DNA from: Planctomycetota bacterium
GTDB lineage: Bacteria > Planctomycetota > UBA1135 > GCA-002686595
DNA length: 64,000 nucleotides
Direction of reading: 5' to 3'
NCBI GenBank assembly: GCA_029259605.1
Contig: JAJDEV010000254.1
Coordinates: forward strand, 1-64,000
A program made the translations under genes and the position numbers. Below are positions 1-64,000 of the stretch, piece by piece. The number at the start of each line of letters is the position of its first letter. Position 1 is the first letter of the stretch. Below the pieces are notes generated by a model that did not search any database, was not told where the DNA came from, and saw only the letters and a list, made by a program, of their open reading frames with translations.

Positions 1-141
1 TCTCGGCCCCTGCCGGCACTTTGCGAACGTCGGCGTCCTCGACGACCTGACAAGGTCGCCTCCGGGGCCAACGCCCGCAAAGCACCGGCAGGAACCGAGT
101 TGCAGCTACTGCCGCACATCCTCATGAATGATCCGGGCTAG
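1..141 (-). repeat. Divergent copy of CTAG-bounded repeat family R1 (possibly cut by window edge)
   Basis: Read on the minus strand, this stretch starts with CTAGCCCGGATCATTCATGA (141 down to 122), the same terminus as the full R1 copies at 2614 and 26551. It also carries the R1 central hairpin, GGCGACC (60-54) and GGTCGTC (47-41) around a 6-base loop. The stem between terminus and core differs: bases 2-29 and about 73-99 form their own long imperfect inverted repeat. Terminus and apical hairpin are therefore conserved while the stem has changed. The left terminus is not visible and may lie outside the window. Confidence 0.6.
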
Positions 142-437
142 GTGTTGCTCGACGGCTGCGCTGGACCCGCATTCCGCGCCTCGGCCGTTCGTAAGTCGAG
201 GTACGGACAGCGCTCGGGGGCTGAAGCACGGTTTGCGCCTTCCTGGCGGAGCCCTGGGTGGGGGGGTGTCCGAGGAAGTCCGACTCGAACCGGCTTCGGT
301 TGCCGCGCGAGACCAGAACTGCGGTGAGAGGTGCAACACCCATGCGGTCCGTTCAGTTCGCTTGAACCGCTTCGCGACGGGTCCGTTGCTTGCGCAAACG
401 ACGCCGCCGTCGCGCTCCTCACCGCCCCCTCCGTCCT
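142..437. other. Intergenic region upstream of TonB receptor gene
   Basis: About 300 bases with no convincing gene. A cobalamin riboswitch, common ahead of such receptors, was looked for; no recognisable conserved boxes were found. A short AACCG/CGGTT hairpin occurs near 288-301. No clear promoter was recognised. Confidence 0.4.
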
Positions 438-2561
438 ATGTGTCGCACGCTTCCTTCGCCCTTCCGCAGCGCGCTCTCGGTCGCGCTCGTTCTCGTCGGT
501 TTCTCCGCAAGCGCGCGCTCCGCGGGGCAGGCGCAGGATCAACAGCAGCTCAGGCGTGTCGACCTCGGCGCGTCGCTCGTGACCGCCAAGCGCCGGAGCG
601 AGACGCAGATCGAAACGCCGTACACCTCCGAGTCGATCTCGTCGGACGAGATCGAGAACAACGGCTACCGCACGACGCCGCAGATCCTGCGCGACATCCC
701 CGGCGTGCTGGTTCAGGAAACGTCGCCGGGCCAGGGCTCGCCGTACGTGCGCGGGTTCACCGGCTATCGGAACCTGTTCCTCGTGGACGGCATCCGTCTC
801 AACAACTCGGTGTTTCGCAGCGGCCCGAACCAGTACTGGAGCACGGTCGACCCGCTGTCGATCGATCGGATCGAGGTCGTCAAGGGGCCGGCGTCCGTGC
901 TGTACGGGTCGGACGCACTCGGCGGAACGGTCAACGCGATCACGAAGACGCCCTTCGGGGTCCTGCGCGACGACGCGCTCGCGGGTGAGTTCTACTACCG
1001 CTACGCGAGCGCCGAGAACTCGCACCTCGGTCGGATCGACAGCGCGGCGGTCGTCGGCGACGGAACCGCGGTCATGGCATCGGTCGGGCGCAAGGACTTC
1101 GGCGAGATCGAGGGCGGGCGGGACATCGGGACGCAGTGGAACACGGCGTACGACGAGTGGAACGCCGACCTGAAGCTCGAGTCCCGACTCGACGACCACA
1201 CGCGCCTCGTCGTCGCCTACCAGAACGTGCGCCAGTTCGACGTTCCGCGCACCCACAGCACGATCTTCGCCGTGCCGTTCGAGGGCTCGAGCGTCGGCAG
1301 CGACCGTCGGCGCGACCTCGACCAAACGCGTGAGCTGGCGTACGTGCAACTGCACGGCGAGGACGTCGCTGCGTCGATCGACAGCTACAGCCTCAGCGTG
1401 TCCTGGCACGAGCAAGAGGAGGTCCGGCATCGGACGCGCGGGAACGGCGCGATGCAAACGCAGGGCTTCGGCGTCGACACGCTCGGGTTCTTCGCCAACG
1501 CGACGTCGACGACTTCGATCGGGCGCGTGACGTACGGCGCCGACTACTACCACGACGACGTCGATTCGTTCAGCAGCACGCAGCCGATCCAGGGACCCGT
1601 CGCCGACGACGCGACCTACGAGCTGCTCGGCGCGTTCCTGGAGAACGAGTTCGACGTCGACGAGCGCTTGACGCTCACGATCGGCGGACGGCTCAACTAC
1701 GCGGCGGTCGACGCGGACAGCGTGCTGGACCCGGTCTCGAGCACACAGGTCGATCTCGAGGACGACTGGACGTCGCTCGCGCTGAGCCTGCGCTTCCTGT
1801 ATCGCCTCGTCGACGGGAGCGTACACCTGTTCGGTGGCGTGTCGCAGGGGTTCCGCGCCCCGAACCTGTCCGACCTGACGCGCTTCGACACGGCGCGCAC
1901 GAACGAGTTCGAGATCCCGGCGCCGGGGCTCGATCCGGAGAAGACGACGAACTTCGAGTTCGGCGTGAAGACGCTCGCGCCAAAGACGTCGAGCCAAGCG
2001 TCGGTCTTCTACACGGACGTGCGCGACCAGATCGCGCTCTTCCCGACCGGCAACACGAACGCTTCGGGTGAGTTCGAGATCACGAAGGACAACATCGGCG
2101 ACGGCTACGTCGCGGGCATCGAAGTGGGCGTCGCGCACGAGGTCGCCCCCGAGTGGACCGTGTTCGGCAACGCGACCTATCTCGACGGCAAGCTCGACAC
2201 CTACCCGACCTCGACGCCGGCGATCGAGCGTGAGTACCGCGACCGGCTCATGCCACTGACCGCGATGGCCGGCGCGCGCTGGGAGAACCCGGCGTCGAGC
2301 CAGTGGGTCGAGGGCCTCGCGATGTACGCCGACGACGCCGACCGCCTGAGCACTCGCGACGAGGGCGACACCTCGCGCATCCCCCCGGGCGGCACGCCGG
2401 GCTACGTCGTCTTTCACCTGCGCAGCGGTTGGCGCCTCGGCGAACACACCACGCTGCACGCCGGCGTCGACAACATCGCCGACGAGGACTACCGCATCCA
2501 CGGCTCGGGCTCGAACATGCCGGGGCGCAGCTTGGTGCTCGGGCTCAGCGTGCGACTCTAG
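438..2561 (+). CDS. TonB-dependent outer membrane receptor
   Basis: 707 aa from the ATG at 438. That start gives a clean signal peptide (MCRTLPSPFRSALSVALVLV, then ASA/AQA cleavage options); an in-frame ATG at 390 would add an Arg-rich leader unlike a signal. An N-terminal plug domain (about residues 55-165) has the family signature of a DIPGV segment, YVRGFTGYRNLFLVDGIRLN, and IDRIEVVKGPASVLYGSDALGG. The rest is alternating aromatic/polar beta-barrel sequence with a long TonB-dep_Rec-type C-terminus ending in GLSVRL. It should import a siderophore, cobalamin or other large ligand across the outer membrane using TonB energy. The substrate cannot be told from sequence. It stands alone; the R1 repeat at 2614 follows its stop. 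Confidence 0.93.
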   Translation: MCRTLPSPFRSALSVALVLVGFSASARSAGQAQDQQQLRRVDLGASLVTAKRRSETQIETPYTSESISSDEIENNGYRTTPQILRDIPGVLVQETSPGQGSPYVRGFTGYRNLFLVDGIRLNNSVFRSGPNQYWSTVDPLSIDRIEVVKGPASVLYGSDALGGTVNAITKTPFGVLRDDALAGEFYYRYASAENSHLGRIDSAAVVGDGTAVMASVGRKDFGEIEGGRDIGTQWNTAYDEWNADLKLESRLDDHTRLVVAYQNVRQFDVPRTHSTIFAVPFEGSSVGSDRRRDLDQTRELAYVQLHGEDVAASIDSYSLSVSWHEQEEVRHRTRGNGAMQTQGFGVDTLGFFANATSTTSIGRVTYGADYYHDDVDSFSSTQPIQGPVADDATYELLGAFLENEFDVDERLTLTIGGRLNYAAVDADSVLDPVSSTQVDLEDDWTSLALSLRFLYRLVDGSVHLFGGVSQGFRAPNLSDLTRFDTARTNEFEIPAPGLDPEKTTNFEFGVKTLAPKTSSQASVFYTDVRDQIALFPTGNTNASGEFEITKDNIGDGYVAGIEVGVAHEVAPEWTVFGNATYLDGKLDTYPTSTPAIEREYRDRLMPLTAMAGARWENPASSQWVEGLAMYADDADRLSTRDEGDTSRIPPGGTPGYVVFHLRSGWRLGEHTTLHAGVDNIADEDYRIHGSGSNMPGRSLVLGLSVRL

Positions 2562-2613
2562 GGCGCGCGGCGCCACGGAGCCTTCTCGCGCGTAACCTCG
2601 GGAGCGCGGCGCG

Positions 2614-2796
2614 CTAGCCCGGGTTATTCATGAGGCTTTGCCGAGATCGACGTGGATGCGCGTCAGATCAGCGCTTCGCGACCGAAGCGCGTGGAGGCGA
2701 CCTTGACGGGTCGTCGAACCCGGTGAGGGAGGGAAGCGTTGATATGGCGCGTAGCTGCGTCGATCTCGGTGAAGTCTCATGAATCATCCGGGCTGG
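2614..2796 (+). repeat. R1 repeat, 183 bp, CTAG-bounded extended hairpin
   Basis: Begins CTAGCCCGGG and ends in the inverted form (CCGGGCTGG, final CTAG mutated to CTGG). The outer about 39 bases of each end are inverted repeats. Pairing continues inward through ATCAGCGCTTC and GAAGCGTTGAT to an apical hairpin GGCGACC (2696-2702), 6-base loop, GGTCGTC (2709-2715). A further local hairpin GCGCTTCG/CGAAGCGC lies at 2671-2690. It differs from the copy at 26551 at 12 of 183 positions. Most mismatches in the terminal arms are G opposite T on this strand, so a plus-strand transcript would still pair. There is no coding capacity. It sits between two plus-strand genes. Confidence 0.85.
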
Positions 2797-2839
2797 CGCA
2801 CGCGAATCCACTGAACCCGGTTCCAAGCGAGTCCGCGAG

Positions 2840-4240
2840 ATGATCCAACAGATAGCGAACGTGATGCAGGTCCCTCTCGCCGGCGCGGCGCTCGTCGGTG
2901 CGCTCGGACTGATGGCGCTTCCGACGCTGGCGCAGGAAGACCGAGCGACGCCGTGCACCATCGACTTGACGCGCGCGGGACAGATGAGCGACATCGTGTC
3001 CAACGCGTTGATGCTCGGCCTGGAGTTTCCGGAGTCGGACGTCGCGGCGTTCTTGAGCAACCCCAAGGCCGAGCAATCCTCGGGCGACGCGCTTCTGAAG
3101 GCCACCGCCGCGCACTTCGGCGTGCCCGAGTCGATCCTGGCGAGCGAAGTCGCGCGCTACGAACACTGCAACTGCGAACACTTCGGCGCCGGCGTTTTGC
3201 CTCGGGCGGAGAACGATCCCGCCAACGCCTTCGTCGGAAACGCTGCGCCGCGCGCGATGGGACCGGAGGAGCTTGCCGCGCTCGCTGACGCGACATGCGA
3301 CCACGACTTGGCGAGTGCCGGCGCGATGAGCGACACGCTATCTAGCGCGTTGATGCTCGGATTGGGCCGTCCGGGCACGGACGTCGGAACGTTTCTGAAA
3401 GGCGCGGAGGTCGCGTACGCCTCGGGCGACGCGCTGCTGAAGGCCGCCGCTGCGCACTTCGGCGTGCGCGAAGTACGACTCGCCCGCGAGGTGAAGCGCT
3501 ACGCGCACTGCAACTGCGCGCACCCCGGCGCTGGAGTCCCGCCGCTGGTGGATGACGCTCGATTCCGGGCGTTCGCACGCGACGTCACGCTGCACGTCGT
3601 GCTGCACGAGCTCGGGCACGCGCTGATTCGCGAGTTCGATCTCCCCGTGCTCGGGAACGAAGAGGCGGCGGCCGACGCGTTCGCGACCCACTACCTCACG
3701 ACGCACCTTCCCCACCGCGCGCTCGACGTCCTCGCGGCGCGCACACGCTCCTTGATGATCGAGGCTGGCGAGCTCCCGCGCGAAGCGTGGAGCGTCAGCG
3801 GCGAGCACAACAGCGACGCGCGACGCGCGTTCCAGATCGCCGCGCTCGCCGTCGCGGCCGACCCGGCGAAGTACACGCCGGTCGCCACGGCGATCGGGAT
3901 GCCGGCCGACGACCTTCGCAGCGCACGCGACTACGGCACCGAGATCCACCGCTCGTGGCGCCGCATTCTCGAGCCGCTCTGGATGCCGGACGGGATAGCA
4001 TCGAACGAGGCTCGGCTCGTGAACGACTCGAGCGGTGAGTTCCTCGGGCGAGTGTGGTCCGACGCCTTCGCAGACGAGCTACGCGCGGCCGTCCGACGCT
4101 TCGATTGGCATTCGCAGGTGACGATTCGTTTCGTCGACGGCGACGGCGGTGCCGTGTGGAGCCGTTCGGAGCGCACGATCACGGTGGCGAGCGCGTACGT
4201 GCGCCGGTTCGTGACGCACGGTTCGATCGCGTTGGATTAG
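2840..4240 (+). CDS. Exported DUF4344-like zinc metallopeptidase with duplicated Cys module
   Basis: 466 aa from ATG 2840, with a signal peptide ending near ALPTLAQ (residues 1-32). Two tandem modules follow. Each has a lone Cys (C39, C153), then 71 residues later a HCNC motif (C110/C112, C224/C226), with shared text LMLGL, SGDALLKA, AAHFGV. The C-terminal part holds HELGH (256-260) followed by NEEAAADAFATHYL, the zinc site and downstream Glu expected of the DUF4344 putative metallopeptidase family. The peptidase call rests on this motif; substrate is unknown. The duplicated HCNC module is not one I recognise and could bind a metal or form disulfides. It is preceded by repeat R1 and converges on nrdJ. 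Confidence 0.72.
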   Translation: MIQQIANVMQVPLAGAALVGALGLMALPTLAQEDRATPCTIDLTRAGQMSDIVSNALMLGLEFPESDVAAFLSNPKAEQSSGDALLKATAAHFGVPESILASEVARYEHCNCEHFGAGVLPRAENDPANAFVGNAAPRAMGPEELAALADATCDHDLASAGAMSDTLSSALMLGLGRPGTDVGTFLKGAEVAYASGDALLKAAAAHFGVREVRLAREVKRYAHCNCAHPGAGVPPLVDDARFRAFARDVTLHVVLHELGHALIREFDLPVLGNEEAAADAFATHYLTTHLPHRALDVLAARTRSLMIEAGELPREAWSVSGEHNSDARRAFQIAALAVAADPAKYTPVATAIGMPADDLRSARDYGTEIHRSWRRILEPLWMPDGIASNEARLVNDSSGEFLGRVWSDAFADELRAAVRRFDWHSQVTIRFVDGDGGAVWSRSERTITVASAYVRRFVTHGSIALD

Positions 4241-4241
4241 C

Positions 4242-4263
4242 AGCCGAGCGCGGCCGCGCGGCT
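4242..4263. terminator. Hairpin between convergent genes
   Basis: AGCCG (4242-4246) and CGGCT (4259-4263) flank a GC-rich CGCGGCCGCG-type loop that is itself palindromic. It occupies the whole 22-base gap between the convergent peptidase and nrdJ genes. There is no T-tract, so termination is only inferred from position. Confidence 0.35.
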
Positions 4264-6785
4264 CAGCACTGGCTGAAGCCGCAGCCGTAGCACTTCGCGC
4301 AGCCTTCCTCGAACGCGAGGTTGGCTTCGCAGCTCGGGCACTTCAGCTTGTAGCGCGACTCGGCGGTGCGCGGCGCCGTGTGCGCCTTACGCGCGGCGGC
4401 GGCGGTGTCGTCGAGCGCGGCACCCGAGACGCGTCCGAGGAGCAGGGCTTCGAGGCCGTGCGCCTTCTTGGCGTCGAGGTAGCGGTGCAGCGCGCGGGCG
4501 AGACCGTCGGCGAGCGACATGATGCGCCCGTCCTTGGTCGGAACCGTGAGGCTCGAACCGATGCCGTCGAGCTGCTTGAGCGCGGTCTCGAGCTTGCCGT
4601 TCACGCGCAGCCACAGGGACAGCAGGCGGCAGATCGCCTCGAGGTCCGAGTTCGCCACGTCGCCGCCCTTGCCGAGCTGCGCGAAGACCTCGCGCTCGCG
4701 GCCGGACTGGAAGTCGACCGCGACCTTCACGTGCATGTTCCCGAACGACGTCATCTGGCGGATGCGCAGCGACGGCATGATCTCGGGCAGCTTGATCGGG
4801 CGCAGTGTGTGCGTCGCGGGATCGACGATCTCGAGCACGGGCTCGATCCCGTCCTCCGACACCTCCGCCGACTTGAGCGAGGTCGAGCCCTTCAGCGCCA
4901 TCGGCTGCACGTCGCGGCAACCGTCGCGGTAGACCGTGACGCCCTTCACGCCGGACGCGATCGCGAGCTGGTAGATCTCGTTCACGTCCTCGACGGTCGC
5001 GTCGTGCGGGAAGTTGATCGTTTTCGAGATCGACGAGTCGCAGTGGCGCTGGAACGCCGCCTGCATCTTCATGTGCCACTCGGGCTTGATGTCGTGCGCG
5101 GTCACGAAGACGCGCTTCATGTCGTCCGCGATGTCCTCGCGGTGCGCGAGCGTGCCGTTCGTCACGACGTCATCCACGAGGTCGTCGGAGAACACTCCGC
5201 GCTCGCGCGCGACGCGGTCGAAGACCTGGTTCACTTCGCGCATCACGGTCGGCACACCGTTGGTGTCCTTCATGACCTGGCGGATGAACGCGAGGCTGAA
5301 CATCGGCTCGATGCCGCCGGAGCAGCCGGCGATGATCGAGATCGTGCCGGTCGGCGCGACGGTCGTCGTGTAGGAGTTGCGCAGGCGTCGTCCGGCCGCT
5401 TGCCAGTCCGAGCCGTCCCAGGCCGGGAAGACGCCGCGCTCTTCCGCGAGCCCCTCGGAGGCGAGGTGCGACTCATCGTTGAGCACGCGCATGATCTCTT
5501 CGCCGAACGCGCAGCCCTCTTCCGAGTTGTACGCGATGCCGAGGTCGTAGAGCGCGTCCGCGAAGCCCATGACGCCGAGCCCGATGCGGCGCGTGGTCTT
5601 CGACATCTGGTCGATCTGCGTCAGCGGGTACTTGTTCACCTCGATCACGTTGTCGAGGAAGCGCGTGCAGGTGTGGATCGTCGCCTTGTACTCGTCCCAG
5701 TCGAACGTCGCGTTGCCGCTGCCGCCACCCTGGATGAACTGCCCGAGGTTGATCGAGCCGAGGTTGCACGAGTCGTAGGGGTGCAGCGGTTGCTCGCCGC
5801 ACGGGTTCGTGGCCTCGATCAGGCCCACGTTCTTGATCGGGTTCGTCTCGTTGATGCGGTCGATGAAGATCACGCCCGGCTCGCCCGTCTTCCAGGCGTG
5901 GGAGACGATGAGGTCCCACAGCTCGCCGACGGTCCACAGCTCGCCGGTCGCGACGCCCGCGTCGTCTTTCTTCTCGAGCTCGCGCCACAGTCCGGTGCGC
6001 GGGTTCTTGACCTGGTGCACGGTGGACGGATCCGCGGCGAGCTCGTCGAGGAAGCGGTTCGTGACCGCGACCGAGACGTTGTAGTTCTGGATCTTCGTCA
6101 GGTCGTCCTTGAACGAGATGAAGCGCACGACGTCGGGGTGGTCGACGCGCAGCATCCCCATGTTCGCGCCACGACGGAACGCGCCCTGTTGGATCGCGTC
6201 GGTCGCCTTCGAGAAGACCTGGATGAAGGAGAGCGGGCCCTCCGTCGTGCCGCCCGACGACGCGACGATGTCGCCCGACGGACGCAGGCGCGAGAAGCTG
6301 AAGCCCGTGCCGCCGCCCGACTTCTGGATGAGCGCGGTGGCTTTGATCGATTCGAAGATGCCGTCGATCGAGTCTTCGATCGGGAGCACGAAGCACGCGG
6401 AGAGCATCCCCATCTCGCGCCCCGCGTTCATGATCGTCGGGCTGTTCGGCATGAACTCACGCCGCACCATCAAACCGTAGAACTCCTCGGCGACGGCGAG
6501 CGCGACCTCGGGTGTTCCGCCGGGGAACTTCAGCTCGCCCTTCGCGACGTGCGACGCGACGCGCCAGAAGCACTGCGCCGGCGTCTCGATGACTTCGCCG
6601 GTCTCCTCGTCCTTCTTCAGGTAGCGACGCTCGAGCACCGCCAACGCGTTCTCGGAGAGGTCGACGGGCGGAAGGTGCGCCGGCGGATCGATCGCTTCGA
6701 GCGCGGCGCGCGCCGCGCTCGCGTGGTCGGTGACTTCGCGCAATGCAGCGTCTCCGGTGAGCTTCTTCTTCGTGTCCTGAGTCAT
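4263..6785 (-). CDS. nrdJ: Adenosylcobalamin-dependent (class II) ribonucleoside-diphosphate reductase
   Basis: 840 aa. Makes deoxyribonucleotides from ribonucleotides using a B12-derived radical, without oxygen and without a small subunit. The alpha-barrel signatures are present: MPNSPTIMNAGRE, SACFVLPIEDS, QKSGGGTGFSFSRLRPSGD, and the active-site segment ATNPCGEQPLHPYDSCNLGS. Later GLGVMGFADALYDLG and PTGTISIIAGCSGGIEP match the family. The C-terminus ends in a double CxxC cluster (CPSC, CAKCYGCGFSQC), typical of NrdJ, where cysteines deliver electrons. The start is the ATG at 6785 (MTQDTKKKLT) with GGGCGAGG just upstream; the open frame continues further but is unlike the family. Two NrdR-box-like sites lie 235-295 bases upstream. 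Confidence 0.95.
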   Translation of the reverse strand: MTQDTKKKLTGDAALREVTDHASAARAALEAIDPPAHLPPVDLSENALAVLERRYLKKDEETGEVIETPAQCFWRVASHVAKGELKFPGGTPEVALAVAEEFYGLMVRREFMPNSPTIMNAGREMGMLSACFVLPIEDSIDGIFESIKATALIQKSGGGTGFSFSRLRPSGDIVASSGGTTEGPLSFIQVFSKATDAIQQGAFRRGANMGMLRVDHPDVVRFISFKDDLTKIQNYNVSVAVTNRFLDELAADPSTVHQVKNPRTGLWRELEKKDDAGVATGELWTVGELWDLIVSHAWKTGEPGVIFIDRINETNPIKNVGLIEATNPCGEQPLHPYDSCNLGSINLGQFIQGGGSGNATFDWDEYKATIHTCTRFLDNVIEVNKYPLTQIDQMSKTTRRIGLGVMGFADALYDLGIAYNSEEGCAFGEEIMRVLNDESHLASEGLAEERGVFPAWDGSDWQAAGRRLRNSYTTTVAPTGTISIIAGCSGGIEPMFSLAFIRQVMKDTNGVPTVMREVNQVFDRVARERGVFSDDLVDDVVTNGTLAHREDIADDMKRVFVTAHDIKPEWHMKMQAAFQRHCDSSISKTINFPHDATVEDVNEIYQLAIASGVKGVTVYRDGCRDVQPMALKGSTSLKSAEVSEDGIEPVLEIVDPATHTLRPIKLPEIMPSLRIRQMTSFGNMHVKVAVDFQSGREREVFAQLGKGGDVANSDLEAICRLLSLWLRVNGKLETALKQLDGIGSSLTVPTKDGRIMSLADGLARALHRYLDAKKAHGLEALLLGRVSGAALDDTAAAARKAHTAPRTAESRYKLKCPSCEANLAFEEGCAKCYGCGFSQC

Positions 6786-7019
6786 GCCCTCGCCCGTCAG
6801 ATGGATTGTCGCCACGCAGTTCTCCTGCCTGTGTCCCCGAGATGTTGCAGCGGCTGGCGCCGCTTCGCACGTTCCTTCCTGGGCTCCCTGCCGCCGCAGC
6901 GAGCGCTTCCCGCGCCGCGACCCCGAAGGACCCCACCGGACGCGTCGAACGGTCCTAACTCGTTGCAGATCAAGGTGTTCCAACCCGTCCGCCGCGCCGG
7001 TGAAGGGAGGGCGATCGTA

Positions 7020-7035
7020 CCCCAAGGTATCGGTG
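7020..7035 (-). promoter_or_regulatory. Candidate NrdR box (weaker, proximal)
   Basis: CCCCAAGGTATCGGTG on the plus strand. It shares ACCCCAAG (from 7019) with the stronger site that starts 42 bases further on, about four helical turns. Such whole-turn spacing is characteristic of paired NrdR boxes. The match to the ACACWATATATWGTGT consensus is partial. Confidence 0.4.
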
Positions 7036-7061
7036 CTGCCAAGCCCCTGGGGCCAAGGAAA

Positions 7062-7077
7062 CCCCAAGATGTTGTGG
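7062..7077 (-). promoter_or_regulatory. Candidate NrdR box (stronger, distal)
   Basis: CCCCAAGATGTTGTGG on the plus strand is a near-palindrome that keeps the CAA-ATnTTGTG core positions of the NrdR consensus. NrdR is the ATP/dATP-sensing repressor of ribonucleotide reductase genes. Location upstream of nrdJ and the 42-base offset from a second similar site support the call. The nrdR gene itself is not in the window. Confidence 0.5.
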
Positions 7078-7118
7078 GGTGCCGACTTCGGTCGACGGGT
7101 CGTTCGACGGGCCCTTCC

Positions 7119-8810
7119 CTACCCCCTACGGCCGCGCCGCGCGAGCCGTGATCGGAGCTCGGTCCATTCCTCGAGCCCGGCGAGCTGCGCGACGAGCGCG
7201 AAGGCGCCCGCGCCGGCGAGGATCGCGAGCGCGAGCAGCGCGGCGCGCCCGAGGGTCGACGCATCCGCGAAGCGCGCGAGCCCCGCCCACGCGAGCCATG
7301 CGCCCGCTCCACACGCCGCGCCGCACGCGGAGACGCGCAGCGCGCGCGCGAAGAACCCGCCGGCACCCGACGGCAGGCCGAGGCGCCGATCGAGCCCGAC
7401 GCTCAGCCACAGCAGGTTGCCCCAACTCGTGCACGCCGTCGCGAGCGCGAGCCCCGCGACATCCATGTGGAGCACGCTCACGAAAACGACGTTGAGCGCG
7501 ACGTTCGCCGCCATCATCCAGATCGACACGCGCACCGGCGTGCGCATGTCGCCGAGCGCGATGTACGTACGCCCCATGAGCCCCACCGCACCGGCTGGAA
7601 CCAGCGCGAGCGCGAGGATGCGCAGCGCGGAGGCGATGCGCGCGACCCCCTCGCCGCCGTAGCTGCCGTGCTCGAAGAGGACGCTCGCGATCGGACCCGC
7701 GAGCGCCGCGAGCCCGAACGCGGCGGGCGCGGCAAGGAACAGGACGCCGAGCTGGGCGCGATCGTGTAGGCGGCGCGTCTCGGCGAGCCGGCGCTCGACG
7801 GCGAGCGCCTTCAGCGCGGGAAACACCGACGCGATCGCCGCAGTCGCCACGAGCGCGAGCGGGAACTGCTGGATGCGGTTCGCGTAGTAGAGCGCGGTCG
7901 GTCCACCGTCGGACAGCATGCCCTCGGCCATCAACCCGTCGATCATCACGTTGACCTGGTAGACGGCGGCACCGAGCGCGAGCGGCGCGGCGGTCCAGAG
8001 CACGGTCCACGGACTCGCGACGCGCGCGGAACCGGAGCGCTCGGTCGACCCTTCGCCGACGGGCGCACGCACGAGCCCGAGCCGAAGGAGCGGCGGCACG
8101 TGCAAGAGGAGCTGCACCACGCCTCCGCCGAGCACGCCCCACGCGAGCAGCTGCGCCATGCCCCACTGCCGCTCGAGCACGATCGCGCGCGCGCCCTCCG
8201 CGCTTGCTCCCCACCCGAACGCGTAGCCGATCCAAACGAGCGCCGCGATCCAGCTCACGTTCATGATCGCCGGGGCGATGCTCGGCACGAAGTAGTGCCC
8301 GCGCACGTTCAGCGCGCCGCCCGCGAGCGCCGTCAGGCAGACGAGCACGACGTACGGCATGACGCGCACGGCCAGGTCGCGCACCGGCGCCGGATCCGTC
8401 CCGAGCCACGCCCATCCCGTCACCGGCATGCGGTCGGGCATCCCCGCGATCGCGAGCATCGTGAGCGCCGACACGACGATCAGGATCCCGGTCGCGACGC
8501 GCATGGTTCTGAGGAAGAGCGCGCGCCCGGCCGCGTTCCCCGCCGCCGCGTCCTCCTCCGTCAGCGTTGCTTGGAGGGACGTCGACAACGCTCCCTCGCC
8601 GAGCAAACGGCGGAACAGGTTGGGGACGCGCCACGCCGTGAAGAACGCGTCCGAGACCGCGGACGCATCGCCGAACACGCTCGCCATGACCACCTCGCGC
8701 ACGAAGCCGAGCAGGCGCGAGAAGAGCGTCATCGCGGAGACGAGCATCGTGCGCCCGACGAGTCCGCGATGGCGCGCGACGATCTCGGACTGTGTGTCTC
8801 CGTCGGCCAC
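7119..8810 (-). CDS. murJ: Lipid II flippase MurJ (MviN family)
   Basis: 563 aa multi-spanning inner membrane protein with the MATE-like MurJ fold, predicted to flip the peptidoglycan precursor lipid II. The N-terminus has the family hallmark: ARHRGLVGRTMLVSAMTLFS, then RLLGFVREVVMASVFGDASA, then RVPNLFRRLLGEGALSTSLQ. Later landmarks include a YYANRIQQFPLALVATAAIA segment and the helix with GAVGLMGRTYIALGDMRTPV. The number of hydrophobic segments fits about 14 transmembrane helices. The start is GTG at 8810; no upstream ATG is available. The GTG lies inside a sequence resembling the end of the R2 repeats (see 8800-8820). Conservation of murJ in an organism of this kind indicates that it makes peptidoglycan. 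Confidence 0.93.
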   Translation of the reverse strand: MADGDTQSEIVARHRGLVGRTMLVSAMTLFSRLLGFVREVVMASVFGDASAVSDAFFTAWRVPNLFRRLLGEGALSTSLQATLTEEDAAAGNAAGRALFLRTMRVATGILIVVSALTMLAIAGMPDRMPVTGWAWLGTDPAPVRDLAVRVMPYVVLVCLTALAGGALNVRGHYFVPSIAPAIMNVSWIAALVWIGYAFGWGASAEGARAIVLERQWGMAQLLAWGVLGGGVVQLLLHVPPLLRLGLVRAPVGEGSTERSGSARVASPWTVLWTAAPLALGAAVYQVNVMIDGLMAEGMLSDGGPTALYYANRIQQFPLALVATAAIASVFPALKALAVERRLAETRRLHDRAQLGVLFLAAPAAFGLAALAGPIASVLFEHGSYGGEGVARIASALRILALALVPAGAVGLMGRTYIALGDMRTPVRVSIWMMAANVALNVVFVSVLHMDVAGLALATACTSWGNLLWLSVGLDRRLGLPSGAGGFFARALRVSACGAACGAGAWLAWAGLARFADASTLGRAALLALAILAGAGAFALVAQLAGLEEWTELRSRLARRGRRG

Positions 8811-8820
8811 GGCCTGCTAG
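8800..8820 (-). repeat. Solo R2-like repeat end at the murJ start
   Basis: Minus strand CTAGCAGGCCGTGGC matches the terminus of repeats at 46713 (CTAGCAGGCTGTGGC) at 14 of 15 bases. The GTG within it is the murJ initiation codon. No partner end was found nearby, so this may be a remnant or a coincidence. Confidence 0.35.
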
Positions 8821-8945
8821 GAAGCCGAATCGCGCCATAGGGCGCCAGCAGCGGGGGTTGGAATCCTCACGCGGTGCGCCGGTACCTGGGACTCCGTGGG
8901 CGCGTTAGAATCGTCCGCACTTCCCTTACCCCTCGCGATCGCACC

Positions 8946-10718
8946 ATGAAGTTCACCGCCTCGCTCGTCCCCCTCGTCCTTCTCTCCGCACTGGCCGCCG
9001 GTTGTTCGTCGGGTGGAGGATCGGATTCCTCCAGCTCGAGCACCAACGCCAGCGTCCAGTTCCTCGTCAGCTCGAGCGGCGACGCAGGCCTCTTCGCCCT
9101 GGGTGGCGAGCTCGCCGACGTGCGGCTCGTTCAGGCGGACGGCACACGCTCCGAGAACCTGCTCGCCAAGGCCACGCCGGTCGAGCTCGTCGGGCTCGAG
9201 GATTCCGCCGTGCTCATGGCGGGCGCGAACGTCGCGCCGGGAACGTACGAGTCGATGCAGTTCGAGTTCGCCGACGGGTCCCTCTTCGCGATGGACGAGT
9301 CCGGCGCGCACGTGACCGTCGAGACGAGCTTGCGGACGTTCGAAGCGCCGCTCGCGACCGCGTGGAGCGCGGGCGGTGGAGACGAAACGACGCTGATGCT
9401 CGACGTCGACATGACGGGCTCGGTGGTCGAGACGTCGCCGCGGGTCGTCGAGTTCGACCCCGACGGCACGGTGATGTCGGGCGTTCAGCCCGTGCTCCTG
9501 CAGGAGTTCAGCGGTCCGCTCGTCTCGTCGAGCGCGACGGACCGCCGCTTCTCGATCCAGGTCATCCAAGCGACGCTCGCGACGAACCGCGACTTCGAGA
9601 TTACGCTCACGCCGACGACGCGCCTCGTGGACGTCGACGGGACGCGCTTTTCGACGTCCGACTCGTTCTTCGCGTCGCTGCGGGACGGAATGACGGTGCT
9701 CAAGGTGCGCGGCGTCTTGACCGGCAATCGCACGGTCGACGCGGACGTCGTCTACATCACCGACCAGGCCGGCGACATGGAGCCGGACGTCGTGATCGAG
9801 GGGCGTATCCTGCACGTCGACGACGCAGCGGGCTTCTTCGTGTTCCTGATCCGCGAGATCGAGGACGGCGCGGCCACCGCCACGCCCGCGCTCGAAGCGA
9901 TCGGCAACCCGAGCTCGATCGACGTCCACTTCGACGCGGACACGACCTTCCAGCTGCGCGACGGGACGACGGTTCGTCCGTCCGAGCTCGCCGTCGGGCA
10001 GATCGCGCACGCGACGTTCCGCGAGTTCGGCCGCCCGCCCTTCCGCGCGGACCTGGTCGAGCTCTACAACCGCCCCGAGCACCGCTGCATTCGCGGCGAG
10101 ATCGTGAGCGTCCGCGGGATGCCCGACGAGTTCCTCATCGAGGTCAAGGACGACCACTGGTCGTGGAGCAGCTCTTGGCCGTGGTGGTGGCCCTGGGCGT
10201 CGCATCGCCACGACGAAGATGAGGACGAGGACGAACTCGAGAACGTGCGCGTGGTGCTCGGTCGCGGCGTCGAGGTCACGCTCGATCTGCGCGGCAAGCC
10301 GGCGCTACGCCCCGGACGCCTGCTCGAGGGACTCGACGTCAAGGTCTGCGGCGAACTGCACGGCTCGTCCGAAGACCCGCTGCTCGTCGCCGAGTCCGTC
10401 CGCGTCACGCCCGGTCACCTCGACAAGGCCGTCGTGGACGCGACGTCGCCGCTGCGCTCACGCTTCCACCTCGCGACGGCGCGCATCAAGAAGCCCTTCG
10501 GCGACCCGGTCACCGGCGCGCCGCTGTCGGTCGTGATCCACCCGGACGCGGACTTCAAAGAGAAGGCGCGCTCCGAGGCCGAGTTCTTCCGCCTGTACGA
10601 CAGGCTCGACGACGACGAGTATCTCGAAGTCCGCATCAAGGGCATCGCGACGGGCGTCGCCGAGGAGCTCGAGGCGTACGACGTGAAGGTGAAGGTCCGC
10701 CGCGACAAGCACAGGTAG
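8946..10718 (+). CDS. Lipoprotein with DUF4382-like and DUF5666-like domains
   Basis: 590 aa from ATG 8946. The signal peptide ends in the lipobox LAAGC with Cys20, followed by a Gly/Ser linker. Residues about 35-185 resemble DUF4382: SSGDAGLFALGGELADVRLV, later LVGLEDSAVL and PGTYESMQFEF. The remainder is a series of beta-rich segments resembling DUF5666 (VEGRILHVDDAAGFF-type and RGEIVSVRG-type repeats). An odd tract at about residues 402-425 is almost all Trp, Ser and Pro (WSWSSSWPWWWPWASHRH) and runs into DEDEDEDEL. The function is unknown; it is probably an outer-membrane or periplasmic surface lipoprotein. The amidohydrolase gene follows after 26 bases and is likely co-transcribed. Confidence 0.75.
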   Translation: MKFTASLVPLVLLSALAAGCSSGGGSDSSSSSTNASVQFLVSSSGDAGLFALGGELADVRLVQADGTRSENLLAKATPVELVGLEDSAVLMAGANVAPGTYESMQFEFADGSLFAMDESGAHVTVETSLRTFEAPLATAWSAGGGDETTLMLDVDMTGSVVETSPRVVEFDPDGTVMSGVQPVLLQEFSGPLVSSSATDRRFSIQVIQATLATNRDFEITLTPTTRLVDVDGTRFSTSDSFFASLRDGMTVLKVRGVLTGNRTVDADVVYITDQAGDMEPDVVIEGRILHVDDAAGFFVFLIREIEDGAATATPALEAIGNPSSIDVHFDADTTFQLRDGTTVRPSELAVGQIAHATFREFGRPPFRADLVELYNRPEHRCIRGEIVSVRGMPDEFLIEVKDDHWSWSSSWPWWWPWASHRHDEDEDEDELENVRVVLGRGVEVTLDLRGKPALRPGRLLEGLDVKVCGELHGSSEDPLLVAESVRVTPGHLDKAVVDATSPLRSRFHLATARIKKPFGDPVTGAPLSVVIHPDADFKEKARSEAEFFRLYDRLDDDEYLEVRIKGIATGVAEELEAYDVKVKVRRDKHR

Positions 10719-10744
10719 CCGATGGTGGGCGCTAGACTGCGCGC

Positions 10745-12106
10745 ATGATCCACGCCCTGCTTGTCTCCGTCGCGATCGCTGCCGGCGCCGCGCTTCCGTG
10801 CGCGGCGGCTCAGGCCGAAGAGACGACGCTCGTTTTCACGCACGTCTCCGTGCTGACCATGGAGTCGGAGAACGTGCTCGCCGACCACGGCGTGGTCGTG
10901 CGCGGCGCGCGCATCGCGAGCGTCGGACCGATGGACGCGCTCGAGATCCCCGACGGCGCGGCCGTGGTCGACGGCACCGGCAAGTGGCTCATGCCCGGAC
11001 TCGCGGACATGCACGTGCACACGTGGAGCGAGCACGAGCTGCCGGTCTTCCTCGCCTACGGGATCACCACCGTGCGCAACATGTTCGGCGCGCCGCTGCA
11101 CCTCGCCTGGCGCGATGAAGTGGCGCGCGGCGAGCGCGTCGGCCCGACGATCTACACCGCGGGCCCGATCGTCGACGGCGATCCGCCCGTTTGGCCGGGG
11201 AGCTCGACCGCGATGACGATGGACGACGCCGTCGACGTGGTGCTCGCGCAGCACGAGGCCGGCTACGACTTCATCAAGGTGTACGCGCGCCTACCGAACG
11301 ACGCGTACGGCGCGATCGTCGGAACGGCCGAGGAGCTCGGCATCCCGGTCATGGGGCATGTCCCCGCGGCGGTCGGGTTGAGCGAAGTGCTCTTCGCAGG
11401 ACAGGTCACGATCGAACACCTCGACGGCTACGACATCGCGCTCGCGCCGCCCGGACAAGTGCCGTCGTTCGGCGTGTTCCCGAAGATCGATCCCGTGGAT
11501 CTCGAGCGCGTCGCGAAGTCCACGGCGGACGCGGGCACTTGGAACTGCCCGACGCTCGTGGTCTACGACAAGATGGTCGGACCGCAGGGCATCGAGGCCG
11601 AGCTCGCGAAGCCCGGCATGCGCTACGTCACCGACGCGTCGATCGACGGCTGGCGCGCCAACGCGGGCAGCCGCGGCGGCGACGTGTACGCCAATATGGT
11701 TCAGGGCAGCGCCGCCGCGCGCGACGCGGTCGTCGCGGGTCTGCACAAAGCGGGCGCGCGCATCGTGCTCGGTACGGACTACGGCAACCCGCTGCTCGCG
11801 CCGGGCTACTCGGCGCACGAGGAGCTCGCGAACTTCGTCGAGGTCGGGCTCACACCGTTCGAAGCGCTGCGCACCGGCACGGTCGAGGCGGCCGCGTGCA
11901 TGGGCGACGGGAACGAGTTCGGACGCGTCGCCGCCGGACTGCGCGCCGACCTCTTGCTGCTCGACGCGAACCCGCTCGAACACATGGATGCCGCGTCGCG
12001 ACCGGCCGGCGTCATGGCGCGCGGCCGTTGGTTCCCGCGCGCGAAGCTCGAAGCGATGCTCGACGACGTCGCCGCGCAGCTCGGGCACGCGGACGAAGAG
12101 CGCTAG
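10745..12106 (+). CDS. Exported amidohydrolase family protein
   Basis: 453 aa with a signal peptide (MIHALLVSVAIAAGAALPCA...). It belongs to the metal-dependent amidohydrolase superfamily close to imidazolonepropionase-like and Xaa-Pro/prolidase-type members. Metal-ligand motifs appear in order: H90-V-H92 in GLADMHVHTW, a Lys in DFIKVYARL that may be carbamylated, GHVPA, IEHLDGYD, and the Asp in LGTDYGNP. The final LRADLLLLDANPLEHMDA segment is the usual C-terminal composite domain. The substrate is not predictable; a peptide- or amide-hydrolysing periplasmic role is likely. The gene ends convergently with the DoxX-like gene: the two TAG stops share the palindrome CTAG at 12103-12106. Confidence 0.85.
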   Translation: MIHALLVSVAIAAGAALPCAAAQAEETTLVFTHVSVLTMESENVLADHGVVVRGARIASVGPMDALEIPDGAAVVDGTGKWLMPGLADMHVHTWSEHELPVFLAYGITTVRNMFGAPLHLAWRDEVARGERVGPTIYTAGPIVDGDPPVWPGSSTAMTMDDAVDVVLAQHEAGYDFIKVYARLPNDAYGAIVGTAEELGIPVMGHVPAAVGLSEVLFAGQVTIEHLDGYDIALAPPGQVPSFGVFPKIDPVDLERVAKSTADAGTWNCPTLVVYDKMVGPQGIEAELAKPGMRYVTDASIDGWRANAGSRGGDVYANMVQGSAAARDAVVAGLHKAGARIVLGTDYGNPLLAPGYSAHEELANFVEVGLTPFEALRTGTVEAAACMGDGNEFGRVAAGLRADLLLLDANPLEHMDAASRPAGVMARGRWFPRAKLEAMLDDVAAQLGHADEER

Positions 12107-12486
12107 CGGGGCACCGGCTCTCCGCGCCGCGACACGAGCCCGAGGAACGACAGCGCCGCGACCTGCACGTTGAGCGTGATCGGATTGAACGCCGCGCCGA
12201 TCGCCTGCGGCATGCCGATCGGCGCGCCGAGCGTCGCGATCGCCATGAGCGCGATCGACACGAGCCACGGCCAGCGCTCCTTCCGGAAGCGCACGAGCAC
12301 CACGGCGAACGCGATCTCGAACACGCCGGCGAGCAGCGTCAGCGTGCGCGCGAGGTCCGTGGGCACGCCGACGTCGGTGAGCATGGCGAGCTCGGTCGGA
12401 TGCGGGCCGAGAAGTTTCGGTACGAGCCCGTGCCACAGCCAAACGAAGGCGACCGTGGCCGTCGCGACCGTGTGCACGCGTTTCAC
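12103..12486 (-). CDS. DoxX-like small membrane protein
   Basis: 127 aa, four hydrophobic segments, resembling the DoxX_3 family: WLWHGLVPKLLGPHPTE near the N-terminus, then FEIAFAVVLV, LGAPIGMPQAIGAAFNPITL and a last helix. The family has no settled biochemistry. The start is the GTG at 12486 (VKRVHTVATATVAF), which overlaps the TGA stop of the FG-GAP gene as GTGA, so the two are probably translationally coupled. The stop shares CTAG with the convergent amidohydrolase. Confidence 0.72.
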   Translation of the reverse strand: MKRVHTVATATVAFVWLWHGLVPKLLGPHPTELAMLTDVGVPTDLARTLTLLAGVFEIAFAVVLVRFRKERWPWLVSIALMAIATLGAPIGMPQAIGAAFNPITLNVQVAALSFLGLVSRRGEPVPR

Positions 12487-13595
12487 GGCAGGCTCACGTA
12501 CACGACGTTCGGGCCGTCCGAGTTCGCGGTGACGATCTCGGGAAAGCCGTCGCCGTTCAGGTCGCCGCACGCGACGCCGTAGGTCGCGAACCCCGGGTCG
12601 CCGAAGCGCCGCTCGGTCCACGTCATCCCGGTGCCATCGTTGAAGAACACCGCGTTCTCTTGTTCGACGTTGCCGACGATGATGTCGAGGTCGCCATCCT
12701 GGTCGAGGTCGGACAGCGCGAGCGCGTACGACCGACCGTCGGCGCGGCCGAAGGGGATCGGGAAGTCGTACTCGCCGGTGCCGTCGCCGAGGTACACCGC
12801 GTTCCCCTGTCCGATGTTCGCGTTGACCAGGTCCGGGAAACCGTCCTGGTTCAGGTCGCCGATCGCGACGTCGCGCGTCTCGTCGACGCCCGAGCCGTAC
12901 CGCTTGCGCTCGTCGAAACCACAGGCGCCGTCGTTCAAGAGCACGAAGTTCGGCTGGCGGTCGCGGTTCGCGAGCGCGAGGTCGATGTCTCCATCGCCGT
13001 CGAGGTCCGCCGCGGCGACCGCGATGGTCGAGTCCGTCTCCGTGCCGAACGGTTTGCGCACGCGCAGCGTCCCCGACCCGTCGTTCAGATAGATCGCGTT
13101 CTCGTCACCGCGGTTCGTCACGAGCACGTCCTTGTCCCCGTCGCCGTCGAGATCGGCGATCGTGAGGCTGCGCGTGTTGACCGTCGCGCTCCCGAACGTG
13201 CCCGCGCGCGTGAAGCGTCCGTTGCCGTCGTTGAGGAAGATCGGCTTCGGCGCGCGATCGTTCCCGACGAGCACGTCCAGGTCCCCGTCCCCGTCGAGGT
13301 CGACGAGCGGCGTCGCATAGCTCGTGTCGAGCTCGTTCCCGAGCGGCCGCGCGAGCGTGAAGTCCCCGCTCCCGTTGTTCAGGTACACGAAGTTCTGCTG
13401 CGGCCAGTGCCGCCCGTTCGCGACGACGGCGTCGAGATCCCCGTCGCGATCGACGTCGCCGAGGGTGACGGACGCGCTGCGCAGGCTCTCGACCTCGGTG
13501 CCCAGGGTCAGCGCCGCACGGAACGAGCGCTGCGCGACCGCGGGGACGGTGAAGGGCAGGGCGGCGAGCGGCACGAGGATGAATCGGTTCTGCAT
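12483..13595 (-). CDS. Exported FG-GAP/VCBS seven-repeat beta-propeller protein
   Basis: 370 aa from ATG 13595 with a signal peptide ending near VPAVAQ. Seven consecutive repeats of about 45-47 residues each carry a calcium-loop-like motif: DVDRDGDLD, DLDGDGDLD, DLDGDGDKD, DLDGDGDID, DLNQDGFPD, DLDQDGDLD, DLNGDGFPE. Each is followed by a (Y/F)LN(N)DG(S/T)G-type strand. Seven repeats match a complete integrin-like seven-bladed propeller with little else, so this is a stand-alone domain on the surface or in the periplasm. FG-GAP proteins of this type are abundant in planctomycetes. The ligand is unknown. Confidence 0.85.
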   Translation of the reverse strand: MQNRFILVPLAALPFTVPAVAQRSFRAALTLGTEVESLRSASVTLGDVDRDGDLDAVVANGRHWPQQNFVYLNNGSGDFTLARPLGNELDTSYATPLVDLDGDGDLDVLVGNDRAPKPIFLNDGNGRFTRAGTFGSATVNTRSLTIADLDGDGDKDVLVTNRGDENAIYLNDGSGTLRVRKPFGTETDSTIAVAAADLDGDGDIDLALANRDRQPNFVLLNDGACGFDERKRYGSGVDETRDVAIGDLNQDGFPDLVNANIGQGNAVYLGDGTGEYDFPIPFGRADGRSYALALSDLDQDGDLDIIVGNVEQENAVFFNDGTGMTWTERRFGDPGFATYGVACGDLNGDGFPEIVTANSDGPNVVYVSLP

Positions 13596-13715
13596 GGTGC
13601 GTCGGAGGCGCGGGCGCGAAGCGGGGAGCCAGGGTATGTCCCGAGGCCCCGCGGCGAGTGCAAGAAGCCCCGTTGTGGCGCCCCATCGCCGCAGCCGTGA
13701 CGCTTTTCGATGGTT

Positions 13716-13738
13716 AGGCATTGACCTATCTATTGCCT
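13716..13738. promoter_or_regulatory. Candidate ArsR-type operator overlapping a -35-like TTGACC
   Basis: AGGCA (13716-13720) and TGCCT (13734-13738) form an inverted repeat around TTGACCTATCTAT in an otherwise GC-rich divergent gap, 18 bases before the regulator's ATG. It is an autoregulatory operator by position; the arms are short. Confidence 0.35.
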
Positions 13739-13756
13739 CGATCCACCCTGCGCTCC

Positions 13757-14092
13757 ATGTCCGCCGCCCCCTCCCTCGACTCGGCCTTCCAGGCGCTCGC
13801 GAACCCAACGCGGCGCGCCGTCTTGGAGCGCCTGACCGGTGGACCCGCCGCGGTGAAGGAACTCGCCGAGCCCTTCGACATGGCCCTGCCGTCCTTCCTC
13901 CAGCACCTGCGCGTGCTCGAGGCCAGCGGGCTCGTGCGCTCCCACAAGCGGGGGCGCGTGCGCACGCTGCGCATCGTCCCTGAGCGCATGTTGCGCGTGG
14001 CGACCTGGTTGGAGCGGCAGCGCGAGCGCTGGGAGCGACGCCTGGATCAACTCGACACCTACGTGAAGCAGATGGAGGAAGAAGGACAGTGA
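13757..14092 (+). CDS. ArsR-family winged-helix transcriptional regulator
   Basis: 111 aa from ATG 13757. Typical compact ArsR/SmtB helix-turn-helix: [20 protein letters not shown], then [28 protein letters not shown] as recognition helix and wing. No CxCxxC metal motif is present, so it is not an obvious metal sensor. It resembles the PadR/ArsR-like regulators that sit ahead of AHSA1-domain genes. The last four bases overlap the next start as GTGA; regulator, AHSA1 and DoxX genes form one tightly coupled operon. Probably represses its own operon. Confidence 0.9.
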
Positions 14093-14601
14093 GCGAACGA
14101 CCGAAGACCGACCCGGAGCTCGACCTCGTGCTCGAACGCGTGGTCGACGTGCGACCGGAACTCGTGTGGCGCGCGTGGACGGAACCCGAGCACCTGATGC
14201 AGTGGTTCACGCCCGCGCCGTGGACGACCGTCGCGTGCGAGATCGACCTCGTCCCCGGCGGAGCGTTTCGAACGGTGATGCGTTCGCCCGAGGGCGACGA
14301 GTTTCCGAACGACGGCTGCTACCTCGAAGTCGTCGCGAACGAGAAGCTCGTGTGGACCGACGCGCTCGAGGTCGGTTTTCGGCCGACGCGTAAGGAGCCG
14401 GGTCCGCACTGTCCCTTCCTCTTCACGGCGCACGTCCTGATCGAGCCGCACGGAGCCGGCACGAAGTACACCGCGATCGCGATGCACAGCACCGCGGCCA
14501 GCCGCAAGACGCACGAGGAGATGGGTTTCCACGACGGTTGGGGCACGGCGCTCGACCAGCTCGTCGCGCACGCCAAAGAGATGGACACGGAGAAGGCGTG
14601 A
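14089..14601 (+). CDS. AHSA1/SRPBCC-domain protein
   Basis: 170 aa, GTG start at 14089 overlapping the regulator stop. START-like hydrophobic-cavity fold of the Hsp90-activator-homolog (AHSA1, COG3832) family: [57 protein letters not shown] and the final [11 protein letters not shown] segment are all standard. Members bind small hydrophobic ligands and are regularly encoded next to an ArsR regulator. Ligand not known. Confidence 0.88.
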
Positions 14602-14990
14602 AGCGACTCGCTCCCAATCTCGCGGGCGGCCTCTTGGGCCTGATGTTCATCGCCTTCGGACTGATGTTCCTGCTCGGGCTCGTGCCGGAGCAGCCGGCAC
14701 CGCCCGAGGGCTCACCCACGGCGCTCTTCATGGGAGCGATGGCCCCCACCGGCTACCTCACGTTCGTGAAGGTGCTCGAAGTGATCGGCGGAGCGCTCGT
14801 CGCCCTTCCGCGCACGCGCAACCTCGGCCTGCTCGTGCTCGGCCCGATCCTCGTCAACATCGTCGCCTTCCACGTGTTCATCGCGGGCGAGGGCCTGCTC
14901 GACCCGCTCCTGCTCGTGATCGGCGCGCTCGCAGCGTTCCTGCTGTGGTGCGAGCGCCGCGCGTTCGCGCGACTCGTCACGCGCGCCTGA
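14598..14990 (+). CDS. DoxX-like membrane protein
   Basis: 130 aa with four hydrophobic helices, starting at GTG 14598 ([18 protein letters not shown]), which overlaps the previous TGA as GTGA. It has the DoxX/DUF-type layout including [18 protein letters not shown] and [13 protein letters not shown]. It is the third gene of the regulator-AHSA1-DoxX operon; such DoxX-like proteins often accompany these regulators. Function unknown. A strong hairpin terminator follows. Confidence 0.75.
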
Positions 14991-14998
14991 ACGCCGAC

Positions 14999-15040
14999 GA
15001 AAAAAGCGAAGGCCCGCTGTTTCGGCGGACCTTCGCTTTC
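14999..15040. terminator. Bidirectional intrinsic terminator
   Basis: A-tract, then AGCGAAGG..CCGC (15005-15016), short loop, GGCGG.CCTTCGCTTT (to 15039). The stem is long and has one mismatch. A-rich on one side and T-rich on the other, it lies between the convergent DoxX and pilT genes and can serve both. Confidence 0.8.
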
Positions 15041-15063
15041 GGTCTCTCCTTACCTTTTGTCGG

Positions 15064-16374
15064 TTACGAGCGGTTCTTGCGGAACTGCTCGAAGTCGTCG
15101 AGCGAGCCGCCACCGGGCGCCGCACCGGGCGTCGGCGGTTGCGGCGCGGGCGTGCTCTGCGTCGACGGCGGAAGCGCGGCCGGCGGCGTGTCGACGTCGA
15201 GCGACATCCCCGCCGGGGTCCCGGCGTGAGTCCCTGTCGGCGCCGCGGTCGAGCCGCCGCCGCCCGTCGAGGTGGGCGTCATCGTCTCGATCTTCGGAAG
15301 CTCGACCTTGATGCCGAGGTGCGCCAGCTTGCTGACGAGCTCTTCCTTGTTGACCGCCTTGACGTACGCGTCCGCGGGATCGACGAGGCCGTTCTGGATG
15401 TGCTCGAGCAGCGCGTCGTTCAGCAGCTTCATGCCGATCTTGCCGCCGATCTGCATCTGCGAGACGAGCTGGTGCGTCTTGCCCTCGCGAACGAGCGCGG
15501 CGACCGCGGGCGTGCCGAGCAGGATCTCGAGCGCGGCGATGCGTCCCTTGGGCTTCTTCTTGCACAGCGTCTGCGCGATCACGCCCTTGAGCGAACCGGA
15601 GAGCATCGTGCGGATCTGCGCCTGACGGTCGGCCGGGAACTGGTCGATGATGCGGTCGACGGTCGACGCGGCGGTCGTCGTGTGCAGCGTGCCGAAGACC
15701 AGGTGACCGGTCTCCGCCGTCTCGATCGCGATCTCGATCGTCTCGAGGTCACGGAGCTCGCCCACCAGGATGATGTCCGGGTCCTCGCGCAGCGCGGCGC
15801 GGAGCGCGCGCTTGAAGCTGTCCGTGTGGCGTCCGACTTCGCGCTGGTGCACGAGACACTTCTTCGTCTGGTGCACGAATTCGATCGGGTCCTCGATCGT
15901 GATGATGTGGTCGGAACGCGTCTTGTTGACGAGGTCCATCATCGCGGCGAGCGTGGTCGACTTGCCGCTACCCGTCGGGCCGGTGACGAGTACGAGTCCC
16001 TTCGACAGGTAGCAGAGGTCCGTGATCGCGGACGGCAGGTTGAGCTGCTCCGCGGTCAGGATGTCCGTCGGGATGAGGCGGAAGACCGCGCCCGGACCGA
16101 AGCGGTCCATGAAGAAGTTCGCGCGGAAGCGCGCGAGCCCTTCGATCTCGTACGCGAAGTCGGTGTCGTGCTCCGCATCGAACTGCTTCTGGTTCTGCTC
16201 GGGAGCGATCTCGAACAGGATCGCGCGCATCTGCTCGGCGGTCCATTCCTTCGCACCCGCGACCGGCAGCATCTCGCCGTGCAACCTGAAGTACGGGGTG
16301 ACGCCCGTCGTGAGGTGGAGGTCAGAAGCCTCCAGTTCGACCATCTTTTTGAAGAAGGCATCGAGACGCGCCAT
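15064..16374 (-). CDS. pilT: Type IV pilus retraction ATPase PilT with extended C-terminal tail
   Basis: 436 aa; typical PilT is about 345. Powers pilus retraction (twitching motility, DNA uptake). The start is ATG 16374 (MARLDAFFKK) with GGGAG upstream. Features in order: N-terminal PAS-like domain with ASDLHLTTGVTPYFRLHGEM, Walker A GPTGSGKST (about 132-140), Asp box EDPIEFVHQ, Walker B IILVGELRD (about 201-209), His box HTTTAASTVDRIIDQFP, and SLKGVIAQTLC. From about residue 365 there is an added Gly/Thr/Pro-rich disordered tail ending in DDFEQFRKNRS. No other pilus gene is in the window. The tail may be a linker to a partner-binding peptide at the extreme C-terminus. Confidence 0.92.
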   Translation of the reverse strand: MARLDAFFKKMVELEASDLHLTTGVTPYFRLHGEMLPVAGAKEWTAEQMRAILFEIAPEQNQKQFDAEHDTDFAYEIEGLARFRANFFMDRFGPGAVFRLIPTDILTAEQLNLPSAITDLCYLSKGLVLVTGPTGSGKSTTLAAMMDLVNKTRSDHIITIEDPIEFVHQTKKCLVHQREVGRHTDSFKRALRAALREDPDIILVGELRDLETIEIAIETAETGHLVFGTLHTTTAASTVDRIIDQFPADRQAQIRTMLSGSLKGVIAQTLCKKKPKGRIAALEILLGTPAVAALVREGKTHQLVSQMQIGGKIGMKLLNDALLEHIQNGLVDPADAYVKAVNKEELVSKLAHLGIKVELPKIETMTPTSTGGGGSTAAPTGTHAGTPAGMSLDVDTPPAALPPSTQSTPAPQPPTPGAAPGGGSLDDFEQFRKNRS

Positions 16375-16610
16375 GGATAGAACTCCCTTCGTGTGTGAAA
16401 CCGGCTGAGCAAACAACCCTCCTCGCTCGCGACGTTCGGCGGCCGCGCCGGCAGAGGAGGTGGACCCATCCCAGTCCTTCGGGTCGATCCGGGCGCGGCT
16501 TTAGCCGGAGGTGGGAAGAAGGGCCCGCGAGCCGACGCGCGCCCGCCGCGAAGCGGCTCCATCCGCCCCTCGTTTCCGACCTCGGGCCCGGCGCGTACAG
16601 TTCATGGAAG

Positions 16611-18803
16611 GTGGGCGGCACGGCGAGAAAGCACAACAGACGGGTGATCGGCGCGATCGCGGCCTGCGTCGCGGGCTTGGTCGCGCTACTCGCATGGGCG
16701 GCCGGCGGCGCGTCCGACCGCGGGCCGATCGGTGTCGGCGACCGATCGCACCGCAACCGATTCGGCGATGAAGACGTTCGCTCCGCATCGGCGCCACCCG
16801 TCGAGCGAGCCGTCGTCGCCGAGATCCCGCTGGCCATCGAGCCCGGGAGCGACACGTTCGCTGCGACCGCGTATGTCACCGGCGTCGTCTTCGATGCGGA
16901 CACCACGCTGCCCGTCGGGAACGCGCGTGTGACCGTCGATCGTCCGCTGCGCCCGTCCGTATACCTCCCGGAACACGACGGCTTCCCGAGGGATCGAGAG
17001 CGGGCGAGCACGGTCACGTCGTCGGACGGCCATTTCTCGGTCCACGCGGCGCCGGACGTCGCGCTCGAGTTGACGGTTCGCGCAGCGGGATATGGGGTCG
17101 TACGCACCGACTTCGTCTTCGCCGGCGAGCGCGTCGTCGTGCCGCTCCACGTATCGGCGACGCTCATGGGTCGGGTGACCCGCGCGGCAACGGGCGCGCC
17201 GGTGGAGGGCGCCAGAGTGCGCGGCTGGATGATCGAGCACGAGGTCGAACTCGACCTGTTCCGAGTCGAGACGGATGCCGGTGGAAACTATCGCGTCGAA
17301 GATCTCGCGCCCGGCGTGTTCAAGCTCTCCGTCGTGCCCAGCCATCTGCTGGGAGTGCCCTGGCGGACGCTCGAGCTCGTCGCCGGCGAGGTGCGCCATT
17401 TCGATGTGGCGTTGGAGGAGGGCGCGACGATCCGCGGAACGGTTTCCGATTCTCAGACCGGCGCCCCGATATCGAACGCTGAAGTTATCGATCCTTGGCG
17501 GCTCGAGGCCTCCGTTCGATCGGACGCGTCGGGAGCCTTCGAGATCGAAGGCTGCCGCTCCTCGTCGCTCACGATTCGGGCCGAGGGTTACGCAGACTTT
17601 CGCGGACGCAGGCGCCGTGATTCGTCGTCGCCTGCGACCTTCGCCCTCGACGCACGCCTCGTTCCCGGCCGCGTGGCCGTCGGCCGGGTCGTTGACGAGG
17701 AAGGACACTCCATTGCGAACGCCGACGTAGTCGTCTCGACGGATCGTGGCGGCAACGATCGCGACTGGAAGTCGACACGTACCGCGAGCGACGGCTCCTT
17801 CCGCGTCGCGGACCTGGCCCCGACTCACACGCACACGGTCCGGCTCTCCGCGGTGGGACACGCGAGGCGCACGCTCGCGTTTCCCTCGGACGAATCGTCC
17901 TCTCCCATTCCACTCGGCGACCTCGTTCTTGGTCCACCGGCGACGATTCGCGGCTCGGTTGTGGCGACGGACGGCGATCCGATCCCGAACTCCAGAGTGC
18001 TCCTGAGCGGCGCGGGCGAGGGCAGTCGGAGCCTTCGAGGCGAGGACCAATCGCTCGCAGAGCACGGGGTTCACTTCGTGACGTACACCGACGGCAGGGG
18101 ACGGTTCCGATTCCTCGATGTCGGGCCCGACACCTACGGCCTGTCGGCGGACATCTCGGGGTCGAAGGAGTCCCTCTGGCTGAATGTCGAGGCAGGCGCC
18201 TCGATCGACGACATCGTCCTCGAAGTCGATCGCGGGCGATCGATCCGTGGCAGGGTCGAGACTCCGGAGGGTATCGGGGTCGCCGGCGTCTGGCTTCGCG
18301 CGAGCCGAGAGGACGGGCATCGGTTCGGCGGCGCCACGAGCGCAGCGGGCGGCGCGTTCGAGATCATCGGGCTACCGAACGAGGAGGTCGTCGTCGCGTG
18401 CGGACTCGGCCAAGATGCCGACCCTCGAACCCTGGCACGCCTCGGGCCCGCCCGACCGCTGCGCGTCTCGCCGGGCGAGGAGAACGTGCGCGTCGTCCTG
18501 CGTCCTTTGGACGTCCTGCGCGGTCGCGTCATCGACGGGAAGGGCAACCCCGCGGCAAACATCCGAGTCCGGGCCACGGACCCCGATCGTGAGATCAGGG
18601 ACCAGATGACGTTCAGCGACTCCGACGGACGCTTCGAGTTCGCGCTGCCCCGTGGAGTGGCCGTGACGCTGATCGCCGGCGTCTACCGCTACGACCCGGA
18701 GGAACGCAAGAACGTGAAGATGCGCCGTCCGCCGCTGCGCCTCGAGGGCGTTCGAAGCGACGCTCAGAACGTCGTCTTCGCTCCCCAGCGGCGGGGCGGC
18801 TAG
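16611..18803 (+). CDS. Membrane-anchored CnaB/carboxypeptidase-regulatory-like repeat protein (paralog 1)
   Basis: 730 aa if started at GTG 16611; the reading frame is open further upstream but without family support. This start gives MGGTARKHNRRV then a single transmembrane helix (IGAIAACVAGLVALLAWAAG), and matches the MGGT start of the paralog at 21719. The exterior part has seven CarboxypepD_reg-like beta-sandwiches, each opening with a G-x-V segment: TGVVFDADTTLPVGNARVTV, MGRVTRAATGAPVEGARV, RGTVSDSQTGAPISNAEV, VGRVVDEEGHSIANADV, RGSVVATDGDPIPNSRV, RGRVETPEGIGVAGVWL, RGRVIDGKGNPAANIRV. No enzyme domain is present. It is probably a cell-envelope stalk or adhesive protein. First gene of a six-gene same-strand cluster. 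Confidence 0.75.
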   Translation: MGGTARKHNRRVIGAIAACVAGLVALLAWAAGGASDRGPIGVGDRSHRNRFGDEDVRSASAPPVERAVVAEIPLAIEPGSDTFAATAYVTGVVFDADTTLPVGNARVTVDRPLRPSVYLPEHDGFPRDRERASTVTSSDGHFSVHAAPDVALELTVRAAGYGVVRTDFVFAGERVVVPLHVSATLMGRVTRAATGAPVEGARVRGWMIEHEVELDLFRVETDAGGNYRVEDLAPGVFKLSVVPSHLLGVPWRTLELVAGEVRHFDVALEEGATIRGTVSDSQTGAPISNAEVIDPWRLEASVRSDASGAFEIEGCRSSSLTIRAEGYADFRGRRRRDSSSPATFALDARLVPGRVAVGRVVDEEGHSIANADVVVSTDRGGNDRDWKSTRTASDGSFRVADLAPTHTHTVRLSAVGHARRTLAFPSDESSSPIPLGDLVLGPPATIRGSVVATDGDPIPNSRVLLSGAGEGSRSLRGEDQSLAEHGVHFVTYTDGRGRFRFLDVGPDTYGLSADISGSKESLWLNVEAGASIDDIVLEVDRGRSIRGRVETPEGIGVAGVWLRASREDGHRFGGATSAAGGAFEIIGLPNEEVVVACGLGQDADPRTLARLGPARPLRVSPGEENVRVVLRPLDVLRGRVIDGKGNPAANIRVRATDPDREIRDQMTFSDSDGRFEFALPRGVAVTLIAGVYRYDPEERKNVKMRRPPLRLEGVRSDAQNVVFAPQRRGG

Positions 18804-18945
18804 GCCCGTCGCGTTCGATCACGTTTCTCCGAGAACGCCCGTTGTGCCGTCGGCGAATCACGCCCCTTGTTCGTGCGGCCGCGCGACTCGCAGCGCGCGG
18901 CTCCACCCATTTCACGATGGACGGATAGCCAAGGGAGACTTCGCT

Positions 18946-19272
18946 ATGAAGAGACTGATCGGTGTGTGTTTGATTGCGATGCTGGGCTTGTTCCCCAGCA
19001 TCGCGTTCGCGGCGGCGCCTGCGCCGGCCGTCGTTGCGGCTCCGCAGAAGATGGGAACCCCGTCGGTCGCGGCGTGCCTCCAGGTCTGCTTCAACCAGCA
19101 GATCAAGAACAACAACGCGTGCGACGATTCGTGCTATCGATGCACGGCGCACTTCCTGTTCTGGTGCATCGCCGGAACGGTGGACGAGGGTTGCTACGGC
19201 ACCTGCATCGCGAATGCGCAGGCCGTCTACAACGCGTGCGCGGCCGGGTGCGACGACCTCCCGACACCGTAG
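18946..19272 (+). CDS. Exported Cys-rich peptide with two twin-CX3C modules
   Basis: 108 aa from ATG 18946, with ribosome site AAGGGAG at 18931. The signal peptide is MKRLIGVCLIAMLGLFPSIA up to about AFA-A. The mature part has ten cysteines: C44-x3-C48-x10-C59-x3-C63, then C66 and C74, then C83-x3-C87-x10-C98-x3-C102. The two CX3C-X10-CX3C units have identical spacing. CX3C pairs one helical turn apart on two helices are the hallmark of disulfide-locked helical hairpins (alpha-hairpinin, CHCH-like folds). I do not recognise the family. It could be a periplasmic or secreted structural or inhibitory peptide. The next gene starts 12 bases downstream, so they are likely co-expressed. Confidence 0.75.
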   Translation: MKRLIGVCLIAMLGLFPSIAFAAAPAPAVVAAPQKMGTPSVAACLQVCFNQQIKNNNACDDSCYRCTAHFLFWCIAGTVDEGCYGTCIANAQAVYNACAAGCDDLPTP

Positions 19273-19284
19273 GAGCGCGCGGAC

Positions 19285-20889
19285 ATGGGCGACACGACGC
19301 GATCGAAGCGTAGGGGGTGGATCGTCGGGGTAGCGCTCGTGGCTGCCGTCGTCGCGTCGATCGTGTCACGCCGTTCCGGACCGGAGTCGAGGACACCCGA
19401 AGGCGCGATCCTCGGATCCGACACCCGCGTTCCGGATCGTTCGAGGGAGGGGCCGGAGGAGGTCGTGCGCATTCCGCAGGCCTCCTCCACGCGCTCGTCT
19501 GCGGGGGGCGACGCGGGGGAGAACCGCGCGCAGGAGCCGGTCGACGAACGCGTCGACCCGGCAGCGATCGAGGCCTGGGCGCTCGTGCACCAACTCGAGG
19601 TGCTCGCGCAAACGCCTTCCCGTTTCCACGGTCCGGCGCTGCCCGTGATTCGAACGCTCCGGGACGTCGTCGCACGAACCCTCGTCGACATCGCCTCGCC
19701 GCCGACGCGTCCGGCCGAACTCGGACGCGGGCGAGCTGCGCCCCGCACCGATCTCCCCGGTGAACTCATCTCGCGCGTCGTCCTCGCCGCGGAGTCTCCC
19801 GCGCTCGTTCGCGGCGCCGTGTGCCTCGCGCTCGCACCGTTCCTGTCGCAGCGTGTGTTTCGCGACGCCTTCCTCGAGTTCTTGGGCACGGGTTCTCCGG
19901 AACTCGTTCGCGCGGCCGCCCTCGCCGCCGGCGTGCGCGGAACCGGGTCCGCCTGTGGGGCGGGGCTCGATCTCGGTTTGTTGCAGTCGCTACCGACCAC
20001 GGGGGTTGGGACGGTCCCGGGCGTCTACCCGATCGCCCTGACGAGAGTCGTCGACGCCGAGTCTGCGGCGGACCTCGAGCACCTCCTCGTGAACGGCAGC
20101 GCGATGCTTCGTCGTGCCAACTCCGACCAGACCCTCACGACGGCCAACGACGCGAACGCGGTCATCGAAGAGATCGTGACGCGGGAAGTGATCGTGCTCG
20201 TTCTCGGACACCGCTCGCTCGTCGACACGCACCTGCGACAGAGCCTCATGGCGCGGTTCCAAGACTCCGGCGGCGCATGGCGCGTCTCGGTCGACCTGCG
20301 CGTCGGCGTGTACCTCGCGCTCGCGCTCTCGGATTGCGACGAGCGTTACGCGACGGCGACGCGACGGGCGAAGGCGTCGTCGAACCCGATCGTGTCCGGA
20401 ATCACTCGATCGATCGACAACGACTCGCTCGGCGCCCTCGACCTGGCGGCGTTGGGGCGCTTCCACGGCGAGCGCTGGTCGAAGACGCCGATCGAGCAGG
20501 CGAAGTTCATGATGCGACTCGCCGAACTCGGAGAGCGGCTCGCGCGCCACGAGTCGGTCGACGAGACCTATCGCGCCGAGTTCACGGGCTTCCTGCGCGA
20601 GATCGTGAACGACGAGTCGGAGGCGGAGAACGCTCGGATGGCGGCCATGAACGCCCTGCGGCAGTCCGGCGACTGGGACGCGGTGATCCATGCTGCGGGG
20701 GATGCCCTGCGGCTGTACAGTTCCAAGGGATTGAAAGCACTCGCCCTCTCCGCACTGTCCGACGCGGCCAAGCACGACTCGAACGCACGCTCGTCCGTGG
20801 AGGACGCGCTCCGGATTGCGCAGGAGACGGCGACGGAACCTTGGCTGGTCCGCGAGCTCGCATGGCAACGCGCCAACCTCGGCAAGTGA
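19285..20889 (+). CDS. Membrane-anchored alpha-helical repeat protein, function unknown
   Basis: 534 aa from ATG 19285, AGGAG at 19271. A short basic N-terminus (MGDTTRSKRRG) precedes one transmembrane helix (WIVGVALVAAVVASIVS), then a disordered Ser/Glu/Arg linker to about residue 90. The rest is predicted helical and rich in Ala/Leu with HEAT/TPR-like pairs, e.g. SPALVRGAVCLALAPFLSQ, SPELVRAAALAAGV, ENARMAAMNALRQSGDWDAV, SSKGLKALALSALSDAAKHD. No catalytic motif is seen. The architecture suggests a protein-protein scaffold facing the periplasm. It lies directly after the twin-CX3C peptide and before a lipoprotein gene (34-base gap), suggesting one operon. Confidence 0.7.
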   Translation: MGDTTRSKRRGWIVGVALVAAVVASIVSRRSGPESRTPEGAILGSDTRVPDRSREGPEEVVRIPQASSTRSSAGGDAGENRAQEPVDERVDPAAIEAWALVHQLEVLAQTPSRFHGPALPVIRTLRDVVARTLVDIASPPTRPAELGRGRAAPRTDLPGELISRVVLAAESPALVRGAVCLALAPFLSQRVFRDAFLEFLGTGSPELVRAAALAAGVRGTGSACGAGLDLGLLQSLPTTGVGTVPGVYPIALTRVVDAESAADLEHLLVNGSAMLRRANSDQTLTTANDANAVIEEIVTREVIVLVLGHRSLVDTHLRQSLMARFQDSGGAWRVSVDLRVGVYLALALSDCDERYATATRRAKASSNPIVSGITRSIDNDSLGALDLAALGRFHGERWSKTPIEQAKFMMRLAELGERLARHESVDETYRAEFTGFLREIVNDESEAENARMAAMNALRQSGDWDAVIHAAGDALRLYSSKGLKALALSALSDAAKHDSNARSSVEDALRIAQETATEPWLVRELAWQRANLGK

Positions 20890-20923
20890 TGCGCCCGCGA
20901 ACCACCGCAGATCGAGGGACCCG

Positions 20924-21649
20924 ATGACACGCGCGTGCTTGACGCTGACGCTCGCCGTGGCGTGCGCACTTCCGAGCGGATGCCGCGCGATTCCCACCGT
21001 CCGCGCGGAAGCCGCGATCGCGTGGCCGGCGGAGTGGCAAGCGCGCGACCGCTACGCCGGGCCCGGTGTCGACGTGCTCGCGACGACGCCACGCAACGCC
21101 GCGCTCGCCATCGAACGCTTCGAGGAGTTGGTCGCCGACGTGCACGCCGCGACGGACGTGCCGCTCGGCCCGGGTTTGCTCTTCGTCGTGGGCGAGGACG
21201 ACGAGATGAGCGACATCGAGCTCGACGCGATCCTCGACGAGCTCATCCTCCACACCGGTCCACCCGGCTCGCGCCCGTTCGCCTCGCCGCCGCGAACGCG
21301 AGACGGCACCGCCGCCGAGCCGCCGCCGCTGCGCGACGCGCTGCGCATGGTCCCGATGCCGCTCCACGTCCCAGCCCTGCTCACGCGCGTCGACTGGCAT
21401 CCCGAACACGAACCCGAGTGGGCCCTGATGCTCCCCACGCTCCCGGCCACCGAGGACGCATTCGAACGCATGCTCGACGCGCGCATGGAGACCGACGGCG
21501 CCAGCCTCGCACAACGCCTCCTCGCCCCCTTCGCGATCGGACCGGCCGTGCGCTCGATGCGCAGAACCGTCTTCACCCCCGCGCTCGTCGTCGCGGCCTT
21601 CCCGAACCTCTCCGACAAGGAGCGCGCGGAGCTTTTGCGGGCACGCTGA
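20924..21649 (+). CDS. Lipoprotein, function unknown
   Basis: 241 aa from ATG 20924. A signal peptide with lipobox LPSGC (Cys19) is clear: MTRACLTLTLAVACALPSGC. The mature protein has an acidic segment GEDDEMSDIELDAILDELIL, a Pro-rich middle with PPRTRDGTAAEPPPL, and a C-terminal helix ending NLSDKERAELLRAR. I recognise no domain. It follows the helical repeat protein by 34 bases and precedes the second CnaB-repeat protein by about 70 bases. Confidence 0.7.
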   Translation: MTRACLTLTLAVACALPSGCRAIPTVRAEAAIAWPAEWQARDRYAGPGVDVLATTPRNAALAIERFEELVADVHAATDVPLGPGLLFVVGEDDEMSDIELDAILDELILHTGPPGSRPFASPPRTRDGTAAEPPPLRDALRMVPMPLHVPALLTRVDWHPEHEPEWALMLPTLPATEDAFERMLDARMETDGASLAQRLLAPFAIGPAVRSMRRTVFTPALVVAAFPNLSDKERAELLRAR

Positions 21650-21718
21650 CCCGTCGGGGTTGGGGCCACCGACGAAGAACCGTCAACGTCGGTTCCCGCG
21701 TGGGTAGCATCGGAACGG

Positions 21719-23938
21719 ATGGGGGGAACGCTGCAGACGGCTCGGGATCGAAGACGCGCGGTAGCGGTGCTCGCGGGGTTGGCGGGTCTCTTGCTCGTCG
21801 TCGGATTCCTCGCCTTCGAGTCGCTTCGAACCGAGACCGTCGCGGAACCCACACGCGCGCAGCCTCTCGCGCCGTCCGAGTCGATCGCTTCCCCTGCCGT
21901 GAACGAGGCGCCGGCGGTGGGCGCGCTCGGTGACCGGTCGCCCGCCACCCTCGCGTCCAACGGTGGAGCGGTTTCACCGACGGCGCGCCAAACCGCCTCG
22001 ATCACTGGCGTCGTGCTCGAAGACGTTTCCGGGGTGCCAATCGCGGACGCTGACGTGCGCGCGTTCTTCCGGCTGCACGGCGAGTTCGACGTCCTCGACC
22101 TCGACGCGATGCGGAGCCGAGAAGAGGTCGCGGCGACGAGCAGCGCTTCGGATGGCTCGTTCACACTCGTCGTTCCCGAGGACGTGGCGCTCGAGCTCGT
22201 CGTGCGCGCGCCGACTTTCGCGACGCATCGCGGCCACCACGTCTTCGCGGGCGAACGAGTCGAGGTGCGGCTTCCCATCGGCGCGGTCTTCGAGGGTTGC
22301 GTCACGCGCGCGACGACGGGTGCGCCCGTTCCCGGAGTGCCCGTCCTCGGTTGGTCGCGCGAGGCAACGCTCGAGCTCTTCCGCGTCGAGGCCGACGCCG
22401 GTGGGAACTTTCGCGTCGACGACCTGGCGCCTGGCGTGTTTCGCCTCGAGTTGCTCCCGAGCGGACTGAAGCCGCCGCCGCACGAGACGATCGACCTCGG
22501 CCCCGGTGAACACGTGCGTCGCGACTACGCGCTAGAGGAGGGCTACACGGTCGTCGGCACGGTGACGGATGCGACGAGCGGAGCGCCGATCGCCGGAGCG
22601 GAGGTCGCGGAATCTTGGATCTTCCGGCGCGGCGTGCGCACGGATGCGACTGGGCGCTACGAACTCGCTGGCCTGCGCTGGAGCGAACTGCACGCGCGCG
22701 CACCGGGATACGCATTCGGGTTGCACGAGTTCAAGGCGGGCACTGCGGGGGAGCCGACGACGGTGGACTTCGCGCTCGAGCCGGGCCAGTCCGTGATCGG
22801 CGTCGTGGTCGATGAACGCGGCATGCCGCTCGAACGCGTGTACGCTGCAGCTGTCGCGCTCGCGTACGTCGACGGCATGCCGCGCGTCGATTGGGAGGCG
22901 ACGCGAACCGACACGGCCGGCCGGTTCCGCATCGACAGCCTCAACCCACTGCTCGACCACCAGCTGCTCCTCCGTCGCGCCGGACGCGGAACGCGCGTCG
23001 TCGAGTTCCCGGCGGACGAGAGTCCACAGCCGCTCGATCTCGGCACCCTCGCTCTCGGACCGCCCGCGACGCTGCGCGGCACCGTCTTGCAAACCGGGGG
23101 AGCCGCCCTGCCGCACGTCGAGGTCACCCTGCGCGGGCACGACGACGGCATCGGTCGTTTCCTGGTCGAGGGCGTGGGCCCGACGCCGAACTCGTACACC
23201 GCGAACCGCACGTCGCGGACCGACGGCGCGGGCGGCTTCCACTTCGCGGACCTCGCACCGGGGACCTACGAGGTCCGCGTCGATGTCCCCGGAACGCGTC
23301 GCACCGAGTCCATCGAAGTCGCGCTGACCGAGGGGCAAACGCTCGACAACGTCGCGCTGGAGATCGAGCCCGGCAGTTCGATTCGAGGGCGCATCCTCTC
23401 GCCAAACGGCATCGGGCTCGCCGACGTGCAGATCAACGCGCTGACGATCGACGGCACACGTGCGAACATCGCATCGACATCGAGCACGAGCAACGGCGCG
23501 TTCGAGCTCACTGGCATCGACACGGACGAGGTCGAGCTCCGCTGCTATCCGTGGAGGTACAACACGGATCGTGAAGTCGATCGGCTCGCCGCGAATCTCC
23601 CGGTGCGCGTCGCCGTCGGGGCCACGGACCTGATCGTCTACCTGCGTCGCGAAGTCCTTCTGCGGGGCCGCGTCCTGAATCGCGGTGGCGCGCCCGAGCC
23701 GTTCCTGTACGTCGCCGCGTACCCGCCCGACTCGACGCGCAGCATCGCCGTTGACTACGCCGACGAAGAGGGTCGCTTCGAGCTGGCCCTTCCGGAGGGC
23801 GAACGCATCTCCATCGTCACCGGCGAGAAGCGCGTCTTCGAGGCTCCGGAGAGGATCGAGCTCACGGGCTATGACGACGTCCGCATCCATGACGTGCCGA
23901 GCGACGCGCAAGATGTGCTCGTCGTGGTCGGCCCCTGA
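21719..23938 (+). CDS. Membrane-anchored CnaB/carboxypeptidase-regulatory-like repeat protein (paralog 2)
   Basis: 739 aa from ATG 21719: MGGTLQTARDRRR, one transmembrane helix (VLAGLAGLLLVVGFLAFES), a Pro/Ala linker, then seven beta-sandwich repeats. They parallel the gene at 16611 in order: TGVVLEDVSGVPIADADV, EGCVTRATTGAPVPGVPV, VGTVTDATSGAPIAGAEV, IGVVVDERGMPLERV, RGTVLQTGGAALPHVEV, RGRILSPNGIGLADVQI, RGRVLNRGGAPEPFLYV. The second repeat is especially similar in both (LFRVE.DAGGN.RV.DLAPGVF). The pair therefore arose by duplication with three genes between them. Probably an envelope stalk; no enzymatic domain. Confidence 0.78.
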   Translation: MGGTLQTARDRRRAVAVLAGLAGLLLVVGFLAFESLRTETVAEPTRAQPLAPSESIASPAVNEAPAVGALGDRSPATLASNGGAVSPTARQTASITGVVLEDVSGVPIADADVRAFFRLHGEFDVLDLDAMRSREEVAATSSASDGSFTLVVPEDVALELVVRAPTFATHRGHHVFAGERVEVRLPIGAVFEGCVTRATTGAPVPGVPVLGWSREATLELFRVEADAGGNFRVDDLAPGVFRLELLPSGLKPPPHETIDLGPGEHVRRDYALEEGYTVVGTVTDATSGAPIAGAEVAESWIFRRGVRTDATGRYELAGLRWSELHARAPGYAFGLHEFKAGTAGEPTTVDFALEPGQSVIGVVVDERGMPLERVYAAAVALAYVDGMPRVDWEATRTDTAGRFRIDSLNPLLDHQLLLRRAGRGTRVVEFPADESPQPLDLGTLALGPPATLRGTVLQTGGAALPHVEVTLRGHDDGIGRFLVEGVGPTPNSYTANRTSRTDGAGGFHFADLAPGTYEVRVDVPGTRRTESIEVALTEGQTLDNVALEIEPGSSIRGRILSPNGIGLADVQINALTIDGTRANIASTSSTSNGAFELTGIDTDEVELRCYPWRYNTDREVDRLAANLPVRVAVGATDLIVYLRREVLLRGRVLNRGGAPEPFLYVAAYPPDSTRSIAVDYADEEGRFELALPEGERISIVTGEKRVFEAPERIELTGYDDVRIHDVPSDAQDVLVVVGP

Positions 23939-24072
23939 TCGGCCATCCCGCAGGCCCTCGGGCTTTGATAGACAATGCCTTCGCGAAGGGAAACAATGTG
24001 GAAGGTCCAATGCGCTTCGAATAGAGCTTCGTAGCGGAAGACGTGCGTCCCGTTCGACCGAGGATCCCCCCC

Positions 24073-24951
24073 ATGCAAGACTCGCCGAGGAAGAACGTGG
24101 CTCTCTACCTCTTCCCGTGCCTCCTGATCGGCGGCGTCGTTTCGCTTTGGATGATCGACCGGCGCCCGACGAGCGACGACGACGGTCGGCGGGACGAGCT
24201 GACCGGCGAGACGCAAGACCCCGAGGGCCGTCTCGCGGCGGCCGAGACGACCGAGCGCGTGTCGCGTACGCCGGCGCCCGGAGCGTCCGCGAGCACCGTC
24301 GAAGCTGCGGCCGCTGAAGCGGGCTCGTCCGTCGAGGCGGTGAGCGAACGGCTCGACCAACGCTCCGTGTGGCTGAACTCCACCGAGGTCTTGGCGGAAG
24401 GCATGTTGCGCGGCGAAGCGGACACGGAGGAGCTCGCTGCAATGGTCGTCGAGCTCATCGAGTCGGCGGACGAGGAGGTGGTCCTCACGGAGCAACCGGA
24501 CGGGACACTCTCGTGCGTCTTCGTCAACTCCCCCGAGCTCGGCACCGCGACGCTCACGTTCGATCCGAACCTGCGCGGGCTCGGCGAGCTCCAGGTCGAG
24601 CTCTCGTTCGTCGACCCGCCCGGCGAGTGGCTGCCTGGCGACGCCGTCCTCTCCACGATGGAGTTCCAGGCGGATCTCGACGACGAGGGTGCGTTCCAGG
24701 GATTCAGCGCGCTCGTCCAGACGAGCCTCGCGCCCGGCGCGGGACGCCCGGAGCCTGCGACGTCGGGTGCGATGCTGATGCTGAACGCGGGCGGAGTCGA
24801 CGCCGAGTTTCGGAGCATCGAGACGCGGCTGAACGCCAACGGCAATCGAAGCTACTCGTTCCAGCCGCCGGTCGAGTTGGACGCCGAAGCTCTCGCGGGG
24901 CCGCGGCTCGCGCGGCTCGGAGCGTTGCTCGCACGGCATCGCAACTACTGA
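24073..24951 (+). CDS. Single-pass membrane protein, function unknown
   Basis: 292 aa from ATG 24073 (MQDSPRKNVALYLFPCLL); an upstream in-frame ATG at 24043 would only add a basic tail. One transmembrane helix (residues about 8-26), an acidic disordered linker rich in Asp, Glu, Ala and Thr (about 30-105), and a compact acidic C-terminal domain with DGTLSCVFVNSPELGTATLT and YSFQPPVELDAEAL. No family is recognised. Last gene of the 16.6-25.0 kb same-strand cluster. The gap before it (23939-24072) contains the perfect palindrome CCTTCGCGAAGG at 23978-23989. Confidence 0.65.
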   Translation: MQDSPRKNVALYLFPCLLIGGVVSLWMIDRRPTSDDDGRRDELTGETQDPEGRLAAAETTERVSRTPAPGASASTVEAAAAEAGSSVEAVSERLDQRSVWLNSTEVLAEGMLRGEADTEELAAMVVELIESADEEVVLTEQPDGTLSCVFVNSPELGTATLTFDPNLRGLGELQVELSFVDPPGEWLPGDAVLSTMEFQADLDDEGAFQGFSALVQTSLAPGAGRPEPATSGAMLMLNAGGVDAEFRSIETRLNANGNRSYSFQPPVELDAEALAGPRLARLGALLARHRNY

Positions 24952-25107
24952 GTCAAACGCGCCGCGCGCACGTAGGGCGCGCCGCAATCGTGTCGCGTGA
25001 GCTGCGGCCCCGTTGCCGCGGTTTCTTGAAGCCATTCCGCGCGGACCGGCATCACGTCGGCGACCACCGCTTCGAACTCGCTCCCCGACACGACTACGAT
25101 TCGCGCC

Positions 25108-26373
25108 ATGCACTTCCTCGCTCTCGCCGCCAGTCTCTCCGCGCTTCTCGCTCCCCAGGACGACTACCTCGCCGAGGCCAATGCCGCCGGGCGCGAGATT
25201 ACGGATCGCGTGCGGGACGCCGAGGCGGGTGGGAATCTGCTCACCGTCATGGAGGCGTTGCGCGGGCTCGAGGCCGAGTACGCGTCGAAGGGGGACATCG
25301 CGCGGGAGATGCTCGGCGTGTATTCGATGCAGCGCGCGGCCGAACTCGGGAACGTGGCGGACGCGCTGCGCTATGCGGACCGCAGCGAGACGCCGTCGAC
25401 GGCGGGCGCGAGCGAGGCGGCGGTTGCGCGTGTTGCCGGGCTCGAGGCCGTGAACGCGCTCGACGGGATCGAAGCGCTCGCGGAGGACGAGTTGGTCGTC
25501 ATGATCAACGAGGCGCACCACGTGCCGCAGCACCGTGCGTTCACGCTCGAGCTGCTCCCGCGCTTGCGCGCGCTCGGCTTCACGCACTTCGCGGCGGAGA
25601 CGATCGCCGAGTCGGACGCGGGGATCCAGGCGCGCGGCTATGCGACGAAGGCTTCCGGCGCGTACATGCAGGAGCCGGTCTACGCGGACCTGGTGCGCGC
25701 AGCGATCGCGGAGGGCTTCGTCATCGTCCCCTACGAAGCGACCCACACGAACCCCGACCGCGAGCTCGGGCAAGCGACGAACTTGATCGAGCGTGTGCTC
25801 GACGTCGCCGACGACGCGCGCCTCGTCGTGCACGCCGGCTACGCGCACATCAACGAGACCGGCGCGATCGCGAACGCGCGCGCGATGGCGGGTCAGTTTC
25901 GCGAACTCACCGGCATCGATCCGCTCACGATCGACCAAACGGCGATGACCGAGCACAGCGAGCCGCGCTTCGAGCACCCGCTCTACACGCACGTGGTCGA
26001 CGGTCGAGAGCTCACCGAGCCCGTCCTCCTCACCGACGACTCCGGCGCGCCCTGGTCGTTGAGCCCCGGCGTGCGCGACGTCACGCTCTTCCATCCGCGC
26101 AGTGTCTTCGAACACGGACGCCCGACTTGGATGCGCATGGGTGGTCGGCGCGAGCCGTTCGAACTGCCCGCCGACGTTTGCGGCGACGCGCCGCGTTGCG
26201 TGGTCGAGGCGCGCGCCTCGAACGAAGGCGAGGACGCGATCCCGGTCGACCGCGTCGAGGTCCGCGCCGGCGAGCCGGTGCCGGCGCTCATGCTTCCGGC
26301 CGGCGCGTTCGTGATCGAAGCGAAGAGCGCGAGCAACGAGCGCCTGTGGGGCACGACGGCGACGATCGAGTGA
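25108..26373 (+). CDS. Exported EreA/ChaN-like protein
   Basis: 421 aa from ATG 25108 with a short signal (MHFLALAASLSALLAPQ). The central domain shows motifs of the erythromycin-esterase/ChaN (Tiki-like) superfamily: VVMINEAHHVPQHRAFTLEL (usual GExH variant), FTHFAAETI, and LVVHAGYAHINETG, which supply the expected Glu and His residues. The N-terminal about 100 residues are helical. The C-terminal portion after about residue 330 is beta-rich. The reaction is unknown; family members hydrolyse or bind small molecules or haem. The R2 and R1 repeats follow 15 bases after the stop. Confidence 0.55.
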   Translation: MHFLALAASLSALLAPQDDYLAEANAAGREITDRVRDAEAGGNLLTVMEALRGLEAEYASKGDIAREMLGVYSMQRAAELGNVADALRYADRSETPSTAGASEAAVARVAGLEAVNALDGIEALAEDELVVMINEAHHVPQHRAFTLELLPRLRALGFTHFAAETIAESDAGIQARGYATKASGAYMQEPVYADLVRAAIAEGFVIVPYEATHTNPDRELGQATNLIERVLDVADDARLVVHAGYAHINETGAIANARAMAGQFRELTGIDPLTIDQTAMTEHSEPRFEHPLYTHVVDGRELTEPVLLTDDSGAPWSLSPGVRDVTLFHPRSVFEHGRPTWMRMGGRREPFELPADVCGDAPRCVVEARASNEGEDAIPVDRVEVRAGEPVPALMLPAGAFVIEAKSASNERLWGTTATIE

Positions 26374-26388
26374 GCGCCGCGCGCACGC

Positions 26389-26554
26389 CTAGCAGTCCGT
26401 GGCGAAAGTGCTTCGCCCGCAGAGCGTCGGCATCCGCTCCGGGTTGGTCTCCGGAAACGTAGGCGAATCGGTGGATTCGGCGAGGCTTGCGGGGGCCAAG
26501 CCGGAGTGGAGGACGGCGTTCTGCGGGTGAATGACTTTTGCCACGGGCTGCTAG
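26389..26554 (+). repeat. R2 repeat, 166 bp, CTAG-bounded extended hairpin
   Basis: Starts CTAGCAGTCCGTGGCGAAAG and ends with the inverted form CTTTTGCCACGGGCTGCTAG. The arms pair over about 55 bases each, including CCCGCAG (26412-26418) with CTGCGGG (26521-26527) and CTCCGG with CCGGAG. Most mismatches are G or T on this strand opposite T or G, so a plus-strand RNA would pair through wobbles. The final CTAG (26551-26554) is also the first CTAG of the R1 repeat that follows. There is no coding capacity. Confidence 0.8.
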
Positions 26555-26733
26555 CCCGGATCATTCATGAGCCTTCACCGAGATCGACGCGGATGTGCGT
26601 CAGATCAGCGCTTCGCGACCGAAGCGCGTGGAGGCGACCTTGACGGGTCGTCGAACCCGGTGAGGAAGGGAAGCGTTGATATGGCGCGCAGCTGCGTCGA
26701 TCTCGGTGAAGCCTCATGAATGATCCGGGCTAG
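26551..26733 (+). repeat. R1 repeat, 183 bp, CTAG-bounded extended hairpin
   Basis: Near-perfect inverted termini: CTAGCCCGGATCATTCATGA at the left, its complement at the right, with about 39 paired bases and one mismatch. The inner stem and the apical GGCGACC-N6-GGTCGTC hairpin match the copy at 2614. CTAG occurs at both outer edges (26551, 26730), consistent with a 4-bp target duplication. The right CTAG provides the TAG stop of the minus-strand CNNM gene. Confidence 0.85.
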
Positions 26734-27770
26734 GTCGCGCTCGGAACCCGCGGCTCGGGGCTCGACCCGACGATGCCGCGCAGCATGAAGCCCAGGAGGT
26801 CGGCTCCGGTCACGACGCGTCGCTGCTCGTCGGTCCACAGGAGAATCAGGTCCTTGTCGATGACGTCGTCCCGCGGCGACTCGGGCTCGACGGACAGCTT
26901 GCGGAGGACCCTGCCCACGTGCACGTCGGCATCCGCGACGACGATCGGGCGGTGGCAGCAGCTGTAGGGATTGAAGGTCTCCGTTTGGAGAAAGAGCCCG
27001 CGCACGAACTCGTCGGCGTCGAGCACGAGGCGCGGCGTCTCGGACTCGTCGCAGAGGATGACCCACTTGTGCCCGGACCTCACGACGAGCTGGACGAACG
27101 GGTCCGTGGCCGACGCTTCGCAGGCGGGGATCACGGGCAGGTCCACCTGAACGGGGAGCGTGATCACGGACAAGGGATCGACGGGCTCGCCCTCACGGCC
27201 GAGCGGCAGATCGTCGAGCGCCAGGAAGTTCAGCGCGCCGAGCCCCTCGGTCTCCTTGAGGTCGGATTCCGCGGACTCCATGTGCTTCGTGATGACGCGT
27301 CGAAGGTCTCGCTCGCGGAGGTACGTGATGCCCTCGGGTCCCAGCCATCGATCGAGGAACCACGCCGACGGCCTCGCGACGATCCACAGCACCTTCTGAT
27401 AGAAGCCCAGAACGGGAGCGAGCGCAGCTCCCATCTTCAGCGCGTTGCGCGAGAACCAGGCCTGCGGAACGATCTCTCCGAAGAAGGTGATGCCGAACGT
27501 GGAGAACGCGAAGGCATAGGCGCCCGTCAAAATCGAGTCGGTGAGAAGCGTCAGCAGCACGTTGGCCGCGACGTTCCCCCACAGGATCGTCGTCAGCAGG
27601 AAGTTGGAGTCGTCCCGAAGCGCGATCACCTTCACGGCCGCGTCGTTGCCTCCCTCCGCCTCCACCTCGAGCTGCAGCCTTCCCAGGCCGAACAGCGCCA
27701 AGTTGAGGCCCGAGAACGTCGCGGAGTGCACGAGGCACGCGGCAATTCCGAGCCAGGTCAGTATCTCCAT
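26730..27770 (-). CDS. CNNM/CorC-type transporter with DUF21 domain
   Basis: 346 aa from ATG 27770. The N-terminal DUF21 transmembrane domain (about residues 1-190) shows the typical LNLALFGLGRLQLEVEAEGG, LLTTILWGNVAANVLLTLL and FFGEIVPQAWFSRNALKMG segments; helices and the Glu-Ile-Val-Pro motif match Mg2+/Co2+ exporters of the CNNM family. The C-terminal part has two weak CBS-like segments (DPFVQLVVRSGHKWVILCD; DLILLWTDEQRRVVTGADLLG). The usual CorC_HlyC acidic domain is absent. The TAG stop is created by the CTAG edge of repeat R1. Likely co-transcribed with yqeY and gyrA upstream. Confidence 0.83.
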   Translation of the reverse strand: MEILTWLGIAACLVHSATFSGLNLALFGLGRLQLEVEAEGGNDAAVKVIALRDDSNFLLTTILWGNVAANVLLTLLTDSILTGAYAFAFSTFGITFFGEIVPQAWFSRNALKMGAALAPVLGFYQKVLWIVARPSAWFLDRWLGPEGITYLRERDLRRVITKHMESAESDLKETEGLGALNFLALDDLPLGREGEPVDPLSVITLPVQVDLPVIPACEASATDPFVQLVVRSGHKWVILCDESETPRLVLDADEFVRGLFLQTETFNPYSCCHRPIVVADADVHVGRVLRKLSVEPESPRDDVIDKDLILLWTDEQRRVVTGADLLGFMLRGIVGSSPEPRVPSAT

Positions 27771-27824
27771 CGAGCGGGAGCTCCTCGGGAGCTGCGGGGC
27801 GATTCGGTCGGCGTCGCCGGCGGG

Positions 27825-28268
27825 TCAGCTCAAGAGCTCGCCCGCGATGCGCTGCACGAGCTTGCCGTCGATCACGCCCTTGTGATCGGCGAGGACGGCC
27901 TTCATGACCTGGCCCATCTCCTTCTTGGAGGTGAGGCCGAGGCGTTCGATGCACTCGCGCACGATCGTGTGAGTCTGGTCCTCGCCGAGTTGCTTCGGGA
28001 GGTAGTCGGCGAGGACTTCGATCTCGGCCAGCTCGGTGGCCTTCAGGTCGTCGCGGCCGGCGGCGCCGTACTGCTCGGCCGAGTCCTGGCGCTTCTTCAC
28101 TTCCTTGGCGAGGACGGAGAGGACCTCCTGATCCGTCAGCTCCTCACCCTTCTCGATGCCGCGGTTCTTGATGGCGGCGATCGAGAGGCGGAGCGTCTGG
28201 CGGGCGATCACGTTGCCCGCCTTCATGGCAGTCTTCAGGTCGTCCTGGAGCTTTGCGTAGAGAGACAT
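27825..28268 (-). CDS. yqeY: GatB/YqeY domain protein
   Basis: 147 aa from ATG 28268 (MSLYAKLQDDLKTAMKAGN). Matches the stand-alone YqeY family over its whole length: MKAGNVIARQTLRLSIAAIKN, LTDQEVLSVLAKEVKKRQDS, ADYLPKQLGEDQ, and LGLTSKKEMGQVMKAVLADHKGVIDGK split across helices. The domain is homologous to the tRNA-binding tail of GatB; stand-alone members are thought to act in tRNA-linked amino acid metabolism, without firm proof. The gene lies 13 bases after gyrA and is presumably in its transcript. Confidence 0.92.
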   Translation of the reverse strand: MSLYAKLQDDLKTAMKAGNVIARQTLRLSIAAIKNRGIEKGEELTDQEVLSVLAKEVKKRQDSAEQYGAAGRDDLKATELAEIEVLADYLPKQLGEDQTHTIVRECIERLGLTSKKEMGQVMKAVLADHKGVIDGKLVQRIAGELLS

Positions 28269-28281
28269 CGGGGTGCGTCCG

Positions 28282-30906
<2,625 letters not shown>

Positions 30907-31293
30907 CGTCGGGGGGTCGGTTCAAACGGGCGCGATGGCGTGCGCGGGAAGCAGCTCGAAAGCGGAACGCTCGTCGCTCGCGTGACGGAAGCACGCGGGT
31001 CGTTGAGCGCGACGTTCGGCGCGCGACGCGTTGATTGAGCGCTCGCTGTCGAGCGTCGATCGAGGCGGCTCAGGGGCTGGGATTCGGTGCGGAACGCTTC
31101 GCCGTCCTCGGATCGATCGTCCGCGGGACGGGTGTTCGGAAGCGGCCATTATCACCGCCAAACCGGCCCGTTTCCACATGCACGCATACGAATAGGGAAG
31201 GGTTTCGTACGGCGTTCGGCGCGCCCTCGATCGAGCGCGCCCCGGCCGTATCCTGGGTGCCCGCCCACTCCGCTCCGCCCCTCGCTCGAAACC
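30907..31293. promoter_or_regulatory. Divergent promoter region gyrA / flavin reductase
   Basis: 387 bases without a gene. On the minus strand GATAAT (plus ATTATC at 31148-31153) is the best -10-like element for gyrA, leaving a leader of about 240 nt. An inverted repeat TACGAA (31187-31192) / TTCGTA (31204-31209) lies beside it. The rest is GC-rich with no clear signal. Confidence 0.35.
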
Positions 31294-31773
31294 ATGCCCG
31301 ACTCCCCCTCGCCCCTCGCCCTGGCCCTCGGCCGCATCCCCACCGGTCTCTTCATCGTGGCCACGCGCGACGGCGACGCATCGCTCGGCTTCGTCGGTTC
31401 GTTCGTCATGCAGCAGGCCTTCGAGCCGCCGACCGTGTCCGTCGCGATCGGGCGCGACCGCGATCACCTGGCCGCGATCCGCAAGGCGAAGACCTTCGCG
31501 GTTTCGGTCCTCGACGGCGCGTGCGCACCCGCGATGGGCGCGTTCTTCAAGAAGTACGAGGGCCGCGAAACCGCGTTCGATCACGTCGAGCACACGAACG
31601 CACCGAGCGGCGCGCCGATCCTGACGAACGCCCTCGCCTGGGTCGACTGCGAGCTCTCCGGCGAGTTCGACGCGGGCGACCACATCGTCGTCTTCGGCAA
31701 GGTCATCGCGGGCGAAACCACACGCGAAGGCGACCCGTCGATCCACCTGCGCAAGAACGGACTCGGGTACTGA
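31294..31773 (+). CDS. Flavin reductase domain protein
   Basis: 159 aa from ATG 31294. FMN-binding split-barrel of the flavin reductase-like (DIM6/NTAB) family: ALGRIPTGLFIVATRDGDAS, GFVGSFVMQQAFEPPTVSVA, AAIRKAKTFAVSVLD and a final WVDCELSGEFDAGDHIVVFG segment are all standard. These proteins bind FMN and reduce it or use it with NAD(P)H; a partner oxygenase is not encoded next door. The stop codon TGA begins a perfect 12-base inverted repeat that ends with the stop of the convergent mmuM gene. Confidence 0.87.
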   Translation: MPDSPSPLALALGRIPTGLFIVATRDGDASLGFVGSFVMQQAFEPPTVSVAIGRDRDHLAAIRKAKTFAVSVLDGACAPAMGAFFKKYEGRETAFDHVEHTNAPSGAPILTNALAWVDCELSGEFDAGDHIVVFGKVIAGETTREGDPSIHLRKNGLGY

Positions 31774-31808
31774 ACCGGCGATACGGAGTCGCACCAATCG
31801 CCGGTTCA
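31771..31808. terminator. Hairpin containing both stop codons of convergent genes
   Basis: TGAACCGGCGAT (31771-31782) and ATCGCCGGTTCA (31797-31808) form a perfect 12-bp stem with a 14-base loop. The TGA stops of the flavin reductase and mmuM genes are the outermost three bases of each arm. The loop carries CGGAGTCGCACCA, which recurs in the convergent gap at 45026. There is no U-tract; it probably acts as a bidirectional 3'-end hairpin. Confidence 0.7.
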
Positions 31809-32735
31809 CCGGAGGTGCGCGAGCGCTGCGATGTCGTCGGGCGTCGTGCGACAGCAACCGCCCAGGCCCGCGGCGCCGGCTTCGAGCCATTCGCGTGCGT
31901 GGCTTGCGGGCGCGTGCATGACGCTCGTCCCGGTCCAGCGTTTGTCTCGCGCGTCGTACACTTCGCCCGAGTTCGGATAGGCGAGGATCGGTTTCGTCGT
32001 CGCGCTCGCGAGGCGTCGGACGAGCGAGGTCACGAAGCGCGGGTCCGTGCAGTTCACGCCGATCGCCACGATCGCGTCGCAGCGTTCGAGCGCCGCTCCG
32101 CAATCCTCGATCGGATCGCCGGCGCAAGTCGTGCGTTCGTCGCGACACGAGAAGCTGATCCACGCCACGGCGTCGTCGAGCGACGCGACGATGCGCGTGA
32201 GGAGTTCGGCTTCGGCGAGCGACGGGATCGTCTCGAAGGCGAGCAGCACGGGTGACTCGCCGGCGTCGCGCAGCGCACCGTGGATCGCTTCGATGCGCTC
32301 GCGGTGGAAGCGCTCGAGCTCGGCCTCGGTCGCGCCGTAGACCCCGGTGTACTCCGAGCCGTCGGCGAGCAGCGTGCCATAGGGACCGAGCGAGCCGGCG
32401 ATGAGCGCGTCGCGCGATGCGTCCGCGCGCGCGTCGAGCGCGAGCCGTACGGAGCGCTCGATCGCGTCCTGCGCCGCGGCACGCGAGAGCCCCGCGCGCA
32501 CGAAGCCGGGCACCGACGCCTGATAGCTCGCCGTCGCGATGCAATCGGCACCGGCGTCGAGGTACGCGCGATGCACCGCGCGGATCGCGTCGGGATCGTC
32601 GACCAAGAGGCGCGCCGACCAGAGCGTGTCGCCAAGGTCCGCGCCGCGCGCCTCGAGCTCCGTCGCGAGCGCGCCGTCGAGCAGGAAGAACCCGCGCCGT
32701 TCGGCGATCGCCGCGATCGGATTCTCGAGCCTCAC
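31806..32735 (-). CDS. mmuM: Homocysteine S-methyltransferase family protein
   Basis: 309 aa. Transfers a methyl group (from S-methylmethionine or a related donor) to homocysteine, giving methionine. Family landmarks: FFLLDGALATELEARGADLG at the N-terminus, YLDAGADCIATASYQ, LIAGSLGPYG, FETIPSLAEAELL, and the zinc ligands in GVNC and GGCCRTTP near the C-terminus. The start is GTG 32735 (VRLENPIAAIAERRG), overlapping the TGA of the upstream M48 gene as GTGA. The exact methyl donor is not determined by sequence. Fits with the transsulfuration gene (CBS) 4 kb away. Confidence 0.88.
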   Translation of the reverse strand: MRLENPIAAIAERRGFFLLDGALATELEARGADLGDTLWSARLLVDDPDAIRAVHRAYLDAGADCIATASYQASVPGFVRAGLSRAAAQDAIERSVRLALDARADASRDALIAGSLGPYGTLLADGSEYTGVYGATEAELERFHRERIEAIHGALRDAGESPVLLAFETIPSLAEAELLTRIVASLDDAVAWISFSCRDERTTCAGDPIEDCGAALERCDAIVAIGVNCTDPRFVTSLVRRLASATTKPILAYPNSGEVYDARDKRWTGTSVMHAPASHAREWLEAGAAGLGGCCRTTPDDIAALAHLR

Positions 32736-34387
32736 GCGTCTCTCCGAACGCGGTCGAAGACACCCTCGCGTTCGAGCGCCTCCTGCCACGCGCGCGGCAG
32801 GCGTTCTTCGACGTCGATCAGCGGCTCGCCGCGCACGCGCCCGTCGATCGCGTCGAGCACGTCGCTCGCGAGCGAACGTCCGCGCCAGAGCGAGAGCCGC
32901 AGACGATCTGCCGCGCGCTCGACTTCGCCCGCGTTCCACAGCTCGAGCGCGCGGGTCTCGAGCGCTTCGGGCGCGCGTTCGTCCGCGCCCAACGAAACGC
33001 CGAGCGAGATGAGGCGCTCGACGCTTTCGTCGTCGAACGCGTCGATCGACGCGACGCGCTCCGCGGCGTCGTCGTACCGACCGAGACGCATGTCGACGTA
33101 CACGCGGTCCTCGTTCCATGCGCGCGCGTAGGTCACGAGCTGCGCGGCGATGACGAGACCGAACGCGACGAAGATGACGCGCGACCAGCGCCGCAGACGC
33201 GCGCGCAACCGGACCGCGAGCTCCGGCTGCGCGTCGACGCGCGCGAGGAAGCGCACGCGCTCCTCGGTGCTGAAGTGGCGCCACGACGTGCGGCGGTAGG
33301 CGTGCGCGCCGGTCACGGTTTGGAGCGCGCGCATGATGTGCTCGCTGCCGCCGAGCAAGTCGCGGCTCTCGAGGTCGGCCTCGAGCTCGACGCGTCGGGA
33401 CAGGTAGCCGAAGCTCAGGAACCACGCGATCAACGCCACGCCGGTCACGATCGAGCTCGTGCTCTCGCCCGCTCCGAAGGCCGACGACAACAGGTCCGCC
33501 GCGAGCAGGAACGAGACCGCGTGCGCGCCGAAGACCATCGCGTGGCGCCGCCTGGCGTGCCCCATCTCGTGACCGAACACTGCGCCGATCTCGAGCGGGT
33601 CGAGCGATTCGAGCAGCACGTCCGAGAACAGGACGACGCGCGTGCGCGGCGTGAAGCCGACGATCGCCGCGTTCGACATCTGACCGTTCGTGCGCCACAC
33701 CAGGAGCTCGCGGCAGCGAAAGCCCGCGAGGTCGGCGAGTCCGCGCAGGTACGTGCGCAGCCCGCTGTCCGGGATCGGCACGGTGTCCCAGGTCGACGTC
33801 AGCATGCGCGGCAGCACGAGCACGAACAGCGCCAGCAGGAACAGCGTGAACGCGGCGCTCAAGAGCCCGACTTGCTCGAGGTGCACGCGCCACACCTCGT
33901 TGCTGCCGACCAGCGCGGACACGCCGAGGTAGAACACGAACGGCAGCACCGCCGACGCGAGCATCCGCAGCTGGAAGCTGCGCGCGCGCCGGACGCCGAC
34001 GGGTGAGCTCGCATGCAGCCGCGCGCGCGCGTCGATCGCGCCGACCATCGACGCGAGGAACGGGGCGATGCCGACGACGAGTTCGAGACCGGGCCACGTC
34101 GCCCACTGGTCCTCGCCGCCGAAGTCGATCGCGCTCGCCCAGCCGCACAGGACGACCGCGGCGGCTTGCGCGACGAGCGGCACGACGCCGAGCAGTCGAT
34201 CGAGGAACGCCGCGGCGCGATAGCGACGCGAACGACTGAGCAGCAGCACGGCGCGCGCGAGGACGTACGGCAGCACGGCGACCGACGCGAGGACGAGCGG
34301 TATGGAGCGCGGCTCCGGGTCGATGCCGAGCAACCACGGCAGCGGCAGCGTCGCCAGCGCGACGACGATATGGAGCAGGTAGGTCAA
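32732..34387 (-). CDS. M48-family membrane zinc metallopeptidase
   Basis: 551 aa. The N-terminal half has several transmembrane helices; the catalytic HEMGH motif is at about residue 273 (IGAVFGHEMGHARRRHAMVF), followed by the third zinc ligand Glu in RRVELEADLESRDLLGG. This arrangement is that of the Ste24/HtpX (M48) clan, membrane proteases acting on membrane or envelope proteins. The C-terminal about 130 residues are helical (AAERVASIDAFDDESVERL...) and look TPR-like. The start is inferred as TTG 34387 (LTYLLHIVVALATLPLPWLL), because it overlaps the dapF stop as TTGA; no ATG or GTG at a suitable place was seen. Confidence 0.82.
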   Translation of the reverse strand: MTYLLHIVVALATLPLPWLLGIDPEPRSIPLVLASVAVLPYVLARAVLLLSRSRRYRAAAFLDRLLGVVPLVAQAAAVVLCGWASAIDFGGEDQWATWPGLELVVGIAPFLASMVGAIDARARLHASSPVGVRRARSFQLRMLASAVLPFVFYLGVSALVGSNEVWRVHLEQVGLLSAAFTLFLLALFVLVLPRMLTSTWDTVPIPDSGLRTYLRGLADLAGFRCRELLVWRTNGQMSNAAIVGFTPRTRVVLFSDVLLESLDPLEIGAVFGHEMGHARRRHAMVFGAHAVSFLLAADLLSSAFGAGESTSSIVTGVALIAWFLSFGYLSRRVELEADLESRDLLGGSEHIMRALQTVTGAHAYRRTSWRHFSTEERVRFLARVDAQPELAVRLRARLRRWSRVIFVAFGLVIAAQLVTYARAWNEDRVYVDMRLGRYDDAAERVASIDAFDDESVERLISLGVSLGADERAPEALETRALELWNAGEVERAADRLRLSLWRGRSLASDVLDAIDGRVRGEPLIDVEERLPRAWQEALEREGVFDRVRRDA

Positions 34388-35229
34388 CGCGGGCGCCGCA
34401 GGAATTCGCCCACGTCGATCGCCGGGCCGACGTCGCCCTCGAGCAGGACCGGCGCGTCGGGCGCGCCGCTCCACGTGACGACCAACGTGCCGCCGGGCGA
34501 CACGACCGAGACTGGAGACGCGCTGCGCTTGCGCGCGATCGCGGCCACCGCGGCGGCGCACGCGCCCGAGCCACACGAACGCGTCTCGCCCACGCCGCGC
34601 TCCCAAGTCCGCACGCGCAGCTCGTCCTTGCGCACGTCGACGAACTCGACGTTCGTGCGATCGACGAAGCGCTTGTGGGTTTCGAGCTGCTCGCCGATCG
34701 ACGCCACCGGCGCGTGCGTGATCTCCGGAATGAACAACACGCAGTGCGGGTTGCCCATGCTGACGATCGCGACCTCGAGCTCGCCTTCGCGCACCTCGAA
34801 CGTCGCCGCGAGATCGACGATCTCGGCGCAGCCCATCTCGGTGCGCACGCGGAACGAGTCCGGGTTCGCGTCGACGATCTCGACCGCACGCACGCCGGCC
34901 TCGGTCTCGATGCGGAACGACGGTCCCGCGACGTGGCCGCGCTCGACGGCCGCGCGCGCCAGGCAGCGCAACCCGTTGCCGCACGCCAGCGCCAAACTGC
35001 CGTCGACGTTGTGGACCGCCATGCGGCACTCGGCGACGCTCGCGTCGGCCGGCGGAATGAGCTGCAACACGCCGTCGATCGCCAGGTCGTCGCGCCGGCC
35101 GAGCGACCACGCGAGCGCACCGGGGTCGTCGGGGAGCGCGTCGCGGAATCCGTCGACGAGCGCGAAGCGATTGCCCGTGGCCTCGACGATCGCCAGCCCG
35201 GGACGCTCGTCCTCGGTCGCGTTAGCCAT
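34384..35229 (-). CDS. dapF: Diaminopimelate epimerase
   Basis: 281 aa from ATG 35229. Converts LL- to meso-diaminopimelate for lysine and peptidoglycan synthesis. The two active-site cysteines sit in canonical motifs: ACGNGLRC (Cys83) and SCGSGACAAAVAA near residue 217. Other landmarks are MAVHNVDGSLA, MGNPHCVLF, and RTWERGVGET. The substrate loop usually reading NGxxF at the N-terminus is present as ATGNRFALVD. The ATG overlaps the last 8 bases of rnhC. Together with murJ it supports peptidoglycan synthesis in this organism. Confidence 0.9.
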   Translation of the reverse strand: MANATEDERPGLAIVEATGNRFALVDGFRDALPDDPGALAWSLGRRDDLAIDGVLQLIPPADASVAECRMAVHNVDGSLALACGNGLRCLARAAVERGHVAGPSFRIETEAGVRAVEIVDANPDSFRVRTEMGCAEIVDLAATFEVREGELEVAIVSMGNPHCVLFIPEITHAPVASIGEQLETHKRFVDRTNVEFVDVRKDELRVRTWERGVGETRSCGSGACAAAVAAIARKRSASPVSVVSPGGTLVVTWSGAPDAPVLLEGDVGPAIDVGEFLRRPR

Positions 35230-36130
35230 GGCGCACACCGCCCGTGAGTTTCTCGGTGTTCTTGAAGTGCAGCTTCGCTACGCGCTCGAGCGCGTCTTGT
35301 CCGTGCAGCGCGACGAACTCGCGCGCGGACGCGTCGGTCGGATCGCCGGCGCCCTTGCGCAACTCGATCGCGCTGTCCTCCGACAGCTCGTGCAGCGCGT
35401 CGAGGAACGCGGCGCGGGCGATGACGCTCGCGGCGGCGACGGCCGGCTCGCGCTCGGCGCGCGGAAACTGCATGAGCTCGATGGACAGGTCTTCGACGCG
35501 CGACGCGACCAGCTTCTCGTTCGCGAAGCGGTCGACGACGACCACGTCGCCGTCCTGCGCGACGCGCCGGATCGCGCGCGCGTGCAGGTCGGCCAGCATC
35601 GGGTTCAGATTGCCCACCTCGCCGTAGGTCGCGTTGTACGCGGGCGGATCCAGGCGCTCGATCGCGAAGTCGAACAGGTGCTCGAGCCCCGGCGCGAGCT
35701 TGCGCACTTTGTCATCGGACAACTTCTTCGAGTCGGTCACTCCGCCCGCGATGACGCGCTGGCGGAAGTCCACCGGCAGCCGCAGCGCGCACACGACCAG
35801 CGGCCCGAAGTAGTCGCCCTTGCCCGCCTCATCGCTGCCGACGACCGGGCGATCCGTCGGTACCTCGAGGGCGGGGTCCGGCTTGGCCTTGTCCGCCTGG
35901 GCACCGGGCTCCGCATCGCGCTGGAGGTAGCGCAGCGCGAAGGTCCGTGCCTCCGCGCCCTGGATCACGAGCTTGCCCGACGTGTAGAGCGTCGCCACGA
36001 CGCCCTCGCCCTTCACGCTGAAGTCGGCGTGCGGCGCGCTCCGGAACTCGAACGCACCGGCGTCCAGGCGCTCCCGGAGCGCCTGCCTCTCCGCCGCGGC
36101 GAGCTTCAGAACGAGGGTTTCCTGGGGCAT
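35222..36130 (-). CDS. rnhC: Ribonuclease HIII
   Basis: 302 aa from ATG 36130 (MPQETLVLKLAAAER). Degrades the RNA strand of RNA-DNA hybrids. The N-terminal about 85 residues form the TBP-like substrate-binding domain specific to RNase HIII (FSVKGEGVVATLYTSGKLVI). The catalytic domain begins at VGSDEAGKGDYFGPLVV with acidic residues D100, E101 and a later D in VVVVDRF; GVTDSKKLSD is the next family signature. The N-terminal domain plus DEAGKGDYFGP distinguish HIII from RNase HII. Divergent from the CBS gene. Confidence 0.93.
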   Translation of the reverse strand: MPQETLVLKLAAAERQALRERLDAGAFEFRSAPHADFSVKGEGVVATLYTSGKLVIQGAEARTFALRYLQRDAEPGAQADKAKPDPALEVPTDRPVVGSDEAGKGDYFGPLVVCALRLPVDFRQRVIAGGVTDSKKLSDDKVRKLAPGLEHLFDFAIERLDPPAYNATYGEVGNLNPMLADLHARAIRRVAQDGDVVVVDRFANEKLVASRVEDLSIELMQFPRAEREPAVAAASVIARAAFLDALHELSEDSAIELRKGAGDPTDASAREFVALHGQDALERVAKLHFKNTEKLTGGVRHG

Positions 36131-36284
36131 GGGAGCGGCGTGGAGCGGCGTCCGATCGACGCATCCGATTTCGACGTTATGTGCGCGACTCGCCGCGAGC
36201 GGGCGCGGCGCCATGGGCGCGTCACGGGCGGCGGTTTAGGATGCGCGACCGCAGCGACCCCCGCAAACATCAAGGACACCCCCC

Positions 36285-37664
<1,380 letters not shown>

Positions 37665-37686
37665 ACGACAAGCGAAGGACCGCACC

Positions 37687-39087
37687 ATGATCCTCGAACA
37701 GCACTACCTCGACTGCCTCGCCCAAGCCTCGTACCTGATCGTCGACGAGAAGACGAAGCGCGCGATCGTCGTCGACCCGCGCCGCGACGTGGACCTGTAC
37801 GTGGAACGCGCGGCCGAGCTCGGCGCGAAGATCGACACGGTGCTGCTCACCCACTTCCACGCGGACTTCCTGTCGGGCCACCTCGAGCTGCGCGAGCGCT
37901 GTGGCGCGACGATCCGCATCGGCGCGCGCGGCGAGGCGTCGTTCGAGTTCATGCCGCTCGAGGACGGCGAGAAGATCGAGTTCGGCGACGTCCTGATCGA
38001 GTGCCTCTCGACGCCGGGGCACACGCCCGAGTCGATGTCCTTCGTCGTGTACGACCTCGCCGAAGACCGCGAGAACCCGCACGCCGTGCTGACCGGCGAC
38101 ACGCTCTTCATCGGCGACGTGGGGCGTCCGGACCTGCTCGGCTCGGTCGGCATCACGCCGGAGACGCTCGCCGGTTGGATGTACGACTCGCTGCGCACGA
38201 AGCTCATGCCGCTGCCCGACGACACGATCGTCTACCCGGGCCACGGCGCGGGCTCGGCCTGCGGCAAGAACCTCTCCACCGACACGTTCTCGACCATGGG
38301 CAAGCAGCGCGAGTTCAACTACGCGCTGCAGGACATGGAGCGCGACGCGTTCATCGAGCTGCTCACCTCGAACCAGCCCGACCCGCCCGCGTACTTCCCC
38401 TACGACGTGAAGATGAACCGCGAGGAGCACGCGACGCTCAGCACCGTACTCGAGCGGAACCTGCGCGCGCTCGACTGGGCCGAAGCCGCACGGCTGCAAG
38501 CCAGCGGCGCGCAGGTCGTCGACGTGCGCGACTCGGCCACCTTCGCGCTCGGCCACTACCCGGGCTCGATCCACATCGGCCTGAACGGCAAGTTCGCGAG
38601 CTGGGTCGGCACACTGCTCGACCCGGAGCAGGACTTCGTGATCGTCGCCGCGCCGGGCGACGAGGAGCAGGCCGTCAAACGCCTCGGGCGCATCGGCTTC
38701 GACCGCGTCGCCGGCTTCGTGTCGGGCGGCATCGAGTCCGCCGCACCGGGCACGCTCGTCACGCGCGAGCGCATCGACGTGGCCGAGCTCGCGAAGCGCA
38801 TCGAGTCGGACGCCGCGCCCTTCCTCGTCGACGTGCGCACACCCACCGAGTACGAGGCGGGCCACATCGAGGGCGCGCTGCCCGCGCCACTCGCCCGCCT
38901 GGCCGAACGCATCGCCGACATCCCGCGCGACCGCGAAGTCGTCCTGCTCTGCAAGACCGGCTACCGCTCGTCAACCGCCGCGACCCTGCTCGACCGCGCG
39001 GGCATCCACGGCGCGCTCGACCTGGTCGGCGGCATGGACGCGTGGAACGGCGTGCCGGAAGACGCGCCTCCGACCTGCGGGGCGTAG
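37687..39087 (+). CDS. MBL-fold hydrolase with two rhodanese domains (persulfide dioxygenase-like)
   Basis: 466 aa from ATG 37687. Residues 1-230 are a glyoxalase-II-like metallo-beta-lactamase domain of the ETHE1/persulfide dioxygenase type: H56-F-H58-A-D60 with H65 in LTHFHADFLSGH, STPGHTPESMSF, LTGDTLFIGDVGRPDL, VYPGHGAGSACG. Two rhodanese domains follow. The first (VVDVRDSATFALGHYPGSIH) lacks an active-site Cys: its loop reads IVAAPGDEE. The second (LVDVRTPTEYEAGHIEGALP) keeps CKTGYRSS. Such fusions oxidise glutathione persulfide and move sulfane sulfur. Its place right after cystathionine beta-synthase fits H2S detoxification. Confidence 0.9.
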   Translation: MILEQHYLDCLAQASYLIVDEKTKRAIVVDPRRDVDLYVERAAELGAKIDTVLLTHFHADFLSGHLELRERCGATIRIGARGEASFEFMPLEDGEKIEFGDVLIECLSTPGHTPESMSFVVYDLAEDRENPHAVLTGDTLFIGDVGRPDLLGSVGITPETLAGWMYDSLRTKLMPLPDDTIVYPGHGAGSACGKNLSTDTFSTMGKQREFNYALQDMERDAFIELLTSNQPDPPAYFPYDVKMNREEHATLSTVLERNLRALDWAEAARLQASGAQVVDVRDSATFALGHYPGSIHIGLNGKFASWVGTLLDPEQDFVIVAAPGDEEQAVKRLGRIGFDRVAGFVSGGIESAAPGTLVTRERIDVAELAKRIESDAAPFLVDVRTPTEYEAGHIEGALPAPLARLAERIADIPRDREVVLLCKTGYRSSTAATLLDRAGIHGALDLVGGMDAWNGVPEDAPPTCGA

Positions 39088-39103
39088 GAACCGGCGGAGG
39101 TTC
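39088..39103. terminator. Small hairpin between convergent genes
   Basis: GAACC-GGCGGA-GGTTC fills the 18-base gap between the MBL-rhodanese gene and the LigB-type gene. The first arm and loop resemble the arm of the stop-codon hairpin at 31771 (GAACCGGCG). No T-tract. Confidence 0.4.
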
Positions 39104-39105
39104 GC

Positions 39106-39891
39106 TCAGTCGAACTGGACCGAACGCTTCGTGAAGGCGCCGTCCATCCAGAAGCCCGTGATCGGGAACGTGACGCTCGTCGTCTCGCCGGCCGCCGCAC
39201 CCGCGGCGACGAGCACCGGCGCATAGTGCTCCCACGTGGGCAGCGCCGTGCGCGCTGCCGGTGCGCGCGTGTGGAAGTTCTTCAGGGCGTCGACGTCGAG
39301 CCTCCCGAGCGACTCGGCGGCCCACGCGTCGAACTCGTGGGCCCAGGTCGGAATCCCGGGCTTGAACGCGTAGCTCATGTTGTGCGTCAGGAACCCGCTG
39401 CCGAAGACGAGCACGCCTTCGTCGCGCAGCGGCGCGAGGGCACGGCCGAGGTCGAAGAGTGGATCGGCGTCGAGGGCGGGCATCGAGATCTGGAGCACGG
39501 GCACATCCGCCGCGGGGTGCATCGCGACGAGCGGCACGTAGGCACCGTGGTCGAGCCCGCGTGTCGGGTCGTCGGTGAACGCGATCCCGCGCTCGCCCAG
39601 AAGCTCGCGCACGCGCGCGGCGAGGTCGGGCGCGCCGGGCGCGGGGTACTGCGTCTCGTAGTACCCCGCGGGGAACCCGGAGAAGTCGTAGACGAGCGGG
39701 ACCGTGCGCGTCGCGCCGAGTGTCGTCGGTCGCTGCTCCCAGTGCGCCGAGACCATCAGGATGCTCTTCGGCTTGGGCATCGCCTCGGCCCAGGCGGCGA
39801 GCTCCCCCATCCAAAGCGCGTCGTCCAAGAGGATCGGCGCACCGTGCGCCACGAACACGACCGGCATCCGCGGTGAGGGTTCCATGGTCAT
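39106..39891 (-). CDS. LigB/DODA-type extradiol dioxygenase family protein
   Basis: 261 aa from ATG 39891. Matches the class III extradiol (4,5-DOPA dioxygenase, YgiD-like) family: VVFVAHGAPILLDDA at the N-terminus, ILMVSAHWEQRPTTLGA, VYDFSGFPAGYYETQYPAPG, RGLDHGAYVPLVAMHP, and LVFGSGFLTHNMSYAF. Histidines in AHG, SAHW, LDHG and THN are the expected metal ligands and catalytic His. Zinc- or iron-dependent opening of a catechol-type ring is the family reaction; the native substrate is uncertain. Isolated gene at a convergent end. Confidence 0.88.
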   Translation of the reverse strand: MTMEPSPRMPVVFVAHGAPILLDDALWMGELAAWAEAMPKPKSILMVSAHWEQRPTTLGATRTVPLVYDFSGFPAGYYETQYPAPGAPDLAARVRELLGERGIAFTDDPTRGLDHGAYVPLVAMHPAADVPVLQISMPALDADPLFDLGRALAPLRDEGVLVFGSGFLTHNMSYAFKPGIPTWAHEFDAWAAESLGRLDVDALKNFHTRAPAARTALPTWEHYAPVLVAAGAAAGETTSVTFPITGFWMDGAFTKRSVQFD

Positions 39892-39925
39892 CGGCTCGCG
39901 CTTCGACTCTTCCGGAGGGGACGGA

Positions 39926-41569
39926 CTAGGACGGCCGCCGTAGCCGCCCGTCCGCCACGAGCAACGTGCGCATGTACGGCTCGCACTTCACGAGCCGGCC
40001 TTCGAAGCTCACCGTCTCGCCGATGCGCGCGCGTAGTTCGTCGCCCTCTTCGATGGAGAGGTGCACGACGGCCTTGACGACCAGGGTGCTGTACGACGCG
40101 CCGTCGATCGTGAAGACGTCGATCTGCGCCTTGGCGCCCGGCGTCGAGCCGAAGACGAAGTCGGTGTAGAAGTTGTCGATGCGGTCGACCTTGCCGGACC
40201 AGCTGATCTTGCGCCCCTCGTAGTGCTCGGCGAAGTTCGCGCTGATCGCCGAGCCGAGCAGGTTGCCCGTGAACAGGTCTTCGCAGACGTGTTCGACGGC
40301 GAGGTCCTGGGCGTCGTTCGGCGCCGATTGCGCTTCGCTGCCCGGCGCGGCGGCGTCCGTGGTCGAGGCGAAGCGCTCGTCGGAGTGCGCGGCGGACTCG
40401 CCGAGGGACGTTTGCGAGAGCGCGGGTTCGTCGGTCGACTGTCCGCCGAGCGAGAACGTCGGGATCGGGCGTGCCGCGACGAAACCCGTCGACGCGTAGG
40501 GCTTGTTCGTGGCCGCGCCGGGATTGGACGCGCGCGGCGCGGGCCCAGCCGGATCCGACGGATCCGTCGGCTGGAGGCGCGGGAGCACCTCGGCCATCCG
40601 CTCGCGCTCGGAAGCCGACTGGGTTCCGAGCGTGGTTTGCGCGAACGCGTGCGGCGGCTCGGGTTCGTGCCGTTCGAAACCGGGGCGACGTTCGTGCGCG
40701 CGATCCTCGTCCGCGACGGGTTGCAACGGAACGGGCACGGGAAGCGGCACGGGCGTCGCCGTCGGCTCGGGGGCGTCGACCGGCTCGAAGCGATCGACGG
40801 GTTCGGGCGGCTCGACCTTCGCGGGCGGGGCGACGATCGGCTCGAGCCGGTGCACGGGCGCTTCGCCCCACGCGACCACCGGTTCGGGTTCGACCGCGCC
40901 GCGCTTCCAGTGCCACTCGGAGCGCTCGACCTCTTCACGGAACTCTTCGGGATCAGCCATGACGTCGGGCGCGTTGCTCGGAACGAAGATGCGGTCGCTC
41001 GACATCGCGTGCGCGACCGCCACGAAGCGCCGGATGACGCCCTCGATCTGCGCCGAGCTCGTCGCGAGTCCCTTCTGCTTCCACTCTACCTTGCCGTTCA
41101 CGATTCTCGCGTCGGGGTAGGCGAGCAGCACGCGCATGATGTGCTTCTGGCGGTTCGCGGTGAGGAAGTCGCGGATGTCGTGCTCATGCTCGGACTGCAC
41201 GACGACGCCGCGGTCGAACTCGTCGGAACCGATCTCGATGTCCTGGGCGCCGAAGAACGACGCGACGCCGGACAGCGCCTTCGAGCGCGTCAGGCGATAG
41301 TCGTGGACGCGCTTGGGCCACTTCACCGCGAAGCGTGTGGTCGTCGACGTGTGGTTGCCCTTGCGCTCGCGGATCGACTTCACCGACGTCGAGAAGGTCT
41401 CGACCTTGCCGGTCATCTGGCGCACGCCGAACGTGCCCTCCTTGTGGTAGCGGAGGCCGAGGCGCTTGGACGCTTCACCCCACGCCACATCTCCCTTCTT
41501 CGAATGCGAGATCGTCAGGAGGATCCCCCCCGCGATCACGACGAAGACCAGGAATACGAAGCACGGCAT
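39926..41569 (-). CDS. Membrane-anchored protein, function unknown
   Basis: 547 aa from ATG 41569. One N-terminal transmembrane helix (MPCFVFLVFVVIAGGILLTI), then a conserved-looking domain to about residue 210 with DIEIGSDEFDRGVVVQSEHE and DIRDFLTANRQKHIMRVLLA. A long Pro/Glu/Val-rich, probably disordered middle (about 225-420) includes PVPLPVPVPLQPV. The C-terminal about 120 residues look like an OB-type barrel: KISWSGKVDRIDNFYTDFVF, TIDGASYSTLVVKAVVHLSI, GETVSFEGRLVKCEPYMRTL. I do not recognise the family. The OB-like end could bind nucleic acid or sugar; this is inference only. Confidence 0.65.
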   Translation of the reverse strand: MPCFVFLVFVVIAGGILLTISHSKKGDVAWGEASKRLGLRYHKEGTFGVRQMTGKVETFSTSVKSIRERKGNHTSTTTRFAVKWPKRVHDYRLTRSKALSGVASFFGAQDIEIGSDEFDRGVVVQSEHEHDIRDFLTANRQKHIMRVLLAYPDARIVNGKVEWKQKGLATSSAQIEGVIRRFVAVAHAMSSDRIFVPSNAPDVMADPEEFREEVERSEWHWKRGAVEPEPVVAWGEAPVHRLEPIVAPPAKVEPPEPVDRFEPVDAPEPTATPVPLPVPVPLQPVADEDRAHERRPGFERHEPEPPHAFAQTTLGTQSASERERMAEVLPRLQPTDPSDPAGPAPRASNPGAATNKPYASTGFVAARPIPTFSLGGQSTDEPALSQTSLGESAAHSDERFASTTDAAAPGSEAQSAPNDAQDLAVEHVCEDLFTGNLLGSAISANFAEHYEGRKISWSGKVDRIDNFYTDFVFGSTPGAKAQIDVFTIDGASYSTLVVKAVVHLSIEEGDELRARIGETVSFEGRLVKCEPYMRTLLVADGRLRRPS

Positions 41570-41690
41570 GGGTGGTGGTGCGCCGGGGCGGCGCGAGCGC
41601 AGAGCCTAACGTGAGGCGCGGCGGCGAGCGCGTACCCGGGAAGCTCGGCGATGTTCACCGCGCTTCTTGACCCTTTCGCCCGCGCGCGCG

Positions 41691-42362
41691 TCAGCCGCAA
41701 TCGCGGGCGAAGGCGGCGAGGTCCGGATACACATCCGCGGCGTCCAGATCGTCCGGAACCGGGTCCCCGCGGCGGTTGATCCACACGGTCCTCCAACCGA
41801 GCGCCCGCGCCGGCCGCACGTCGTGGTACAGGCTGCAGGCCACGTGCAAGACGGCGTCGGCGGGCAGCTCGAGCGCGCGCAGAGCGGCGTCGAAGTGGCC
41901 GCGCGCGGGTTTGTAGGAGCGCACGTCCTCGGCCGTGATGCGCAGCGCGTCCGCGATACCGAGGCGCTGCGCGCTGCGCGCGAGGGTCGCGTTCTCGACG
42001 TTGGAGAGCAGCGCCAGCCGGAACGTCGCGCCGAGCGTCGCGAGCGCGCCCGCGCTGTCCGCGAACGCCGGCCAGCCCCCCATGCTCTGCACGAAGCGTT
42101 CGACCTCGTCCGCCGTCGGCTCGCGTCCCTGCAACGCCGCTGCGCGGCGCAGCGATTCACCGAGCACGTTGCCGTACAGCGCGAACTCGCCCTCGAGCAG
42201 CGCGTACTCCTCGGTCTCGCGCTCGCGCACCAGGCGCTCGAAGTCGCAGCCACCGAGGCTCGGCAACGCGGCGAGCGCGGCCAGGATGCCGCCGTCCCAG
42301 TCGATGATCGTGCCGTAGCAGTCGAACGTCAGGGCGCTCACGCCCTCGATGCTGTGTTTCAT
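41691..42362 (-). CDS. HAD-superfamily hydrolase (haloacid dehalogenase type II-like)
   Basis: 223 aa, ATG at 42362 overlapping the cstA stop as ATGA. HAD motifs: I in TFDCYGTIIDWDGG (Asp nucleophile), II in LALLSNVENATL, III Lys in VRSYKPARGHFDAAL, and IV in LYHDVRPARALGWRTVWINR. The NR(R)G ending and overall length match the (S)-2-haloacid dehalogenase/phosphatase subgroup. The substrate could be a phosphate ester or haloacid. Translationally coupled to cstA, which hints at use of a carbon source rather than dehalogenation. Confidence 0.85.
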   Translation of the reverse strand: MKHSIEGVSALTFDCYGTIIDWDGGILAALAALPSLGGCDFERLVRERETEEYALLEGEFALYGNVLGESLRRAAALQGREPTADEVERFVQSMGGWPAFADSAGALATLGATFRLALLSNVENATLARSAQRLGIADALRITAEDVRSYKPARGHFDAALRALELPADAVLHVACSLYHDVRPARALGWRTVWINRRGDPVPDDLDAADVYPDLAAFARDCG

Positions 42363-44044
42363 GCCTTCGGTGCCGAACGGAGTGCGAGGCAGGCCTCGAC
42401 GAGCAGCCACACGCCCAGCACGAGCAGCGCCGCGCCGACCGTGACCAGGATCGTGTCGCCCGAGAACGTGCGCAGGTTGACGGCCATCGCCGACAGCGTG
42501 CTGATGAGAATGAACACGGCGGGGATCGCGACCGGCCAGGTCGGCTTGCCCTTGCCGCGCAGATACAACGTCACGAGCGTCAGCGTGAGCCCGGCGAGCA
42601 GCTGGTTCGTCGTGCCAAAGAGCGCCCACAGCGCGAGTCCAGCGGGGTTGCCGTCGACCTTGTAGAAGGAGAAGAACGCGATCGACGCGCAGGCGAGCGT
42701 CGTCGACACGTAGCGGTTCTGCGAGCCGGGCACGCGGAACGACGCGCCGATCTCCTCGATGTTGAAGCGTAGGAGGCGCGTCGCGGAGTCGAGCGTCGTC
42801 AGCGCGAACGACACGACGACCATCGCAATCAGCGCGCGCGCGAGCGGCTCGGCCACGCCGAGCGTCGTCACGAAGCTCGTCGTGCCGCCGATGAACGCGC
42901 CGATCTTGTCGGTGAGCGACTGCGCCGCGGTCCAGCTCGAGTAGTGCTCGCTCCACAGCTCGGGCGACGCGAAGCCGGCGGTGCACGCGAACACGGCGAG
43001 CAGGCCGAGCAAGCTCTCGCCGAGCATGCCGCCGTATCCGATCGGCTTCGCGTGCGTCTCCTTGTCGAGCTGCTTGGCCGTCGTGCCAGAGCTGACGAGG
43101 CCGTGGAACCCGCTCGCCGCTCCGCATGCGATCGTGATGAACACGAACGGCAACAGCGGCGGTGCGCCCTCGGGATTGGCGACGATCGCGGGTGACGCGA
43201 ACTCGGGGCCGAGGACGAAGAACCCGACGTACGCGAGCCCGAGTCCGAGGTAGAGCAGGAGCGAGTTGAGGAAGTCGCGCGACTGCAAGAGCACCCACAC
43301 CGGCAGCACCGACGCCGCGAAGCCGTAGACGAGCAGCATGCCCATCCAGCTCTCCGCCGCCGGCCACGCTTCGACCGGGAGCCCCATCGTCGGCAGCCGT
43401 AGGCCGAGCCAGATGCCGACGAGCTCGATCGCGAAGCCGACGGCGATGACCTTCCCGAGCGCGGCTCCCTTGCGAACCATGAGGTAACCGCACACGAGCG
43501 CGACGACCATGAGCAGCGCAGACGGCAACACCGCGGTCGAATAGCCCGGCGTTCCCGTCGCGGCGTCCGGCACGCTCGCGAACAGCTTCGCGATCACGAG
43601 CACGAACACGCCCATCGCGAGCGACACGCCGAAGAAGATGATCAGGTGGAAGAGCGTGCGACCGCGCGGTCCGAGCAAGCCTTCGGCCACCTGTCCCACC
43701 GACATGCCACGGTTGCGCACCGAGATCACGAGCGCCGCGAAGTCGTGCACGCAGCCGACGAAGACCGCGCCGAGCACGACCCACAGCAGCGCCGGCAGCC
43801 AACCCCAGATCACGGCGATCGCCGGTCCGAGCATCGGCGCGAGCCCCGTGATCGACGCGAAGTGGTGGCCGAAGAGCACGGCGGGCCGCGTCGGAACGTA
43901 GTCGACGTCGTCGCGCAGTTCGTGCGCCGGCGTGCGGGCGTCCGGGTCGAGCGCGAAGATGCGCTTCGACAGGAACCCCGCATAGAAGCGGTACGCGAGG
44001 CCGTATCCCGCGAACGCGAGCAGGGCGGCGACGATCGGTGTCAT
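42359..44044 (-). CDS. cstA: Carbon starvation protein CstA family transporter
   Basis: 561 aa multi-spanning inner-membrane protein. The N-terminus (GYGLAYRFYAGFLSKRIFAL) and LFGHHFASITGLAPMLGPAIA, VFVGCVHDFAALVISVRNRG and FHGLVSSGTTAKQLDKETHA are hallmarks of CstA/YjiY, pyruvate or peptide uptake systems active when carbon runs short. About 13-16 hydrophobic helices. The short form lacks the longer C-terminal part of E. coli CstA. The HAD gene follows with ATGA overlap; the gap upstream (44045-44204) is shared with a divergent gene. Confidence 0.92.
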   Translation of the reverse strand: MTPIVAALLAFAGYGLAYRFYAGFLSKRIFALDPDARTPAHELRDDVDYVPTRPAVLFGHHFASITGLAPMLGPAIAVIWGWLPALLWVVLGAVFVGCVHDFAALVISVRNRGMSVGQVAEGLLGPRGRTLFHLIIFFGVSLAMGVFVLVIAKLFASVPDAATGTPGYSTAVLPSALLMVVALVCGYLMVRKGAALGKVIAVGFAIELVGIWLGLRLPTMGLPVEAWPAAESWMGMLLVYGFAASVLPVWVLLQSRDFLNSLLLYLGLGLAYVGFFVLGPEFASPAIVANPEGAPPLLPFVFITIACGAASGFHGLVSSGTTAKQLDKETHAKPIGYGGMLGESLLGLLAVFACTAGFASPELWSEHYSSWTAAQSLTDKIGAFIGGTTSFVTTLGVAEPLARALIAMVVVSFALTTLDSATRLLRFNIEEIGASFRVPGSQNRYVSTTLACASIAFFSFYKVDGNPAGLALWALFGTTNQLLAGLTLTLVTLYLRGKGKPTWPVAIPAVFILISTLSAMAVNLRTFSGDTILVTVGAALLVLGVWLLVEACLALRSAPKA

Positions 44045-44204
44045 GGGGGCGTACGTTACGAGATTCCGATCGTCCGCGCCGCATGGGAGCGCGCCGCGGT
44101 GCGAAGACGGGTTCGGCGGAGGCTTTGGGCGTGCTGCGCTCGCTCCGCCTCGCGGCGCTTGCTACAAACGATCCCCGCCCCGCGCTCGCGCGCCGGTCGA
44201 CGCC

Positions 44205-45017
44205 ATGTTCAAGAACGTCAACGTGCTCCTGCGGACCGTCGTCCTCGCCGGCCTCGTCGGCATCGCCGGCTGGTGGACGCTCTTCCTGAAGGAGAAGCTC
44301 GCCGACCGCGACGAAGAGCTGAACCAATCGCGGCAGGAGGTCACCGCGCTCTCGATGCGCGTCGAAGACCGCGATCGCGAGATCACGCAGCTCGGCGTGG
44401 AGGTGACGCGGCGGGACGAGACGATCGGCGCACTCGAGACCGACGTCGCCCAGAAGCAGGTGCAGATCGACGCGCTCGACGTCGCCGTCCAGCTGCTGAA
44501 GACCGACACGCGCATCGCGAAGATCGAAGTGCTGTCGCAGGGGGCGACGGGCGAGGAACCCGAGCGCGTGCGCACGTTGTTGCGCTTCACCGAGCTCGGT
44601 CCCGACGGCAAACCGCTCGGCGAGGGGCGCGAGATCACGGTCGAGGGCAAGACGGTGTACGTCGAGACGCTGGTCGTGAAGTTCCAGGACAGCTTCGTCG
44701 AGCAAGGGGACGCGCTGCGCGGCACGTCGCTCTGCCTCTTCAAGCGCCTGTTCGGCGAGAACCAAAAGCCGATCGACGGTCCGGAGCTCGATCCCGTGGG
44801 CCAGCAGCCGCTCGTCTACGCGGGCGACGATACGCCGAACCCCGTGCACCGCGAGCTGTGGAAGCGCTTCTGGGACTATGCGAACGATCCCGAGCTCGCG
44901 AAGCAGCTCGGCGTGCGCGCGATCCACGGCGAGGCGCCGTTCATCGAGACGCGACCCGGCAAGACCTACTGGGTCGAGTTGCGCGCCTCGGACGGCATGT
45001 CGATCCGCAGCGAGTAG
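44205..45017 (+). CDS. Membrane protein with periplasmic coiled coil, function unknown
   Basis: 270 aa from ATG 44205. MFKNVNVLLRT, a transmembrane helix (VVLAGLVGIAGWWTLFL), then a charged coiled coil to about residue 90 (DRDEELNQSRQEVTALSMRV, DVAQKQVQIDALDVAVQLL). The C-terminal beta-rich domain has KIEVLSQGATGEEPERVRTL, LGEGREITVEGKTVYVETLV and GKTYWVELRASDGMSIRSE. No family is recognised. Divergent from cstA and convergent with the glycosyltransferase gene. Confidence 0.7.
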   Translation: MFKNVNVLLRTVVLAGLVGIAGWWTLFLKEKLADRDEELNQSRQEVTALSMRVEDRDREITQLGVEVTRRDETIGALETDVAQKQVQIDALDVAVQLLKTDTRIAKIEVLSQGATGEEPERVRTLLRFTELGPDGKPLGEGREITVEGKTVYVETLVVKFQDSFVEQGDALRGTSLCLFKRLFGENQKPIDGPELDPVGQQPLVYAGDDTPNPVHRELWKRFWDYANDPELAKQLGVRAIHGEAPFIETRPGKTYWVELRASDGMSIRSE

Positions 45018-45025
45018 GCGCTAAT

Positions 45026-45075
45026 CGGAGTCGCACCAGTCTCCGTACTGCCGTTTCAATGGGTGTGCGACTCCG
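45026..45075. terminator. Inverted repeat across the convergent gene ends
   Basis: CGGAGTCGCAC (45026-45036) and GTGCGACTCCG (45065-45075) are perfect 11-base arms with a 28-base loop; the right arm lies inside the glycosyltransferase coding end. The left arm plus CA repeats the 13-mer in the loop of the hairpin at 31771, also between convergent genes. Confidence 0.45.
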
Positions 45076-46501
45076 TACCGAACCGGTCGCGCACGGACAG
45101 CACGCCGACCCAAACGAACCCTGCGCAGAAGAGCGTGAGGAACGGGAGCGCGCCCCACAGCTCGAGGCGCACCGCCTTGACGAGCGCCGTCGCGAGCCAC
45201 GCGGCGAGCACGAGTTCGATGCCCGGCATGCCACGCATGGACACGGCGTAGCGCACGCCGGCACCGTCGCCGCGCTTCGGCGTGCGCACGAACTCGCCCG
45301 CCTGCTTGTTCCACAGACCCTCGAGCACCGCGCGCGTTTGGCTGACGCACATCCCGATGCCGAGCGCCATCGCCGCCGGGACGTCGCGCAGCCGCGAACG
45401 CAACCGGCGCCCGAGTGCGCGCTGACTCCGGTCGTAGAAGAAGACGATGGACAGCGTGCAGGCGAGGAACGTGAGCAAGTGCAGCGTCGAGCCGAAGCGC
45501 GACTCCGTGCCGATCGTGAACGGCAAGAGGAGCGCGAGCAGGAGCACGATCGGATAGCCGACGTTGCCGGAAAGGTGCGCGGCGGCCTCGATCTTCACGC
45601 GCAGCGGGACGTCGGCGCGCGCGATGTTGCCGGCGAGCTTGCGCGCCACCTGCACCGACCCCTTGGCCCAGCGCCGCTGCTGCGACTTGAACGATGTGAT
45701 GTCCGGCGGCACCTCCGCCGGCGCGGCGACGAGCGGCAGGTACGCGAACGTCCAGCCGGCGAGCTGCGCGCGGTAGGACAGGTCGAGGTCCTCCGTCAGC
45801 GTGTCGTGCTGCCAACCGCCCGCGTCCTCGATCGCCGCACGCCGCCACACGCCCGCGGTGCCGTTGAAGTTGAAGAAGAGCCCCTCGTCGGAGCGCACGG
45901 TGTGCTCGATCACGAAGTGCCCGTCGAGCAGCGTCGATTGCGCGCGGGTCAGCAGGCTCTCCTCGCGGTTCACGTGCTCCCAGCGCGTTTGGACCATCCC
46001 GATCCTCGGGTCGTCGAAGCGCCCGACGACGTGCCGTAGGAAGTCGCGCTCGGGCAGGAAGTCGGCGTCGAAGACACAGAACAGCTCGCCGCTCGCCCGC
46101 TCCATCCCGAACGCGAGCGCGCCCGCCTTGAAGCCGTCGCGCGTAGGCCGGCGCAACACGCGCGCGTCGATTCCGCGCCGCGTCAGCTCGGCCACCTCGT
46201 GGTCGACGATCGCGCGCGTGTCGTCCGTGGAGTCGTCGAGCACCTGGATCTCGAGTCGGTTGGCCGGCCAATCGAGCTCCCCCACCGCTTTGATCAGGCG
46301 CGCGGCGACGGTGCGCTCGTTATAGAGAGGAAGCTGGACCGTCACGCGCGGGGTTTCCGAACGCGGCTCCGCATCCGCGTCGCGCGCCCCGGCGGTTGGC
46401 CACCGAAAGCGAACGAGCAGCGCGATGCGGTGCGCGCCGTAGATCGCGAGGAGCGCGAGAACGACGACGTAGACGTCGGAGAGCAGGGTCGTGAACGGCA
46501 C
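45056..46501 (-). CDS. Family 2 glycosyltransferase, processive cellulose-synthase-like
   Basis: 481 aa if started at GTG 46501 (VPFTTLLSDVYVVVLALLAI), just before the first membrane helix; the ribosome site is weak and the frame is open upstream, so the start is uncertain. The catalytic domain shows VTVQLPLYNERTVAARLIKA, QVLDDSTDDT, CVFDADFLP (DxD), TEDLDLSYRAQLAGW and QQRRWAKGS (the Q/RxxRW motif), all typical of processive beta-glycan synthases. Several C-terminal helices follow. It resembles mannan/glucomannan or cellulose synthase-like enzymes more than simple mannosyltransferases. The polymer is unknown; it probably feeds an envelope or capsule polysaccharide. Confidence 0.88.
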   Translation of the reverse strand: MPFTTLLSDVYVVVLALLAIYGAHRIALLVRFRWPTAGARDADAEPRSETPRVTVQLPLYNERTVAARLIKAVGELDWPANRLEIQVLDDSTDDTRAIVDHEVAELTRRGIDARVLRRPTRDGFKAGALAFGMERASGELFCVFDADFLPERDFLRHVVGRFDDPRIGMVQTRWEHVNREESLLTRAQSTLLDGHFVIEHTVRSDEGLFFNFNGTAGVWRRAAIEDAGGWQHDTLTEDLDLSYRAQLAGWTFAYLPLVAAPAEVPPDITSFKSQQRRWAKGSVQVARKLAGNIARADVPLRVKIEAAAHLSGNVGYPIVLLLALLLPFTIGTESRFGSTLHLLTFLACTLSIVFFYDRSQRALGRRLRSRLRDVPAAMALGIGMCVSQTRAVLEGLWNKQAGEFVRTPKRGDGAGVRYAVSMRGMPGIELVLAAWLATALVKAVRLELWGALPFLTLFCAGFVWVGVLSVRDRFGTESHTH

Positions 46502-46712
46502 GGAGAAGCCGGTGGGCGTAGCGGGTGCGGGGCGCGGGGCGGAGTCGGGAAAGCTAGCACACCCGTCGTCGCGCCGCAGTCCCGTGCAGGACTGCGTTAC
46601 GCGCGCACGCCCACGGTGGGACGGCCCCACCGTCCTTTCCCGCACCTACGAAAACGCCGCCGCGATGACCTCGGTCACCGGGGCGGCGCTCGGGACTCCT
46701 TGCTGCGGGCGG
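46502..46712. promoter_or_regulatory. Glycosyltransferase upstream region with tandem hairpins
   Basis: Two perfect hairpins in line: GCAGTCC-CGTGCA-GGACTGC (46576-46595) and ACGGTGGG-ACGGC-CCCACCGT (46613-46633). They would lie in the 5' leader of the minus-strand glycosyltransferase mRNA, 75-130 bases ahead of its start. Neither is followed by a U-run. Together with the R2 repeat at 46713 this fills the 339-base gap to the EF-hand gene. Confidence 0.45.
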
Positions 46713-46844
46713 CTAGCAGGCTGTGGCGCGAGTGCTTCGCCCGCAGCCCGTCGACATCCGCTCCGGGTTGGTCTCCGGAAACGCAGGCGAATCGGTGGAA
46801 TCGGCGAGGAGCCGGAGTGGAGGACTCTTGCCACCGTCTGCTAG
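46713..46844 (+). repeat. R2 repeat, 132 bp, shortened
   Basis: Begins CTAGCAGGCTGTGGCGCGAG and ends GCCACCGTCTGCTAG. The left half (TGCTTCGCCCGCAG..CATCCGCTCCGGGTTGG, CTCCGGAAACG, GGCGAATCGGTGG) is nearly the same as in the 166-bp copy at 26389. The right arm has lost about 34 bases. The last CTAG (46841-46844) supplies the TAG stop of the minus-strand EF-hand gene. Confidence 0.78.
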
Positions 46845-47500
46845 GCGCGGCGGCGACGGGCCGGATCGTCGTCGCTCTTCGGTGCGCGCTCGCGGCGCTC
46901 TTCGCGCGGGCGGCGACCGTCCTCGCCACGCTTCTCGCGGTGGCGCTCGATCAGCTCGCGGATGCGGTCGCGTTCCTCGGGGTCGAGCTTGCCGTTGCCG
47001 TTGGTATCGAAGCGTTCGAGCAAGTCCGCGAGTCCGGGCTTCCCGCCGTCGCGTTCGCGATCGCGTTCGCCACGCCGACGTCGTTCCCCGCGTTCGCCTT
47101 CGCGTTCGCCTTCGCGTTCGCCATCGCGCTCGCCACGCCGACGTCGTTCCCCGCGTTCGCCTTCGCGCTCGCCATCGCGTCGCTCGCCCCGGGCGAACTC
47201 GCGCAACGCGTCGCGCTCTTCGGGATCGAGCTTGCCGTTCCCGTTCGCGTCGAAACGCTCGAGCAGCTCTTCGAGCGGCGGATGGTCCGCGCGCCGTCCG
47301 CGCTCCTCCTGCTTGGGCTTGCCGCAGTCCTCGCACTCGTCCGGCGCTTTCCGCTCGGACCGATCCGGACGCTCGGTGCGTTCCGGACGCGGCGCACGCC
47401 GATCGCCGGCGTCGTTTCGATCGCGCCGTTGCGCGCCCGCCAGCTGTGCCGTCAGCGCGAGCGTGGCGCAGAGCACCGCGAACTTCGTTGTTTTCATCAT
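46841..47500 (-). CDS. Exported EF-hand protein with Arg/Glu/Gly-rich spacer
   Basis: 219 aa from ATG 47500 (MMKTTKFAVLCATLALTAQL; GCAGGG ribosome site 7 bases upstream); ATG 47509 is also possible. The signal peptide ends near LAGAQ. Two canonical EF-hand loops are seen: FDANGNGKLDPEERDALREF and FDTNGNGKLDPEERDRIREL. They are separated by a very charged spacer of GERxGERRRR-type repeats encoded by 63-bp tandem DNA repeats. A CEDCGK pair precedes the first EF-hand. It is probably a periplasmic calcium-binding or buffering protein. The stop comes from the R2 repeat edge; the charged spacer length may vary between strains by repeat slippage. Confidence 0.8.
   Translation of the reverse strand: MMKTTKFAVLCATLALTAQLAGAQRRDRNDAGDRRAPRPERTERPDRSERKAPDECEDCGKPKQEERGRRADHPPLEELLERFDANGNGKLDPEERDALREFARGERRDGEREGERGERRRRGERDGEREGEREGERGERRRRGERDRERDGGKPGLADLLERFDTNGNGKLDPEERDRIRELIERHREKRGEDGRRPREERRERAPKSDDDPARRRRA
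47068..47167. repeat. 63-bp tandem repeat inside the EF-hand gene
   Basis: CGCCACGCCGACGTCGTTCC starts at 47068 and recurs at 47131, period 63 bases (21 codons, in frame), with smaller TTCGC-type 6- and 12-base repeats between. It encodes the Arg/Glu/Gly-rich spacer between the two EF-hands. Confidence 0.8.
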
Positions 47501-47627
47501 GTCTTTCATCCCTGCCGTTGGATCGAAGAAGCGACGTGCGCGCATCGCGCCCGCCGCAAGGAGCACGTTCGAACCTCGAGCGTCGTCCCAGGTTGCGCCG
47601 TGCGTCCCTTTTTTCCGCCCCCGAACG

Positions 47628-47697
47628 CTTGCAGCCGGTGGTGAAACTCACGCCACCCTCGACCGGCGCGGGGGTGTTTTTCACCACGGGCTGCTAG
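47628..47697 (+). repeat. R2-like minimal repeat, 70 bp
   Basis: Left end CTTGCAGCCGGTGGTGAAAC, right end TTTTTCACCACGGGCTGCTAG minus its first base as inverse; the arms pair over about 22 bases. The middle of the larger copies is missing. The terminal CTAG (47694-47697) forms the TAG stop of the minus-strand M14 carboxypeptidase gene. Confidence 0.7.
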
Positions 47698-49358
47698 CTC
47701 CCTGGAACGCGCAGCACCGGATACGCGCCCGGTCCGTCCGCCGAGGACGCGCGGATCCCCGCGTCGAGGACGTTCCAGGTGGCGAGCGAGTCTTCGCTCT
47801 CGGGATCGAGCAGCTGCGAGGCGAGCCGTCCGAGCGCCTGGCGTGCGGGCACGACGAGCGAGCCGGCGGGCACGGCGACGCTCCGCGCGTCACCCCACGC
47901 ACCGACGAGCGTGACCATCGAGTGTCCCTGGAACGGACGCGGCGCGACGCGCACCTCGGTCGGAACGAAGGACGCGGCGACCGCGGAGCGCGCAGCGCCG
48001 AGTCGCTCGAAGGCGACGCCGTGCAAGGCGAGGCGGTCGGCGACGGCGTCGACGAGCGCGGTGTTGTCGCTCGGAACGATCCACTCGAGCGGCGCCGCGC
48101 TCCGACGCGCGGACACGAACGCGGAGCGCACGCCCATCGTCTCGGTGTGGAATTCGGGGCGCGCGATGCGTCGCGTCCCGAGCTCGTCCGGGAGCTCGAG
48201 CTCGTCGATCGCGCCGACCAGGATCTCGCGCTGGATCGGATCGGCGAGCGTGCTCTCGGTACCGAACGTGAAGTCGCCGTCGCGCGCGCGCCGGTCCGCG
48301 TCGTCGCACAGGGCGCGCAGTTCCTGCGCGTGCCTCGCGCACGCGGCGAGCGTCTCGAGCACGAACGCCCGCGTCGCGAGCACGCGCGTCTCGAAGTCGC
48401 AGTAGCTGTACGCCTCGGACAACAGGCTGAACCGATTGCGGAGGCCGTAGTAGTTCGTGCCGAAGCGCGGGCGATGGTCGTAGGTGATCCACTCGCGCTC
48501 GCCCTGCGCACCCGCGTCCCCCTCGTCACCCGTGAAGTTGCCGTAGTCGAAGACGCGCAACGCGTGGCGCGCGAGCATCGCGGCGCGAATCTCCTCGATC
48601 CAAGTCCCGCGCGCGAAGCGGTCGATGGCGGGGTCCACGTTCGTCGACAGCGACGGTGAGTACGTCAGGTGGTACCCGTGGTACGAACCGTTCGTCGTGT
48701 GCAGGTCCATGAAGACGTGCGGATCGAACGTGCGCAGCACGCCGAGCAGCGCGCGACACTCGGGCGACTCGGCCTTGATGAAGTCGCGGTTCAGATCGAG
48801 CCCTTGCGCGTTCGCCCGCTCGCCCACGCCACCGTTCGGCCCGTTCTGGGTGACGCGGTTCGCGGCGTCGAGGCGCTCGTTGCCGTCCGCGTTGTAGATC
48901 GGAACGAAGTCGATGACGAGGTCGTCGAGCAGCTCCGCATGGCGCCCCGCCGCGAACTCGCGCAACAGCATCTGGATCGCCTCCTTACCCTCGACTTCGC
49001 CGCCGTGGATGTTGCCGTTGACGAGCACGCGCAAGCGCTCGCCCGCCGCGGCCGCCGTATGCGCGCTCGGCATGGGACGCGCCACGACGACCTGCGCGAG
49101 CTCGCGCCCTTCGTTCGTGCTGCCGAACGTCGACACGTCGAGGCGCTCGGCGTGCTCGAACGCGGCGAGCGTCCCGAGGAACGCGTCGACCTCCGCGTGC
49201 GTCGAGGTGCGCTGCCAACCGCTGGCTTCGGACGCGATCGGCGCGAGCGCGCGGAGCTCGTCGTCCGTGACGGCGCGCGTCGCGGCGCAGGAGGCGAGGA
49301 AAAGCGGGAGCGCGGTCCGGGCCAGGGCGCGCAGATTCTGGAGCGAGGATCGCTGCAT
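47694..49358 (-). CDS. M14-family zinc carboxypeptidase lipoprotein
   Basis: 554 aa from ATG 49358 (MQRSSLQNLRALARTALPLF) with a lipobox LASC at Cys24. The peptidase_M14 domain shows GSTNEGRELAQVVVARP, the zinc pair in NGNIHGGEVEGKEA (HxxE), GLDLNRDFIKAESPE, the third ligand His in MDLHTTNGSYHGYH, and a Glu in LLSEAYSY as catalytic base. The last about 200 residues are an extra C-terminal region without an evident motif. It removes C-terminal residues from peptides, or cleaves cell-wall peptides, at the periplasmic face. The stop codon is the edge of an R2-type repeat. Confidence 0.87.
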   Translation of the reverse strand: MQRSSLQNLRALARTALPLFLASCAATRAVTDDELRALAPIASEASGWQRTSTHAEVDAFLGTLAAFEHAERLDVSTFGSTNEGRELAQVVVARPMPSAHTAAAAGERLRVLVNGNIHGGEVEGKEAIQMLLREFAAGRHAELLDDLVIDFVPIYNADGNERLDAANRVTQNGPNGGVGERANAQGLDLNRDFIKAESPECRALLGVLRTFDPHVFMDLHTTNGSYHGYHLTYSPSLSTNVDPAIDRFARGTWIEEIRAAMLARHALRVFDYGNFTGDEGDAGAQGEREWITYDHRPRFGTNYYGLRNRFSLLSEAYSYCDFETRVLATRAFVLETLAACARHAQELRALCDDADRRARDGDFTFGTESTLADPIQREILVGAIDELELPDELGTRRIARPEFHTETMGVRSAFVSARRSAAPLEWIVPSDNTALVDAVADRLALHGVAFERLGAARSAVAASFVPTEVRVAPRPFQGHSMVTLVGAWGDARSVAVPAGSLVVPARQALGRLASQLLDPESEDSLATWNVLDAGIRASSADGPGAYPVLRVPGS

Positions 49359-49486
49359 CGGGTGGTGCGGGGGTCGCGTCGGGGTTTCCATGGGGAGCAT
49401 GGGGACCGGAGAGGATATGCCCCGGGGCGCGAGTTTTCCCCGGAACCCGTGAACGTCGGCGGCCGGGCACACGACTCGAAGGCGAC

Positions 49487-50029
49487 ATGACCGGCACTTC
49501 AGAAGAGCTTCGGGACCAACTCCTGGTCCTCGGTTGCCTCGAGGGACGCGCCGACGCGTTTCGCGCGCTCGTCGCACGCTTCGAGGAGCCGCTGTGGCGC
49601 CACGCCTTCCGGCTCACGGGTCGGGAAGACGTCGCCTGGGACGTGCTGCAGGATGCGTGGATCGCCATCGCGAACGGCATCCAGGCGCTCACCGAGCCGA
49701 GCCGCTTTCGCGGTTGGGCGTACACGATTGTCACGCGTCGCGCGGTCGATCGGATGCGTCGCGAACGGCCGGCGAGCGAGTGGGACGAGACCGCCGAAGC
49801 GGTGGCCGTGAACGAGGCGGACGAGCCGAGCGACGCGGTCGAACTCCTGCGGCGCGCACTGCGGCGCGTGTCCGGCGAACGCAAGGCACTGCTCTCGCTG
49901 CGCTATGTCGACGGCTTCGAAGTCGCCGAGATCGCGCGCATCCTCGAGCTCCCCGAAGGGACGGTCAAATCGCGTCTACACCATGCGCGGGAAGAACTCC
50001 GCGCGATTATCGAGAGGTTGGAACGATGA
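49487..50029 (+). CDS. ECF-type RNA polymerase sigma factor
   Basis: 180 aa from ATG 49487. Region 2 (about residues 20-90) shows FRALVARFEEPLWRHAFRLT, EDVAWDVLQDAWIAI and RFRGWAYTIVTRRAVDRMRR; region 4 (about 125-172) shows RKALLSLRYVDGFEVAEIAR and LPEGTVKSRLHHAREELRAI. It directs RNA polymerase to an alternative promoter set. The adjacent gene overlaps as ATGA and encodes a small two-helix membrane protein that is the natural candidate for its regulator. Confidence 0.95.
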   Translation: MTGTSEELRDQLLVLGCLEGRADAFRALVARFEEPLWRHAFRLTGREDVAWDVLQDAWIAIANGIQALTEPSRFRGWAYTIVTRRAVDRMRRERPASEWDETAEAVAVNEADEPSDAVELLRRALRRVSGERKALLSLRYVDGFEVAEIARILELPEGTVKSRLHHAREELRAIIERLER

Positions 50030-50403
50030 GTGAATTCGGAGACATGTTGCGTGAGGCGTTCATCGGCGACGAGCCGTACATCGCGAACAAGGGCCGCGAG
50101 GAACTCGAGCGGTCGGTCAAGAAGTTCGAGGCGCGCATGCGCGTCGTGCGCTGGTTGACGGGGGTGATGCTGACGTTCTCGACGCTGGCCTTCATCGCCG
50201 GCATCACGCTGCTCGTTCGCACCGACGACCAAACGACGACGCGCGAGCTCGGCGTGTACACCTTCCTGTTCGCCTTCGGCCTGGTCACGATCGGGTTCGG
50301 GAAGATGTGGTTCAGTCAGATGCAGAATCACATCGCGCTCATGAAGGAGATCAAGGTGACGCAGATTCGGATCGAAGAGCTCGCGTCCCACGGAGCGAAC
50401 TAG
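50026..50403 (+). CDS. Two-helix membrane protein coupled to the ECF sigma gene (DUF6768-like)
   Basis: 125 aa; the ATG at 50026 overlaps the sigma stop (ATGA). The N-terminal about 45 residues are cytosolic and charged (MSEFGDMLREAFIGDEPYIA, RSVKKFEARMRVV), followed by two hydrophobic helices (LTGVMLTFSTLAFIAGITLLV, and YTFLFAFGLVTIGFGKMWF as its second). The C-terminus is again polar. The layout resembles DUF6768-type proteins found beside ECF sigma factors. No zinc anti-sigma (HxxxCxxC) motif is seen. An anti-sigma role is inferred only from coupling and topology. Confidence 0.7.
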   Translation: MSEFGDMLREAFIGDEPYIANKGREELERSVKKFEARMRVVRWLTGVMLTFSTLAFIAGITLLVRTDDQTTTRELGVYTFLFAFGLVTIGFGKMWFSQMQNHIALMKEIKVTQIRIEELASHGAN

Positions 50404-50509
50404 CGGTCGCCGCCTTCGCCGACGCTCGCGGGCGCCGGCGAGGGCGGAATGCGTTAGGATCGCGCGCTTCCCAGCCGCCGCTCCCCCCCAACCGACGAGA
50501 CTCCTTGCC

Positions 50510-51112
50510 GTGAAGATCCAACTCGCCTGTGCCCTTTCGCTCGCACTGACCGCCTGCACGACGACCACCGATCACGCCGCCACTTCCCACGAAGCGAACG
50601 CTTCGAGCATGGAGGAGATGATGGCGACGATCACGGAGCTGGGAACGCCCGGCGCCGAGCACGCGTTCCTGAACGACACGATCGGGACCTTCGATGCGTC
50701 CATGCAGATGTGGTTCGCGCCGGGCGCCGAGCCGACCGTTACCGCGGGCCGGATGGTGAACCGCTGGATCCTCGACGGTCGCTTCATCCAGGGCGACTAC
50801 ACCGGTGAGTTCGGCGAGCAGCCGTTCAACGGGTTGTGCCTCACGGGTTACGACAAGGCGCTCGGCGTTTACGTCGGAACGTGGGCCGACAGCATGAGCA
50901 CGATGCTGCTCCCCATCAGCGCGGGCAAGCGCGACGGTTCCGCGATCGTCTTCGAGCGCGAGATGCTCGACATGATGACCGGCGCGCTGGGCAAGACGCG
51001 TGAGGTCTTCACCGTCGAGAGCGCGGACAGGCACACGTTCGAGGTCTACTCGGTCTTCGCAGACGGCTCGGAGATGAAGACGATGGAGATTGTCTACACG
51101 CGCGCGAAGTAG
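50510..51112 (+). CDS. DUF1579-family lipoprotein
   Basis: 200 aa, GTG start at 50510. The signal peptide ends with lipobox LTAC (Cys16). The rest matches DUF1579: FLNDTIGTFDASMQMWFAPG, RWILDGRFIQGDYTGEFGEQ, FNGLCLTGYDKALGVYVGTW, and the repeated STMLLPISAG strand set that forms a lipocalin-like barrel. Function unknown; common in planctomycetes and related groups. A gamma-carbonic-anhydrase-like gene follows after 12 bases. Confidence 0.85.
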   Translation: MKIQLACALSLALTACTTTTDHAATSHEANASSMEEMMATITELGTPGAEHAFLNDTIGTFDASMQMWFAPGAEPTVTAGRMVNRWILDGRFIQGDYTGEFGEQPFNGLCLTGYDKALGVYVGTWADSMSTMLLPISAGKRDGSAIVFEREMLDMMTGALGKTREVFTVESADRHTFEVYSVFADGSEMKTMEIVYTRAK

Positions 51113-51124
51113 CGGCGGCCCGAA

Positions 51125-51718
51125 GTGATTCTCACCCACGAGGGCAAAGCCCCGCGCATCGATCCCTCGGCGTGGGTCGCCCCCACCGCGACCGTCTGTG
51201 GCGACGTGACGATCGGTAAGGACGCACGCATTTGCCACGGCGCAGCGGTGATCGCGGAGGGCGGCAGCATCGTGCTCGGCGAGCGCTGCATCGTGCTCGA
51301 GAACGCGGTGATCCGAAGCACGGCGCGACACTCGACGAAGGTCGACGACTTCTGCCTCGTCGGGCCGCACGCGCACCTGGTCGGATGCACGCTCGAGCGC
51401 GAAGTGTTCGTCGCGACCGGCGCGGCCGTGTTCCACGGTGCGGTTCTCGAGCGCGGGAGCGAGGTGCGCGTCCACGGTGTCGTGCACCTGCGCTCGCGCC
51501 TCCCCGCCGGCATGACCGTCCCGATCGGTTGGATCGCGGTCGGCGAACCCGCCACCGTCTTCCCGCCGGACAAGCACGAGGAGATCTGGCGCCAGCAGAT
51601 GCCCCTCGACTTTCCGAAGACGGCCTACGGCATCGAGCGCGACGGCGCGGACATGCGCGCGATCACCGAGCGCATGTCCGCCGCGTTGCGCGGGCACATC
51701 GACGACCAAGAGTCATGA
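51125..51718 (+). CDS. Left-handed beta-helix protein, gamma-carbonic-anhydrase-like
   Basis: 197 aa, GTG start at 51125. Hexapeptide-repeat fold: WVAPTATVCGDVTIGKDARI, IVLGERCIVLENAVIRST, FCLVGPHAHLVGCTLEREVF, VATGAAVFHGAVLERGSEV. The layout is that of the YrdA/CaiE/gamma-CA group, but only some of the metal-binding histidines typical of active gamma enzymes are evident (CHG, GPHAH, FHG). Activity is uncertain; it could be a structural relative. Probably co-transcribed with the DUF1579 gene. Confidence 0.8.
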   Translation: MILTHEGKAPRIDPSAWVAPTATVCGDVTIGKDARICHGAAVIAEGGSIVLGERCIVLENAVIRSTARHSTKVDDFCLVGPHAHLVGCTLEREVFVATGAAVFHGAVLERGSEVRVHGVVHLRSRLPAGMTVPIGWIAVGEPATVFPPDKHEEIWRQQMPLDFPKTAYGIERDGADMRAITERMSAALRGHIDDQES

Positions 51719-51772
51719 GCCACGGCGATGCGCGCGTTTTCGCGGAGGCGGCGCGCCTGATAGGCTTTCGGA

Positions 51773-52183
51773 ATGGCACCGAAGGTCGAGAAGAGTGACG
51801 AGGAGTGGCGCGCGCAGCTGACGCCCGAGCAGTACCGCGTCGCGCGCGAGGCTGGAACCGAGCGTCCGTTCTCGGGCGAGCACACGAACACGAAAACCGA
51901 GGGCGTCTACTCGTGTGTGTGTTGCGGCGCCGAGCTCTTCCGCTCGGATGCGAAGTTCGACTCGCACTGCGGTTGGCCGAGCTTCTTCGCGCCCGCTGAC
52001 CTCGACACGGTGACCGAGCACTCCGACGAGTCGCACGGCATGGCGCGCGTCGAGGTGCGTTGCGCGAGCTGCGAAGCGCACCTCGGACACGTGTTCCCGG
52101 ACGGTCCGCGCCCGACCGGGCTGCGCTACTGCATCAACTCGGTCGTGCTCACGCACGAACCCGTCAAGGACGAATCGTCGTAG
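51773..52183 (+). CDS. msrB: Peptide methionine-(R)-S-oxide reductase
   Basis: 136 aa from ATG 51773. Repairs oxidised methionine in proteins. The SelR fold signatures are complete: [71 protein letters not shown]. The catalytic Cys is C120 in RYCIN; structural zinc ligands C48/C51 and C97/C100 (CVCC, CASC) are present; C66 can serve as resolving Cys. There is no signal peptide, so it is cytosolic. Its last 20 bases overlap the end of the convergent sigma-fusion gene. Confidence 0.95.
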
Positions 52184-54815
52184 GCGCCTCGGAGTCGAGC
52201 TGCAGCGGCATGCGCTTCACCTCTTCCTCGCCCAGGTAGAGCACGAGCGTCGCCGCGCTGTCCCCCACCGCGAGCTGATTCGACGCGCCGTCGATCAGAT
52301 CGATGCGAATCCCTTCGCGGCGACCGTTGCCCAGGAACTCGCTGACCTGTAGAGCGTCACCGTTCGCGTCGAGGATCTCGAACGCGGTCGCGTCGTTCGC
52401 GGTGCGCAGCTCGACCTGGAAGTGACAGCGCCGCGTGATCGGCACGACGACATCGTCGAAGTCTTCTCCGACCAAGCTGTAAAGACCGCCTTCGACGCCG
52501 CGCCCCCACTCGAGCGGGATCGTGTTCGGGTGATCGAGCCGCAGGTAGACGAGGTCCTTCGGGACGTTCGTGATCGTGAACCGTCCCTCCTCGTCGGTTC
52601 CGACTCCGGGCACGGTCGCGTGCTGTGTCTCCACCCTCTGCCCGTGGATGCGCTTCACGTACGCGTCGCACATCGGCGTCACGTGCACGCCCGCGACCGG
52701 ATCGCCGCGCCGATCGACCACGCGTCCGCGCAGGACTTCGTACGAATCGTCCAGAGTCAGGACGATGCGCGCGCGCCGCTCGCCCGCCGCAACCACGCTC
52801 GCCTTCGACTTCGACAGGCTCCCCACGTCCATCGCGACGATCGCGTAGTCGCGATTCAACAGGCCGTCCAAGCGGAACCGGCCGCTCGCGTCGGTCTCGA
52901 CGTAGGGCCAAGCACGATCGCTTCCCGCCAGCTCGGTCTCGACGAAGGTCAGCTCGGGGAACCGGCCACCGTCGTCGTCCCGGATGCCGCCGAAGAAGGT
53001 CGGATCGTCGACCCAAACGCGGATGCCCTCGACGCCCTCGCCACGCGCGTTCACCACGGTGCCCGCGATGCTCAGCGGTTCGTCGCCGAGGCGCACGATC
53101 ACGTGCTCGGGCCAAACGGGCCGACCGTCCGAGTCGCTCGAGGGAGCGCGCGCTTCGCCGGGCAGGAACCCGGCCTTGACCGCGAGCAACCGCGTGTCGT
53201 CCACCTCGATGAACCGCCCCATCGTGACGTTGAACGAGTCGGGGGCGTCGGTGCGGAAGGAGAAGCCTCCGTCCGCGTCCGTCGTCGTGGTGTCGATCCC
53301 GAGCGACACGGTCGCGTCGGCGACGGGACGCCCGGTCGAGTCGACGACGACGCCGGTCACCACTTCGCCGACACGGGTCGGTCTCTCGAGCACCAGCACG
53401 AGGTCGAGCCGCGTCGCCTGCGGTGCCGCGACGTCGAGCGCGTCGTAGTCCGTCGCGCGCGCCGCGATTCTGCCGTCGGTGATCGCGGGCGCGCTCTCGA
53501 ACTCGAACGCACCCGCCGCGTCGGTCGTCGTGCGGAACGACACCGCGCTCGAGTGATCGAGGACCCAGCCGATGCTCGCGCGGAGGTTCGGCGGATGCGC
53601 GAGCGTCACCGCGGTCTCACCGACCGGCGAACCGTAGGCATCGATGACGTGCCCCGCGATGCGGATGCGCGGCGCCACGACGATGACTACGTCGGCACCC
53701 GTACTCTCGTCGATCGCACGGCCCGTGAAGCACGTGATGTAGCGCTCGTCCTCGACGACGAGCTCGCGCGTCGTCGCGAGGTGCAGCGCGAAGCTCCCGT
53801 CCGACTCGCTCACGACACTGCGCGTCTCGGTCGCGGTCGCATCGACCGCTCCCCTGCTCGCATCCGCGGCCTGCGGCGCGACGACCATTCCCGCAAGCGG
53901 GCGACCGTTGACGTCGATCACGTGACCGCGCACGACGAAACCCGTGGCGCGCTCCGGCACGGCGACGCTCTCGTCGCGTTCGGCCGCAACCGCTTGGCGT
54001 TCGTCTGCGCGCGGCACGCCTTCGCTCGGAGCGTCCGGGAGCGCGGCGGCGCGCTCGACGTCATCGACGCCCGTCGCGCGCGCCGAACGCACGCTCGGAT
54101 CCGCCGTCTTGGCGAGCGGCTCGTCGTTCGGCGCGAGGAGGAAGTAGCCCGCGCCGACGACGGTCAGCGCAAGAGCAGCGGTGAGGAGTTTCGCGTTCAC
54201 GACCAAGGCTCCCAAAGAGATCTCTGTGAGAAGGAGTGGCGGCGTGAGTCCCTCGGGGACGCGCACCACCGGAAGGAGCGCCACGATCCATTGACGTCCG
54301 TCGTTGCCGCAGCGCGCATCCAAGCGCGCGCGCACGCGTTCGAGTCCGCGTGACAGCCGCGTCTTCACGGTGGCCACCGGAATCCCCTCGCGCTGGGCGA
54401 TGCGCTTCGGCGTCAGCTCTTCGAAGTAGCGCAGGAGCAGCGTCTTGCGATACGGCTCGTCGAGCGCGATGACCGCTTCGACGAGCTCGCGCTGCATCGA
54501 GATGCGCTCGAGCAACTCGGAGCCCTCCGGTTCAGCGCTCGCCTCCGTCGTTTCGCTCGCGACGCGTCGCTCGCGCTCGAACCGCCGCGCGTCCGCGCGT
54601 CGATCCTGACGCAAGACGTTGCGCATCACCGTCGCGAGCCACCCGCGCAGCGGCATGTCGGTGCGCGGCGGTTGTTCGAGCGCGCGCACCCACGTGTCCT
54701 GGGTCAGGTCGTCGGCGCGTTGCGCGTCGCCGACCAGCCGCAGGGCGAGGTTGCGCATCCATCTCGAGTGCTCGAGCAGGGCTTCGGCGTTGAGGGTCGA
54801 GGAACGTCCTTTCAT
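52164..54815 (-). CDS. ECF sigma factor fused to a transmembrane helix and five CnaB-like domains
   Basis: 883 aa in one uninterrupted frame from ATG 54815. Residues about 12-78 are sigma region 2 ([50 protein letters not shown]); about 105-163 are region 4 ([40 protein letters not shown]). A hydrophobic helix at about 209-227 ([19 protein letters not shown]) follows, then an acidic linker. From about residue 293 there are five carboxypeptidase-regulatory-like repeats: [87 protein letters not shown] sigma factor would thus be tethered inside the membrane with an exported sensory or structural part. No anti-sigma gene is adjacent. Confidence 0.85.
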
Positions 54816-54906
54816 GACTTGGAAGGAGTCATGCCGCGCGCGGCCGCGAGGACTCGCCGTTTCGGAAGGAGGACGCGATTCTCACCCGCGGGGCGCGCGT
54901 CGGGGC

Positions 54907-55861
54907 TCAGGAGCCGCCGACCGAAGGCGCGCCGGGCAATCGGAACGGTTTGGGATCGATGCCGATCCGCGCGGAGAGCCAGCGCGCCTGCGCGTCCAAG
55001 CGCTCGCCCGTCATGCCGTGCCCATCGGGATACCACTGCACGGTCTTCGGCTCGCTGGCCGCGGCCTGGTACACCTCCGCGTCCGCCGCCGGAACGAGTT
55101 CGTCCTTGCGTCCGTTCTGGAAGGAGCTCGGACGGCGCCGCGTGCGCGACGAAGCGCACCGGCTCGATCGGATCCATGTCGGACACCCACCGATTCCATT
55201 GTTCCTCCGACACACCCGCGGGCGGAACCACGTCGCCGGGACTCGTCATGTGCGCGAGCAGTCCACCGTCGCCGACGCCGAGCACGTAGGCCTTGATGCG
55301 ATGCTCGACACCCGCGAGCAAGCCGCCCATCGCGCCGCCGTAGCTGATGCCGACGTAGCCGAGCCGCTCCTTGTCCACCCACGGGAACGTCAAGAGCAGG
55401 TCGACTCCGCGGCGCAGATCTTGGATGAGTTGGATCTGGTTCGCGCGGTCCTGCGGTGTGAACGAGATCGGCACGGGCGACGCGCTGCGCGCCCACGGCG
55501 CGCTGATCGCGAGCACGACGGCGCCGGCTTCGACGTACTGCCGCGCGAGCGGCGCGCCGTTCGAACGGTCGCCCGGCATGCCGTGCATCAAGAGCATGCC
55601 CGCCTTCGGCCCCTCGTCGTGCGGCATGTAGAGGTACGCGGGCACGCGGCCGCCCATCGGACTCGCGTACGTCAGGTCGATGATGTCGTAGCCGTCGAAC
55701 GGCTCGGAGCCGACCTCTTGGATGTCGAGCGGTCGCTCGGCGTCGTAGTCGAAGAGCGCGAAGGTGTCGGGCGCGATGGCGTCGTCGTCGAACGGCGTGG
55801 TGAGCGGTAGCACGGTGAGGGTCAGGACCACGGAGGATGCAGCGAGCGAGAGAGAAGGCAT
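54907..55861 (-). pseudogene. Exported alpha/beta hydrolase, frameshifted
   Basis: Signal peptide MPSLSLAASSVVLTLTVLPL, then a dienelactone-hydrolase/acetyl-xylan-esterase-like fold: AYLYMPHDEGPKAGMLLMHG, GYVGISYGGAMGGLLAGVE (nucleophile Ser). The frame that carries residues up to VRFVAHAAPSE (about 55130) then loses similarity and becomes Arg-rich; the expected continuation, SFQNGRKDELVPAADAEVYQ with the catalytic Asp and YPDGHGMTG with the His, is in another frame ending at 54907. One extra base (or two missing) near 55118-55135 explains it. Either a true inactivating mutation, a sequencing error, or a recoding event. Confidence 0.8.
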
Positions 55862-56011
55862 GGTGGCTCTCGGGGGGATGGTCTTGGGCAGCGACTACCG
55901 TAAGCGGTGCCGTCCGCGCCGCGCGTCTCGATACGGTCAAGCCTCGGTCAGCGCCGGAGCGGAGCTACACTCTCCGCCCCCATCGCTCCCCGAACACCGC
56001 GACCGCACGCC

Positions 56012-58054
56012 ATGCACGCACGATTCTTCACCGGCCTCGCCCTCCTCGCTCCGCTCACGGGCTGCGCCTCGCCGGCTGCGAGCGCTCCTTCCCACGCGGC
56101 CGATGTCGCGGACGACGCCTCGAACCCGATCGCCGCCGAGGTCGCGCACGCGAACGCACAGCTCGACCGCGTGGCCGCGATCGACGACGCGCGTCGCACG
56201 TTCGAGAACACGGTCGAAGCGCTCGATGACGTCATCGCGGAGTTCTTCACGACGACGCGCATCCGCAGTTTCCTCGCGAACGTCTCGACCGATACGGACG
56301 AGCGCGATCGCGGGCGCGCGGTCTCCGCGGCCGTCGGCGAGTGGTTCTCGGCGTTCAACAAGCGCCGCGATCTGTTCGCCGCGCTGAACGCCGTCGACGC
56401 GATGGCGCTCGATCTCGATCCCGAGCAGGCGAAGTTGCTCGAGACGTTCCTGCGCGACTTCCGGCGCGAGGGCATGGAGTTGAACGATGCGGACAGCGCG
56501 CGGCTCGCGGCGCTCGATCTCGAGCTCAACGAGATCGGCATCGAGTTTCGCAAGAACATCGCGGACGACGAGACGACGCTGCTCGTCGCGCCCGACGAAC
56601 TCGACGGCTGCGATCCGGAGTTCCTCGCCGCGTTGCCGCGCGCCGACGAGCTGTACATGATCCGCACGACGGGACCGAACATCCGCCACATCGGAACCTA
56701 CTGCACCAACGAGACGACGCGTCTGAAGATGGCGGCCGCGACGGGGCTGCGCGCGGGACAGAAGAACGTCGACGTGCTCGAGCGCTTGATCGCGCTGCGG
56801 CTCGAGAAGGCGCAACTGCTCGGATACACGACGACGGCCGACTACGAGACCGAACCGCGCATGGCGAAGAACGCGGAGACCGTGTGGGAGTTCTACGCGG
56901 AGCTGCGTCCCAAGCTGCGCAAGAAGGCCGAGCTGGACTTCGCCGAGTTCGAGGCGGCGAAGCGCGAACACCTCGCCGATCCCGACGCGCAGCTGAACGC
57001 GTGGGACGTGAACTTCTACAAGAACTGGCTCCTGCGCGAGAAGTACGCCGTCGACTCCGAAGAGGTCGTGCAGTACTTCCCCATCGACGCCGTCATGCGG
57101 GGCTTGTTCGACATCACGCAGCACATCTACGGCGTCGAGTATGTGGACGTGTCGGAACGCGCGCGCGCGGAAGGGCGTCCGATGTGGCACGAGGACGTGC
57201 GGCTCTTCGAGGTGCGCGACACGCAGGCGGACGAGCTGCTCGGCGAGTTCTACCTCGACCTTCATCCGCGACCCGGCAAGTACAACCACGCCGCGCAGTT
57301 CCCGCTCGTGCTGCGCAAGGAGTGGTCGAACGGCACGCTCGACCGTCCGCTCGTCGCGCTCGTCTGCAACTTCACCAAGCCCACGGCGACGAAGCCGTCG
57401 CTGCTCACACACTCCGAAGTCGAGACGTTCTTCCACGAGTTCGGTCACTGCCTGCACAGCATCTTCACGACGGCGCGCTTCATGTCGCTCGCGGGCACGA
57501 GTGTCGCGCGCGACTTCGTCGAGGCGCCGTCGCAGATGTTCGAGAACTGGGTGTGGAACGCGGACGTGCTCGGCGGCTTCGCGCGCCACTACGAGACCGG
57601 CGCACCGCTCCCCGCCGACCTGATCGAGCGGATGATCGCGGCCAAGAACCTCGGGTCGGGGCTCAACACCGAGGGCCAGGTCTACCTCGGCATGATGGAC
57701 TTCACCTACCACACCCAGACCACGCCCGAGGTCGACACGAGCGCGATCCGACGCCAGGTCTACCGCGAGGCGCGGCTGTTCGAGCCGCTCGAGAACAGCC
57801 TGTCCCAGGCCTCGTTCGGGCACCTCGTCGGCTACCAGGCGGGGTACTATGGCTACCTCTGGTCGCTCGTCTACGCCGCCGACATGTTCAGCCGCTTCGA
57901 GGCCGACCCCATGGACCCGGCCACCGGCCGCGAGTACCGCGACAAGGTCCTCTCGCGCGGCGGCACGCGGGACGAACTCGACCTCGTCATCGACTTCCTG
58001 GGCCGCGAGCCGACCCCGGATGCCTTCCTGCGCGAGCTCGGACTGTCCGACTAA
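56012..58054 (+). CDS. M3-family (oligopeptidase F-like) zinc metallopeptidase, lipoprotein
   Basis: 680 aa from ATG 56012 with a lipobox LTGC (Cys18 of MHARFFTGLALLAPLTGC). The zinc motif is HEFGH at about 475 (EVETFFHEFGHCLHSIF), followed by FVEAPSQMFENWVW, which supplies the Glu ligand, all as in thimet oligopeptidase/Dcp (M3). YLDLHPRPGKYNHAAQFPLV and YYGYLWSLVYAADMFSRFE are further M3 landmarks. Full-length for the family. It would hydrolyse short peptides at the periplasmic or outer-membrane side, whereas most M3 enzymes are cytosolic; the lipobox is the unusual point. Confidence 0.93.
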   Translation: MHARFFTGLALLAPLTGCASPAASAPSHAADVADDASNPIAAEVAHANAQLDRVAAIDDARRTFENTVEALDDVIAEFFTTTRIRSFLANVSTDTDERDRGRAVSAAVGEWFSAFNKRRDLFAALNAVDAMALDLDPEQAKLLETFLRDFRREGMELNDADSARLAALDLELNEIGIEFRKNIADDETTLLVAPDELDGCDPEFLAALPRADELYMIRTTGPNIRHIGTYCTNETTRLKMAAATGLRAGQKNVDVLERLIALRLEKAQLLGYTTTADYETEPRMAKNAETVWEFYAELRPKLRKKAELDFAEFEAAKREHLADPDAQLNAWDVNFYKNWLLREKYAVDSEEVVQYFPIDAVMRGLFDITQHIYGVEYVDVSERARAEGRPMWHEDVRLFEVRDTQADELLGEFYLDLHPRPGKYNHAAQFPLVLRKEWSNGTLDRPLVALVCNFTKPTATKPSLLTHSEVETFFHEFGHCLHSIFTTARFMSLAGTSVARDFVEAPSQMFENWVWNADVLGGFARHYETGAPLPADLIERMIAAKNLGSGLNTEGQVYLGMMDFTYHTQTTPEVDTSAIRRQVYREARLFEPLENSLSQASFGHLVGYQAGYYGYLWSLVYAADMFSRFEADPMDPATGREYRDKVLSRGGTRDELDLVIDFLGREPTPDAFLRELGLSD

Positions 58055-58065
58055 TGGGCTGTTGA

Positions 58066-58079
58066 GGGTCGCTTGACCC
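58066..58079. terminator. Hairpin between convergent genes
   Basis: GGGTC-GCTT-GACCC, extended by flanking G.C pairs (GAGGGTC .. CCCCTC), lies 12 bases after the M3 stop. It has no T-run but is well placed for a bidirectional 3' end. Confidence 0.45.
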
Positions 58080-58092
58080 CCTCGAAGGGCCC

Positions 58093-58959
58093 CTAATCGC
58101 GCTCGGGCGCGCCGGCGCACGCGCCGAGAAAGCCGAGCGTCGCGGCGAACGCGCGCTCGAGCGCCTCGGTCGTGCCCTGGAACGGATGCACCGCGCCGAA
58201 CGTGTGGCCGGCGCCCTCGATCCGTTCGAGGCGCGCCACGCCCGGCGAAAAAGCGGCGACCAGGCGCTCGGCGTCGTCGAACGGCACCGTCCCGTCCTCC
58301 GTTCCGTGGACGACCAGGGTCGGGGTCGTCGAGCGCGAGCAGGCCGCCTCGATGTCGAGCTCGTCCGCGTTCTCCTCGGCGTCGTCGAGCCACCCCACTC
58401 CGATGCGGTGCACCTGGCCCGTGCGCGCGTTGGGAACCTCGACCTGTCCGTCGCGCCGCCAGTTCGCGAGCACCTCGTCCGGGAAGCGCAACGTCGCTCC
58501 CACGGACGACCAGGTCACGACGCCGAAGTAGCGACCGTCGCGCTCGGCGTGGAGCAGCACCGTCCCGCCGCCGCGGCTGTGGCCGAGGAGCGCGAGCCGC
58601 GTCGGGTCGACGTTCGGGAGCTCGGCGTTCTCGAGGAAGAGGCGCACGCACTCGAGGTCTTCGACGTCGCGACTCGGCGTGCTCGCGAAGAATCCGTCGT
58701 CGTCCGTGAAGTTTTCCATGTCCTCGCCGACGCCGCTGCCCGACAGGTTGAACGCGACCGACACGAACCCCGACAGCGCGAGCCGCTTCTGCAACTCCGG
58801 GAAGAAGCCCCACTTCAGGAAGCCCTTGAAGCCGTGCACGACGATCACGGTCGGAAGCAGACCTTCGGCGTCACCCGGGCGCGTGATGAGTCCGTGGATC
58901 TCGCGTCCGAGTTCGTCCTCGTACGTGAGCTGAAAGTCCTGAACGTCGATCGAGTCCAT
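58093..58959 (-). CDS. Dienelactone-hydrolase-type alpha/beta hydrolase
   Basis: 288 aa from ATG 58959. Catalytic elements of a serine hydrolase: oxyanion HGFKGFLKW after LPTVIVVHG, nucleophile in LALLGHSRGGGTVLLHAE (GHSRGG), Asp in LVVHGTEDGTVPFDDAERL, and His in EGAGHTFGAVHPF. No signal peptide. The substrate is probably a small ester; the family is broad. It precedes DUF72 by 18 bases on the same strand and may be the last gene of that run. Confidence 0.88.
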   Translation of the reverse strand: MDSIDVQDFQLTYEDELGREIHGLITRPGDAEGLLPTVIVVHGFKGFLKWGFFPELQKRLALSGFVSVAFNLSGSGVGEDMENFTDDDGFFASTPSRDVEDLECVRLFLENAELPNVDPTRLALLGHSRGGGTVLLHAERDGRYFGVVTWSSVGATLRFPDEVLANWRRDGQVEVPNARTGQVHRIGVGWLDDAEENADELDIEAACSRSTTPTLVVHGTEDGTVPFDDAERLVAAFSPGVARLERIEGAGHTFGAVHPFQGTTEALERAFAATLGFLGACAGAPERD

Positions 58960-58977
58960 GCCGATGCACCTGGGCTG

Positions 58978-59859
58978 CTAGAAGAGGATGTCTTGTCCGT
59001 CCGGGCGCGTCGCTGCGCGCAGACGAGGGTAGGCCGCCACGAGTTCGGTCGGCGCGAGCGGTGGCACGCCGTGCACGTGGCCGAGGATCTCGAGCGCGTT
59101 CGTCACGGCTTGTCCGGCGAAGTGATTGTTCGTGACGACGAGCGTCTCGTCGACCTCCGCGTCGAGTCTGCGCGCGATGCGCGCGAGTTCCTCGACCTCC
59201 TTCGGTGTGTAGAGGTAGTCGTAGCGATCGTCGCGACCGGCGCGCGGGTCGAACCACGTGGTCGCGTTGCGGCCGTGGACGCGCAAGTAGCCGATGGCGC
59301 CGACCTGGGGCGCGTCGGACGGCGGGTGATCCGTCGCGTGTGGCAGGTCGATGTTCGCGAGCGAGTAGCCGAGCGTGCGGATGCGTCGCAGCGCGTCCGC
59401 TTCGAACCACGAGCGGTGGCGCACTTCGAGCACGAGCGGCAAGTGGCCGAACGCGCCTTCGATGCGCTCGAGTCGCTCGACTCCCGCACGCGTCCGACGG
59501 AAGCCCGCGTGAAATTGCACGAGCACAGCGGCCAGCTTCCCCGACGCGCGCAGCGGCTCGATGCCCTCGAGCCATGCATGCGCATGCGCCTGGAACTCGG
59601 ACTCGCTGGGCAACTCGCGATGCGTGAACACGTCCTGCAGCTTGGCGCTGAAACGGAAGCGCTCCGCGTCCGCGACCTCTTCGACCCAGCGCGCGGCGTA
59701 GTCGGCGCGCGGCGTCGCGTAGAACGTCGAGTTGATCTCCATGAGCTCGATGTAGCGCGTCAGGTACGCGAGCGGATGGAACCCGCGTGGCTTCTGGCGC
59801 GGATACACGATGCCCTCCCAATCCGCGTACGACCAACCCGCCGTGCCGACGCGGATCAC
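58978..59859 (-). CDS. DUF72 family protein
   Basis: 293 aa, GTG start at 59859 (VIRVGTAGWSYADWEGIVYP) overlapping the acyltransferase stop as GTGA. TIM-barrel DUF72 (YecE-like) landmarks: GTAGWSYADW, YIELMEINSTFYATP, FRFSAKLQDVFTHRE, LVQFHAGF, VLEVRHRSWF, YLRVHGRNATTWFDP and VVTNNHFAGQAVTNAL. The biochemical role of DUF72 is not established. The stop TAG lies in CTAG followed by CAGCCC, which resembles an R2 repeat end, but no repeat arm is present there. Confidence 0.93.
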   Translation of the reverse strand: MIRVGTAGWSYADWEGIVYPRQKPRGFHPLAYLTRYIELMEINSTFYATPRADYAARWVEEVADAERFRFSAKLQDVFTHRELPSESEFQAHAHAWLEGIEPLRASGKLAAVLVQFHAGFRRTRAGVERLERIEGAFGHLPLVLEVRHRSWFEADALRRIRTLGYSLANIDLPHATDHPPSDAPQVGAIGYLRVHGRNATTWFDPRAGRDDRYDYLYTPKEVEELARIARRLDAEVDETLVVTNNHFAGQAVTNALEILGHVHGVPPLAPTELVAAYPRLRAATRPDGQDILF

Positions 59860-60551
59860 CAGTCGCGCTCCGCACCGATGTGCTCGAAGGCGCTTCGTTC
59901 CGCATCGAGCATGCACGCGGACAGGTGTTCGGTGAGACGCTCGATCTCGTCGTCGTCGGCGTTCGCGTCGACGTGAATGGGCTCGGCGTACGCGATCACG
60001 ACGCGCGCGCGCGGCTTGGGAATCGTGAACCGATCCCAGCTGTGCAGGCTCCACGCGCGGTCGAACCCGAAGCCGACCGGCAGGATCGGATAACCCGTCT
60101 CGCGCGCCATCCAAACCGGACCCGGATTCATGCGGTGACGTGGTCCGCGCGGTCCGTCCGGCGTGATGACGATCCCGCCGCCTTCCTCGAGCCGCGCGAG
60201 CATGCGACGAATCGCCTTGGCGGGACTCTTGTTCGACGAACCGCGGATCGTTCGATAGCCGAAGCGCGTCAGGAGCGACTGCACGAGCGAGCCGTCGTCG
60301 GACGGCGACACGAGCACGCTCATTCCCGTGTGCGCGTGCTCGCGCAACGGCAGCAACATGCGACCGTGCCACATCGTCGCGATCCAGCCGTGCGAGCGCG
60401 CAGCAGCGTCGTAGTGCTCGCGCCCGAGTTTCTCGATGCGCCAGCTTCCGGACAGCGCGCGCAACGTCGCCGGCGCGGCGATCGGAAGCACCGCGGCGCC
60501 GACGGCACGGCGCGCGATACGCATGCGGCGGCGCCGATCCTCGCGCGTCAT
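59856..60551 (-). CDS. DUF374 lysophospholipid acyltransferase-like protein
   Basis: 231 aa from ATG 60551, overlapping the upstream gene as ATGA. DUF374/LPLAT fold: SHGWIATMWHGRMLLPLREH (HxxxxD-type region is WHGRMLLPL in this subgroup), VSPSDDGSLVQSLLTRFGYR, RGSSNKSPAKAIRRMLARLE, GIVITPDGPRGPRHRMNPGP and a final PKPRARVVIAYAEPI. These enzymes are thought to acylate lipid A-type or other lipids at the inner membrane. A single hydrophobic helix near the N-terminus could anchor it. Confidence 0.87.
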   Translation of the reverse strand: MTREDRRRRMRIARRAVGAAVLPIAAPATLRALSGSWRIEKLGREHYDAAARSHGWIATMWHGRMLLPLREHAHTGMSVLVSPSDDGSLVQSLLTRFGYRTIRGSSNKSPAKAIRRMLARLEEGGGIVITPDGPRGPRHRMNPGPVWMARETGYPILPVGFGFDRAWSLHSWDRFTIPKPRARVVIAYAEPIHVDANADDDEIERLTEHLSACMLDAERSAFEHIGAERDW

Positions 60552-62332
60552 CCCTCGTCGTCGGTCGGCACCGCAGCCGCCGGTGTCGGAAGTGCGACCG
60601 TGGAAGGGTCGAAGAACGCGAGCAACCCGCGCGCGAGCGCGAGCCACGTCTCCGGACCGAACGACGCCGTGTGGCGCGCGTACGAACCGCCGGCGGCGGG
60701 GCGCGCGATGTGAACCGTCGGCCCGAAGTACCGCTCGAACACCGAGGCCGGCGGCACGTTCTTCAGCGCGGCGGCGGAGTCGCCGAGCAAGGGACCGAAC
60801 GTTTCGACGAGCCCCAGCGCGGCGCGCACCTGCGCGTTCCAATCGACGAGCACGACCATGGACGGCGCGGCCGCGCCCTCCGCCACCTTGGCGTTCTGCG
60901 CTTCGAACGCTTCGAGCAGCGCCGTCGGCTGGCCGCCGTCGTCCCGTCCGCCGAACAGCCGCTTGAGTTCGGCCTTGAGCTCGGTCGACCGCAGCCCGAC
61001 GAGCAGCTTGTCGTCGACCACCGCGAACGCGGGGCTGATCGAGAACAACGGCCCGAACACCAGCAGCTCGGTCGGCACGGTGATCGTCGTGACCTCGAAC
61101 TCGCGCCGGTCACCGCTCTCGCGATTGCGCACGTTGTACGCGCGCGTTCGCGCACTGACACCGGGCAGCGCCTCGCCGAGCGCGTTGCATGCGTCGATGA
61201 GCTGCGCCTGCATGGCGCTCGCATCTCCCGTGACGTCAAACCACGCGAAGAGCTTCGGCAATCCGAGACCTGAAATCGGGAGCGCGTAGCCCTGGGCGTT
61301 CGGACCGAGCATCGTCCCGACCCGACGCATCGCGGCGAGGTTCGCTTCGGACGCGCCGGACGTCGCGAGCGATGCGACGAACGCTTCGACGAAGCCGTCG
61401 ATCGAGTTCGCGGCCCACACGACCATCGCACCCTGCGGCGCGCGATCGAGCGACTTCGCGTCGACGCCCGCGTGCGCGGTCGCGTCAGCCGTGCGCGGCG
61501 TGAAGACTTCGGAGACGAACTGCGATTCGAACAGCTGCATGCGGACGACGCGCGGTCCGCCCAGCGGATCGAACGGCAAGGGCGGCAACGTGTCGAGCGG
61601 TTCGAGCGTGCCACCGAACAACGACACGTTCGCGTCGAGTTCGCGCAGGGTCCGCGCGGCGTTCTGCGTTTGCGCGAGCCAGAACAGCGTCGCACCGACG
61701 GGCGCATCGAACGTCGCCGCGGCGCGCGTCATGTTCGCGTTGCTCGCGAAGCTCGTCGACGCGTCACTCCGCAACGCGGCGAGATCGGTCGGCGACATCG
61801 CGCCGCCACCGACGAAGACGCGCGCGCCATCGCGTCCGGTCCACAGCGGGATCGTGACGGGCTCCATGCGAAACACCGCCGCAGACTCGAGCGAAGCCTC
61901 CACACCCTGTTGCTCGGACGTGTTGGCGAGCACGCGTTCGAGCACGATCGTCGCCGCGTCTTCGCTCGCCATGTCGAGCACCAACAACATGCCCGCATAG
62001 CCACCGTCGTCCGTCGCCGGTCGCGTGACCGAGAACGAGAAGCGCACGAGCGAAGGGACGAGCTCGGGCGCAACGAAGCCGCGCGTCAGGCGAACGATCG
62101 CGTCGCGCACCGGGGTTTCGGACTGCGCTTCGCGAGAGACGCCGAGCTGCGCGGCGAGGTCCTCGACCTGTTCGTCACGCAGGAAACGGAGCAGCGGCGC
62201 GGCGCGATACGCGTCGAGCGCACCGGCGACGTCGCTCGCTTCGACGAACAGATCGGCGTCGCGTGGGTGGAGCTCCGCGTGAGCGGGGGACTGCTGTCCG
62301 AGGACAAGGAGCGTGAAGAGGAGGGAACTCAT
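60548..62332 (-). CDS. Large exported protein, function unknown
   Basis: 594 aa from ATG 62332 (MSSLLFTLLVLGQQSPAHAE, a short signal peptide). Recurring beta-alpha segments such as ADLFVEASDVAGALDAYRAA, VRFSFSVTRPATDDGGYAGM and AFAVVDDKLLVGLRSTELKA resemble DUF3352-type bacterial exported proteins, in which duplicated domains measure about 180 residues. The family assignment is tentative. It is the first gene of a run through DUF374 and DUF72 joined by ATGA and GTGA overlaps. Confidence 0.7.
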   Translation of the reverse strand: MSSLLFTLLVLGQQSPAHAELHPRDADLFVEASDVAGALDAYRAAPLLRFLRDEQVEDLAAQLGVSREAQSETPVRDAIVRLTRGFVAPELVPSLVRFSFSVTRPATDDGGYAGMLLVLDMASEDAATIVLERVLANTSEQQGVEASLESAAVFRMEPVTIPLWTGRDGARVFVGGGAMSPTDLAALRSDASTSFASNANMTRAAATFDAPVGATLFWLAQTQNAARTLRELDANVSLFGGTLEPLDTLPPLPFDPLGGPRVVRMQLFESQFVSEVFTPRTADATAHAGVDAKSLDRAPQGAMVVWAANSIDGFVEAFVASLATSGASEANLAAMRRVGTMLGPNAQGYALPISGLGLPKLFAWFDVTGDASAMQAQLIDACNALGEALPGVSARTRAYNVRNRESGDRREFEVTTITVPTELLVFGPLFSISPAFAVVDDKLLVGLRSTELKAELKRLFGGRDDGGQPTALLEAFEAQNAKVAEGAAAPSMVVLVDWNAQVRAALGLVETFGPLLGDSAAALKNVPPASVFERYFGPTVHIARPAAGGSYARHTASFGPETWLALARGLLAFFDPSTVALPTPAAAVPTDDEG

Positions 62333-62816
62333 CGAGATCGTCGGAGTTGGACGGACGGCGCGCGAGCGGATCGGGATCGCCGGTCGACGTTGGACGCGCG
62401 CGGAGGCGACGGTGCGGCTAGGCAAGGGGCACACGACGTCCTACGCATCCGTCGTCGGTGCGCGGCGCTCGCCTCCGAAAAAGAAGCGCACGCCTGGGTC
62501 GGACCCCACATCAGAACGCACCGCCCTGCGGCTGGGAAGGGGCGTCCGAGAACCGCGTCCGTCAGAACACTCGGGCTCCACCCCTTGCGCTCGAAGCCGC
62601 GCGCGTGTAACCCTTGGCGCCCGCCGCGGATCGGTCGATTGGGCGGGCCCGACGCGCCTCTGCGCACGATCGTCGCGCAGCGCCGCGACCCCGGGCACCG
62701 GATCGACCCGTTCGCCGTTGCGGCGCGGCGCGGCCTCCGCCGACCTGCTCCGCTCGCCCGAACCAACACAAACGGAAGTTGCAGGTCGTTTAGCGTCCAT
62801 TTGCAGCCACCTTATC
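62333..62816. other. Divergent intergenic region, 484 bases
   Basis: It lies between the exported-protein gene (minus) and the cyclophilin gene (plus) and must hold both promoters. An open plus frame runs through it into the cyclophilin gene but has no family-like sequence. No RNA gene was recognised (RNase P, SRP and tmRNA signatures were looked for). A less GC-rich stretch directly before 62817 (TTTAGCGTCCATTTGCAGCC, ACCTTATC) is the likeliest promoter or leader of the cyclophilin gene. Confidence 0.45.
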
Positions 62817-63860
62817 ATGGCCAAAGCGCACAAGGCACCCACCCAAGTCTCGATCGCATCCACCGAAGCGGAGTCCGACCTGCGCGACTTCGTCACGCGC
62901 TACTGGCCCCACGCGGCCGGCCTCGCCGTGGTGATCACCGGCGTGATCCTCTTCCGACAGAACAGCGCCGCGTCGGCCGAGTCGCACGAGCTCGAGGCGT
63001 GGGGCCAGCTCGGCCTGAACGCCAGCTTCGACGAAGGCTTCGGCAGCGTCTCCGTCCCCTCGGCCAGCATCATCGGGGACGTCGCGAACCAGGTCAGTGA
63101 TTCGAGCGCCGGACCGTGGGCGAAGGCGCTCGAGGTCGGCAAGCGCCTCCGCGACGACGACCTCGCCGGCGCACGGGCGGCCCTGGACGAGCTCAAGACC
63201 AACTGGCCCGACCATGCGCTCGTGCGCGATCCGCTCTTCGCGCGCAAGGGCGAGGACGGACCCGCACGCAGCCTGGCGAACCACGTCAATTCCACCGTCG
63301 CGGCGCTCGAAGCCTGGAAGGAAGCCCACCCGTTCCTGTTCCAGCAGCCCGCGCTGCCCGCCGACGCGCCGCGCGTGCGGCTGAACACGAGCGCCGGTTC
63401 GATGGTCGTCGGGCTCTATGAGGAGTACGCTCCCGAGCACGCGGCGAACTTCCTAAAGCTCTGCAAGGAAGGCTTTTACGACGGGACCAAGTTCCATCGC
63501 GTGATCGCCGACTTCATGATCCAGGCCGGCGATCCGAACTCGAAGACCGAGGAGTCGGACGAGAACACCTGGGGCCAGGGTGGCCCCGGCTTCACGCTCG
63601 AACCCGAAGTCGGCTCGGTGTGGCACTTCAAGGGCGCCTTGGCCGCCGCCGCCACCATGGCGGGGGGTCCGACGAGCGGGAGCCAGTTCTACATCGTGAC
63701 GGGCGCCGACGGCCGCCACGAGCTCGACGGCGACTACACGGTCTTCGGGATGCTCCTCGAGGGCGAGGACGTCGCGGCGACGATCGAGGGCGGCGCGGTG
63801 CTCGGGGACAAGCCCCAGGAGCCGGTCACGATCGAGTCGACCGAGGTCCTCTCGGAGTAG
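62817..63860 (+). CDS. Membrane-anchored cyclophilin-type peptidylprolyl isomerase
   Basis: 347 aa from ATG 62817. A cytosolic basic N-terminus, one transmembrane helix (HAAGLAVVITGVILF, about residues 32-47), a helical TPR/YfgM-like segment to about 180, then a cyclophilin domain: RVRLNTSAGSMVVGLYEEYA, NFLKLCKEGFYDGTKFHRVI, DFMIQAGDPNSKTEESDENT, GALAAAATMAGGPTSGSQFY, and DYTVFGMLLEGED. The active-site Arg/Phe/Gln residues in FHRVIADFMIQAGDP are kept. It catalyses cis-trans proline isomerisation and probably works as a membrane-tethered periplasmic chaperone, analogous to PpiD in layout but with a cyclophilin instead of a parvulin. Confidence 0.88.
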   Translation: MAKAHKAPTQVSIASTEAESDLRDFVTRYWPHAAGLAVVITGVILFRQNSAASAESHELEAWGQLGLNASFDEGFGSVSVPSASIIGDVANQVSDSSAGPWAKALEVGKRLRDDDLAGARAALDELKTNWPDHALVRDPLFARKGEDGPARSLANHVNSTVAALEAWKEAHPFLFQQPALPADAPRVRLNTSAGSMVVGLYEEYAPEHAANFLKLCKEGFYDGTKFHRVIADFMIQAGDPNSKTEESDENTWGQGGPGFTLEPEVGSVWHFKGALAAAATMAGGPTSGSQFYIVTGADGRHELDGDYTVFGMLLEGEDVAATIEGGAVLGDKPQEPVTIESTEVLSE

Positions 63861-63879
63861 CGCTCGCGCGGCGCTCGAC

Positions 63880-63912
63880 GCCGCAAACGCCTTCTAGGCA
63901 AGGCTTTGCGGC
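63880..63912. terminator. Hairpin between convergent genes
   Basis: GCCGCAAACGCCTT (63880-63893) pairs with AAGGCTTTGCGGC (63900-63912) around a CTAGGC loop, with one bulged base. It lies between the cyclophilin stop and the stop of the next, convergent gene and probably serves both. Confidence 0.6.
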
Positions 63913-63927
63913 AATCGGCGGCGTCGC

Positions 63928-64000
63928 TCAGACCGTTCGGCGCGGAGCCAGGCGCGTGATCAGCGCGTCCAAGCTCGCCTGGTCGTAGTAGTCGATCAGG
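63928..64000 (-). CDS. 3' end of a gene cut by the window
   Basis: Minus-strand frame encoding LIDYYDQASLDALITRLAPR then RTV and a TGA stop at 63928. Only 23 residues are inside the window, too few to identify. It is convergent with the cyclophilin gene, and the hairpin at 63880 fits as a shared 3' end, which supports a real coding end. Confidence 0.5.
   Translation of the reverse strand, partial: LIDYYDQASLDALITRLAPRRTV

Follow-up and report, generated by a model that had tools for sequence, protein, structure and literature searches.

R1, a MITE with IS1380-type ends in Planctomycetota, holds a one-strand fold that was likely selected during its spread

Starting from two full copies in a 64,000-nucleotide stretch of a Planctomycetota bacterium (assembly GCA_029259605.1, contig JAJDEV010000254.1, positions 1 to 64,000; hereafter the window), we found that the R1 repeat is very probably a MITE whose ends are those of IS1380-family transposons. 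Between these ends lies a core in which one defined strand holds a conserved, covarying fold, and it is likely that selection has acted on this folded single strand in propagating lineages. With slightly more belief than doubt, we propose the overall account of a MITE that is moved by IS1380, whose one-strand fold is selected during spread and whose fold is likely carried by RNA. R1 would be a non-autonomous transposon, on the ends of which an IS1380 transposase acts in trans; judging from the ends and duplications that we observed, it would insert into YTAR sites, mostly CTAG, with a duplication of four bases. The hairpin between the ends, a non-IS1380 sequence, would present the conserved covarying fold on one defined strand, and read-through transcription would produce an RNA that binds a factor of the host or of the element, which we consider to be the most likely carrier. 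The main alternative carrier would be a strand-specific hairpin of single-stranded DNA.

Bacterial MITEs are usually viewed as inert leftovers, the hairpins of which are a by-product of inverted ends. With hundreds of copies per genome and many genera, selection during spread can be separated from selection in place, and the data indicate that a one-strand fold matters for spreading. This makes it possible to test, as a general question, whether DNA transposons of bacteria make use of RNA or single-stranded DNA in folded form.

R1 copies in the window

Between the two full copies (Table 1) there are 12 differences over the 183 positions, as claimed in an earlier note made from the letters of the window, and both contain the apical hairpin GGCGACC-N6-GGTCGTC that it described. 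The G·U-biased mismatches that it pointed out in the copy at 2614 were found again: the outer 60 symmetric pairs comprise 10 G·T, no A·C and 3 other mismatches, and the same pairs of the copy at 26551 comprise 4 G·T, no A·C and 3 others. Compared with dinucleotide shuffles, the two copies fold with z-scores of −16 and −17, and the folding energy of the copy at 26551 is −142 kcal/mol on the plus strand (the motif strand) versus −116 kcal/mol on the minus strand. Two of its readings had to be revised. First, CTAG, taken as the bounds of the repeat, lies outside the element and is a target-site duplication. Second, the stretch at the very start of the window, taken as a divergent R1, is not decayed; it is the end of a copy of a second subfamily (202 bp), truncated at the contig start (the first base of the window is base 1 of contig C173), and it matches another genomic copy of that subfamily at 138 of 141 positions. 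The note had also missed the IS1380 identity of the inverted ends and the YTAR duplication.

Table 1. Positions of the R1 and R2 elements and of associated features in the window
Feature	Position	Strand	Remarks
R1 MITE copy	2614..2796	+	183 bp with both target tetramers
Target tetramers of copy 2614	2614..2617 and 2793..2796		left CTAG; right CTGG, a mutated CTAG
Left terminal inverted repeat, copy 2614	2618..2633	+	CCCGGGTTATTCATGA, IS1380-type end
Right terminal inverted repeat, copy 2614	2777..2792	-	plus strand reads TCATGAATCATCCGGG
Apical hairpin, copy 2614	2696..2715	+	GGCGACC-TTGACG-GGTCGTC, within the strand-specific core
R1 MITE copy	26551..26733	+	183 bp with CTAG duplications at 26551-26554 and 26730-26733
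Left terminal inverted repeat, copy 26551	26555..26570	+	CCCGGATCATTCATGA
Right terminal inverted repeat, copy 26551	26714..26729	-	
Apical hairpin, copy 26551	26633..26652	+	GGCGACC-TTGACG-GGTCGTC
Truncated R1 copy of the sister subfamily (202 bp)	1..141	-	motif strand is minus; cut by the contig start
CNNM-domain gene	26730..27731	-	TAG stop inside the right CTAG duplication of copy 26551
R2-family palindromic MITE	26389..26554	+	CTAG-CAGTCCGTGGCGAAAGT...ACTTTTGCCACGGGCTG-CTAG; one CTAG common with R1 copy 26551
R2-family site	46713..46844		
R2-family site	about 47632..47697		

Copy number, spread and length classes

The assembly of the own genome comprises 5.88 Mb in 305 contigs and is 91.5% complete. 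With at most two mismatches, the terminal 20-mer occurs at 523 genome sites, versus none for the reversed control, and we count about 260 R1 copies, a number made uncertain by the fact that R1 breaks the assembly, contigs ending in copies. Many contigs of the own genome start or end within an R1 copy, the start of the window among them. The R1 family was found in 22 of 61 related genomes, ranging from one site to hundreds per genome. We extracted 111 distinct copies from the own genome (collected from about 1.2 Mb of sequence) and from about 20 related genera. Copies with only 1-3 base differences between them occupy different sites, which bears indirectly on mobility. Across genera, the lengths of the elements without the duplication are mainly near 158, 175, 194, 212-220, 239 and 251 bp, and the 194-bp class has an additional side hairpin with a C-GNA-G loop.

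R1 termini and target duplications are of the IS1380 type

The element proper reads CCCGG[AG]TNATTCATGA...TCATGAATNA[TC]CCGGG; its termini are ends of IS1380-family transposons (CCCGGATNATTCATGA), and the repeat, 183 bp with its duplications, contains no transposase gene. Because the flanks match over four bases even where they are not CTAG, we regard CTAG as a 4-bp target duplication (YTAR): the matched flanking tetramers of the 111 copies were CTAG (81 copies), TTAG (5), CTAA (2), ATAG (1) and CCAG (1). Tandem neighbour copies have one CTAG in common.

The IS1380-family transposases of the own genome and its relatives were found by a DDE_Tnp_1_4 search, the assignment being confirmed with NCBIfam NF033539 (328-383 bits), and a scan of 84,980 genomes gathered 80 IS1380 loci. 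Those with recognisable ends mostly show CCCGG-type ends and YTAR duplications. One of them, L252, reads CTAG-CCCGGATTATTCATGA...-CTAG and has exactly the R1 ends, as does L256, which is identical on both sides. Ends of the CCCG[GC]ATTATTCATGA type were seen in L252, L256 and L257 and at the left end of L187 of genome G043. In G043 the left end of the IS1380, CCCGCATTATTCATGA, is identical to the ends of the MITEs of that genome, a comparison that covered the left IS end. As the R1 ends are IS1380 ends, an IS1380 transposase would move R1 in trans. The one intact IS1380 of the own genome (L186; ends CCCGGATCCCTCAC, CTAG duplication) has only the first half of its ends (CCCGGATC) in common with R1, in an assembly that is incomplete; the enzyme matching R1 may have been lost, may be absent from the assembly, or may tolerate differences between ends. 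In the examined loci, the IS1380 family (NF033539, PF13701) shares its terminal inverted repeats and its YTAR (CTAG) duplications with R1; unlike it, R1 has no transposase gene. Furthermore, the similarity between MITE and IS1380 stops at about base 16, and the R1 core was found in none of 71 loci of IS1380 or of the partner IS of a second repeat, R2.

Several other identities were considered and rejected. The GTAG-/CGTC-tagged REP sequences (PMC3733652) are repeated extragenic palindromes; many of them are transcribed, and Planctomycetes are among the bacteria from which they have been reported. REP/RAYT elements are palindromes of 20-40 bp with a one-ended tag and no duplication, whereas R1 has 175 bp, IS1380 ends and a 4-bp duplication on each side; nor does CTAG lie within such an element, the flanking tetramer being duplicated and varying in matched pairs. 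TA-duplicating MITEs (Correia, RUP, ERIC) were dismissed because the flanking C and G are duplicated too, and because TTAG, CTAA, ATAG and CCAG pairs agree at all four bases. As for other partners in the own genome, a PF13546 search for IS701-type enzymes gave none, and the two hits for the generic DDE_Tnp_1 (PF01609) are the IS1380 and an IS1182-like remnant. The GGTCACCAGG ends in genome G015, considered as those of another transposon family, actually read CTAG-CCCGGTTCGGTCACCA, an IS1380-type variant. The same genome carries R1 relatives (L433, L442 and L449) with the same core and altered IS1380-type ends, CCCGGTTCGGTCACCAGG.

Landing sites and neighbouring genes

In 56 of the 92 full own-genome copies, the TAG of the duplicated CTAG is the stop codon of the flanking gene, as predicted with a simple codon-usage caller written for this analysis, and no full copy lies inside a predicted gene. 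CTAG is rare: 197 sites occur in 642 kb outside the copies; 72 of them coincide with stop codons, and no more than 23 fall within genes. Compared with these background sites, R1 is enriched at stop codons (odds ratio 2.7, p = 1.3e-4). Since CTAG sites are rare and lie mostly at TAG stops and between genes, and since the duplicated CTAG retains the stop codon, insertions leave genes intact. This mode of landing also accounts for the presence of about 260 insertions in a genome that is compact. Copies positioned at stop codons are also likely to be transcribed by read-through.

The frequent use of TAG as a stop is what one would expect of a host cis-acting RNA, that is, a 3' untranslated hairpin that protects or regulates the mRNA at the occupied stop codon, like ERIC or Correia/NEMIS. 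We nevertheless judge this explanation quite improbable. The orientation of copies relative to genes, which the earlier note had expected, was not observed: 26 copies were sense and 35 antisense (p = 0.31), so that cis-regulation via gene orientation was rejected as unsupported, and the similar frequency of both orientations speaks against a role for the copies in the expression or function of adjacent genes. In addition, the private mutations of the copies (see below) do not favour G·U above A·C.

One strand holds a conserved, covarying fold

Each copy was paired with the reverse complement of itself, and G·T and A·C were given equal scores. In the own genome and in several relatives, this self-pairing revealed that one strand has far more G·T than A·C, and once the sequences were turned to their G·T-rich strand, the genera aligned in one orientation with a common apical motif. 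To avoid circularity, copies were then oriented by a sequence-only model. G·T exceeded A·C in 17 of 18 groups with one tie (sign test, p = 1.5e-5), in agreement with the strand bias announced in the earlier note, and the motif strand was the better fold in 18 of 18; G033 is without bias (1:1). The summed group means were 161 G·T versus 63 A·C, pair counts that are not independent inasmuch as same-genome copies share ancestry. The motif that recurs across genera on this strand consists of an internal CGCAG, a stem nCGANNC/GNNCGnC and then GAGGACG.

The covariation that the note had suggested looking for was significant. When the cores of 22 sequences were aligned, 21 of 35 pairs were compensatory versus 10.4 expected, and 94.9% of cells were paired versus 82.1% after shuffling; none of 500 column shuffles reached either value. 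Sliding the partner by 1-3 columns, as a control, brought pairing down to 34-48%. Some pairs exist in A-T, G-T and G-C states among the copies of one genome. Covariation by itself could arise if one arm of a DNA palindrome converts the other, an origin against which only the strand bias argues.

The related explanation, already disfavoured and in our opinion very improbable, is that R1 is a mere DNA palindrome, the arms of which are alike by palindromic birth or conversion, the G·T excess being due to chance or to strand-biased mutation. Some copies are indeed near-perfect palindromes with equal strand energies, such as L442 of G015 (183 bp), which is perhaps a newborn copy, and the mutations of resident copies are unbiased. 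Against this, the bias follows one orientation of the motif in nearly all groups, and the conserved apical motif is asymmetric rather than palindromic. Moreover, the G·T sites come from both A->G and C->T changes, with pairs traversing the A-T, G-T and G-C states, which does not fit a one-way deamination.

With Rfam 15, no family matched the window at the gathering threshold and no credible match appeared at a relaxed threshold; the exact core pattern had 0 matches in the IMG/VR viral contigs.

Selection probably acts on propagating lineages rather than on resident copies

From the following lines of evidence, we read the resident copies as decaying neutrally and the multiplying lineages as constrained. 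First, among 79 aligned own-genome copies, the variants present in a single copy comprise 12 changes from Watson-Crick to G·T and 12 from Watson-Crick to A·C, that is, no bias. Second, the consensus of the own copies contains 10 G·T and no A·C. Third, the variants shared by at least five copies are mainly exchanges between G·T and Watson-Crick pairs, the ratio of changes to G·T over changes to A·C being 4:1 in this class and 9:5 for variants found in 2-4 copies; as this contrast between shared variants is small, the weight lies on the 10:0 consensus and on the between-genus sign test. Private mutations thus ignore the fold, whereas ancestral and between-genus differences respect it, so that the fold would serve the multiplication of the lineage rather than the neighbour gene. 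Most likely, it is needed for a lineage to keep multiplying and not for the adjacent gene. The earlier suggestion of selection on RNA structure is therefore supported for a folded single strand, through the covariation and the G·U bias, in terms that apply alike to RNA and to single-stranded DNA; it fails as a function of resident copies for the neighbour gene, given the unbiased private mutations and orientations.

Constrained lineages with neutral residents, and the missing gene-orientation bias, would also be explained if one or a few master loci encoded a trans-acting small RNA for the host or the element, the other copies being dead offspring. We consider this improbable, because none of the loci stood out as a master by unique conservation and because hundreds of copies in some genomes, with none in many relatives, are unlike a useful host gene.

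Our preferred carrier, RNA, is contested mainly by single-stranded DNA, in the form of a strand-specific hairpin extruded or handled during replication or transposition. Integron attC sites and REP/RAYT hairpins are handled as such DNA hairpins, and the C-GNA-G triloop is exceptionally stable in DNA. In the 194-bp class, 12 of the 13 side-hairpin loops counted are C-GNA-G (CGAAG, CGTAG, CGCAG). In DNA too, G·T is the mildest mismatch, and the constraint on the fold concerns propagating lineages rather than residents. On the other hand, IS1380 enzymes are DDE transposases acting on double-stranded ends, and RNA also has GNA triloops. Taken as a whole, the single-stranded DNA explanation appears to us rather unlikely, and it is the most serious of the rivals. 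Judging from sequence, RNA is somewhat better placed than single-stranded DNA as the carrier; the preference is modest because the C-GNA-G triloops of the side hairpins would suit DNA.

Relation to known systems

RUP of Streptococcus pneumoniae is a MITE thought to be moved in trans by IS630-Spn1, and no signature of function other than its ends is reported (PMC2229807). Present in about 100 copies, it resembles R1 in its lack of coding capacity, its ends copied from an autonomous IS and its short target duplication; R1 differs by its IS1380 ends, its 4-bp YTAR duplication instead of TA, and its strand-specific covarying core. Correia/NEMIS elements of Neisseria, the folded transcripts of which act at the RNA level through RNase III (PMC2649163), are, like R1, palindromic MITEs with hundreds of copies, but R1 has other ends, lives in other bacteria, lacks a gene-orientation bias and has a core unrelated in sequence. 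MITEPye1 of Paracoccus yeei has IS1182 ends and a predicted long RNA stem-loop (PMC11578231). It is presumably moved by IS1182, and a remnant of this family bears R2 ends in the present genome (see below); unlike R1, MITEPye1 occurs in 1-3 chromosomal copies of one species, and its ends are those of IS1182, not of IS1380.

MITEs that form stem-loops and have effects at the RNA level are already known (PMC2649163, PMC10969869, PMC11578231), and there is a precedent for arguing in favour of RNA from compensatory changes that include G-U pairs (PMC2674063). We found no matching report on IS1380 MITEs or on the R1 sequence in the literature, and, within the searchable material, a conserved strand-specific covarying core that may pass from one transposon system to another seems to be without precedent.

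The R2 family and related cores beyond IS1380 ends

Members of the R2 family measure 157-158 bp or are shorter through deletion; they have a CTAG duplication and CAGNCCGTGGTGAAA ends. The apical motif of the R2 copy adjoining R1 in the window is GTAGGCGAATC-GGTG-GATTCGGCGAGG, and the apex of one R2 subfamily reads CGTAGGCGAATC..GATTCGGCGAGG. Like R1, R2 shows a one-strand bias (210 G·T versus 77 A·C; 29 of 32 copies). A frameshifted IS1182-like transposase (L111, 857-2252) is bordered on both sides by R2 ends and CTAG, and this IS1182-like element probably once moved the R2 family. A structure model of R1 detects R2-family copies with E-values of about 1e-3 to 3e-5, and the motif common to both is also recognised as a pattern; the sequence-only model detected no R2-family copies, and the relation between the two cores is only suggestive.

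In G392, a planctomycete of another family, a TA-flanked MITE (L453-L457) with GAGCGTRTTATGCACTTTT ends bears the R1 apical motif; these elements carry CGCAGGCGATGC..GCATCGTCGAGTACG, and the sequence-only model scores them weakly (E = 0.02). These likenesses outside IS1380 ends are short and were partly spotted by eye. We put forward only as a tentative possibility that a structured module, probably RNA, parasitises several unrelated DNA transposon systems, swapping IS1380, IS1182-like and TA-duplicating ends. Such a module would keep its own fold and apical motif, and only the lineages that keep the fold would continue to multiply. It could be likened to eukaryotic SINE RNAs, the multiplication of which depends on their fold. 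A similar apical motif with unrelated ends was also seen in G043 (L400).
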